36,629 nucleotides of DNA from a virus. Positions 1 to 36,629 of the stretch are shown in pieces. The notes beneath the pieces were generated by a model. It saw nothing but the letters and a program-made list of their open reading frames with translations. It ran no database searches and was not told the origin of the DNA. The first letter of the stretch is position 1; every line of letters begins with the position of its first letter. The stretch is taken from the IMG/VR virus record IMGVR_UViG_3300044470_000341, positions 1-36,629 of that record; one strand, written 5' to 3'. The position numbers were made by a program, and so were the translations under genes.

Positions 1-2593
1 CTTAGGGTTATCAACGAATGACATCCTTAATGCTGTCCAGGAACAGAATATGCAGGTGGCCGCCGGCTCAATTGGCACTCCGCCACAGCCTTCCAATCAA
101 CCTTTTGAATACACCGTAATTGTCAATGGAAGGCTCAGCAGCGTGTATGATTTCAATAATATTGTTGTCAGGTCCAATCCCGCTGACGGTTCTATCGTTT
201 ATCTGAAGGATGTTGCCCGTGTCGAGTTGGGTAAATTCAATTATTCAGGCGTGTCATTCGTTGATAAACGGCCTGCTTCATACATGATGATATACCAGAC
301 TCCCGGCAGCAATGCCCTTGATGTTGCCAATGGCGTTTACAAAGCCCTGGATCAGCTCAGCAAATCTTTTCCAAGCGATGTTGCATTCAATGTACCTTTT
401 GAATCTGTTTCAGTCGTTAAGGTCTCTATAAGCGAAGTGATTAAGACTTTGCTGATGGCATTGGCGCTGGTCGTCCTGGTAGTATTTATCTTTTTGCAGG
501 ACTGGCGTTCTACAATTATTCCGATCCTTGCAATTCCCGTATCCATAATAAGCACTTTCATTTTCTTCATACCGCTGGGTTTTACCATTAATAAGCTTAC
601 GCTCTTCGGCTTTGTTCTTGCAATAGGAATAGTTGTGGATGATGCAATAATTGTGGTCGAAGCGGTACGTCGTTATATTGAAGAGCAGCACCTCCCGCCA
701 AAAGAAGCTACCCGCAAAGCAATGGAAGATATTTCAGGACCTGTTGTTGCCATTGCCCTGGTCCTTGCTGCAGTCTTTGTCCCCGCAGGCTTTTTGCCCG
801 GCATTATCGGCAGGTTATACCAGCAGTTTGCTATCACAATAGCCATTTCAGTTCTCATATCTGCATTTGTCGCCCTTTCCCTCACGCCTGCTTTATGTTC
901 CCTGTTTCTGAAACCCCACCATATCAGTCAATCTTCAAAAGGGCTTAACTACCTCTTCTTCCATTTTAATAAATGGTTCAACAGTAGAACAGAGGGATAT
1001 ACAAACAATGTACGGATAGCGATAAAACATTCCCGTTATATTGTCATCCTTCTGGTTATGGTGTTCTTTGGCACTTATATTATGATGATTAATAAACCCA
1101 CCGGTTTCATTCCATTGGAAGATGAAGGACGTCTTTACATAACATTCGAACTGCCTGAAGCTTCTTCTTCCTCGCGCACGGTGGAGGTGCTGAAGAAAAT
1201 AATGAATATCCTGAGTCAGATTAAGGGTGTCAACCATTATTCTGCTATATCCGGGCTTAATGTCGTCACAGGTTCCCTTAAAACCAACAGTGGCACGCTT
1301 TTCTGCCAGTTAAAACCCTGGGGTGAACGTACAAGCAAGAGTGAACAGCTGTTTGCCATAATGGCTCAGCTGCAGGCAAAATTCGCAGCAATCAAAGAGG
1401 CAAATATTCTTGTCATACCTCCTCCTGCCATTCCGGGACTTGGCGCTACAGGTGGTTTTACTTTTGAACTTCAGCAACGTGAAAGCAATGATGATATACA
1501 AACTTTCGATAAAAATGTTCACGCATTCATGGCAGCTGCCAACAAACGTCCTGAAATTAACCGTGCAATTACTTTTTTCAATACACGAACTCCCCGGTAT
1601 CAACTCACAGTTGACCGCGACAAATGTAAAAAGATGGGGGTCAGTCTGGAGGAAGTGTTTAATACCCTTCAAACATATCTCGGCAGCACCTATATCAATG
1701 ACTTTACTATATATAACAGGAATTTCCGCGTAATTGCCCAGGCAGATACTCTTTACAGGAATGATATTGTTAGTGTGGATAAATATTATGTTCGTAATTC
1801 CCAGGGCACAATGGTACCATTAAACTCTGTCATGGCATATAAAATCAGCGAAGGGGCTTCCATGCTTTCACATTATAATCTTTACCGGATGGCCGAATTT
1901 GTAGGTGATGCAAAAGCAGGGTATAGTACGGGCCAGGCGTTGAAAGCATTACAGGAGACTGCTCAACAAGTGCTGCCCAAGGGATATGGTTACGAATTCT
2001 CAGGATTGAGCCGCGAGGAGATAAATGCAGGTAATACATCGACCTTTATTTTCATGCTGTCAATTTTATTTGTCTTTTTGTTCCTTACGGCATTATATGA
2101 AAGCTGGTCTGTCCCTTTCACCATCCTGCTCGGAGTCCCTCTTGCTGCTTTCGGTGCCATACTGGCACTGACCCTTACCCCAAGCCTGTCAAATAATGTT
2201 TATGCACAGATAGGTCTCATTACTTTGATTGGCCTTGCTGCCAAAAACTCTATTCTTATAGTGGAATTCGCCAAAGAACGTGTTGATCGGGGTATAGAAG
2301 TTGTCGCAGCTACTATCGAGGCTGTTCGTTTACGACTGCGTCCGATATTGATGACATCATTTGCTTTTATCTTCGGTGTGTCTCCTTTGGTATTTGCCAC
2401 CGGTGCCGGAGCCGTTGCCCGTCAGACCATCGGATGGTCAGTTCTGGGAGGTATGCTGGCAGCCACTGCATTAGGTGTTTTCATAATACCCGTTCTGTTT
2501 ATTTTAATAATCCGTCTCACCTATGGCAAGCAAAAACTCGCCGACCTTCAGGCAAAACATAACTCCTCCCCGGCCATTCCTGAACAAAAATAG
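1..2593 (+). CDS. RND family multidrug efflux transporter, inner-membrane pump subunit (5' end outside window)
   Basis: Proton-driven inner-membrane pump of a tripartite RND efflux complex (AcrB/MexB type), which would work with a periplasmic adaptor and an outer-membrane channel. The frame is open from base 2, upstream of the first ATG at 50, and those residues match the porter domain (QNMQVAAGSIG is an AcrB-like motif), so roughly the first 200 residues are missing only because the window starts inside the gene. Proton-relay residues are visible: the Asp pair in GIVVDDAIIVVE (TM4 region) and the Lys in GLAAKNSILIVEFAKE (TM10 region). Two blocks of hydrophobic helices flank a large periplasmic loop, as expected. 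The total fits the usual ~1050 residues. It is the only clearly host-type gene at this edge; substrate cannot be told. Confidence 0.93.
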   Translation, partial: LGLSTNDILNAVQEQNMQVAAGSIGTPPQPSNQPFEYTVIVNGRLSSVYDFNNIVVRSNPADGSIVYLKDVARVELGKFNYSGVSFVDKRPASYMMIYQTPGSNALDVANGVYKALDQLSKSFPSDVAFNVPFESVSVVKVSISEVIKTLLMALALVVLVVFIFLQDWRSTIIPILAIPVSIISTFIFFIPLGFTINKLTLFGFVLAIGIVVDDAIIVVEAVRRYIEEQHLPPKEATRKAMEDISGPVVAIALVLAAVFVPAGFLPGIIGRLYQQFAITIAISVLISAFVALSLTPALCSLFLKPHHISQSSKGLNYLFFHFNKWFNSRTEGYTNNVRIAIKHSRYIVILLVMVFFGTYIMMINKPTGFIPLEDEGRLYITFELPEASSSSRTVEVLKKIMNILSQIKGVNHYSAISGLNVVTGSLKTNSGTLFCQLKPWGERTSKSEQLFAIMAQLQAKFAAIKEANILVIPPPAIPGLGATGGFTFELQQRESNDDIQTFDKNVHAFMAAANKRPEINRAITFFNTRTPRYQLTVDRDKCKKMGVSLEEVFNTLQTYLGSTYINDFTIYNRNFRVIAQADTLYRNDIVSVDKYYVRNSQGTMVPLNSVMAYKISEGASMLSHYNLYRMAEFVGDAKAGYSTGQALKALQETAQQVLPKGYGYEFSGLSREEINAGNTSTFIFMLSILFVFLFLTALYESWSVPFTILLGVPLAAFGAILALTLTPSLSNNVYAQIGLITLIGLAAKNSILIVEFAKERVDRGIEVVAATIEAVRLRLRPILMTSFAFIFGVSPLVFATGAGAVARQTIGWSVLGGMLAATALGVFIIPVLFILIIRLTYGKQKLADLQAKHNSSPAIPEQK

Positions 2594-2621
2594 CAATACC
2601 ATTACTCCGTCTATGGGATAT

Positions 2622-2650
2622 AAAAAAAGCCTCAGGATGAGACTTTTTTA
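2622..2650 (+). terminator. Rho-independent terminator after the RND gene
   Basis: A 12-bp stem with one mismatch (AAAAAAGCCTCA against TGAGACTTTTTT) and a GGA loop lies 29 nt after the stop codon. The A-rich left arm and T-rich right arm make it potentially bidirectional. Confidence 0.75.
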
Positions 2651-2972
2651 TCGATATCAAACTATTTGTTAAACCAATCGAAGTGCCCGGAACAGGACTC
2701 AGACTGCCCTCTGAAACTCTGAATTGACAAGGCTTTGCAGAGGGTAGTCGTTTTAGGTGGCAACTCAGGAGGCAAATAGACTACTTACATGGTGACCTAT
2801 CTGACTTGGTCTTTTTCTTCCTTTTCTTCTTCTCTTCCTCTATGATCTCATCACCCAATTTAAGAATTCCGATTGATTCCTTAACACGCTTGACTTCTTT
2901 TGATTAATCTTGTTTCAGGTTCCCAGCGACTTTGCGTAAGCATTGTTGCGGTTAGCGATTTGTTAGGCATAG
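2651..2972. other. Intergenic debris with no intact gene
   Basis: About 320 nt without a complete gene. It contains an imperfect 12-bp inverted repeat (2702-2713 with 2738-2749, one mismatch), a short stretch at about 2682-2700 that reads like the 3' end of a tRNA in reverse (tgcccggaacaggactc), and a coding-looking Lys-rich tail on the - strand at 2781-2903. It looks like remnants left by past insertion or deletion between the host pump gene and the accessory genes. Confidence 0.5.
2781..2903 (-). pseudogene. Possible C-terminal remnant of a Lys/Glu-rich protein
   Basis: Forty open codons on the - strand encode a charged tail (ILKLGDEIIEEEKKKRKKK and a few residues after it) before a TAG at 2781-2783. 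An in-frame TAA at 2904-2906 closes it upstream and there is no start codon, yet the frame continues in a similar Lys-rich style above the TAA. It looks like the end of a decayed or truncated gene. The parent family is not recognised. Confidence 0.3.
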
Positions 2973-2983
2973 TTAATTTATAT
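2943..2983. repeat. Inverted-repeat copy A (GTTAGGCAT core) bounding the 219-residue gene
   Basis: This ~40-nt stretch reads, on the + strand, ttgttgcggttagcgatt followed by tgttaggcatagttaattta. The same pattern recurs inverted at 3631-3671. The core GTTAGGC/GCCTAAC fits the R-box consensus of integron attC sites (GTTRRRY/RYYYAAC), but a full attC fold is not evident here. Confidence 0.5.
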
Positions 2984-3632
2984 TTAAATCAATTTTAGAA
3001 GCAGAATTACTCTCACACCAGTCTTTAATTCTCATTATTAATTCATCCCATTTAATTAAATAATTTTGCAGAGTAATATCTTTTTGCTTATTAATAGTAT
3101 TAAAATTCCATTCGGTTCCTTTTGTTCCGATGACATATACCTTTAAATATTCAGATTCGTTCAACGGGTAGTCTTGAGATTCCATTTCATAAGGGATAAT
3201 TTCATCAAGTTTCTGTTTAATTTCTCTCGGCAGATAAAGATTGTTTGAAAACTTTGTAATGGACATTAAATCATTATAATATGTATCAGGAAATAACAGT
3301 TTTGATTTATATAGTGGTTCATAGTATACCATTGACCAGGTTGCAGGTCGATAATTACATACAAAGTTTTTCATTCTAAAAAGAATAAGAATATTTTTAA
3401 TCTCTTCAAGAAGCTTTAAAGAGATTTCTAAATTCTTTTCTTTAATTGTTTTCTCAATTCCATATTTATTATATAAAAGAATTGCAATAATAACAGTAAT
3501 AAAAGAAGCAGTACCACTTATTATTGTGAAAGTATTTCTAAGTGCTTCTAAGGTTCTACTATCTAAAAAAAAGACAAGTGAGATTAATAATAAAAAAATC
3601 ACTCCAGCTGAAATAAGAATTATTTGTTTCAT
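2973..3632 (-). CDS. Two-TM membrane protein of unknown function, cassette-borne
   Basis: A 219-residue protein not recognised as a named family. Residues 1-24 and about 34-54 are hydrophobic helices (MKQIILISAGVIFLLLISLV, then a second segment rich in I/V), followed by a cytosolic domain of about 160 residues starting with a charged, probably helical EKNLEISLKLLEEIKNILIL stretch. This build is common among accessory and defence-associated membrane proteins, but no catalytic motif is seen. The gene is AT-rich and fills almost exactly the space between two inverted copies of a GTTAGGCAT-containing repeat, one touching its stop codon and the other within a few bases of its start. No gene abuts it; the nearest is the 803-residue gene upstream on the same strand. 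Confidence 0.75.
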   Translation of the reverse strand: MKQIILISAGVIFLLLISLVFFLDSRTLEALRNTFTIISGTASFITVIIAILLYNKYGIEKTIKEKNLEISLKLLEEIKNILILFRMKNFVCNYRPATWSMVYYEPLYKSKLLFPDTYYNDLMSITKFSNNLYLPREIKQKLDEIIPYEMESQDYPLNESEYLKVYVIGTKGTEWNFNTINKQKDITLQNYLIKWDELIMRIKDWCESNSASKIDLNIN

Positions 3633-3671
3633 ATAAATTAATTATGCCTAACGCCTGCTAAACGCAGCAAA
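3631..3671. repeat. Inverted-repeat copy B (GCCTAAC core)
   Basis: On the - strand it reads ctgcgtttagcaggc then gttaggcataattaatttat, closely matching copy A at 2943-2983. The two copies face each other around the 219-residue gene. Confidence 0.5.
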
Positions 3672-3691
3672 GGTAGAGCCTTTGTTGCGTG
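3661..3691. repeat. Stem-loop resembling an attC-type fold
   Basis: ACGCAGCAAAGG and CCTTTGTTGCGT form a 12-bp stem with one mismatch around a TAGAG loop. Together with the adjacent GCCTAAC at 3646-3652 and GCTAAC at 3710-3715 it resembles an imperfect integron attC site. It could also act as a terminator for the 803-residue gene, although no T-run follows. Confidence 0.4.
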
Positions 3692-3721
3692 TCATTGGAG
3701 CTAACTACATTCGTGATAGAT

Positions 3722-6133
3722 TTAATCCTCTTCAGCATCGCTAATTCGGTTTAAATAATTTTGTTTTCGTCTTCCAAACTCCTCAATTTTAGATTTAAGT
3801 TGTTCAAATTTTTCATGGAGTTCAGTTAATTCATTTGCTTTAAGATTATTGCTTTTACGTAATTGCTCTACCTCTCTAACAAGGCTCTCAGTTTCTTGAG
3901 AAACTGGATAACCACTTTGAGCCGCCGTATCTAGAAGCTGCGCAAGATTTTCAATATTTAAACGTGATTCCTTCCTCTCAGTTCCATCACCCTTATAAAT
4001 TTCAGATGTAATATACTTATTAAAAATGTTTTCAATATCCCAACGTAACCGAGTAATATTTTTCCCGGATGTATTTATTCCTGCTTCTACTAAAACTTGA
4101 ACATCTGACCAGCTTTGGTCAACAGCATAAGCCATAAATGGGTTCTCAAATAATTTTATTAATTCAGTAGGATCTAAAGAAGGTCCTAAAATTTTTCCTA
4201 AAAGAGAACTAATTAGTTTGGGACTTACAACTACGGGGTCATTTAGCCCTAGACAATTACCAACTTTAATAAACCGTCGAGTTGAAGTTAGAAGAAATGC
4301 TTTCCCCCCCATTAGTCTACTTAAATCAGGTATCTTTTTTTGATTTAATCGGTATACCAATAAATATACTTGAGAATCTGTTTTTGCTAATTCCTTGATT
4401 TGTTCTAAATTTCTGTATGCTGCTTTTCTGGCATGTTGAAGTTCAGTGATAAATTGAGTTTCTAATTTGAATAATAATTCTTTAGGCAGTTCTTCACCAA
4501 GCAACCTCAATGGGCTTTCTATCTTTACTCCCTTGGGCAAAGTATTGTTAATGACATTAGATAGAAATTTTTGAGAATTAGATGGTTCAAAGTAATTACT
4601 AATGAAACTTCTAAAGGACATAGTGACTGGAATATTTTTATTTTGAATTGCGTAATAATATCCCCTTACAAATGCGTTATTGACGTTTTCGTCAATAAAG
4701 GGAGGTGATAAATCAATACCTTTCATGCCGAAGTAGTTGTATGTCCTTTCGGAAACTTTAGCATGTTTAATACATTCATCTACCACCATTGTTGGAATTA
4801 TAACGTTACATCCTGATGTCAACAACATTGAAATGATTTTCTGAATGGTATTACTTTGAGGTAAATATAGCAGCATTGCTTCGAGAACCGTATCTGTATC
4901 CAGAATAAAAATCTTATCTTTAAAATGTGTTACTTGAAATTCATTCAGAGTAGGATCTAATTGCATTAATTGGGCACCAAGAAAAGCTCGGCACCAACTT
5001 GATAATATAATTGCTTGTTCGGAATCGGGATAACAAAATAATTGCCCGAGTACAGTGATTAAACAGTCACCAATTTTATTTGAAAGTTTATATTTCGCTA
5101 GTGTGATTAAATCTGGTCGATTCTTGGCTTCTGTGCTTAGCAGGGATTGAGTAGCATGGATATGTTGTGCAATGTCAAGTCCAAAAAGTCGAAATATTTC
5201 TGTAAGGATTGATCGAATGTTTTGACGAATCTGATGTTTGTCGAAATTTGACAATGTGCTACCCGAAATCTGCTCAACTTCATCAATTAAATCTGAAAAG
5301 AGGGACTGAGTGGCTTCATTTAACTTCGAAATATTAACGGACCTTTCGTCACTTGTCCTCTCATTTGACACATATCCGGCTGAATCACTTTTTATTAGTC
5401 CACTTTTAGTTAACCGAATTAATGATGCCTGGATCTGACCTATCTCAGGAGTCAAGCCTTTAACATATTTTGAATATTCAACAACTAAATCTTCAGCCCT
5501 TTTCGGTGACTTAGAGGAAAGTTCGAAGACAGTCAATGTTAGATGGTCAAAAATACTTTGTCTTGTTTGATTAGAATGGTCATGAAAGGATAAAGCACAG
5601 GAGACTCTAAGCATTGCAGTTTCGTGTGCCTGAGACCCGGGCATTTCTAAAAGAAGCTTTTGTTGTTTAATTAATTCAAATTGTTTCCCAGTACTTGGAA
5701 AATGCCGATAAAATAACCCGTTCCCGAGATCAGATAATCTTAAATGAAATGTACTAAACTCAATAATATCAATAATAACTTTATGCTTGGCCCGTGCGGT
5801 TTGTTTGATGTTTCTTTGCCGATGTGCAGAGATAGACCGGTTTGTCGCAATTACTAATAAATTGAATTTAATCTTGTTTTTAATTAATTTTTTAATTGTA
5901 TCCTCGACCTTGCCAGTTAAATATTCTTGTGTTGTGTATTGAAAGACTGTAACCTCAGCCTCGTCATCGATAAAAATTTTTTCTTCAAAAGCATCTATCC
6001 CTTGGTCATCTTTAATTCCCAATGGACGAATTTTTGAAAACCCTTCCAGCTGCAAGACCTCATTAGCAAGTCTCTCAAATTCAATAAAATCGGTAATTGA
6101 ATTTAACGCAATTTCTATTATATCTAGTCCCAT
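3722..6133 (-). CDS. Large nuclease-like protein: REase-like N-terminus plus PIN-like domain, candidate defence gene
   Basis: An 803-residue protein. Residues ~15-130 resemble the Mrr/PD-(D/E)xK restriction-endonuclease fold: FERLANEVLQLEGF, then GIDA with Asp47, then VTVFQYTTQ where the usual catalytic (E/Q)xK lysine is absent. Residues ~405-520 look PIN-like: IFILDTDTVLEAML (Asp412, Asp414) and IIPTMVVDECIKHA (Glu453), the spacing of acidic residues expected for a metal-dependent ribonuclease. The last ~60 residues form a probable coiled coil. The start is firm, since an in-frame TAG lies two codons upstream. A Bacteroidetes-type promoter sits about 95 nt upstream. No partner gene abuts it, so it may be a single-gene system. 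Domain calls come from motifs only; function is inferred. Confidence 0.7.
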   Translation of the reverse strand: MGLDIIEIALNSITDFIEFERLANEVLQLEGFSKIRPLGIKDDQGIDAFEEKIFIDDEAEVTVFQYTTQEYLTGKVEDTIKKLIKNKIKFNLLVIATNRSISAHRQRNIKQTARAKHKVIIDIIEFSTFHLRLSDLGNGLFYRHFPSTGKQFELIKQQKLLLEMPGSQAHETAMLRVSCALSFHDHSNQTRQSIFDHLTLTVFELSSKSPKRAEDLVVEYSKYVKGLTPEIGQIQASLIRLTKSGLIKSDSAGYVSNERTSDERSVNISKLNEATQSLFSDLIDEVEQISGSTLSNFDKHQIRQNIRSILTEIFRLFGLDIAQHIHATQSLLSTEAKNRPDLITLAKYKLSNKIGDCLITVLGQLFCYPDSEQAIILSSWCRAFLGAQLMQLDPTLNEFQVTHFKDKIFILDTDTVLEAMLLYLPQSNTIQKIISMLLTSGCNVIIPTMVVDECIKHAKVSERTYNYFGMKGIDLSPPFIDENVNNAFVRGYYYAIQNKNIPVTMSFRSFISNYFEPSNSQKFLSNVINNTLPKGVKIESPLRLLGEELPKELLFKLETQFITELQHARKAAYRNLEQIKELAKTDSQVYLLVYRLNQKKIPDLSRLMGGKAFLLTSTRRFIKVGNCLGLNDPVVVSPKLISSLLGKILGPSLDPTELIKLFENPFMAYAVDQSWSDVQVLVEAGINTSGKNITRLRWDIENIFNKYITSEIYKGDGTERKESRLNIENLAQLLDTAAQSGYPVSQETESLVREVEQLRKSNNLKANELTELHEKFEQLKSKIEEFGRRKQNYLNRISDAEED

Positions 6134-6230
6134 AATCTAATACATTAACGTAAAACGATCATTAACAGCAATCTGCCTTTATGAAAAAATTATAAGTAGA
6201 TAAAGCGATGCTGAGGGCAATATTAACAAT

Positions 6231-6260
6231 CAAATATACGTCTAAAATGAGAAAAGTCAA
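6231..6260 (-). promoter_or_regulatory. Bacteroidetes-type promoter for the 803-residue gene
   Basis: On the - strand TTG (6260-6258), a 19-nt spacer and TATATTTG (6238-6231) match the Bacteroidetes consensus TTG-N19-TAnnTTTG perfectly. Predicted transcription starts near 6225, leaving a leader of roughly 90 nt before the ATG at 6133. Confidence 0.65.
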
Positions 6261-6290
6261 TATATGTGCCATCATTATATGGGATGATAA

Positions 6291-6989
6291 TTAAATAATT
6301 CCCTGATCTGCAAAACTGTTGTAGTGATCATCGGCTACAATGATATGATCAAGAACACTAATGTCAAGCATATCCCCGGCCTCCTTGATCTTCCGGGTCA
6401 ACTTTTTGTCAGCTTCACTTGCTTCCGGATTTCCTGACGGGTGATTGTGGCCGAGTATCATAGAACTTGCATTTTTTTCGAGGGCTATCTTAAAAATCTT
6501 TTTTGGGTCTACAACTGTTCCAGCTACTCCTCCCTCGGAGATTTTTACAGTTTCAATGATCCGGTTGCCCCGGTTTAGTAAAATGATGTAAAAGGATTCA
6601 TACGGCTGTTCTCCCATATACGAGCGGAATAAGTCGAATGCTTGCCTTGAGTGAGTGATCCTTTCGTTTTTGACTGCTGTTGCCTCATTTGTGCGTGAAA
6701 TTAGCTCTATGGTGGCTTCAAGTCTTACTGCCTGGGTTTTGGATAAGCCAAGCCTCTCGAAGTCTGCTGTACGGAGTTTTTTTACTTCCAACAGGTTACA
6801 ATTACAGGCCGTGTACAATTTCCGGGTTGCATCTATGTTCTTTTGACTTTTTACGTCACCGAAAATAATGATACTGAGGATTTCAATATCAGTTAAGGCT
6901 TTTCTGCCTTTCTGCAGTAGCTTGGTGCAAGGCTGTTCGTCTTCTACGAGGAGTATGTTTGCTTGCGGGGTGTAGTTCATTGCTTCCAT
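6291..6989 (-). CDS. radC: RadC-family JAB/MPN domain protein
   Basis: A 232-residue member of the RadC (UPF0758) family, despite its name not firmly tied to DNA repair and frequently found on mobile elements. The N-terminal ~100 residues resemble the family's helical domain (ALTDIEILSIIIFG; LRTADFERLGLSKTQAVRLE). The C-terminal JAMM motif is intact: Glu in KISEGGVAGT, then HNHPSGNPEASEAD giving His181-x-His183-x7-Ser191-x2-Asp194. An ATG three codons in (6980) is an alternative start. Its own promoter box lies just upstream and about 230 nt separate it from the last phage lysis gene, so it may be independently transcribed. Whether it belongs to the prophage or to the accessory zone is not settled. 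Confidence 0.92.
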   Translation of the reverse strand: MEAMNYTPQANILLVEDEQPCTKLLQKGRKALTDIEILSIIIFGDVKSQKNIDATRKLYTACNCNLLEVKKLRTADFERLGLSKTQAVRLEATIELISRTNEATAVKNERITHSRQAFDLFRSYMGEQPYESFYIILLNRGNRIIETVKISEGGVAGTVVDPKKIFKIALEKNASSMILGHNHPSGNPEASEADKKLTRKIKEAGDMLDISVLDHIIVADDHYNSFADQGII

Positions 6990-7009
6990 TTGCTTTGTTG
7001 TTACTCAAG

Positions 7010-7041
7010 TAAATATACTATGTAACAAACAGATTACCAAA
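7010..7041 (-). promoter_or_regulatory. Bacteroidetes-type promoter for radC
   Basis: On the - strand TTTG (7041-7038), 20 nt, then TATATTTA (7017-7010), one base off TAnnTTTG. The leader to the ATG at 6989 would be about 15 nt. Confidence 0.5.
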
Positions 7042-7127
7042 CAAATACACATTTATTTTTGTTCCTTGATGAAATTTAGAAACCTTACAAATAGGGCGAA
7101 AAGGGAATTCGGGGTACCTGGCTTATT

Positions 7128-7150
7128 CAATCAATAGGGTTTATTGATTG
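7128..7150. repeat. Perfect 9-bp inverted repeat
   Basis: CAATCAATA and TATTGATTG flank a GGGTT loop in the gap between the end of the phage late operon and radC. No T-run follows on either strand, so it is a weak terminator candidate; it could be an operator. A second hairpin (AATTGTT/AACAATT, 7177-7196) lies 26 nt away, nearer the operon end. Confidence 0.4.
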
Positions 7151-7221
7151 TTCAAAGCAAAGCGGTCACGAGGATAAATTGTTTCCGGCAACAATTATTT
7201 ATAGTAGAGAATATCAGGGAT

Positions 7222-7755
7222 TTATAAAAACTTGGAAATTGTACCCACAACAGGGAATACCTTTTTGAGAATAAACCATAAAAGAAGTAATGCGAGAATC
7301 CCGGAAGTAATTTTGCCTATCCATACCCAAAGAGTCTGCCACCAAGTCAAAAAATTGACCTTTTGAACAACGGCCTTTTTTATCTTGACGTAATGACTGA
7401 CGTGCTTCTCAAGCCAATGATTAACAACCTTCAATGTATCGACTTCGCATTTTGATTGAAGGTAGTTATCCCGAATCTGAACGCTTGGGATCCCCACATG
7501 AACCCCTGACCGGTAGTTTATGATCTCCATAAGTTTCACTTTATCTTTAGTCAGTTTACCGTTCTCGTCAACACATGAAAGAAGAGCTGTAATAGCTGAA
7601 CTGTCCTTCGGGATAGTCATGGTTGAATCCCGATAAACGTAGCTTATCGAATCTCTAACGATGGAGTCAGAGGATCCCTGACAAGGGTAACGATCAGCGC
7701 AAAACTTCTGCATACTGCAGGAACTAAGCAAAATCAGGAATATCAGTTTTTTCAT
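7222..7755 (-). CDS. Lipoprotein with C-terminal TM segment, unimolecular-spanin-like
   Basis: A 177-residue protein starting at MKKLIFLILLSSC: a short lipoprotein signal with lipobox L-S-S-Cys13. Near the C-terminus is one strong transmembrane helix (SGILALLLLWFILKKVF, about residues 148-165). A lipid anchor at one end and an inner-membrane helix at the other is the topology of phage u-spanins such as T1 gp11, which fuse inner and outer membranes at lysis. Supporting context: it overlaps the stop of the endolysin gene (ATGA) and is the last gene of the late operon. A longer frame reaching 7824 exists, but the signal peptide fixes the start at 7755. The spanin role is inferred from topology and position. 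Confidence 0.7.
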   Translation of the reverse strand: MKKLIFLILLSSCSMQKFCADRYPCQGSSDSIVRDSISYVYRDSTMTIPKDSSAITALLSCVDENGKLTKDKVKLMEIINYRSGVHVGIPSVQIRDNYLQSKCEVDTLKVVNHWLEKHVSHYVKIKKAVVQKVNFLTWWQTLWVWIGKITSGILALLLLWFILKKVFPVVGTISKFL

Positions 7756-8207
7756 TTGAAATTTACTTCTAAAAGGGTGTTTAATCCGGTCCACCGGCAA
7801 TCCACATGGAGCCAGGTCGGACAATCTTTTTCAATAGTCGTGATCCCGAACATTTGATTAAGGGATTTGAAATTGTCTCTGATAACATCACGGAGAACTT
7901 CATAATCCATTCCTTTAGCTTTGAGATCCTCTGCTCTGCCGAACTTGTGCTGAGTGAATTCAGCCTTGGACGTTTGATCCGTTGGAATCCGGTAGCCGCT
8001 TTGCTTATACTCTCTTCCGGTGTGCCAATCGTTTACAATAGCTTTCTGATCGATATAATCGCTGAACCATTCAGCAAAATCAACAATTCTTTTGTCGATC
8101 AACCAAATTGAACTTTCGCCAAACTGCTTCCAGGCCTGCGGTGAAACGAATTCACGTAGATCGTACCTTGATGAAATCATCATACCTTGATAGAATTTAG
8201 GGATCAC
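7752..8207 (-). CDS. Endolysin, M15-family peptidase
   Basis: A 151-residue zinc peptidase of the M15 family, the likely phage endolysin cutting peptide cross-links of peptidoglycan. The motif TQHKFGRAED (residues 85-94) matches SxHxxGxAxD, giving zinc ligands His87 and Asp94, and WLHVD (132-136) supplies the third ligand His134. There is no signal peptide, so a holin would be needed for access to the wall. The start used here is GTG at 8207, which overlaps the stop of the preceding gene (GTGA); an ATG eight codons in (8183) is possible. It lies in a run of small membrane-protein genes, as expected for a lysis cassette. Confidence 0.85.
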   Translation of the reverse strand: MIPKFYQGMMISSRYDLREFVSPQAWKQFGESSIWLIDKRIVDFAEWFSDYIDQKAIVNDWHTGREYKQSGYRIPTDQTSKAEFTQHKFGRAEDLKAKGMDYEVLRDVIRDNFKSLNQMFGITTIEKDCPTWLHVDCRWTGLNTLLEVNFK

Positions 8208-8488
8208 TTTTGTCTTATATGCTCCTCGATTTTAGCCTTGAGATCCGGAATGTAGTCGGTGTTGGTTTTAATGTCTTTCAACTGCGTATTGATACTTTCA
8301 ACCGTTACCCGGAAAACTTCACCGTCAACTTTCTCTTTTCTGAGTTGTTCAAGTTTTTGTTGAGTTTCATAATTAAATCGCTGCTGCTCGCCATAAGAAA
8401 TTAAGGCATAGCCCAAGGAAGTGAGGGCGAGAAGTATCAAAGCCACCCAGAGGTGCGATACTTTAGGGGTTTTTTGTGGAGTCGTCAT
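8204..8488 (-). CDS. Small membrane protein with one TM helix and charged tail, lysis cassette
   Basis: 94 residues. One transmembrane helix (HLWVALILLALTSLGYALI, about residues 12-30) is followed by a charged, probably coiled-coil tail (FNYETQQKLEQLRKEK and on). This is the build of an inner-membrane spanin (Rz-like) or a pinholin-type accessory protein. It overlaps the next gene by GTGA and the previous one by 26 nt, so it is translationally coupled in the lysis cassette. Its exact role is not shown by the sequence. Confidence 0.7.
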   Translation of the reverse strand: MTTPQKTPKVSHLWVALILLALTSLGYALISYGEQQRFNYETQQKLEQLRKEKVDGEVFRVTVESINTQLKDIKTNTDYIPDLKAKIEEHIRQK

Positions 8489-8780
8489 TATTCTTCGTTT
8501 CGGTAAATTTCTGAGCGACTTTTCCCCCTATGGCCGTTCCTAATAAAGTGGTTACTAAGACAGGATCTACCACGTTGCCGTGACTGATCTGATACTGTAT
8601 GTAATACAGGGTATACAGGATAATCAAAATAAACCCTGCCCTCATGAGTGAATTGCTTTTCTTGCCCGAAGCGGTTTCTTCCTGAAAGAAATCATAATCA
8701 GCCTTGTTTCTGAGCATCAGGTAAAGGAATACCACGAAAATCAAAGCCTCTATGATGGTCGGAATTACTTTTACGTCCAT
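8463..8780 (-). CDS. Holin candidate with two to three TM helices
   Basis: 105 residues: an N-terminal hydrophobic helix (IEALIFVVFLYLMLR), a charged loop, a second helix (AGFILIILYTLYYIQY), a third weaker hydrophobic stretch (VDPVLVTTLLGTAIGG) and a charged C-terminus with many Lys, Asn and Asp. Size, topology and place two genes before the endolysin fit a holin. No family name is recognised, and the neighbouring 67-residue protein is an equally plausible holin. Confidence 0.65.
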   Translation of the reverse strand: MDVKVIPTIIEALIFVVFLYLMLRNKADYDFFQEETASGKKSNSLMRAGFILIILYTLYYIQYQISHGNVVDPVLVTTLLGTAIGGKVAQKFTETKNNDDSTKNP

Positions 8781-8781
8781 C

Positions 8782-8985
8782 TTACTTCTTTTTGAAAATC
8801 AAAGGAACTGCATAGTCACATATAACGATTACAAATGTGACTAAGGCTGCAAACAAGACAGCCCAAAGCTTGAACCTGAACACCAGGGTAAACAGGATCA
8901 TGGAGAAGTTTACTGCTGTTGATATCCAATTCAGCGACTTGAATGCTGAAAGGATAAAACCGATAAGACTATTGATAAATTTCAT
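8782..8985 (-). CDS. Tiny two-TM membrane protein
   Basis: 67 residues, nearly all hydrophobic, with two helices (roughly residues 20-36 and 40-62) and a KKK C-terminal end. It is packed one base from each neighbour. A holin or antiholin role is possible from size and position; nothing in the sequence decides. Confidence 0.6.
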   Translation of the reverse strand: MKFINSLIGFILSAFKSLNWISTAVNFSMILFTLVFRFKLWAVLFAALVTFVIVICDYAVPLIFKKK

Positions 8986-8986
8986 G

Positions 8987-9397
8987 TTATTTTTTATTTA
9001 AGTACCAATAAAAAAACTGAAAACTGATAGTAAAAAACGAGTATATGAGTGCAAAGTCCGAGAAGTACCAAAATTTCCATGAAATCAACGGGAAAGCTTG
9101 CGTGTAAGCCACGAAGGACAAAAAGATAGGGAGTAGGAACCAATGCTGAAAAAAGTGCCACCCGTCCGTAAAACTGACAAATATTGTCGAGGATCCCGGG
9201 AAGGATTCACCTTGTTTCTCGTCACCGTTCTTCCATTTGCATACCCATGACCTTGAAGGATCCCACCATGCACCCATATTTTTAAAAATGGATCCCGAAA
9301 AGTTATTCTTCAGGGTGTCCATTATAGCCTTGGCTGTTGCTGAACAGGTCAGTGTCAGGATTAAGGCAATGAGTGATATAAGATGTATGGTTTTCAT
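8987..9397 (-). CDS. Membrane protein with Trp-rich loop, late operon
   Basis: 136 residues, not recognised. A signal-like N-terminal helix (ISLIALILTLTCSATA) is followed by a loop with several Trp residues (MGAWWDPSRSWVCKWKNGD) and then two hydrophobic, strongly aromatic segments (HWFLLPIFLSFVAY; FALIYSFFTISFQFFYWYL). It sits one base after the adhesin gene and one base before the next small membrane gene. Conservation of the Trp/Asp loop would be a useful handle. A role in lysis or superinfection exclusion is possible but only from context. Confidence 0.65.
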   Translation of the reverse strand: MKTIHLISLIALILTLTCSATAKAIMDTLKNNFSGSIFKNMGAWWDPSRSWVCKWKNGDEKQGESFPGSSTIFVSFTDGWHFFQHWFLLPIFLSFVAYTQAFPLISWKFWYFSDFALIYSFFTISFQFFYWYLNKK

Positions 9398-9398
9398 A

Positions 9399-12300
9399 TT
9401 ATCCTAATGCTACCGGGTTTCTTGCCACGTAAGTAAATGATCTCAGGGTATAGGACGAATTGCTGAACCATCCTGCTATCGCATATTTTGTATTCTGATC
9501 CAAACTGCCGACCTGATAATGTCCATTAGTGTCTGACTGTGCTGTTCCTGCGACCGTATTCGTTGTCATGTTAATCACTATGACAGTCGCATTAGCAATC
9601 GGAAGAATTCCAAATTTGACTGTTCCGGAAAACCCGTACCCGGAGCCTGACGGCTGTGAATAGGAACATTGCAGGACTGCTCCCTGACCTTCTCCGACTG
9701 AATTAATTGCATATGCCTTGCCCTGGTAAGCGCCATAAGCTTCCGAAGGACTCCACGTAAACGCTCCGGTCAAAAGAATACTATGCTTTGTCATTGTACC
9801 GCCCTGCAGACCGAAATAGAAACCCCGTTCAGTAATTGTCGCTCCCCCGTCACTTGAGGATCCGGTAAGGGTGAAAGTGCCTGCTACCTGAGTAATAGAA
9901 ACCGTAGTTACACTTGGAGCCGTCGGACCTACCGAATAGACACACTCAACTATGGATCCCTGACCTTCCCCGACGCTGTTGATTGCATAGGCTTTAAAGT
10001 CATAATCCCCGTATGGTTCAGTCGGACTCCATGTGAAATCGCCTGTAAGTGAAATTGAATGCTTGGTTAACGTTCCACCGTGAGAACCAAAGTAAAAACC
10101 CCTCTCTGTAATGCTGCTGCCGTTGTCATTTGCCGACCCGGTGACCGTAAAGACTCCACCGGTCTGAGTGGCTGAAACCGTCGTAACTGAGGGTGCTAAA
10201 AGCTGATCTGCAACCGTGAAGCTTTGAATTTCTGAGTAACCCGTTCCCAGGTCACTTACTGCAAACGCCCTCCAATACCATGTACCGGTGCTAAGTCCGT
10301 CTATCTCGTCCTCAAAAGGCGAACCTGTTTCCCCTAATAGAACTTCGTGAGCCGATACGGTTTGCGATGTAGTACCCCATTGGAAACCGGTATCGGTTAT
10401 CGTTGAACCGTTTGCGTTTAGTATAACTCCATGTAAATTTGCCGTTGCAGCATTTCCATAACCGCTAACCGTTGCCGGAGTGGTTTGTACTATTGGTGCT
10501 GCAGTAAAGTTATATCCAGGGACAACGAATTTCATGACTTCCCCGACTCCACTCCACATCCAACTATGGAATGTACCTGTTTCATCCAATGAACACTCAT
10601 TGGGTGGTTTGCCGTAAGTCGGTGGATTATTTAGAGGGAAATATCCCTGTAACAATGCCCCGTTGAAATAGAACTGAACAATGTTTAAAACGTGAGTACC
10701 GACCGGATCTGTATGCGTCCAATTATCTACATCGGAAATATCTAAAATGTAGGTTTGGGCGTTGGTTTTCTGATCTACCAGATAGTTCCCGAAGATTAAT
10801 GAAGCATAAGAAGTAATCGCACTTCCCGTACCGTCAAGGGCATCATATTTCGGTAATGAAGTCAGGTGTAGGTCTGATTTTCTTACAGCATAACCGCCCC
10901 ATCCCTTTCCATAAGTTCCGTCCGGGGCAGAAGGTTGTACTTCGATACCGTAAAATATATGGGTTGCGTTTTGAGCACAATCATCCGTTGATTTTGGTAT
11001 CAGAATCCAACTATCCCCGACCATCGTATGCTTGTTCACCTTTTGCAATTCATACCGGGTATTATCATCACCGGTTGTAAATCCCAAAAAAAGGTAATTT
11101 GCATCAACGCATCCATTATGTAACTTACCCTTGTTGTCGGACTGTTGTAACGGTGGGTTCAGCTCACCAAAATTCATGTGATCGAATGACGCTACGGGTG
11201 TCGGAAGCGGAACGGTAATGTTTGTGGTATTGAATTTTGGATAAGCCGGGTTCCTGAAGTCTGATTCCAAATATTTGTTTACCACATTTGCACCACAAAC
11301 ATACAGGTAAGTTTCATCAGCGATAAGGGGAGCGGAATAGTCTGCAGAAATACTGAAAATTTTATAAGTTCCGTCCGTAATATGTAATTGAACTAAACAA
11401 CTATCAGTAATATTATGCGGAAAACATAACCCATAAATATAATCACCGACCCGTTGGATTTGATCCATGCTTTCCAAAATTGTTGTATCGTTTTCTGAGG
11501 CATATTTGAACTCATAAACCGTTATGCCTGATAAGGTATAATTATCCCGGGCAATCCTAATAATGCGTTCAAAGGTTGTGGAAGCAGGCATTTCGATATT
11601 TCTTGCCGATCCATAATAGTACCCATTGTAGTACAGGGAGCCGTGCATGTATATTGCCCGGGGTTTACCATTAGTACCATCGAGAATAAAATGATCTGAG
11701 GACGGTACGTCAATCCTTAAATACTTTGTGATCTCAAAACTGTCCACATCAGATAAGCCTTCCCCGACACTATTGGCAGCAAACGCTTTATAGTAATACG
11801 TTCCCAGGGGAAGGTTCTGCAGGGTGTAGTCGAAATCCGTTGCGACGTTTTGACAGGTCACGGTATTATTCAGGTTATTAGCCGTTGTTCCATAGTGAAA
11901 TCCTACCGTTAAAGTGATTGCACCGTTGGTGTGAATAACACTCCCCTTTAACTTCATTGTGTAATTTCCACGTTCCCAACTTCTCACACCTACCGTCGGT
12001 ACTTTATTATTTCCGGTTATGGTAAAATCCCCAACTGCTGAAACTCCGGTTCCGTTACTGTTGACGGCATAAGCCTGATAATAGTAAGTTCCGGTTGCAA
12101 GGTCATTCAATGCAATATGAAAATCGGACGCAATACCACTCCCGACAACCTGAGTAAGATTGTCCGGTGAAAATCCCCATCTGATACCGAAATCGGTTAT
12201 CCCCGATCCTGCCGTAACCTCTCCATGCAGGGTTGTAATTAAATCATTCGTTTCAGCACCATTCGTGATTACGGTCGGTGGAGTGAAACTATATCCTGGT

Positions 12301-13538
12301 ATGGAGAACCCAATCCCCATTTGATAAGTACCCGATTGAGCATTACCATAATATAAAGGACAGTAAAATTGACCGTTTGCATCCATAGCCAACTGCCCGA
12401 GGTGACGTTGATAGTTACTTGAATTAAGTTCCCAAAATCCACCACCGTCATACGTTTGTATGTCGAATTTGATTACATCAAGTACATGAGATCCTTCACT
12501 ATCCGTATCAACCCACGAATTAACGTTACTAATGTCAATAGAATAGATCGTATAATCATACTTCGAAATGAAAAGACTTGTTCCCACGCAAACGGCTGCA
12601 TCAGCGTAAATGCCAGGGGCGGTATCGGTTCCACCATGCCGGACTAACGGTTTGACGGTTAAGTCTGATTTTTTAACAGCTACCAGGGAAAAGGTATATC
12701 CGTATTCACTTGAGGTCGAGGAATAAGGATTTAAAGCACAAGGTATGAAAAGCCAGGTGTCATTTTGAGTGCAAAAGACAGCGTTTACTCCCATTGTGTC
12801 AGGGATCTGACAATAGCCGACTGACGCAAACGTGGAAAGACTCACCTTATGGCACTCGATCTGTGCGGTTACTGCACCATAGCCGTATCCGAATACCACC
12901 CACAATACTGTTGCGTCTGCACTATCAACATAGATGGACGAAATAACTCCCTTCCTGCTATCATCTGTCGGGTGAAATCCCAAACCGTGTGAATCCCAGG
13001 TTCCTCGTACCGGAATCGCACCGTCATATCCAAAATCAGTATTGAATTGCCCCCAACTGTTGTCCCTAAAATCAGCTTCCAAAAACTTACGAACCGTCGT
13101 GTAATCAGCATAATAAAGGAATGTTCCATCATAAGCAAGACCACTCGGGAGACTCCCGCTTTGGGTCTTCCACATTTTATAGGTGTCATTCGTGGTATCA
13201 TATTGGAAAATGCCGAGTGTTCCCGCCCAATTTGCAGCACCATAAATGTATTGATCCACCCGGACCAACTGCTGTGTCCGGCAACTCATTGAAGCCTCGT
13301 CTGCAGAAGCTTTTTTGATAGGGGTTTCCAGGTAAGAACTAAAGTCATGAGCGACCTTCATTATCACCCCTTTTTGGTACTGTCGCCAAGTGGGATCATA
13401 GATTGCCTGCAACCATGATCCGATCATGTAGAAGTATCCGTTATAAAAGATACTACCCCTGGAATCCGCAAGGTAAGTCGGATCCGTGTCGAATTTATTA
13501 TAGGTAGTGTATGGAACTTGAACGGCTATATTGCTCAT
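9399..13538 (-). CDS. Large tail adhesin / receptor-binding candidate, internally duplicated
   Basis: A 1379-residue protein at the distal end of the tail genes, the best candidate for host recognition. Two long beta-rich halves, residues ~1-415 and ~605-1010, resemble each other (SIFYNGYFYMIGS with LYYNGYYYGSARN; KFLEADFRDNSWGQFNT with KYLESDFRNPAYPKFNT) and look propeller-like. Each is followed by ~95-residue immunoglobulin/fibronectin-like modules: two after the first half, three after the second, with signature (F)GxxxGT..N/T and KAYAINSVGEGQG. The last ~80 residues (GTVKFGILPIANATVIVIN; TNGHYQVGSL) resemble a carboxypeptidase-regulatory-like beta-sandwich. There is no signal peptide, as expected for a virion protein. 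It starts one base after the 65-residue adaptor gene stops. Confidence 0.82.
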   Translation of the reverse strand: MSNIAVQVPYTTYNKFDTDPTYLADSRGSIFYNGYFYMIGSWLQAIYDPTWRQYQKGVIMKVAHDFSSYLETPIKKASADEASMSCRTQQLVRVDQYIYGAANWAGTLGIFQYDTTNDTYKMWKTQSGSLPSGLAYDGTFLYYADYTTVRKFLEADFRDNSWGQFNTDFGYDGAIPVRGTWDSHGLGFHPTDDSRKGVISSIYVDSADATVLWVVFGYGYGAVTAQIECHKVSLSTFASVGYCQIPDTMGVNAVFCTQNDTWLFIPCALNPYSSTSSEYGYTFSLVAVKKSDLTVKPLVRHGGTDTAPGIYADAAVCVGTSLFISKYDYTIYSIDISNVNSWVDTDSEGSHVLDVIKFDIQTYDGGGFWELNSSNYQRHLGQLAMDANGQFYCPLYYGNAQSGTYQMGIGFSIPGYSFTPPTVITNGAETNDLITTLHGEVTAGSGITDFGIRWGFSPDNLTQVVGSGIASDFHIALNDLATGTYYYQAYAVNSNGTGVSAVGDFTITGNNKVPTVGVRSWERGNYTMKLKGSVIHTNGAITLTVGFHYGTTANNLNNTVTCQNVATDFDYTLQNLPLGTYYYKAFAANSVGEGLSDVDSFEITKYLRIDVPSSDHFILDGTNGKPRAIYMHGSLYYNGYYYGSARNIEMPASTTFERIIRIARDNYTLSGITVYEFKYASENDTTILESMDQIQRVGDYIYGLCFPHNITDSCLVQLHITDGTYKIFSISADYSAPLIADETYLYVCGANVVNKYLESDFRNPAYPKFNTTNITVPLPTPVASFDHMNFGELNPPLQQSDNKGKLHNGCVDANYLFLGFTTGDDNTRYELQKVNKHTMVGDSWILIPKSTDDCAQNATHIFYGIEVQPSAPDGTYGKGWGGYAVRKSDLHLTSLPKYDALDGTGSAITSYASLIFGNYLVDQKTNAQTYILDISDVDNWTHTDPVGTHVLNIVQFYFNGALLQGYFPLNNPPTYGKPPNECSLDETGTFHSWMWSGVGEVMKFVVPGYNFTAAPIVQTTPATVSGYGNAATANLHGVILNANGSTITDTGFQWGTTSQTVSAHEVLLGETGSPFEDEIDGLSTGTWYWRAFAVSDLGTGYSEIQSFTVADQLLAPSVTTVSATQTGGVFTVTGSANDNGSSITERGFYFGSHGGTLTKHSISLTGDFTWSPTEPYGDYDFKAYAINSVGEGQGSIVECVYSVGPTAPSVTTVSITQVAGTFTLTGSSSDGGATITERGFYFGLQGGTMTKHSILLTGAFTWSPSEAYGAYQGKAYAINSVGEGQGAVLQCSYSQPSGSGYGFSGTVKFGILPIANATVIVINMTTNTVAGTAQSDTNGHYQVGSLDQNTKYAIAGWFSNSSYTLRSFTYVARNPVALG
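9655..10200 (-). repeat. Tandem pair of ~92-residue beta-sandwich modules in the adhesin
   Basis: Residues ~1113-1204 and ~1205-1294 of the adhesin are close copies at protein level: APSVTTVS..T, TERGFYFG..GGT.TKHS, FTWSP, KAYAINSVGEGQG occur in both. The similarity suggests recent duplication or exchange. Confidence 0.8.
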
Positions 13539-13539
13539 G

Positions 13540-13737
13540 TTACGGGATCAGGATTAAGTGAATGTCAAAATCAGGTGGATTAATCGCTTCTATCGGAACA
13601 TACAGATTGTCCAGGTCGTTTACATAGTCGGCAATCTGCTGTACATTAGTCTTAGCCTTAATTGTGGCATCCCTTAAAAAATCACCATCGTCCGAATCCG
13701 GGGCGGTTCCTACGTTTATGTCTTCGAGGTTAATCAT
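13540..13737 (-). CDS. Small tail-fibre adaptor-like protein
   Basis: 65 residues. The pattern INVGTAPDSDDGDFLRDATIK followed by a short helix resembles the I.VGT.PND..GD.LR.A..K module often found at the N-terminus of phage fibre and structural proteins, where it anchors the fibre to the tail. Here it is encoded as a separate short ORF; its start overlaps the previous stop (TAATG) and its stop is one base from the adhesin start. It may attach the adhesin to the tail. Confidence 0.6.
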   Translation of the reverse strand: MINLEDINVGTAPDSDDGDFLRDATIKAKTNVQQIADYVNDLDNLYVPIEAINPPDFDIHLILIP

Positions 13738-14231
13738 TACATTCCGTTTGAAAAGTTTCCCGTTGTGTCAATAGACTGCTTCATGATCCAACCGTTGACT
13801 GTTTTGAATTCAAATCGCAAAACCTTGTCCTGGGTTGTTATTCTCCACCCGGAAAGCGTGTCGCTTCCTATGTAGTACACCGGTGACTGTAATGTAGGAT
13901 CCGGGTTTTTTACGCTAAGAGTTGAGTCATACCAATTCCACCACACTAAAGCGTTTTGAGTCGGGTGAACATCCTGCCCCATGTACCTAATCCCAGGGTA
14001 CTTGATCTGATTCATATACACGGACGGTCTGATATGAGTGGGATCTGATTGTGTCCAGGATCCACTTGAAATCTGATAAGTGGTTCCGTTCAACGTTAAT
14101 GAAGTCGGGGTAATCACAAGTTTATACAGCTTGCCACCCCGTTTGAACTTTATAGTGTCCAATGTAGGCGAATTCTGCCCTATGGCGAGGATTCCGAGGA
14201 AAAGTAAGGGTATGATTAGCTTGGTTCTCAT
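13737..14231 (-). CDS. Secreted protein with Sec signal peptide inside the tail operon
   Basis: 164 residues with a clear signal peptide (MRTKLIIPLLFLGILAIG, cleavage near AIGQN), then a probably beta-rich domain (KFKRGGKLYKLVITPTSLTL; HIRPSVYMNQIKYPGIRYMG). Export of a product from the tail region is unexpected for a virion protein; a periplasmic or surface role in the infected cell is possible. No family recognised. The 85-nt gap upstream carries a TAnnTTTG box just before the start, so it may have its own promoter. The next gene starts in its stop codon. Confidence 0.65.
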   Translation of the reverse strand: MRTKLIIPLLFLGILAIGQNSPTLDTIKFKRGGKLYKLVITPTSLTLNGTTYQISSGSWTQSDPTHIRPSVYMNQIKYPGIRYMGQDVHPTQNALVWWNWYDSTLSVKNPDPTLQSPVYYIGSDTLSGWRITTQDKVLRFEFKTVNGWIMKQSIDTTGNFSNGM

Positions 14232-14236
14232 GGTGT

Positions 14237-14244
14237 CAAATATA
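14237..14244 (-). promoter_or_regulatory. TAnnTTTG box 5 nt before the 164-residue gene
   Basis: TATATTTG on the - strand, then ACACC, then ATG. The preceding TTTAAGCGTAT resembles the sequence before the 160-residue secreted gene (ATAAGCGTAT near 29665-29674). No TTG is present at the usual upstream distance. If real, transcription would start at or very near the ATG. Confidence 0.35.
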
Positions 14245-14316
14245 CGCTTAAAGTATGTTTAAAATGAAAATAGATATTAACAAAGATATGATCTAAAAAG
14301 TATCATCATGGCACAA

Positions 14317-15378
14317 TTATTTATCTCCGACTGCAATAATACTCACCGTACAATCCACTTGAGCCACAAGGGTCAATTTCGTTGAAGTCTGAGCCGTGAC
14401 GGACGGGAAAACAGGGTTTTTCCTTGAGTCATAAGCGGTAAGCGTATAGTCGTATTGAGAAGACGCAAACGGAGTCCCCCAGGTTGCATCTTTCGGAGTG
14501 TCGGCAATTAGCGTAATCGTTAAACTATCAACTGATTTTCCCATAACTTGTGATATTTGAGTGTCCACATAACTGAGTTTCTTTATAATCGTTTTCCGGA
14601 CTAATTGGATAGCCATGCTTGCGGTTGCCCCGTAATCGTCGGCAACCCAGGCAGGATCCTTGAGCCTGACTTCCTGCGGATACCAAGTTTCACCAGTCAC
14701 AACTTCGGTAACTTTTACCGTGTCCATCATCGGAAGCGTAATCAGCGAGTCTATGGTATATTCAGGTACTAAAAGCATTTGTAAATTGCATACCTTTTGT
14801 GCAATCCTTTTCTCAGGAATGAATATTTCGTCAATTTTTTCACCTGCATCAGTCCTGAGAAAATCCGGGGTCTTTAATAAGTTGTCAATATAAATGACCT
14901 GATTGAAGTTTGCCCGGATCCCGTTCAGTTCTGTCGTATTGCTAAAATCAACCCTGGTATATTTTAGCTTTTCCTCTACCGGCAGAATGTTCATGGTTTC
15001 GGAATAGTAAACTACATGGTCAGTCGGAAATGAGTCGAGTATCCGGATCCAACACCTGCCCCGGTGAAGTGGAGTGCTGAAAGCGGTCAACCCGTCGTAA
15101 ACAATGTCGTCCGTGTATGAGCTCGAGTTAAGGGTCAGCTTCGACTTGTCCAGGGTGCAAGGAATGTCCTGACCTTCCCATTCCAGGTAAAAAGTGAGGT
15201 TTGCTAAGGTTCCTGCGGTGTGCTGCCTTCTGATTACAAAAGGCAACAACCGGTCTGTGAAACAGATCAGCATACAATCCTCTACAACGTATTCCTTGAA
15301 GCGATTTTGCTGAATAAGGAAATCGTAACTGCTCACATTGGTCTGATAAAACGGCAGTACCGTATCTAAATTTTTCAT
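14317..15378 (-). CDS. Tail/baseplate protein candidate
   Basis: 353 residues, not matched to a named family. It lies between the 685-residue tail protein, whose stop it overlaps by ATGA, and the distal fibre genes, which is where siphoviruses encode distal tail and baseplate components. The sequence is beta-rich (GRCWIRILDSFPTDHVVYYS; TCTVSIIAV-like endings) with no signal peptide or membrane helix. The C-terminal ~90 residues (SLTITLIADTPKDATWGTPF to the end) read like an immunoglobulin-like domain. The structural role is inferred from position and size. Confidence 0.65.
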   Translation of the reverse strand: MKNLDTVLPFYQTNVSSYDFLIQQNRFKEYVVEDCMLICFTDRLLPFVIRRQHTAGTLANLTFYLEWEGQDIPCTLDKSKLTLNSSSYTDDIVYDGLTAFSTPLHRGRCWIRILDSFPTDHVVYYSETMNILPVEEKLKYTRVDFSNTTELNGIRANFNQVIYIDNLLKTPDFLRTDAGEKIDEIFIPEKRIAQKVCNLQMLLVPEYTIDSLITLPMMDTVKVTEVVTGETWYPQEVRLKDPAWVADDYGATASMAIQLVRKTIIKKLSYVDTQISQVMGKSVDSLTITLIADTPKDATWGTPFASSQYDYTLTAYDSRKNPVFPSVTAQTSTKLTLVAQVDCTVSIIAVGDK

Positions 15379-17432
15379 GCTGTTAAGGGGTTGTAGAATA
15401 TTTTACTCACTTTTACTATCGTTGAACTTACCTTCACCTTAGTGCTGTCCACCCTTAGAATACTTATACCTTGATCGTCATTATGGAAACCAAAACGCAG
15501 GGTAGTTTTATAGAAATCCGTATCCGTTGACAATTCAAGCTTTTCGACTTCTCCGTTTCCTAAATTTGTTTTGATTAATTTTTTCGTGTCAACCGTTTCA
15601 AGCCTCGGAAATTTCACGTTCTCCTGCCTTCTTACCCTGAAAACAGAGTTCATGTTGTACAGGGTGTCGTAAAACATTCCTTGTGTAAAGTACCTATGAT
15701 AAAAATGGAAATCCATGATAAGATTTTCCCAAAACATATCACCGTTCACCATGTCCTTGAAAATGCCGTTGTCAATCATGGCACTTTTCATTGGATCACC
15801 ACCGGTATTGTTAATCATGTTGAAAAAAGCAATCTTGCTCCGGGTCAAATCCCTTTTCCATATCGCATTAGCCAGGTCACAAGCCAGGATTACCCAACCT
15901 GAATCATTTATGTCCTCGGTCTTTCTCATGCACATTCCAATATCTGCCATGTACCCGGTTGCCTTATGTTCCATAGGATCACCCTTTTTGCATACCATTG
16001 GAAGGTAGTCAATGGAAGCGGTGGACTCGTCGCCTTCATCCCATACCCAGGTTTCCTTGCTCGGAAAACCATCAGAAGCAAAACTGTATAAATTTAAACG
16101 CTGATTGCCGTTTATATCTGTCAGGATACAATATTTCGAGGGGTAGGTTACAAGGTTGACACCGACTGCCCTGGTTCCTGAATAGCTGTACCCGTTGTCA
16201 AAATATTTGATATGCTCAAACAAAATCTGCTTCCCGTTCATTACCCATTTTACATTAAAGACAACGGAAATCATGTCAAATATTTCCTTGAAAGTAACCT
16301 GATTGTCAATGTAAGCACCTACCTTAAAGTCGGCATTGAGTAAAGCTTTGTATTGTTTTTTAGAAATCAGAACCGGGTTGCTTATATGAGTCGGTTGCCC
16401 GGTAATTGGATTCGTCCAGGCTGTGAAAAAAGTGGAGTCGTACGTTAACCCGAGTTTCAGCGAATTAATCATCCAATGTAAAATATCGCCTTTGTTTTCA
16501 TTATACGAAAACTCAAATAACTTGTATCCCATTTTCGGGAAGTCATACTCTCCGTCCTGGTGTGTTTCAGTCGCCATGAAATACATGGTACTCGGGCAGT
16601 TCGTGGAACCTGCGACCCTTCCTGTAATATTCGGGAAACCGGTATCGTAAATGTCATTTCCCTGGGTCATTCCAGGAAGCATAAAAGGTGACTGCTGCTG
16701 TGCAAAACAATAGTACCTTACGTGTTCCTGCCATAACGGAGATCCGGTAACGGGTTCATTTGCTGAACTTGAAACGTGCTGAGTAACGCACCTGTATGCG
16801 TAACCGTGATCGAACACCCATCCGTCCTCTGTGTCAATCGGTCTGTAGATCTTACCGCTTTCCCATAAAGGGGGCGGTTTGTCTATTCCATACCCTTGAG
16901 TGATCTCAGCGTATCCACCTGCACCTATTGCACCGTGATTATAAACAGGTTCACCCTGCCACAAATAATGTGTGGTCGTTTCCCAAAAATACTTAGGTGC
17001 TACCGGAACAACCGTTGAAAGATCGTAGAAAACGTTAATCTTTACTGCACTATTTTTATCGTACCAGGTATAATCATCATAAGTGGACGGTGTGAATTCT
17101 ATTGAACCGTCGTCCTGGTTTACTTTGGCGGTACTCTGATCGAAGTACCCTGAAAACTCAAGTCCATTCAGGGTAACTCCATTCTCGGATCTCCACGTTT
17201 GCACAATGCAATCCGTCGTCAGGGTTTCCGGAAATTGAATGTAGTTTAGTAAAGTGTAGTACACGGCCTTATTCCTGTAAAAGTTCAGTTTCCAGGTACT
17301 CGACTTCTTCCGGTAAAATATTTGATCCCTTTCCCTTTCCTCGGTAAACGTTACCTCAACACTTAATTTGACCGGGGTGAAATTGATCCCGTCAAAACTG
17401 ATCTTGTGGACGTATTTACGTGCGTAGGACAT
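15375..17432 (-). CDS. Tail/baseplate protein immediately after the tape measure, with CBM5/12-like segment
   Basis: 685 residues. The gene directly after the tape measure usually encodes the distal tail/hub protein of siphoviruses; the N-terminus (HKISFDGINFTPVKLSVEV, then KKSSTWKLNFYR) is compatible with such a protein. Residues ~187-236 (WESGKIYRPIDTEDGW, AYRCVTQHVSSSANEP, SPLWQE) follow the spacing of the chitin-binding CBM5/12-like pattern W..G..Y......V....YxC...H......P..SP.W, suggesting a glycan- or peptidoglycan-contacting insert. No membrane helix. It overlaps the next gene by four bases and starts two bases upstream of the tape measure stop's far side. Product is inferred from context. 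Confidence 0.65.
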   Translation of the reverse strand: MSYARKYVHKISFDGINFTPVKLSVEVTFTEERERDQIFYRKKSSTWKLNFYRNKAVYYTLLNYIQFPETLTTDCIVQTWRSENGVTLNGLEFSGYFDQSTAKVNQDDGSIEFTPSTYDDYTWYDKNSAVKINVFYDLSTVVPVAPKYFWETTTHYLWQGEPVYNHGAIGAGGYAEITQGYGIDKPPPLWESGKIYRPIDTEDGWVFDHGYAYRCVTQHVSSSANEPVTGSPLWQEHVRYYCFAQQQSPFMLPGMTQGNDIYDTGFPNITGRVAGSTNCPSTMYFMATETHQDGEYDFPKMGYKLFEFSYNENKGDILHWMINSLKLGLTYDSTFFTAWTNPITGQPTHISNPVLISKKQYKALLNADFKVGAYIDNQVTFKEIFDMISVVFNVKWVMNGKQILFEHIKYFDNGYSYSGTRAVGVNLVTYPSKYCILTDINGNQRLNLYSFASDGFPSKETWVWDEGDESTASIDYLPMVCKKGDPMEHKATGYMADIGMCMRKTEDINDSGWVILACDLANAIWKRDLTRSKIAFFNMINNTGGDPMKSAMIDNGIFKDMVNGDMFWENLIMDFHFYHRYFTQGMFYDTLYNMNSVFRVRRQENVKFPRLETVDTKKLIKTNLGNGEVEKLELSTDTDFYKTTLRFGFHNDDQGISILRVDSTKVKVSSTIVKVSKIFYNPLTA

Positions 17433-17434
17433 GA

Positions 17435-20152
17435 CTAAACTGAGGTTATGAGTGTATGGTTTCCTTGAGTTACAACCCTCTTATTTCCTATGATTTGAAC
17501 CGTAGCGTCATGCTTTGGTTTGCTCAATTCCTCGTATATTTTCTTTTGGTAGTGGTCTGATACATTCACCGTTAAAGGGTTCGTGGTCTGAAACAACTTT
17601 TCAAACTTCTGCTGATTCAAGGCTTCAAAAATGAGTCCTAACGTTGCATCACCGTATTTTGAAGTAGCTGACCGGTTCAGGATCCCGAAGTATTCACCGT
17701 CTTCTGCTGTTCCGATACCGGGCAAAGGAATACCGCCTTGAGAGTGCCGTTTCCCTCTCAACTTTCCCCCCTTCTTCTTGTCAATAACCCCGGATCCACC
17801 TTCTGCAAAACTCGAACTCTCGATTGTAGCTATTTCCAATCCACCCATGATACCGGCTGCAACGGCAGCAATCAATCCCATCGGCATAAAAGGCTGAGTA
17901 AGAAGGGCACTCGTAACCGCAAGGGCGGTATTGATTATCGCCTGAATGAGTTGTACCTCTTTCTGCTTTTTTGCAGCGTCCTTTTGTATTTTTAATTCGT
18001 CCTGCTTTTGCTTTTCCTCAAGTGCCTTTTTCTTAGTATTATAGTCCTTTTGGGAAATGGTTTTATTTGCTAATTGAGCGTCCAATGCAGCATAATCAGC
18101 ATCGTACCGGCTCTTGCTTTCCTCAAGCTGCTTCTTTTCGTTGTTGCTGATTGCCTTCGACTCAAAACTTAATAACTGTTGAGCGTCCTTGGTGAATTCC
18201 TGAATGATTGCCTTGTGTTTGGCATAAAACTCCCTGAATTTGCCTAATGCTCCTTCAAGAGCGTCACCGCTTGGGATTATCGCATTGTCAACCGGTGTAC
18301 TTGCATCATCCACCTGAACGGTATCCGCTTCAGGTGTAGCTTTGCCGTTTTTCCCTGCGTCCTGCATAGCCTTATCATGCATTTCCTTGATCGCTGCAAG
18401 CTTCTCCTTTTCGGTCATTAAGGCAAACTGAGCCGAAGTAACGAACGAATCCATTTCATGCTTGATAATCTCGTCCTGAGTCAATAGTCCCATTGACTTT
18501 AAGGTCTTATATTTATCGTCTTCCGCTTTGATCGTTTCTTTCAGTCCTGCGTCGTATTCCTTGCGTAATTCAGATCCGGATTTCTCAAGGGCTGCCTGAT
18601 GCTGTTCAGCTTCTTTATCTGCTTTTGCCTGTGCCTTGGCTGCTGCTGCAATACCCTTCGCCTTCTCTCCTTCAATTTGAGTATTCAAAGTAGCTAATCG
18701 GCCCTCAGATCGCATAGTATTGGTATAGACTTCCTGCTGTGCGTCGCCTAACCCCTTCCATGATTCCACAAGCTTGTCCATAGCAGCCTTGTTCAGGTTG
18801 CCGTATTTCTGAATGATATCAGCGAATCCGCTAACTATCGGACTTGCTGAATTGATCTCTTTTTGAAGTAAATCTGCGCTGTCCTTCGTGCCTGGTGTGG
18901 AAGTCACAAACCCACCCGAACCCATGCCTGACATTCCAGCTGATGCAACTTCTGATCCGTGACTTTGAATTTGTAGGTTTGCTAAACGAGTTTTTTTATC
19001 ATTCAACTCTTTAGCTTGCTCGATCAGTTTTTCGTTATTGGAATATTCTTTTACAAACGTGAGCAGCGTTGCTTTGTCAAGTTTCGTAAGAGCCGCATAA
19101 TAATCAGTCGTTTTCTTAAATTCTATGTCAGAATTTTTAACCTTCATGTCAGCCAGGTTTTTTTCGAGAGTGATCGCCTCTAATATAAAACCCTTACGCT
19201 GTTCTTCGGTATAAAGATCCTTCCTGCGTGACTTCTCTAAGTCCTCGTCAACCTTGACCATCGTTTGAGATTCCTGAATAGTGTAGGATCTCTTGCGGTG
19301 CTCAAGGTCGTTCATCACTTCCTGATATTCCTTACCTGCCCTCATCGCTTCCTGCATATTGGTAAGCAAATTGCTCCAATCTCCGTTAGCAATAGTGCGG
19401 AAAAATGCCGCAGTTGCATCTTCCATCCCTTTCATGTAAACCGCAAAGGCTTCCTGTGAGGTTCCTGTGGAATCAATGACTTTCTTGCCGAATTCTATTG
19501 CCCCGTACATGGATCCCACAATAGCGGTCACTCCTACAATCGCACCTTTAATCCCTTCGATAGCTTTCTCGTATTGACCGACGCTTCGGGTGTGGACTCC
19601 GATTGCCTCTTCTTCTTTTTTGACCTGTGTGGTTAGGTCTGCGACTGCCTTTTGCTGTTTATTGTAAGCCTCTGTACCTATTTTCAGGTCATTGACTAAG
19701 GTTGCTTTTTGCTTCGATAGTTCTGCCCGGAGTCGTGCCAAGGATCCCTCCTGAGTGGACATGACCTTGATGTCCAGCTTGTCCTGATCGTTCTTTTGTC
19801 GGAGTGCTTCAGCTTCAGCGAGGATCGCCTTTTTGGTTTCATTGCTTGCGTTATTGTATTGCTTTTGGACGTTTGAAAGCTGATCCTGAAGCTGAGTAAT
19901 AACTTCAAGTTTCTTCCCATAATCAGCGTAAACTTTCTCAAGGTCTTTTACGTCCTTGTTAGTCTGCTTGATGATATCCTGCCCAAATTTGGAATTGCTC
20001 GAGGCTCCCGACTGCGTATCGATCTTTATAACGATCTGCTTTTGCAGGTCTGCGTATAGTTTTTGATATTCTGTCCTGAGTGCCTGTGCCCCTTTTATAG
20101 CATCGTCGAAAATGTTATTTTCGATCAGGTCTTCATGTTTGATCTTTGGCAT
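17435..20152 (-). CDS. Tail tape measure protein
   Basis: 905 residues, long and helical with extended coiled coils (KDLEKVYADYGKKLEVITQL; KQLEESKSRYDADYAALDAQ; KKKALEEKQKQDELKIQKDA). Two hydrophobic segments lie at ~197-217 (GAIVGVTAIVGSMYGAI) and ~730-772 (QAIINTALAVTSALLTQPF, GLIAAVAAGIMGGLEIA), the latter followed by FAEGG as in many tape measure proteins. It would set tail length (at the usual 1.5 A per residue, roughly 135 nm) and help DNA entry. The frameshifted chaperone gene directly upstream is the classical companion. The long tail implied argues for a siphovirus. Confidence 0.9.
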   Translation of the reverse strand: MPKIKHEDLIENNIFDDAIKGAQALRTEYQKLYADLQKQIVIKIDTQSGASSNSKFGQDIIKQTNKDVKDLEKVYADYGKKLEVITQLQDQLSNVQKQYNNASNETKKAILAEAEALRQKNDQDKLDIKVMSTQEGSLARLRAELSKQKATLVNDLKIGTEAYNKQQKAVADLTTQVKKEEEAIGVHTRSVGQYEKAIEGIKGAIVGVTAIVGSMYGAIEFGKKVIDSTGTSQEAFAVYMKGMEDATAAFFRTIANGDWSNLLTNMQEAMRAGKEYQEVMNDLEHRKRSYTIQESQTMVKVDEDLEKSRRKDLYTEEQRKGFILEAITLEKNLADMKVKNSDIEFKKTTDYYAALTKLDKATLLTFVKEYSNNEKLIEQAKELNDKKTRLANLQIQSHGSEVASAGMSGMGSGGFVTSTPGTKDSADLLQKEINSASPIVSGFADIIQKYGNLNKAAMDKLVESWKGLGDAQQEVYTNTMRSEGRLATLNTQIEGEKAKGIAAAAKAQAKADKEAEQHQAALEKSGSELRKEYDAGLKETIKAEDDKYKTLKSMGLLTQDEIIKHEMDSFVTSAQFALMTEKEKLAAIKEMHDKAMQDAGKNGKATPEADTVQVDDASTPVDNAIIPSGDALEGALGKFREFYAKHKAIIQEFTKDAQQLLSFESKAISNNEKKQLEESKSRYDADYAALDAQLANKTISQKDYNTKKKALEEKQKQDELKIQKDAAKKQKEVQLIQAIINTALAVTSALLTQPFMPMGLIAAVAAGIMGGLEIATIESSSFAEGGSGVIDKKKGGKLRGKRHSQGGIPLPGIGTAEDGEYFGILNRSATSKYGDATLGLIFEALNQQKFEKLFQTTNPLTVNVSDHYQKKIYEELSKPKHDATVQIIGNKRVVTQGNHTLITSV

Positions 20153-20183
20153 AGCAGTTCGAGTTAACCGAGTATTACAACTA

Positions 20184-20941
20184 TTACATCACCCTTTTGG
20201 GCGGTTTTTTTTCAACAACTTCCTGCAGGGCAAAGAATTCCTTGACGGTCATTTTCTTTACATCACTGTTCGTGTGATCGCTTAGAATATGGCAGGTCTT
20301 CACAAAGTCGAGTTCCACTTTTACCTCAAGTTTACCGTACTCCTTTGGAGTTATCTGTCTCAGAAAATAAGCATCTATTTCCTGTATTTCTTTTGCCCGC
20401 TGCTCGGTAAACTCTAAAAGCTGCCTCAACCGAAGTTCGTTTTGCCGTTTCAGCCGTTGAAAATGGTTGTACTCGTGGGAGTGGTCAAAACGCTTGGGAA
20501 AATACTCGGTGAGTTGGGCGTAAAGGTTCTCCCTTGTTTCAACAATTTTTTTTTTAATACCGCCTCGGTCAACCCATGTTCTGACAGGGTTTTGAGAATA
20601 GACTTAAGGTTGTCTGCGGACAGATCCGTGACCTGCCGACCGTCTACGGAGTGAATCAGGCAGCCAAAGGCAAGATGTTTAAGGTTTACTCCGTTGATAA
20701 TGTTCCAAACCAAACTCCTTAAATTCTGAACCTCTCCGGCAAGTTTCTGCGGATCCTTTATTAAGCTGCTGATTGTATTAAGGTGAAGCGTGTCGATCTC
20801 CGTGAAGTCGGAACCTATGCCTGAGTCGATCAGTAAATACTTATTGAAGTAACTGTAATTCTCTGCCGGGAGATCATCAATGCTTTCAAATAACTTGAAT
20901 TCAATGGACTTAAGAAATTTATTTAATCGGATCGTTATCAT
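20184..20941 (-). CDS. Tail assembly chaperone made by -1 frameshift (full-length fusion)
   Basis: Two frames sit before the tape measure. Frame 1 (ATG at 20941) runs to 20450. The second frame ends at 20184 and has no good start of its own. On the - strand the codons TTA AAA AAA AAA TTG at 20557-20543 contain an A10 run (20555-20546). A -1 slip there continues as ATT GTT GAA ACA AGG and stays open through to 20184, joining 132 codons of frame 1 to 120 of the second frame: a predicted 252-residue product. This copies the lambda G/GT arrangement, in which the short and extended chaperones bind the tape measure during tail assembly. The ORF pair, shift direction and slippery run are seen directly; frameshift efficiency and the chaperone role are inferred. 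Confidence 0.82.
20450..20941 (-). CDS. Short form of the tail assembly chaperone (no frameshift)
   Basis: The 163-residue product of normal decoding. Residues 1-132 are shared with the fusion; after LKKK the zero-frame tail is QGRTFTPNSPSIFPSVLTTP, low-complexity with Ser, Pro and Thr, unlike the charged helical sequence of the shifted frame, which supports the shifted frame being the selected one there. The start overlaps the stop of the upstream secreted gene (TAATG). It would be the more abundant form, equivalent to lambda gpG. Confidence 0.75.
   Translation of the reverse strand: MITIRLNKFLKSIEFKLFESIDDLPAENYSYFNKYLLIDSGIGSDFTEIDTLHLNTISSLIKDPQKLAGEVQNLRSLVWNIINGVNLKHLAFGCLIHSVDGRQVTDLSADNLKSILKTLSEHGLTEAVLKKKLLKQGRTFTPNSPSIFPSVLTTPTSTTIFNG
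20546..20555 (-). promoter_or_regulatory. A10 slippery run for -1 frameshifting
   Basis: Ten consecutive A on the - strand, read as (TT)A AAA AAA AAA then TTG. Tandem Lys tRNAs can re-pair after a one-base backward slip; RNA polymerase slippage on the same run could give the same product. No obvious downstream stem-loop or pseudoknot was found by eye. Confidence 0.75.
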
Positions 20942-21690
20942 TAGAAAGTGTGCTCTTCAAAAACACCTATATTTTCCTGATTCCATTGGATACCAAAATG
21001 TCCATCAAGTATTTCTAAAACCGGCTTGATACAATGCCATGCAACCCCAACACCACTTGTTTTTTCTTTATATTTCAATACCAATAAAATGTTTTTATTG
21101 GAATCAAAAAAGACTGTATAAAAACTAATAGTTTCATTTGGCTTATTGATAAGACTGACAAAAATTATTAATCCTACCCCATTAACCTTTAAGTTGAATT
21201 TGATTTGTTTTATTACAGATGTTATTGAATCTATGCACAAATGGGATTCATTGCAATCAAAATTTATTTTTTTATTCCTTGTGCCAACGAAAGTTGTATC
21301 AAAATTCTGAATACATTTTTTAAAATTGTCGAATTGTTTATTTACAAAGATTAGGTCATTACAATCGCTATAAAAGTTATTCATATAGTCATTCTTTCTG
21401 CCAGGAGAACATATTTTGGCATAAGAAAAATCCAATCCGAACCAATCTGTTTTTACAATCGACTTGGCTTTTAATGCCCTGACAAGTTGCCTGGTTGCTG
21501 ATGAAAATTCCAGGTATTTTATTTGCTTGATGGGAATATTAAAACTTTTACCATTGGAAATGTAGAATATAGAGTCAGTTGAAACTTCTGTTATTTTACA
21601 CTTCACCGTGTCTTTATTCACAGCAATTCTATGCTGTGAATAAAGATTTACAGAACTAAGTATTGTAAGAAATAAAATAAACTTTTTCAT
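20941..21690 (-). CDS. Secreted moron-like protein inserted in the tail operon
   Basis: 249 residues with a signal peptide (MKKFILFLTILSSVNLYSQ, cleavage near YSQ-H). The first part (CKITEVSTDSIFYISNGKSF, then IPIKQIKYLEF) resembles beta-rich segments common in secreted Bacteroidetes proteins; the remainder is not recognised. It is clearly more AT-rich than the capsid and tail genes around it and interrupts the expected run from head-tail joining genes to the tail chaperone. Its stop overlaps the chaperone start (TAATG), so it is integrated into the translational chain, and a TAnnTTTG box lies just upstream. This is the pattern of a moron: a host-derived gene expressed for the lysogen or infected cell. 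Confidence 0.72.
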   Translation of the reverse strand: MKKFILFLTILSSVNLYSQHRIAVNKDTVKCKITEVSTDSIFYISNGKSFNIPIKQIKYLEFSSATRQLVRALKAKSIVKTDWFGLDFSYAKICSPGRKNDYMNNFYSDCNDLIFVNKQFDNFKKCIQNFDTTFVGTRNKKINFDCNESHLCIDSITSVIKQIKFNLKVNGVGLIIFVSLINKPNETISFYTVFFDSNKNILLVLKYKEKTSGVGVAWHCIKPVLEILDGHFGIQWNQENIGVFEEHTF

Positions 21691-21703
21691 GACTTTTTTT
21701 TTG

Positions 21704-21711
21704 CAAAACTA
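21704..21711 (-). promoter_or_regulatory. TAnnTTTG box upstream of the moron-like gene
   Basis: TAGTTTTG on the - strand, 13 nt before the ATG at 21690, followed by an A-run (GCAAAAAAAAAGTC). No TTG is seen 19-20 nt upstream, so this is a partial match to the Bacteroidetes promoter. Confidence 0.4.
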
Positions 21712-21730
21712 CACCTTCCTGTCAGAGTTG

Positions 21731-22159
21731 TTATTTATTTCTATTCACAACTCTCATAAGTGCTGTTGCTGTCCGGTTCCTGGTTTCCTCAGTCGTCCAC
21801 ATTTTACCACAAGCCGGGTTCTTACAGCGATAGTGCCACATGGTAGAAAAATACACCCTGCCCTGATAGTTGAACTTCCAATTGCTGTGATCCCTCTTGG
21901 CAATCGCTGAACATTGAGCACATGGGATCTCTTTAGGGAATTTTACCTTCAAAGGGTTTTCGATTTTCTTTTTAAATCCGTATCTGATGAAAATTGAAAG
22001 CCTGCCTGCTCGCTTTGCCAGATAGATCAAAGTCTTTTTAACATAATGGTAAATTGTTTCGCTTACCCAAAGAATCCCGGCCAAAACAAAATGATATAAG
22101 GAGATAACAAGGAATTTACAAACCTTGCAAAGTCCGAGGAAAAAGTCTTTACCTTTCAT
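21731..22159 (-). CDS. Membrane-anchored zinc-ribbon-like protein
   Basis: 142 residues from the ATG at 22159, which overlaps the previous stop by ATGA; an upstream TTG is unlikely. The N-terminal third is hydrophobic (FLVISLYHFVLAGILWV), then a basic stretch (YLAKRAGRLSIFIRYGFKKK), then a probable zinc ribbon: CAQC and, after about 27 residues, CKNPAC, followed by a basic tail. Nucleic-acid or protein binding at the membrane is possible. No family recognised; its place between tail-joining genes and the moron leaves the role open. Confidence 0.6.
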   Translation of the reverse strand: MKGKDFFLGLCKVCKFLVISLYHFVLAGILWVSETIYHYVKKTLIYLAKRAGRLSIFIRYGFKKKIENPLKVKFPKEIPCAQCSAIAKRDHSNWKFNYQGRVYFSTMWHYRCKNPACGKMWTTEETRNRTATALMRVVNRNK

Positions 22160-22749
22160 GAGCAAACGAATTGAATGAATTCAAGGGTACAATCAAATCT
22201 TACTGCATAATACGGCTGCTGCCAAAGGTTCTTTTGTTGGGAGTCAAGTGCATATCCCCTGAAAACGTCCTCTATTTTTTGGTCATAGATTTTGTTGGGA
22301 ATGATACTGCCACCTATTTTATGCATTTGCGTGTTAAGTACCATTGTTATGACGTTCTTGAATGCTTCCCGGTAAATAGCGTAATCACCTACCCATTTGG
22401 TCATACCTAAGTAGCGCTTGAAGTTTATAAAAAATATAATAGAAAGGTCAATAGTATACTTGGCTCTCGAATACCTGACATTCTCTCCATTTTTTACCGG
22501 AGTGAAGGTGATCGGATCCTGATACTCGAAGAACACAAACCCTGCGTTACTATCGTTTGGCAAAAGGTTTATTTCATCGGTTAAACTCCCCTGAGTAACG
22601 ACCGGGATCAATCCATTGTCCAAAAACTTTTTATAGGCGAGTCCGTAAATTTTAATATTATCCCTTGAAGGGCGTAATGGCTCGACGGTATTGAATGCCG
22701 TATTAAATGCGGTTCCGACCTTGGTTACAATCTCGTTCAGGGTTGTCAT
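22156..22749 (-). CDS. Head-tail joining / tail terminator candidate
   Basis: 197 residues, no membrane segment. Its size and place after the capsid and a gp10-like gene, and before the tail chaperone and tape measure, fit a tail terminator or tail completion protein. Visible blocks include VFFEYQDPITFTPVKNGENV and a segment (KYTIDLSIIFFINFKRYLG) rich in alternating hydrophobics, suggesting a beta-sheet. It overlaps both neighbours by ATGA. Family assignment is not possible from sequence alone. Confidence 0.6.
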   Translation of the reverse strand: MTTLNEIVTKVGTAFNTAFNTVEPLRPSRDNIKIYGLAYKKFLDNGLIPVVTQGSLTDEINLLPNDSNAGFVFFEYQDPITFTPVKNGENVRYSRAKYTIDLSIIFFINFKRYLGMTKWVGDYAIYREAFKNVITMVLNTQMHKIGGSIIPNKIYDQKIEDVFRGYALDSQQKNLWQQPYYAVRFDCTLEFIQFVCS

Positions 22750-23201
22750 GATAAAAGAATTTGCTCCCGGATCTTCTGCACGATCCTGGGGTTTATTAAG
22801 TCCTGAACCTTACTGAGGTTCTCTTTGGTGAGGGAAAATATAAACTCGCTGTATCTCTTAATGAGTCCTGCGGTCAGATCCCATCCTTTTACCATTGCCG
22901 GGGGTGCTGTGATCTCAATAAAGTCAATGCCGTAATGAATGATAAACGACTTGTGCCAATCTCCTTTTTCAAACAACGTCACATGAGTAGGCAACCCTTC
23001 TTTCATTTTCTTGACAATGGTACTTGGAGCGTAATCAGGAAGTACCGGAGAACCCTCAGAATTGATCCCTTTGTTAAATAACTGATCCGTCCGGTTCAGG
23101 TCAAGGATTTCTTTTTCGTTCTCCTTTACGACTGCGTTAATGATCGCACCCTTATCCAAGGATTGAAGCGTGTCAATCAGCTTATCCAAAACGTCGGTCA
23201 T
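22746..23201 (-). CDS. Head-tail connector candidate (gp10/virion-morphogenesis-like)
   Basis: 151 residues. The pattern of an N-terminal helix, a loop with DYAPSTIVKKMKEGLP and TLFEKGDWHKSF, then a C-terminal helix ending in a basic segment is reminiscent of HK97 gp10/phage virion morphogenesis proteins, which form the neck or tail-completion ring. Its start overlaps the previous stop (TAATG) and its stop overlaps the next start (ATGA). The call rests on weak similarity plus position. Confidence 0.55.
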   Translation of the reverse strand: MTDVLDKLIDTLQSLDKGAIINAVVKENEKEILDLNRTDQLFNKGINSEGSPVLPDYAPSTIVKKMKEGLPTHVTLFEKGDWHKSFIIHYGIDFIEITAPPAMVKGWDLTAGLIKRYSEFIFSLTKENLSKVQDLINPRIVQKIREQILLS

Positions 23202-24487
23202 TATATTGAGTCTATCTCAATTCCCTTGCCTCGGGTACCGAGGCATGGCGAATCAAAGTTTGAAAAGTCTAACTCTATGCCTGTAATTTCATCCTCAAGG
23301 ATCTTTTCGAGGCTGATGATCTTGGCCTGATTGTCGCCCTTGAGTTCCAACATGGCACGATCCCGGGTTGCTTGAGCCGTGAAGTCTGTCCGGGTAGTGA
23401 AAGCGATCTGCTTTAAAACATCAGCCGTGACCTGCTTCTGCAAAGCGTTTCTGAAAATATTTTGATTGTAAACTAACAAATCGGTGTAGTCACATTTTAC
23501 CGTCAGCCTCATGTTCATCCCGAAATTATTGGTAGGATCATAGCCGATTAACGTAAGATCCGGCAGGGTTGTACCTCGTAAAGCTGAGAAGGGTAGGGCA
23601 AACGGTCTGATACCAACGTACTTTGTCCATTCGAGATATGCGAGTCTGTTATAAGTTTGTGTGATACAACCCTGACACGGAACCACGTTAAAATTGTAGA
23701 GTTTCTGCAAGGCTTGACCTGTAATATCGTCCTCGAAGTAGCCAACATAAAACCTTCCACCGGCATCATTCCCCCCTGATTTGCAGAAGTTGAAAATAAA
23801 GTCGGTCGGCTTGAACCATTGGAAGCTGCTGCCTTCAACTGTGGTAAACTTGAATGAGGCAATCGGATCCTGCTTGCTCGAATGAAAAACGTAAATATTT
23901 TTATCTGTATTGATCTCTGTGAATTGAAGTCCGAGTTCTTCGACCTTTACCTGTAATGAGTCAAAATTCTTGATCGTAATTTCAAAACCCACAAACCGGC
24001 TCTGCCGGATAATCGGATTGTGAAGTTCACCGGCTCCGTCGAAAATCAAAAGGTTCTGCAGCAGTCCTTTCGTACTCCGGTTTATTTTTTTGGCTAAGAG
24101 AACCTGATCGACCACGCTACTGATTGCCCCAAGCGTCAAATTCTTTACGTGCTGCGATAAGAGGCTGCAAAACCAATCCGGTGAGGTGTTGGGGGCATGA
24201 GCCTTGTTTGCGTCCTGTAACGAAACATACACCGTGTTACTTGCCCTTACGATTGCACCTTTGGGATAGGTGACTGCTGCATCATAAGGGGAAGCGTTAT
24301 AATTGTCAAAGTCCGGACAGGTAGCGTAAATATTCTCAAGCGTGACTAAGGGGTGTCCGTCATTGAAAACCTTGCCACTTATGGAAGTGGTAAGGTCTGT
24401 TCCTAATTGAGGAAGGTCCGGATTGTTCGAATTTCTCCAACCTACCAGTGGAAGGAAGGCAGCTTGAATGGTTGCTATGTCGTACAT
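23201..24487 (-). CDS. Virion protein between capsid and connector genes, with CBM5/12-like segment
   Basis: 428 residues, not recognised as a whole. Residues ~67-107 (YDAAVTYPKGAIVRASNTVY, then P..SPDWF) match the chitin-binding CBM5/12-like pattern (Y..G..V...g..Y......P..SP.W), also seen in the 685-residue tail protein. The remainder is a large mixed domain, ending in a helical section (DRAMLELKGDNQAKIISLEK) and a Cys/Gly tail. Position directly after the major capsid gene suggests a head decoration, adaptor or neck protein. Start ATG at 24487; a CCCCTT hairpin separates it from the capsid gene. Confidence 0.6.
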   Translation of the reverse strand: MYDIATIQAAFLPLVGWRNSNNPDLPQLGTDLTTSISGKVFNDGHPLVTLENIYATCPDFDNYNASPYDAAVTYPKGAIVRASNTVYVSLQDANKAHAPNTSPDWFCSLLSQHVKNLTLGAISSVVDQVLLAKKINRSTKGLLQNLLIFDGAGELHNPIIRQSRFVGFEITIKNFDSLQVKVEELGLQFTEINTDKNIYVFHSSKQDPIASFKFTTVEGSSFQWFKPTDFIFNFCKSGGNDAGGRFYVGYFEDDITGQALQKLYNFNVVPCQGCITQTYNRLAYLEWTKYVGIRPFALPFSALRGTTLPDLTLIGYDPTNNFGMNMRLTVKCDYTDLLVYNQNIFRNALQKQVTADVLKQIAFTTRTDFTAQATRDRAMLELKGDNQAKIISLEKILEDEITGIELDFSNFDSPCLGTRGKGIEIDSI

Positions 24488-24508
24488 CGGATCCGGGTTT
24501 GATTGTTA

Positions 24509-24522
24509 CCCCTTGAAAGGGG
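24509..24522. repeat. Small hairpin between capsid and next gene
   Basis: CCCCTT-GA-AAGGGG, a perfect 6-bp GC-rich stem in the 77-nt gap after the major capsid gene. No T-run follows, so it is more likely an mRNA processing or stability element, or a leaky attenuator that keeps capsid mRNA high, than a full terminator. Confidence 0.4.
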
Positions 24523-24564
24523 GGCGGTTTTCTTTGATCGGGAAAGCGCCTTAATACCTTATGC

Positions 24565-25593
24565 TTACTGAGCGAGAATGTCAGCTTTGAGAATTGTTCC
24601 CGGAAGTGTGGCCGGTGAACTGTTGTAAGGAGTCACCAGTGCGTAATCAAACGAGAACTGATAATGAATACGGTTCGAGGCTTCAAACCCTGCACCGGCT
24701 TCGGTTGAGTTGTCGTTACAACCGACCTGAGTCTTTAAACCGACCTCGAAACCAAGTTCCGGAAGGTTCTCAACGGTCCAGGTGGTATTGTATGCCTGTT
24801 CACCCATGCGTGCCGAAGGATCAATCCAGGTCACAATCCCTGCGCTTCCTTTAGGCATCACAAAGAAGGTATCCCTTGCGTTGTCGGAGAGTGTTACCCT
24901 GTTGGAAAAACCAAGATCGAAGTCACCAAACTGAAATGCTAAATTCTGAGCGTTTCCGATCCCCTGATTTTTCAGAAGGTTCACCAGGGACTGCATCCTT
25001 GGAGTGGCAACGAGGTTAAAGCGTCCGTTCAGGTCGTTCTGATACATGATTGAACTGAGTTCATTAAGAACATTGTTCGTATCGGTTGCCGGGAATAGAA
25101 TGACATTATTAGTAAACGGATAAGGCTTACCTGCACCGTTATTCACCTGCGACTTATTGGCGTTAAGGTAATTGTAGCAAGCTATATCCATAGCCGTCAA
25201 AATCGACTTCTGACTGTCCTTCATTTTCATGTTGAAGTCCTGCTGCAATCCGATATAATTGTTCCCGTACTGAGAAGGAACCATGTGGAAATTCCATACA
25301 ATAGTGCCGAACACTAAAGTAACGAAAGCGGATTCATTGCTGTTTGTTACAACGGCACATGAACGGGTGTTTGTGATTGCGTAATCTTTGGTTTTGATTA
25401 CGGGAATTGTGACCGGACGAGTCTGAGCCTTGCGACCTGCCTCAAGGGTAGCTGCCGGGATCAAATTAGGGGTGTCACGTTTGAAGAGTTCGAAAACGCC
25501 ATACTGAGAAAGGCGGTGTTCTGCCAGGTCCAGGGCGCTGTCTGCATACGGCAGACGGTAGGCATCAAGGACGGTCAAAGCTAAATTTGCCAT
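24565..25593 (-). CDS. Major capsid protein candidate
   Basis: 342 residues, the size expected for an HK97-fold capsid protein, directly downstream of the scaffold candidate and flanked by the two largest gaps of this part of the operon, as often seen for highly expressed capsid genes. Features in keeping: a long helical N-terminal region (YADSALDLAEHRLSQYGVFE), a segment typical of capsid subunits (LVATPRMQSLVNLLKNQGIG), and a glycine/aromatic beta-rich end. It has no signal peptide or membrane helix. No family could be named from the residues alone. Confidence 0.72.
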   Translation of the reverse strand: MANLALTVLDAYRLPYADSALDLAEHRLSQYGVFELFKRDTPNLIPAATLEAGRKAQTRPVTIPVIKTKDYAITNTRSCAVVTNSNESAFVTLVFGTIVWNFHMVPSQYGNNYIGLQQDFNMKMKDSQKSILTAMDIACYNYLNANKSQVNNGAGKPYPFTNNVILFPATDTNNVLNELSSIMYQNDLNGRFNLVATPRMQSLVNLLKNQGIGNAQNLAFQFGDFDLGFSNRVTLSDNARDTFFVMPKGSAGIVTWIDPSARMGEQAYNTTWTVENLPELGFEVGLKTQVGCNDNSTEAGAGFEASNRIHYQFSFDYALVTPYNSSPATLPGTILKADILAQ

Positions 25594-25665
25594 TTTAAAT
25601 TAGTTTTTTGTAGTTTGTACTGAGTGGTTTTAGTTTCTGTCCTTGTCCCCTTCGGACGTAGTATT

Positions 25666-26538
25666 TTATTGTAACGGTAACGCTGATCCATACTGCTTGA
25701 AAGCTGCCATGAATTCGTTTGAGCCTCTTACCAAGCCTGCCTTTAAAAGGTGGTCTGTCAATTCGCCCTGAGTCTTTATGGAAGCCGGTACATGAACGGA
25801 TACAACCGTTTTGCCGTCTTTATCTTTGGTCACGTTTGCCGGTGGCGTGGTACCACTCCCCTTTGCGACAATACCGTTATCAATGATGTCTTTTAACTCT
25901 TCCCTGAGCAGGGTTTCAGCCGAAGCCGGTAAATATGTAGCTAAGTCTAACTCAGCCGTTCCGTCTTCCTTCATGAACACGACCTTCCCGTCAACCATCT
26001 TCGCCCTTGCGGTCATTTTTGCTTTGGTAGCCTCAATGTAAGTGTCAAGTACTGGTTTCGGGATCTCCTTAAACTTCAAGCCTGTCATAGCCTGACTCAG
26101 GTGAGCGTTGATTTCCCTTTGGACAAGTTGCTGATTTAAAAGGGCAATTTTGTCCGTCAGGTCTTTCTCCTTCTTGGCTGCTGCACTCCGTACATTCTCG
26201 AGTTCAACCCCACCCCCGTTTTTCTTCAGTTCCTCGATCTGCTCCTTGAGTTTTTTAACATCTGCATTGGAAAGCTGATCTTTGAAGTCCTTTAAAACCC
26301 TGACGGCATAGTCATAGGTCTTCTCGTCTGCATTTTTTGGGATCCCGGTAGAGGTGAGAACGTCACGATCAATACGGTCGTAGATCTCCTTTACCTTGGG
26401 TTTCATATCCCGTTCAATTTCAACATTCCTGTAATTGGTAAGGAAGGTTGTTTCTTCTGAGGGTGTTCTGATAATGAATTCCGCTTCCTGCGACCCCTGC
26501 ACGAAAGCTAATGCTTGTTCTTTAGTCATTTTAGGCAT
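25666..26538 (-). CDS. Scaffolding protein candidate
   Basis: 290 residues, highly charged and helical, with a central coiled coil (VKKLKEQIEELKKNGGG; AAAKKEKDLTDKIALLNQQL). Location immediately before the capsid gene, size and composition fit a procapsid scaffolding protein. The C-terminal part (VHVPASIKTQGELTDHLLKA, then FMAAFKQYGSALPLQ) could be the capsid-binding helix-turn-helix hook. No protease motif is visible. Confidence 0.72.
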   Translation of the reverse strand: MPKMTKEQALAFVQGSQEAEFIIRTPSEETTFLTNYRNVEIERDMKPKVKEIYDRIDRDVLTSTGIPKNADEKTYDYAVRVLKDFKDQLSNADVKKLKEQIEELKKNGGGVELENVRSAAAKKEKDLTDKIALLNQQLVQREINAHLSQAMTGLKFKEIPKPVLDTYIEATKAKMTARAKMVDGKVVFMKEDGTAELDLATYLPASAETLLREELKDIIDNGIVAKGSGTTPPANVTKDKDGKTVVSVHVPASIKTQGELTDHLLKAGLVRGSNEFMAAFKQYGSALPLQ

Positions 26539-26572
26539 TCCGTTTTTCTCCTACGGTTTAGTGAATATTGAA

Positions 26573-26842
26573 TTACTCTTTTGGTTCGATAATAAGCGAA
26601 GGATCATGAAGGATCTCTGCCCCTACATGATTGAATAAATGTTTGTGCGTTTGATACCCTTCAAAGTCTTTCGGTGAAAAAATAATCACTCGTTTACGGT
26701 CTTCAAACCTGAGCGGATCCTTTGTTGCTGTCCGTTCAACCACCTGCAGGTGGTAGTGGTGCTCTTCTCCCGGTTGCATCAGGTATTGTGGATTCCGGTT
26801 GCCCGGGATTCCCTGCTGTTTCTTTTGCTTGTTCGCTGGCAT
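26573..26842 (-). CDS. Small conserved-looking protein overlapping the portal gene
   Basis: 89 residues starting MPANKQKKQQGIPGNRNPQY. The body (HHYHLQVVERTATKDP, then RKRVIIFSPKDFEGYQTHKH) is well-formed globular sequence, not random. The first 107 nt overlap the end of the portal frame. Between portal and scaffold, siphoviruses often carry a protease or small head protein; no catalytic motif is seen here. A longer frame to 26899 exists without a good start. Confidence 0.62.
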   Translation of the reverse strand: MPANKQKKQQGIPGNRNPQYLMQPGEEHHYHLQVVERTATKDPLRFEDRKRVIIFSPKDFEGYQTHKHLFNHVGAEILHDPSLIIEPKE

Positions 26843-28469
26843 AACTGTTGAGTTGTTTGTTAATAATGTCAATTTTTTTAAAGTAGTCCATCCCTTCACC
26901 GAATTCAGTTACAGGAAGGTTCTCACGTTCAAACCGTCTGACATAAGCGTCCAAATTCAGCTTTATCAACATGGTTTCCTTGGAGATAAGTCCTGCGGTG
27001 TAAACCGCCAAAGTGTCTGTGACGGATTTTGTCGGGTACGGGTCTAAATCCATAATGATCCCCACCCGTTCTTTAGTTTCCGAGTCAATTCTGTATTTCG
27101 TATCAAAATAGGCTCCCGTTAAGTCTGAAATGATCGCTTCGGGTGCCTGGTAGCTTTTAGCGTTACTGATGTCGTTAAGAATATCATTCTCGTTCTGCAA
27201 GTAAAACTCAGTACCGTAATCCACTTCAGCGCTGCTGAACTTCTCCCCGTAGCGTAACTGAGCCAACGTAGAGGCTGTCCATTTATGGATTTCCTCGAAG
27301 TTCAACTTCAGGCTGAGTAAAATATCCTTTCTGCTCTCGAATGAAGACTTGACCTGTTTGACGTTCTTCGCCTGATCGTTCTTGGGATCCCCGTCAAACC
27401 CTACACAACTCTTAAAGATTTTGTCTGCAAGGCGTGTTTCCTCTTCTGTGTTGTAATCCAAACTTTCACGCTCTGCCGGGATAACCTTGAGTGGGTTATT
27501 CATCAGGTCAGGATCTTCCTTCGCTTGCGGAGCCGGTACTTTGATGTACGATCCTGCTCCCATGAGTTTCTTGCCTTTGGGGTTTCTTACGAACTTCCCT
27601 TCCTCTCCGGGTGTTCCGGTTTTCTTCTCTTCGGTGTTGTAGGAAACATAAATAGGATAAGAGGCATACAGATCCAGGTGACGCTTACTGATCCTGTGGA
27701 AAAGCAACCAATCCAACTCACCGAGGGAAGTAGTAATAGGACTCCTTCTGTTAATAAAATTCCTGGACTTCAAACGGTCCGTCCATAACATTCTTGCCGG
27801 TGCCGCTTCAAGTCCGTGCTTAACTTCGGTTTTCAGAATGAGTTTATCCCTTTCTCCGGTAAAGACTCTCCAATAGGTATCATCGATACAAACCGTGCTA
27901 CCTTCCCCGTCCAGGAAAATCACATACTCTATCTGATTGTCCTTGTCCACCTGAACATCTATAACGTGGTCAATCTCCACAAAGTAGTAATAGGGTTCCG
28001 GAGAGGTCGATTGTTCGTTAGCGTCAGAGGGAAGGTCAACTACAACAATCGAATCAATGGAGTTCTTCATCGCTTCAAAGGCTTCTGCCTTAAACTTGTC
28101 GCTATTGAAAAACTCTTTAAAGTCTTCCCCTAATTGCTTATCTGTAAATAAGTATCTCTCATTTGCGTTCTTCCCGTCAAAGACTCGTTTCAGGTTCGTG
28201 TAAATATTCTCAAGTAGCTCGGTTGTTGGAAGCGGATAGGTCAACAGTGACTTAAAGGTGTCAAACTTGTCTGCCGGCAGGATTCCCGGTAATACTTCGG
28301 TCCCACCGATCCACTTAAAGAAGTCGCTCAGGTAACTGTCTGAAGGAAGTTCCTCTATGGTAGAATCGGAGTGAAACTGCAACCGTTTGCCATGCTGGAC
28401 CCCTGTCCTGACTTCGGTAAGATGAGCCGGTTTGATTGCGAGTTGCTGTATTTGACTTAGTTCGAGCAT
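26736..28469 (-). CDS. Portal protein candidate
   Basis: 577 residues from MLELSQIQQLAIKP (ATG at 28469); the frame extends to a TTG at 28520 but the ATG is better. Size, order (terminases, portal, scaffold, capsid) and content fit a portal: long helices in the middle and end (SSFESRKDILLSLKLNFEEI; ETRLADKIFKSCVGF) and a charged, Pro/Gly-rich C-terminus (PGQPESTIPDATGRRAPLPP). The ring would form the DNA-entry vertex and dock the terminase. The last 107 nt are shared out of frame with the next gene. Confidence 0.72.
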   Translation of the reverse strand: MLELSQIQQLAIKPAHLTEVRTGVQHGKRLQFHSDSTIEELPSDSYLSDFFKWIGGTEVLPGILPADKFDTFKSLLTYPLPTTELLENIYTNLKRVFDGKNANERYLFTDKQLGEDFKEFFNSDKFKAEAFEAMKNSIDSIVVVDLPSDANEQSTSPEPYYYFVEIDHVIDVQVDKDNQIEYVIFLDGEGSTVCIDDTYWRVFTGERDKLILKTEVKHGLEAAPARMLWTDRLKSRNFINRRSPITTSLGELDWLLFHRISKRHLDLYASYPIYVSYNTEEKKTGTPGEEGKFVRNPKGKKLMGAGSYIKVPAPQAKEDPDLMNNPLKVIPAERESLDYNTEEETRLADKIFKSCVGFDGDPKNDQAKNVKQVKSSFESRKDILLSLKLNFEEIHKWTASTLAQLRYGEKFSSAEVDYGTEFYLQNENDILNDISNAKSYQAPEAIISDLTGAYFDTKYRIDSETKERVGIIMDLDPYPTKSVTDTLAVYTAGLISKETMLIKLNLDAYVRRFERENLPVTEFGEGMDYFKKIDIINKQLNSYASEQAKETAGNPGQPESTIPDATGRRAPLPPAGG

Positions 28470-28547
28470 CTTTTTGAAAACGAAGCAGGGCGAAGGCAGA
28501 TCCCTCACCCTGAGGTACAACCTATGACGGTTGAGAATTTTTCATGG

Positions 28548-29144
28548 TTAAAGGTCGAGTGAATTGAAGTTTGCAGTAGGATCAACGATTAAGAAGTTGT
28601 TTGACCAATTTTCAGGAAATGAGAAGGTCATTTCATAATAATCCGGTGCATCGAATCCCCCGAGTTTCAGATCGCTTATATTAAGGCTCTGAATAGGAAG
28701 TCCGACAACCCTGACTCCGGATTTTCCGCAACCGATCCAACCCACTTCATTGAATAACAAAACTTCGAGCTGCTCACCCACCAGGGCTTTTAAAGCCGTG
28801 ATAATGTCCGCACTGTATTCATACAGCTTGGCGGTGACCTTGGTAGGCTCATTGCGCATAACGATAGGAATACCGTTACGGACTTCGTTGCCTGATCCGT
28901 ATTCTTTTGCTTTGCCGGGTTCGGTGTCAACCCCTGAAAGGAATGGAGTGATAACGACTTTCGTGCTATCAACGGCTGCCTTTAAGGTAGTCCATGTTAA
29001 CAGGGTTTGTGCTAAAATAATAGTAACGATACTGTTCCCTTTTCTCCAAAATGCCATTTTTTGAGTCTGCCCGAAACTCTGTGCACAGGATAAATCAGGA
29101 ATGGTGGTGAGGGAAGCCGGTAGGGGGCAAGTTTGAATTCTCAT
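28548..29144 (-). CDS. Structural protein candidate upstream of the portal gene
   Basis: 198 residues, no membrane segment or signal peptide. The segment order (TLLTWTTLKAAVDSTKVVIT; VTAKLYEYSADIITALKALV; YYEMTFSFPENWSNNFLIVD) suggests a beta-sandwich and would suit a tail tube-like or head decoration protein, but its place before the portal is unusual for a tail tube. Not assigned to a family. The start at 29144 is the first ATG after a 30-nt gap. Confidence 0.58.
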   Translation of the reverse strand: MRIQTCPLPASLTTIPDLSCAQSFGQTQKMAFWRKGNSIVTIILAQTLLTWTTLKAAVDSTKVVITPFLSGVDTEPGKAKEYGSGNEVRNGIPIVMRNEPTKVTAKLYEYSADIITALKALVGEQLEVLLFNEVGWIGCGKSGVRVVGLPIQSLNISDLKLGGFDAPDYYEMTFSFPENWSNNFLIVDPTANFNSLDL

Positions 29145-29174
29145 GATCTGGTAGGTTTACGAGGGTGTGATGAG

Positions 29175-29633
29175 TTACTGATAACTGACTTTGACCGGAT
29201 ACCCTAATGCCTTGACTGTGGCTGTACCGGTGACATAATGCTGAACGGCAACCCTGATGTAAGGAAGCGGTACGCTTGACGGTGTCCAAATATAATTAGC
29301 GGTAGCTGCTCCAAAGGTGACAACCGTAAAACTTGTCGTCGGAGAAGCGGTGTATGATGCGCAGGTTGCCCCTGAAATATTATGGTAATTCGTGCCATCA
29401 ATGGATCCCTCGAACCAGATATGAGCCGAGTCCGTGGATCCGGTGAGGTGCTGATAAACAGCCTGAAATGAATAGGTGGTGTAACCTTTTGCGAGCGAGA
29501 GGCTGTAATACTTCGTCTGTGCCCCGCTCAGCGTATCAGCGTAGCTTGAAATAATGATCTTTTGAGCGTTTGCAGTGGCAAACAGCACCAGACTGAGAAC
29601 GAGGATTGAAAAAAGCTTTTTCATTGGTTTCAT
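29175..29633 (-). CDS. Secreted beta-sandwich protein at the head of the structural operon
   Basis: 152 residues from ATG at 29633 (a GTG at 29657 is less likely). A clear signal peptide, MKPMKKLFSILVLSLVLFAT ending ANAQ, is followed by a Ser/Thr/Tyr-rich beta-domain (YYSLSLAKGYTTYSFQAVYQ; SIDGTNYHNISGATCASYTA) of about 125 residues. An exported protein beside portal and terminase genes is unexpected; it may modify the surface of the producing cell or be carried on the virion after export. A promoter-like box lies upstream, sharing a sequence element with the 164-residue secreted gene at 13737-14231. Confidence 0.68.
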   Translation of the reverse strand: MKPMKKLFSILVLSLVLFATANAQKIIISSYADTLSGAQTKYYSLSLAKGYTTYSFQAVYQHLTGSTDSAHIWFEGSIDGTNYHNISGATCASYTASPTTSFTVVTFGAATANYIWTPSSVPLPYIRVAVQHYVTGTATVKALGYPVKVSYQ

Positions 29634-29656
29634 GTTTTTTTGGTTTATAAATTCCA

Positions 29657-29664
29657 CAAATGTA
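29657..29664 (-). promoter_or_regulatory. TAnnTTTG box upstream of the secreted 152-residue gene
   Basis: TACATTTG on the - strand, 23 nt before the ATG at 29633, preceded by ATAAGCGTAT as at 14244-14256. No TTG at the expected distance. Confidence 0.4.
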
Positions 29665-29839
29665 ATACGCTTATAATGTCATTTAACATTCACTTAAAAA
29701 ATATTTATTCACAATTATTTATCCCTGCCTCATTATGGCAATGCCCTTCAAATGGAATTAATCAGGTAAAGGAATACTACAATACAGGTCTGTTGTAAAG
29801 TAGTTTTATTCGCTTTGACGGTGCGATATTAAGAAAATA

Positions 29840-30148
29840 TCAAATTCGCCTGTTTGGGCAGTTCCGGTTTTTACAGACTTCTTCCGATGTATTCCGGTAG
29901 GTGTCTAATTTTTTTACAGGTGGAACGGGAAGCTTTTGGAGTAACATTATCAACTTTTCCGGATCTTTCTCATTGATACTGAGCCACCATCTTGCTATAT
30001 GAGCGGGATGCAACTTAAAATAATCTGAAACGTGGTAAATGGTGATGTGATCGACTCCGTATAGTTCACGGATTTCCTTTGCGATCCTGGATCCTGTCTT
30101 ATCGCTGCAACCTATCAGCTTTGACAGTTCCTTGATAGAGATTATCAT
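29840..30148 (-). CDS. Small helix-turn-helix DNA-binding protein
   Basis: 102 residues. ISIKELSKLIGCSDKTGSRI reads as a helix-turn-helix in a MerR/excisionase-like arrangement, followed by a segment (HITIYHVSDYFKLHPAHIAR) and a basic Cys-containing tail (VCKNRNCPNRR). It lies at the head of the structural operon and beside a long regulatory gap rich in repeats, so it may control late genes or the neighbouring cargo island. A TAGCTTTG box four bases before its ATG suggests a leaderless transcript. Confidence 0.72.
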   Translation of the reverse strand: MIISIKELSKLIGCSDKTGSRIAKEIRELYGVDHITIYHVSDYFKLHPAHIARWWLSINEKDPEKLIMLLQKLPVPPVKKLDTYRNTSEEVCKNRNCPNRRI

Positions 30149-30152
30149 GGCG

Positions 30153-30160
30153 CAAAGCTA
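30153..30160 (-). promoter_or_regulatory. TAnnTTTG box 4 nt before the HTH gene
   Basis: TAGCTTTG then CGCC then ATG on the - strand, a full match to the -7 element with no room for a leader. No TTG upstream at 19-20 nt. Confidence 0.4.
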
Positions 30161-30317
30161 TGAAAAAGCCCAGGCTTGTATTTTTTCCCCTTTGTAAAGG
30201 GAACTTCCACCCTAACAATAGCGTGGACTAATTCTACATTACTCTGTTTTGCGGCACTCTGAGTGTTTCAACCAGTGTAAAAAAAATTGACACCAGTGTA
30301 AAATCTTTTTACAGATA

Positions 30318-30334
30318 TGTCAAAAATTTTGACA
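30318..30334. promoter_or_regulatory. 17-nt palindromic operator candidate
   Basis: TGTCAAAA-A-TTTTGACA, perfectly symmetric around a central A. It lies in the gap beside the HTH gene; TTGACA half-sites recur at 30287-30292. Confidence 0.5.
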
Positions 30335-30685
30335 CTTTTCAAAAATATGAAAAATTCAACTATTTAATTATTAATTATATGAAAAATTGGCATGATTTTT
30401 GCATATAATATTCATTTTCAATCACTTATTATTCATTGGTAATCAACCTAACAGCTAAATCAGGATACTGTTTCATATACGGAATCGTTAATTATAATAT
30501 TAGGGGAAATGAAAAACCCCCTTCCTTCAATGAATGCAAGAATAAAAGCAAATATATTTTCACAGACAAAAAGAAAGGAGGCAGACACAAATGTAAACAT
30601 TTCTGACATCATCACATTTCAATTAAATAATTTTTGAAATGTTTTTGAATTTAATAATTCTAAATAAAAATTTAAATGAAAGATT

Positions 30686-31690
30686 ATGAAAAGAAAAACT
30701 CTTTGCGCTTTTATAGTACTAATTGGTATTTCATTGTTATTCTCAATGAATGCATGTAAGAAAGAGCAACAAAAACAACAGAATAAATCAGAATTGTCAA
30801 ATGAGTTAAGTCAACAAGTGTTAAAACTTGTTGATAATTTCATAAAAAACAAATCAAGCAAATTAAAAGATGGCGAAAGCTTATCAGTCGACAGTACTAT
30901 CTGGTATCTTGAAACTGCGATGAATGCAACCTATGCCCGAATGGATTCTATTACAAAAGTCCTTTTAACGGATTCAGCCTTTATTTCTATTCCAATGAAC
31001 AGGGATGGGACAATAAATCTAAGCGATGTTTATACAGCATATAATCAACTAGTGGATAGCTTGTCTGTGTTTTATTATTCAGTAAATGGCGATAAAAGTG
31101 TCCTTGTTAATGATGTTTTTAAAGTTGGAATAGCAAATAATCAATTGCAAGTTGGCATTAATATGATTTTAGCGCAACTACCGACACCACCTCACCCACC
31201 AATTTGGTTTGGGACAATTGACAATTGGATTTGGGGAAATCAATTAGGGAAATGCGATTACACTTTACAACCTCGTGATGCATCAACTGAATTAACAACG
31301 CATGCTAATTACAATATTCCAATTGCACCACCAGGGCAGTATTATACATACGTAAATGTCGAAAAGACACCAATGATATATCCTACTGATGTTCCTTTAC
31401 CACAAGGTCAAACTAACCCGTATGGCTATTTCAACAGTTATTTGTTTAGAAATAGTGGCAACGTTTATATGGATGAATGTCTAACATATAATGTTATGAA
31501 TTATTATTTACAAAACCTTTTTACCATTAGTACCATTTACCAACCACAAGGGAAGGAAATAATTAAATATGAAGTCTGGTATGACTATGCTGTGGGATCT
31601 GGTTATCTTCATATCCATAGAGCCAAGCTGACCTATGGGACAAGAATTATCGCCTATTATCCAGCTATAAATCCACCATCGGGAGAATAA
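30686..31690 (+). CDS. Bacteroidetes-type lipoprotein of unknown function, cargo island
   Basis: 334 residues. The N-terminus (LIGISLLFSMNAC) is a lipoprotein signal with Cys24, followed by a Lys/Gln-rich spacer (KKEQQKQQNKSELSNELSQQ). The body is not recognised; the second half contains tyrosine-rich blocks (YNIPIAPPGQYYTYVNVEK; YGYFNSYLFRNSGNVYMDEC) suggesting a beta-rich surface domain. It is on the opposite strand to the phage genes and AT-rich, so it looks like transferred host-type DNA. Likely outer-membrane or periplasmic. Confidence 0.75.
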   Translation: MKRKTLCAFIVLIGISLLFSMNACKKEQQKQQNKSELSNELSQQVLKLVDNFIKNKSSKLKDGESLSVDSTIWYLETAMNATYARMDSITKVLLTDSAFISIPMNRDGTINLSDVYTAYNQLVDSLSVFYYSVNGDKSVLVNDVFKVGIANNQLQVGINMILAQLPTPPHPPIWFGTIDNWIWGNQLGKCDYTLQPRDASTELTTHANYNIPIAPPGQYYTYVNVEKTPMIYPTDVPLPQGQTNPYGYFNSYLFRNSGNVYMDECLTYNVMNYYLQNLFTISTIYQPQGKEIIKYEVWYDYAVGSGYLHIHRAKLTYGTRIIAYYPAINPPSGE

Positions 31691-31733
31691 AATATCACCT
31701 TATTTATATTACTAATTTTGTTGAATATTTATA

Positions 31734-31792
31734 AATAATGAATTCATTCTGTATCGAGGTCTAAAGAACAGGTACAGAATGAATTCATTATT
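31734..31792. repeat. Perfect 20-bp inverted repeat hairpin
   Basis: Arms AATAATGAATTCATTCTGTA (31734-31753) and TACAGAATGAATTCATTATT (31773-31792) are exact reverse complements around a 19-nt centre; in RNA a wobble and a C-G pair extend the stem to 22. It ends 14 nt before the T9SS gene start. It may terminate the lipoprotein transcript, block translation of the next gene, or be a mobile palindromic unit. Confidence 0.8.
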
Positions 31793-31806
31793 ATACTTTC
31801 AATTCT

Positions 31807-33270
31807 ATGTGCAAAAGACAAATTATTTCTTTCATGTTATGTCTGATTTGTGGTATTCATCCTGTAATATCTCAGACAACATTTAATATAACGGTAAAAG
31901 ATACTGTTTACGATCACCAGATTATGGATGCGGTAGAACTTCCTTCCGGTGACTTTATTATTGTCGATGTCACAAATCTCAGCCCATCAACAAGCTGTTC
32001 GAGATTACTAAAGATAAGCCGTAAAGGTGAAGTTCTCATTCATAAAGATATCAGCTACGAAGGCATTTCCTCATGGCTTTCTTCTGTTAACCAAATATCT
32101 GATAACAAGTTATTATTGAGTGGGGCGGTACAATTCCCAGAATTATCCCGGCTTTGGTTTTGTACCATTGATACATCACTGAATATAATTCAGAATAAAA
32201 CATTTTCGCTTTCAGGGTATAATCTGTTTATGAGTAAAGTTAAAATTGGAAGCAATAATGATATAATCTGTTATGGTACTGTTGAAGACACAACAAGTTA
32301 CCAAATGGACTTTTCTTTCATTTATACACTTACCATGGAACTTGACAGTCTTCATTTAAAAATCTTTGGAGATCATTGGGCATTTGGTTTAGATTTAATT
32401 GAGCGGAATGATCTTCAGGGTTATTATTTTGCGGTTTTAGGTTTTAGTAGTTCAAGCGGTCCAGGAAATATTGTAAGTCTTGATAATTCCTTTAACGTTA
32501 AAAAAATAGTAGGCATTGATCAGGATCTTAACAATATGAGTTCAATACAATATACTGATCCGACTCATTTTATAGTAACCGGAGAGTATGAAAAGTCCTG
32601 GCCTTATGAACCAACAAGGGACATAGGGGCTGTTTATTATGACACTGCCTTTACTCCTAAACACTTTAAAGCCTATGGTAAAATAGACACGGAGGATTGC
32701 CCTGGATTTTTTAAAAATATTGGCGTGTCAGATGCACATTCAATATTCATCGCTGGAACAGCTAATTTTGATTATGGTAGTATTCTATCAACACAGGATT
32801 CATGGTATCTCCTTAATAATGTCGATACAACTCTGGGACTTAACTGGCAGAAATATTACGGCGGAGATGGTTATTATAGCCTATTTGGAATATTAGCTAC
32901 CAGAGATAGCGGTTGCCTTATGTTTGGCACTTTTTGGGATTATCATCATACCCAGAAGCGTATCCGATATCTATCCCTGATTAAGGTCACAAAGGAAGGA
33001 CAATTCCTGTCCGTTAATAACGAACCAACTGCAAGTGTGCACGAAGTTATCATTTACCCAAACCCCGGAAATGATAGGATTTACGTTGAAACGCAATTGA
33101 AGAATGCCACATTCTTCCTATATGATCTTACAGGTCGGGAAGTACTTCATGTCGGTCTTCTTCCTGGACGCATTTCCATTCAGATTCAGAATTTGAATTC
33201 TGGTATCTATATCTATAAAGTAATTCAGAATTCACAGGTGAAAGAATGTGGGAAATGGATTAAAGAATAA
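31807..33270 (+). CDS. Type IX secretion system exported protein
   Basis: 487 residues with a signal peptide (QIISFMLCLICGIHPVISQ) and a C-terminal ~75-residue type A sorting domain: VIIYPNPGNDRIYVETQL, LYDLTGREVL, LNSGIYIYKV, ending KWIKE. This is the Por secretion tail that directs export across the outer membrane through the T9SS and often surface attachment. The middle ~380 residues are repeated beta-strand blocks, with a propeller-like look (DSGCLMFGTFW; HSIFIAGTANF). Its presence within phage late genes is unusual. It lies in the + strand island next to a lipoprotein gene, from which a 20-bp hairpin separates it. No enzymatic motif is seen. Confidence 0.88.
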   Translation: MCKRQIISFMLCLICGIHPVISQTTFNITVKDTVYDHQIMDAVELPSGDFIIVDVTNLSPSTSCSRLLKISRKGEVLIHKDISYEGISSWLSSVNQISDNKLLLSGAVQFPELSRLWFCTIDTSLNIIQNKTFSLSGYNLFMSKVKIGSNNDIICYGTVEDTTSYQMDFSFIYTLTMELDSLHLKIFGDHWAFGLDLIERNDLQGYYFAVLGFSSSSGPGNIVSLDNSFNVKKIVGIDQDLNNMSSIQYTDPTHFIVTGEYEKSWPYEPTRDIGAVYYDTAFTPKHFKAYGKIDTEDCPGFFKNIGVSDAHSIFIAGTANFDYGSILSTQDSWYLLNNVDTTLGLNWQKYYGGDGYYSLFGILATRDSGCLMFGTFWDYHHTQKRIRYLSLIKVTKEGQFLSVNNEPTASVHEVIIYPNPGNDRIYVETQLKNATFFLYDLTGREVLHVGLLPGRISIQIQNLNSGIYIYKVIQNSQVKECGKWIKE

Positions 33271-33308
33271 GCTTCATTTAACATCAAGTCACAAAAAGAC
33301 CGATAATA

Positions 33309-33557
33309 ATGGAAAAGATAGTTTATTGTTTGAAGAAAAAAAAGGACACGGAGGAATTACATCTGTTTGAAGCAAATCCAACTATTGATAATAAATGCAT
33401 GCCTAAAGAGGATTCTATTTGTAAAAAAATGAGAAAGAACGAGAGTTCGGAAAATATTTTTTCATGCAAATCAATAGAAGATGCGAGAACTCAATGTGCA
33501 AAAATAGGCAGAAAAGTATGTGGAATTTGTGTCAGCCATTTATATGAGACCTATTAA
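33309..33557 (+). CDS. Small Cys-rich protein, cargo island
   Basis: 82 residues with seven cysteines (positions 7, 30, 38, 53, 63, 71, 74), the last pair as CGIC. No signal peptide, so they are more likely metal ligands than disulfides. Thirty-eight bases after the T9SS gene, same strand, and 30 bases from the convergent large terminase. Not recognised; short, but codon pattern and composition look coding. Confidence 0.55.
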   Translation: MEKIVYCLKKKKDTEELHLFEANPTIDNKCMPKEDSICKKMRKNESSENIFSCKSIEDARTQCAKIGRKVCGICVSHLYETY

Positions 33558-33587
33558 CGTCAGCTACATTTAAACTCACGAAACTGA

Positions 33588-34814
33588 CTAATTCTCTTGT
33601 TCCATCACAAAACTTCTCCGACCAAGCTTAGCCATACAACCATAGCGGAGTGCGTCAAGGGCATGGTTGAAGGCATCAATCGGTACGTTGATCGGCTTGC
33701 CGGTCATTTTATCCTGTTCCCATTTATAATTGCGGAGTTCCTTGATCATATTCACGCTGTCCTGAGTCACGTTCAGTTTATACTGCCGCACAAGCTGAAT
33801 ACCCTGATTCACGCTGTCGGCTCCTTTGGTCACTCCTTTGATCAGCCAACCATTTTGCCTGAGTTCATAAATAGACTTGGGTTCTGCCGAGTCTGCTATG
33901 ATGAAGTCTTCGTTCTTCTTCAGCCCTGCCTGTTCCATTCTCAGGGAAATGTCCTTATTTGTCATACCGGTTTCATAGAACATTTCCTGTACCCACAACT
34001 CACCACCCTGTACACAGGTTTTGATCAGTGCTGAGGGATCATTTGTAAAGCCAAAATCTAACCCATACCAAACGGAATCAACCTCTGTGGGAAAGAAGGT
34101 TGACTGAAACCAATTCGTGTAAATTACGCCCTCTTTCGTACCCATTTCACCTTCACCGTAAACCTTCCACCAGTTAGGATCCCCGGCTTTTCGTGTCAGG
34201 ATACTGGCCTTGATTCGTGGATCCAAATAAAGGTTATGGATAAACGTGGACTTGTGAAAACTTACATGACTTTTGCCGATCAACTGCTCGTTTACCCAAA
34301 ACTCACTGACTGGATTGTAGTCCAAAAAAACTCTCAGCTTCGTCCTGACCTCAAGCTGATCGAAAACCTCCCAGGGTACATTATTGCACTCGTTGATGTA
34401 GAGAATATCCCTTCTTGCTCCCCTGATCTTTGCAGGATTGTCGGCTGAGAAAAACTCTATGACGTTTTTACCAATGGTGTATGTATTGTCGCTCTTATTG
34501 TGGAACTTTTCATTATAAATGCCGTATTCAATCAGCATTTTCAGGAAGTCACGCATTGCACCCCTTCTGAGGTGAGGCAAGGTTTCTGAAACAACTGAAA
34601 TCAAAACAGGATCCGGGTTATAAATCAGGTAGGTCAAAAGCACCTGAAGTATGGAATAGGTTTTGCTTGAGGACGTACCGCCTTGGTTTATGACGATCCT
34701 TTTTTTGCTTATCAGCGTCCAATCATAAACATCGGTGGTGTTGATATCATCCCTGCTGGGGAGGATCGACTTCAAAAAATTTCCCACTTTCAATAAGTTT
34801 CTTGGCTTCTTCAC
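33588..34814 (-). CDS. terL: Terminase large subunit
   Basis: 408 residues. DNA-packaging motor: ATPase with Walker A GGTSSSKT (45-52) and Walker B ILYINE (137-142), then an RNase H-like nuclease with GLDFGF (Asp253), IADSAE (Asp308) and DAFNHALDALRYG (Asp380, Asp387). The Walker A form and domain order fit the PBSX/SPP1-like terminase group. The start is a GTG at 34814, overlapping the small subunit by 68 nt; TTG codons downstream are alternatives. Complete and with intact catalytic residues, which suggests a prophage able to package. Confidence 0.95.
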   Translation of the reverse strand: MKKPRNLLKVGNFLKSILPSRDDINTTDVYDWTLISKKRIVINQGGTSSSKTYSILQVLLTYLIYNPDPVLISVVSETLPHLRRGAMRDFLKMLIEYGIYNEKFHNKSDNTYTIGKNVIEFFSADNPAKIRGARRDILYINECNNVPWEVFDQLEVRTKLRVFLDYNPVSEFWVNEQLIGKSHVSFHKSTFIHNLYLDPRIKASILTRKAGDPNWWKVYGEGEMGTKEGVIYTNWFQSTFFPTEVDSVWYGLDFGFTNDPSALIKTCVQGGELWVQEMFYETGMTNKDISLRMEQAGLKKNEDFIIADSAEPKSIYELRQNGWLIKGVTKGADSVNQGIQLVRQYKLNVTQDSVNMIKELRNYKWEQDKMTGKPINVPIDAFNHALDALRYGCMAKLGRRSFVMEQEN

Positions 34815-35292
34815 TCATGACGTTGATCTTAATGTCCTTGAGGGTATGCGTAACATCACGTTCCTGCCTATCTCTCCATTTGTCCGGTTGCCGGTTCTTG
34901 AGCCAAAAAATAGCGGCTGTTACATCGGACGGAATGTATTTCTTGGTCTTTTTGACTGAGGTAGGCATGGCATCACCGTTCTTGCTTACCTTCACTTCCT
35001 GCGAGGTTTCTTCAAACTCGAACCCGACGGCTCTTTTGAAGACCGCATTCTCGACCTGAATGTCGGCTTCTTCCTTCGATGTTTTTAGGGTTTCTTTAAT
35101 CTTGGGAAATTCTCTCTTTAATTTCAGCCAAGTTGAGATACTGATCCTTAGCTTTTTGGCTATTTCTCTCTCCGTTGCTCCATCCCTGCACCATGCAGCG
35201 ATCTTTATTAATTTGTTGTCAAGGTCATACTTAGCATATAAGTCTTCCCGGGGTCTTCCCCCTTTACCCGAGTTTCTCTTCACTCTCTCCAT
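34747..35292 (-). CDS. terS: Terminase small subunit
   Basis: 181 residues from MERVKRNSGKGGRPREDLYA (ATG 35292; an upstream TTG is unlikely). The N-terminal helix-turn-helix (GATEREIAKKLRISISTWLK) is the DNA-binding domain of small terminases. The C-terminal half has FWLKNRQPDKWRDRQE, a motif typical of phage small terminases, and a tail that contacts the large subunit. It overlaps the next gene by 68 nt and the previous one by 29, so coupling is likely. Confidence 0.88.
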   Translation of the reverse strand: MERVKRNSGKGGRPREDLYAKYDLDNKLIKIAAWCRDGATEREIAKKLRISISTWLKLKREFPKIKETLKTSKEEADIQVENAVFKRAVGFEFEETSQEVKVSKNGDAMPTSVKKTKKYIPSDVTAAIFWLKNRQPDKWRDRQERDVTHTLKDIKINVMSEEAKKLIESGKFFEVDPPQQG

Positions 35293-36043
35293 TTGATTCT
35301 TGTTCGTCAATTTCCTTGATCTTCTGTTCACAGATCTCAAGCATTTTTATAAAAGCGATAGTATTGTTTTTTATGTTCGTCCGCTTTTTAACTTCAGTCA
35401 TGATTCGGATGAAGTCCACAAAGTTCACAAAGCAAAAGGCTGAATTCTCGTCCATCTTTCGTTTATCCAAAGCCTCGAGGACTTCTCTGATCCTCTCTGC
35501 CTTGAACTGAGTGAATACAAACTTGATCTCATGTAGTTTTATATCGTCTTCCGATATTGAGGGAAGGCTGATCGTCTGATAGTCCAAAAACATCAGGTCG
35601 TTCAATCCGGTGAATTCCTTTTGAGCAAGTCCTTCTATTTCGTTGAACAGATCCTTGAGCATTTGCATATCGTCTTTCCCTACCAGGGTGTTATGGCTCA
35701 ACTGATACCCGAGTTCTTCATCCCGGGTAAGGTTCTCAACGTACATGATTAACACATAGTCAAGCTTGGCTTTTAACGCTGCCTTGATCCGGTGGTTCCC
35801 GGAAAGGATTTTGTACTTTCCGTTTTCCATCTTCAAGCCGAAAGGTAGCTGACTGAGGAACCCATCTTTCTGAATGTTCTCCGTCAGGCGGTCAAATTTC
35901 TCCTTGTCCATAAAATGAGCGTTTCGCTCAAGCAACACACAATCGTCCTTCGGTGAAACGTAGGCGAGTTTGTAGGGTGTGATAAGTAAATTTATGTCTT
36001 CGAGTTTCCCTCTGACGAGTTCGACTTTTTGCGTTTCATCCAT
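35264..36043 (-). CDS. ParB-like domain protein
   Basis: 259 residues. Residues ~30-115 match the ParB/sulfiredoxin-like nuclease domain: LLERNAHFMDKEKFDRLTEN, then LSGNHRIKAALKAKLDYVLI with the GNHR core. The C-terminal ~140 residues are helical and not recognised. Such genes are common next to terminase in phages of Bacteroidetes and Firmicutes, where the ParB-like domain may use a nucleotide to act on DNA or on a partner enzyme. It overlaps the upstream partial gene by 52 nt. Confidence 0.85.
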   Translation of the reverse strand: MDETQKVELVRGKLEDINLLITPYKLAYVSPKDDCVLLERNAHFMDKEKFDRLTENIQKDGFLSQLPFGLKMENGKYKILSGNHRIKAALKAKLDYVLIMYVENLTRDEELGYQLSHNTLVGKDDMQMLKDLFNEIEGLAQKEFTGLNDLMFLDYQTISLPSISEDDIKLHEIKFVFTQFKAERIREVLEALDKRKMDENSAFCFVNFVDFIRIMTEVKKRTNIKNNTIAFIKMLEICEQKIKEIDEQESNGESEEKLG

Positions 36044-36629
36044 GCTATAAAAATGTCTTTTATGGTTGCGTTCTTGAATTCTCCTTCGTAGATCAGCTTG
36101 CCTTTATCCCTTCTCTCGAGTTTTAAGACTCCCCGGTATTTCATGGAAACCGGCTTATCGGTGTAAACGGTAGTTTTAACCTTGTCAAAATAGTTCTTAT
36201 ATCCGTCGACCAACTCTTCTCTTACTTCTTTTGACAGAAGCAACATGATTACAAGCTTGCTCAGCTGCTTCTCTGAGGCACTCACCACAAAGTCACTATG
36301 AATGAACGCACTCTGCTGAGTGGACAGGAATTTGCTGAAACAGGCAAAGCCGAAAAGTTTATCATCTGCGAAGAACAGCAACCCTAAATCGCCACCAAGG
36401 GAATAATCCACTTTTGCTGCCATGAAAAAGCCTTTGTAGTAATTCACCTCGTCTGCCTTGCCAAACCTTACTGATAGTTTGGTGTCAGGTGTGAATTTAA
36501 AGTCATAGGGCATCATCGGATAAGGCTTTACCGGCTTTGTGACCTGCTTTTCAAGGTAAAATTTAGTATCCCTGTCGACTGATGAATAAATGAAAATGTC
36601 ATGCCGGCTTTTTCCGAGCCTTACTTTTG
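35992..36629 (-). CDS. Unknown phage protein, 5' end outside window, possibly GNAT/Mom-like
   Basis: At least 211 residues: the frame is open to the right edge, above the first ATG pair at 36516. N-terminal visible part includes GKSRHDIFIYSSVDRDTKFY. The central section (GLLFFADDKLFGFACFSKF) has the strand pattern of an N-acetyltransferase fold and the segment TDKPVSMKYRGVLKLERRD resembles the conserved region of Mom-like DNA-modification proteins. This is a weak motif-based suggestion. It overlaps the ParB-like gene. Confidence 0.5.
   Translation of the reverse strand, partial: KVRLGKSRHDIFIYSSVDRDTKFYLEKQVTKPVKPYPMMPYDFKFTPDTKLSVRFGKADEVNYYKGFFMAAKVDYSLGGDLGLLFFADDKLFGFACFSKFLSTQQSAFIHSDFVVSASEKQLSKLVIMLLLSKEVREELVDGYKNYFDKVKTTVYTDKPVSMKYRGVLKLERRDKGKLIYEGEFKNATIKDIFIAWMKRKKSNSSEGNSKT

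Follow-up and report, generated by a model that had tools for sequence, protein, structure and literature searches.

Why would a phage gene directly upstream of a tape measure gene be divided between two reading frames that meet at ten consecutive A, and is this division a defect or a site at which a second product arises by slippage? The question is raised by the IMG/VR virus record IMGVR_UViG_3300044470_000341, of which positions 1 to 36,629 form the window, that is, the whole 36,629-nt stretch analysed here. We hold it to be likely that the gene encodes a tail assembly chaperone comparable to lambda G/GT, with two lengths obtained via programmed slippage at the A10 run, and that the slippage is probably transcriptional in the wider family. 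A first-pass annotation of the sequence had proposed a lambda-like -1 shift at the run and had mentioned polymerase slippage as a possible contributor.

Two frames meet at the A10 run

The zero-frame ORF, which is the predicted short form of the chaperone, runs from an ATG at 20941 to 20450 on the - strand, and its 163 aa comprise the N-terminal domain and a tail of ~31 residues past the run. The candidate slip site contains exactly ten A by sequence count (20555-20546, - strand), reads GTA TTA AAA AAA AAA TTG in the zero frame, and starts at codon position 3. The -1 frame is without a stop from 20603 to 20184 (- strand), and its first start past the run is an internal TTG at 20429; the part from 20546 to 20184 would encode the C-terminal part of the long form, residues 133-252. 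Joined at the run, the two frames give 252 aa, with ...AVLKKK meeting IVETREN... at the junction. Past the run, G+C at the three codon positions is 0.25/0.59/0.56 in the zero frame and 0.55/0.25/0.59 in the -1 frame, and it is about 0.47/0.34/0.5 in ordinary genes of the window. At the run, the codon-position pattern thus leaves the zero frame and continues in the -1 frame, which supports a frame switch. The frames, the joined translation, and the codon-position G+C therefore all agree with the 252-residue product of a -1 shift that had been proposed. The zero-frame tail had also been described as poor, and this is borne out by the AlphaFold model of the zero-frame product, in which the N-terminal domain is confident and residues 143-157 fall below pLDDT 50 (low confidence).

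The frames would fuse with eleven or eight A. Nine A would not fuse them, as TTA AAA AAA AAT TGT TGA leads to an immediate stop, so the earlier statement that nine or eleven A would remove the need for a shift is correct for eleven only. In addition, a window of such composition should contain, by chance, about one A/T run of 10 or more; the A10 of the window alone is therefore no argument against chance, and it is the conservation in relatives that makes the argument. The ten-A run had been called unusual, which does not apply to its mere occurrence but does apply to its conservation, which is beyond chance.

Identity and genomic context of the gene

The 252-aa fusion gives a full-length match to the phrog_8914 profile (E 2.6e-48, profile positions 9-248 of 250), and the N-terminal part of the window gene, up to the run, also matches phrog_8914. 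The next gene downstream (17435-20152, - strand) encodes a tape measure protein (phrog_20660, tail length tape measure protein, E 8e-8), as the first-pass annotation had expected. Homologs of the chaperone gene are found in 75 GenBank phage records, and phrog_8914 members include Bacteroides B124-14/B40-8, Croceibacter P2559Y, and Flavobacterium and Parabacteroides phages. In the annotated relatives inspected, the homolog is located directly upstream of a named tape measure gene, or of a large unnamed gene in that place. PHROGs and RefSeq label these relatives as ‘virion structural protein’ (in PHROGs, under head and packaging), several depositors label them as tail assembly chaperone, and for Flavobacterium phage 1/32 the depositor annotates a frame join at an A10. 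In the AlphaFold model of a one-frame relative (pLDDT 89), the run falls within a helix (residues 121-142) between the N-terminal domain and the helical C-terminal half.

Searches of Pfam, NCBIfam, PDB sequences, and PDB folds gave no significant match to a characterised tail chaperone, and BFVD matches to named tail chaperones reach only E 0.4-0.5. The name therefore rests on position and architecture: the gene is predicted to work like a tail chaperone, while common descent with the known ones is not supported by the searches. With this qualification, the profile match, the position, and the two-length architecture agree with the chaperone type proposed earlier. The lack of homology to characterised tail chaperones and the PHROGs label would also fit another morphogenesis protein made in two lengths. 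However, the gene has a fixed place before the tape measure gene together with a two-length architecture, and its sizes of 252 and 163 residues can be set beside the about 279 and 140 residues of the lambda tail chaperone. In B124-14, three virion proteins have been identified by mass spectrometry, and the product of the chaperone gene is not named among them in the accessible part of that report (PMC3338817), which likewise argues against another morphogenesis protein. We consider such a protein unlikely.

A DNA-level search of GenBank phages with window positions 17000-22000 returned no match, and neither did the plasmid collection. A scan of genome contigs using the window protein alone found no relative, and a search for closer relatives with the neighbouring 428-aa protein returned the identical contig only (see below). 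Directly before the chaperone gene lies an AT-rich ORF of 249 aa (20941-21690, - strand; GC3 0.28 vs about 0.5), with a signal-peptide-like start, no family match, and a stop overlapping with the start of the chaperone gene (TAATG); in several relatives, an ORF of ~86 aa takes its place. At the left edge of the window (50-2593, + strand) is an 847-aa ORF resembling RND-type efflux transporters, which may be host DNA flanking a prophage.

Conservation of the run in relatives

Among 147 distinct sequences, the two halves form a single open frame in 132, and 13, the window included, are short-first, meaning that normal reading gives the short form. A run of A8-A11 occupies the corresponding site in 145 of the 147, and fused relatives keep it inside their single frame, so the conserved feature is the run and not the frame break. 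The first-pass annotation had suggested comparing the conservation of run and frames, and had named fused relatives lacking the run as evidence against a shift; most relatives are indeed fused, but they retain the run. The run was present in all 84 loci of the first sample. About 80 loci were recruited by N-terminal patterns without the run, which was no search criterion there, and some first-scan loci were found through a pattern containing KKKI, which has no bias to AAA over AAG. Because counts of related phages are not independent events, we also report clusters and changes on trees.

None of the 282 lysine codons at the site is AAG (94 one-frame genes with three lysines each, all AAA), whereas 829 of the 2018 lysine codons elsewhere in the same genes (41%) are. 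Even when each 70% cluster is represented by a single sequence (41 clusters below 70% identity), the chance of an all-AAA site is about 1e-36 under independence. Across 122 conserved codon columns, synonymous variety is strongly reduced only at the three lysines and at the valine that precedes them (GTC, 89%). Runs of at least 9 are found at the site in 140 of 142 loci, vs 0.09 expected from the flanks, and 822 kb of flanking sequence holds three A/T runs of 9 or more and none of 10. The family therefore shows nucleotide-level selection on a homopolymer of about 9 or more A/T. In one-frame relatives, the non-zero frames close soon past the run, and the +1 frame stops at 0 or 4 codons in 61 of 65. 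We are highly confident that the run is a programmed slip site, whether it is the polymerase or the ribosome that slips.

In an outlier pair of loci (L208/L209), the run is replaced by CGA AAA AAG (around locus positions 2381-2392), which contains A_AAA_AAG and possibly marks a change of mechanism, with ribosomal slippage taking over from transcriptional slippage. Both the run and A_AAA_AAG are missing from a very distant homolog (L115). The run of the window aligns ~7 codons upstream of the position that is usual in relatives, so it may be relocated rather than strictly homologous.

An RNA hairpin behind the run

Compared with synonymous shuffles, RNA at -30 to +15 of the run has much greater stability than expected, with a mean z of -2.11 and 32 of 40 clusters below -1.5. 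No structure was found 3' of the run in the family, where windows just downstream have z about 0 or above by the same comparison. Within the class with an in-phase A10, z is below -1.5 in 38 of 51 clusters, and in the main long-first lineage of this class the last pair lies 0-1 nt from the run in 46 of 51. Pairing in the main register exceeds 500 shuffles, while neighbouring registers at most reach the top of theirs, and the count of compensatory pairs is also above 500 shuffles (85% clustering, 78 clusters). The hairpin also explains the constraint on GTC, which forms the 3' end of the stem. It is present in 8 of 41 among the A9, A11, and short-first lineages, vs 88 of 104 among the others. 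In the window, a weak hairpin (ACCG-AGG-CGGT; 20559-20569, - strand) ends 3 nt before the run and is not significant (z -0.76, 16th percentile of the gene). Given this weakness, and since hairpins are mostly absent from short-first lineages, the hairpin argument is not transferable to the window. Rfam and tRNA scans of the window gave no matches. The hairpin and run were also considered as an intrinsic terminator, which is ruled out because the coding strand has A and not U in the tract that follows the hairpin.

Flips between short-first and long-first phases

A shift of -1 is needed in 11 of the 13 short-first cases (the window, Flavobacterium 1/32 or L006, L103, L104, L111, L114, L203-L206, and L211), while P2559S (L016, A8) and BF8P1 (L019, A11) need +1. 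L103 and L104 come from MAGs labelled Clostridia and Bacillota with an otherwise Bacteroidota-type phage module, reflecting either misbinning or a wider host range. On trees, a minimum of 10 phase changes is required, or 8 with long branches removed. BF8P1 and B124-14 (L010, A10) are near-identical Bacteroides phages that differ in run length, and as a result the gene is annotated as two genes in the former and as one in the latter. Short-first and long-first are mirror-image states of a single slip site, and the window represents the former. A flip would abolish normal full-length reading, yet the downstream frame stays open, and from this both frames are presumably expressed in either state.

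Such differences in count between near-identical phages, and the single frame of most relatives, could also mean that the A count of the window results from an error in sequencing or assembly, or from a mutation that disables the gene, and that the true or ancestral gene has one frame. However, a second IMG/VR contig (3300044823_000209) shows 100% identity across 5,494 bp, the A10 among them, although its sample may not be fully independent, and independent short-first relatives have an A10 in the same phase with intact downstream frames. We judge an error or a disabling mutation to be very unlikely. On the other hand, homopolymer length that varies between close relatives could point to a phase-variation switch of the phage driven by replication slippage, and two circular F. 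psychrophilum phage records open exactly at the run. These Flavobacterium phage records, FPSV-D22 (MK764439; L018/L212) and FPSV-S3 (MK764444; L213/L214), suggest that assembly broke at the run, either because the A count was heterogeneous or because of a problem with the reads. However, a chaperone that tails require is hardly a plausible ON/OFF target, and a switch would not need a fixed length of 9-11 with an abutting hairpin, which makes phase variation very unlikely. A programmed slip site remains our reading of the run.

Which machine slips

The long and short forms would share their N-terminal domain. In the window, expression without a slip would give the 163-aa short form, whereas a transcript with one extra A or two fewer, or a ribosome stepping back one base, would give the 252-aa long form. 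In most relatives, the run is in phase with the long frame, and slippage would give a short form that ends within a few codons. The slip is probably made by RNA polymerase, whose RNA-DNA hybrid of 9–10 bp is matched by the run; a hairpin in the nascent RNA stands directly behind the run in the main lineage. We infer that the phage makes both forms, that the balance between them is important to tail assembly, and that it is the polymerase, not the ribosome, which slips.

Bacterial slippage works efficiently on tracts of nine A or T, a length close to the 9–10 bp hybrid (PMC5009743). Transcriptional slippage is the mechanism that we favour as probable for the family, based on the 5' stem-loop, a run length near that of the hybrid, the mirror precedent of tssM, and the fact that a heptamer needs only seven A. 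For the window we favour it somewhat less strongly, because its hairpin is weak and a -1 shift is also what a ribosome gives. Ribosomal -1 frameshifting at A_AAA_AAA through tRNA-Lys slippage, in the manner of lambda G/GT and HK97-like phages, would leave the run length incidental. Heptamers of the right type are indeed in the zero frame of the window, most short-first relatives need exactly -1, L208 has the classic ribosomal -1 site A_AAA_AAG, and tail chaperones elsewhere employ ribosomal frameshifting (PMC5009743). However, seven A would suffice for the ribosome and AAG would be tolerated as the last codon, being an efficient motif there in E. coli slip heptamers (PMC4066793), yet 8–11 A without AAG are kept. 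The structure is 5' of the run and abuts it, with none 3', and L016 and L019 need +1. We regard ribosomal frameshifting as possible but doubtful.

Thus, the lambda-like -1 recoding proposed earlier stands insofar as the window needs -1, but the family evidence favours RNA polymerase slippage over ribosomal slippage. Polymerase slippage, which had been put forward as a contributor, is the better-supported mechanism in the family (a run of 8–11, AAA only, an adjacent 5' hairpin, and no 3' structure). On balance, we lean towards a broad lineage of Bacteroidota siphoviruses in which the long:short ratio of the chaperone is determined by RNA polymerase slipping at a conserved hairpin-plus-A10 element and not by ribosomal frameshifting. 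Since slipped transcripts would feed both frames, the genomic phase would then be nearly free to flip, as it has at least 8–10 times.

Frameshifting in tail chaperones is a textbook example of recoding by the ribosome, and in this phrog_8914-type gene family a different machine appears to serve the same two-product logic. If true, it would be the first case, as far as the literature searched shows, of a phage tail chaperone whose recoding takes place during transcription. Two-product tail chaperones and stem-loop-assisted slippage are each already known. In the literature searched, which covers subscription journals sparsely, we found no report of transcriptional slippage in tail chaperones, nor of a phage family that combines the two, with the site concealed inside intact ORFs and its phase flipping repeatedly. 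Most annotations give the family as a single unbroken ‘virion structural protein’, so gene callers do not see the short product, and the in-frame cases warn that programmed slippage can hide within intact ORFs and be missed by searches for broken genes. The element is compact, consisting of a hairpin of about 22 nt and the A10, and the mirrored phases provide natural pairs for measuring how the direction and efficiency of slippage set the ratio.

Comparison with known systems

One comparison is with the phrog_8914 relatives, which share full-length homology, synteny, and the same kind of A-run site with the window, and differ in that the window is short-first with its run further upstream. The slip sequence of lambda is G_GGA_AAG. 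The lambda tail assembly chaperone gpG/gpGT is made by a ribosomal -1 frameshift (reviewed in PMC5009743). Like it, the gene studied here is just upstream of the tape measure gene, would make short and long forms with a common N-terminal domain, and needs -1 for the long form in the window. Unlike lambda, it has an A10 homopolymer and no detectable homology, most relatives are long-first, the main lineage has a 5' hairpin, and the slip is probably made by RNA polymerase.

Cases of transcriptional slippage in bacteria also bear comparison. Thermus thermophilus dnaX slips on a run of nine (PMC5009743). As in the long-first relatives here, its long form is in the zero frame and slippage leads to a short form, with stops in both other frames, whereas dnaX is a cellular gene with about 50% slippage. 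To our knowledge, no abutting hairpin is known for it. In Roseiflexus IS630, a stem-loop beside T5C5 stimulates RNA polymerase slippage (reviewed in PMC5009743), and in IS1447, where an A9 follows a stem-loop, stem-loop-stimulated slippage has been proposed (PMC6211511). Both resemble the main lineage in having an RNA stem-loop directly 5' of the slippery run, although they are transposases and not phage morphogenesis genes. Finally, transcriptional frameshifting at poly-A has been described for tssM1 of Citrobacter rodentium (A11) and tssM3 of Yersinia pseudotuberculosis (PMC4256274). Unlike the family studied here, tssM is a type VI secretion gene and not a phage gene, and it has no family-wide conserved site with a hairpin; like this family, it comes in two length variants, with a short-first gene in one species and a long-first gene in the other, which is the same mirror arrangement.
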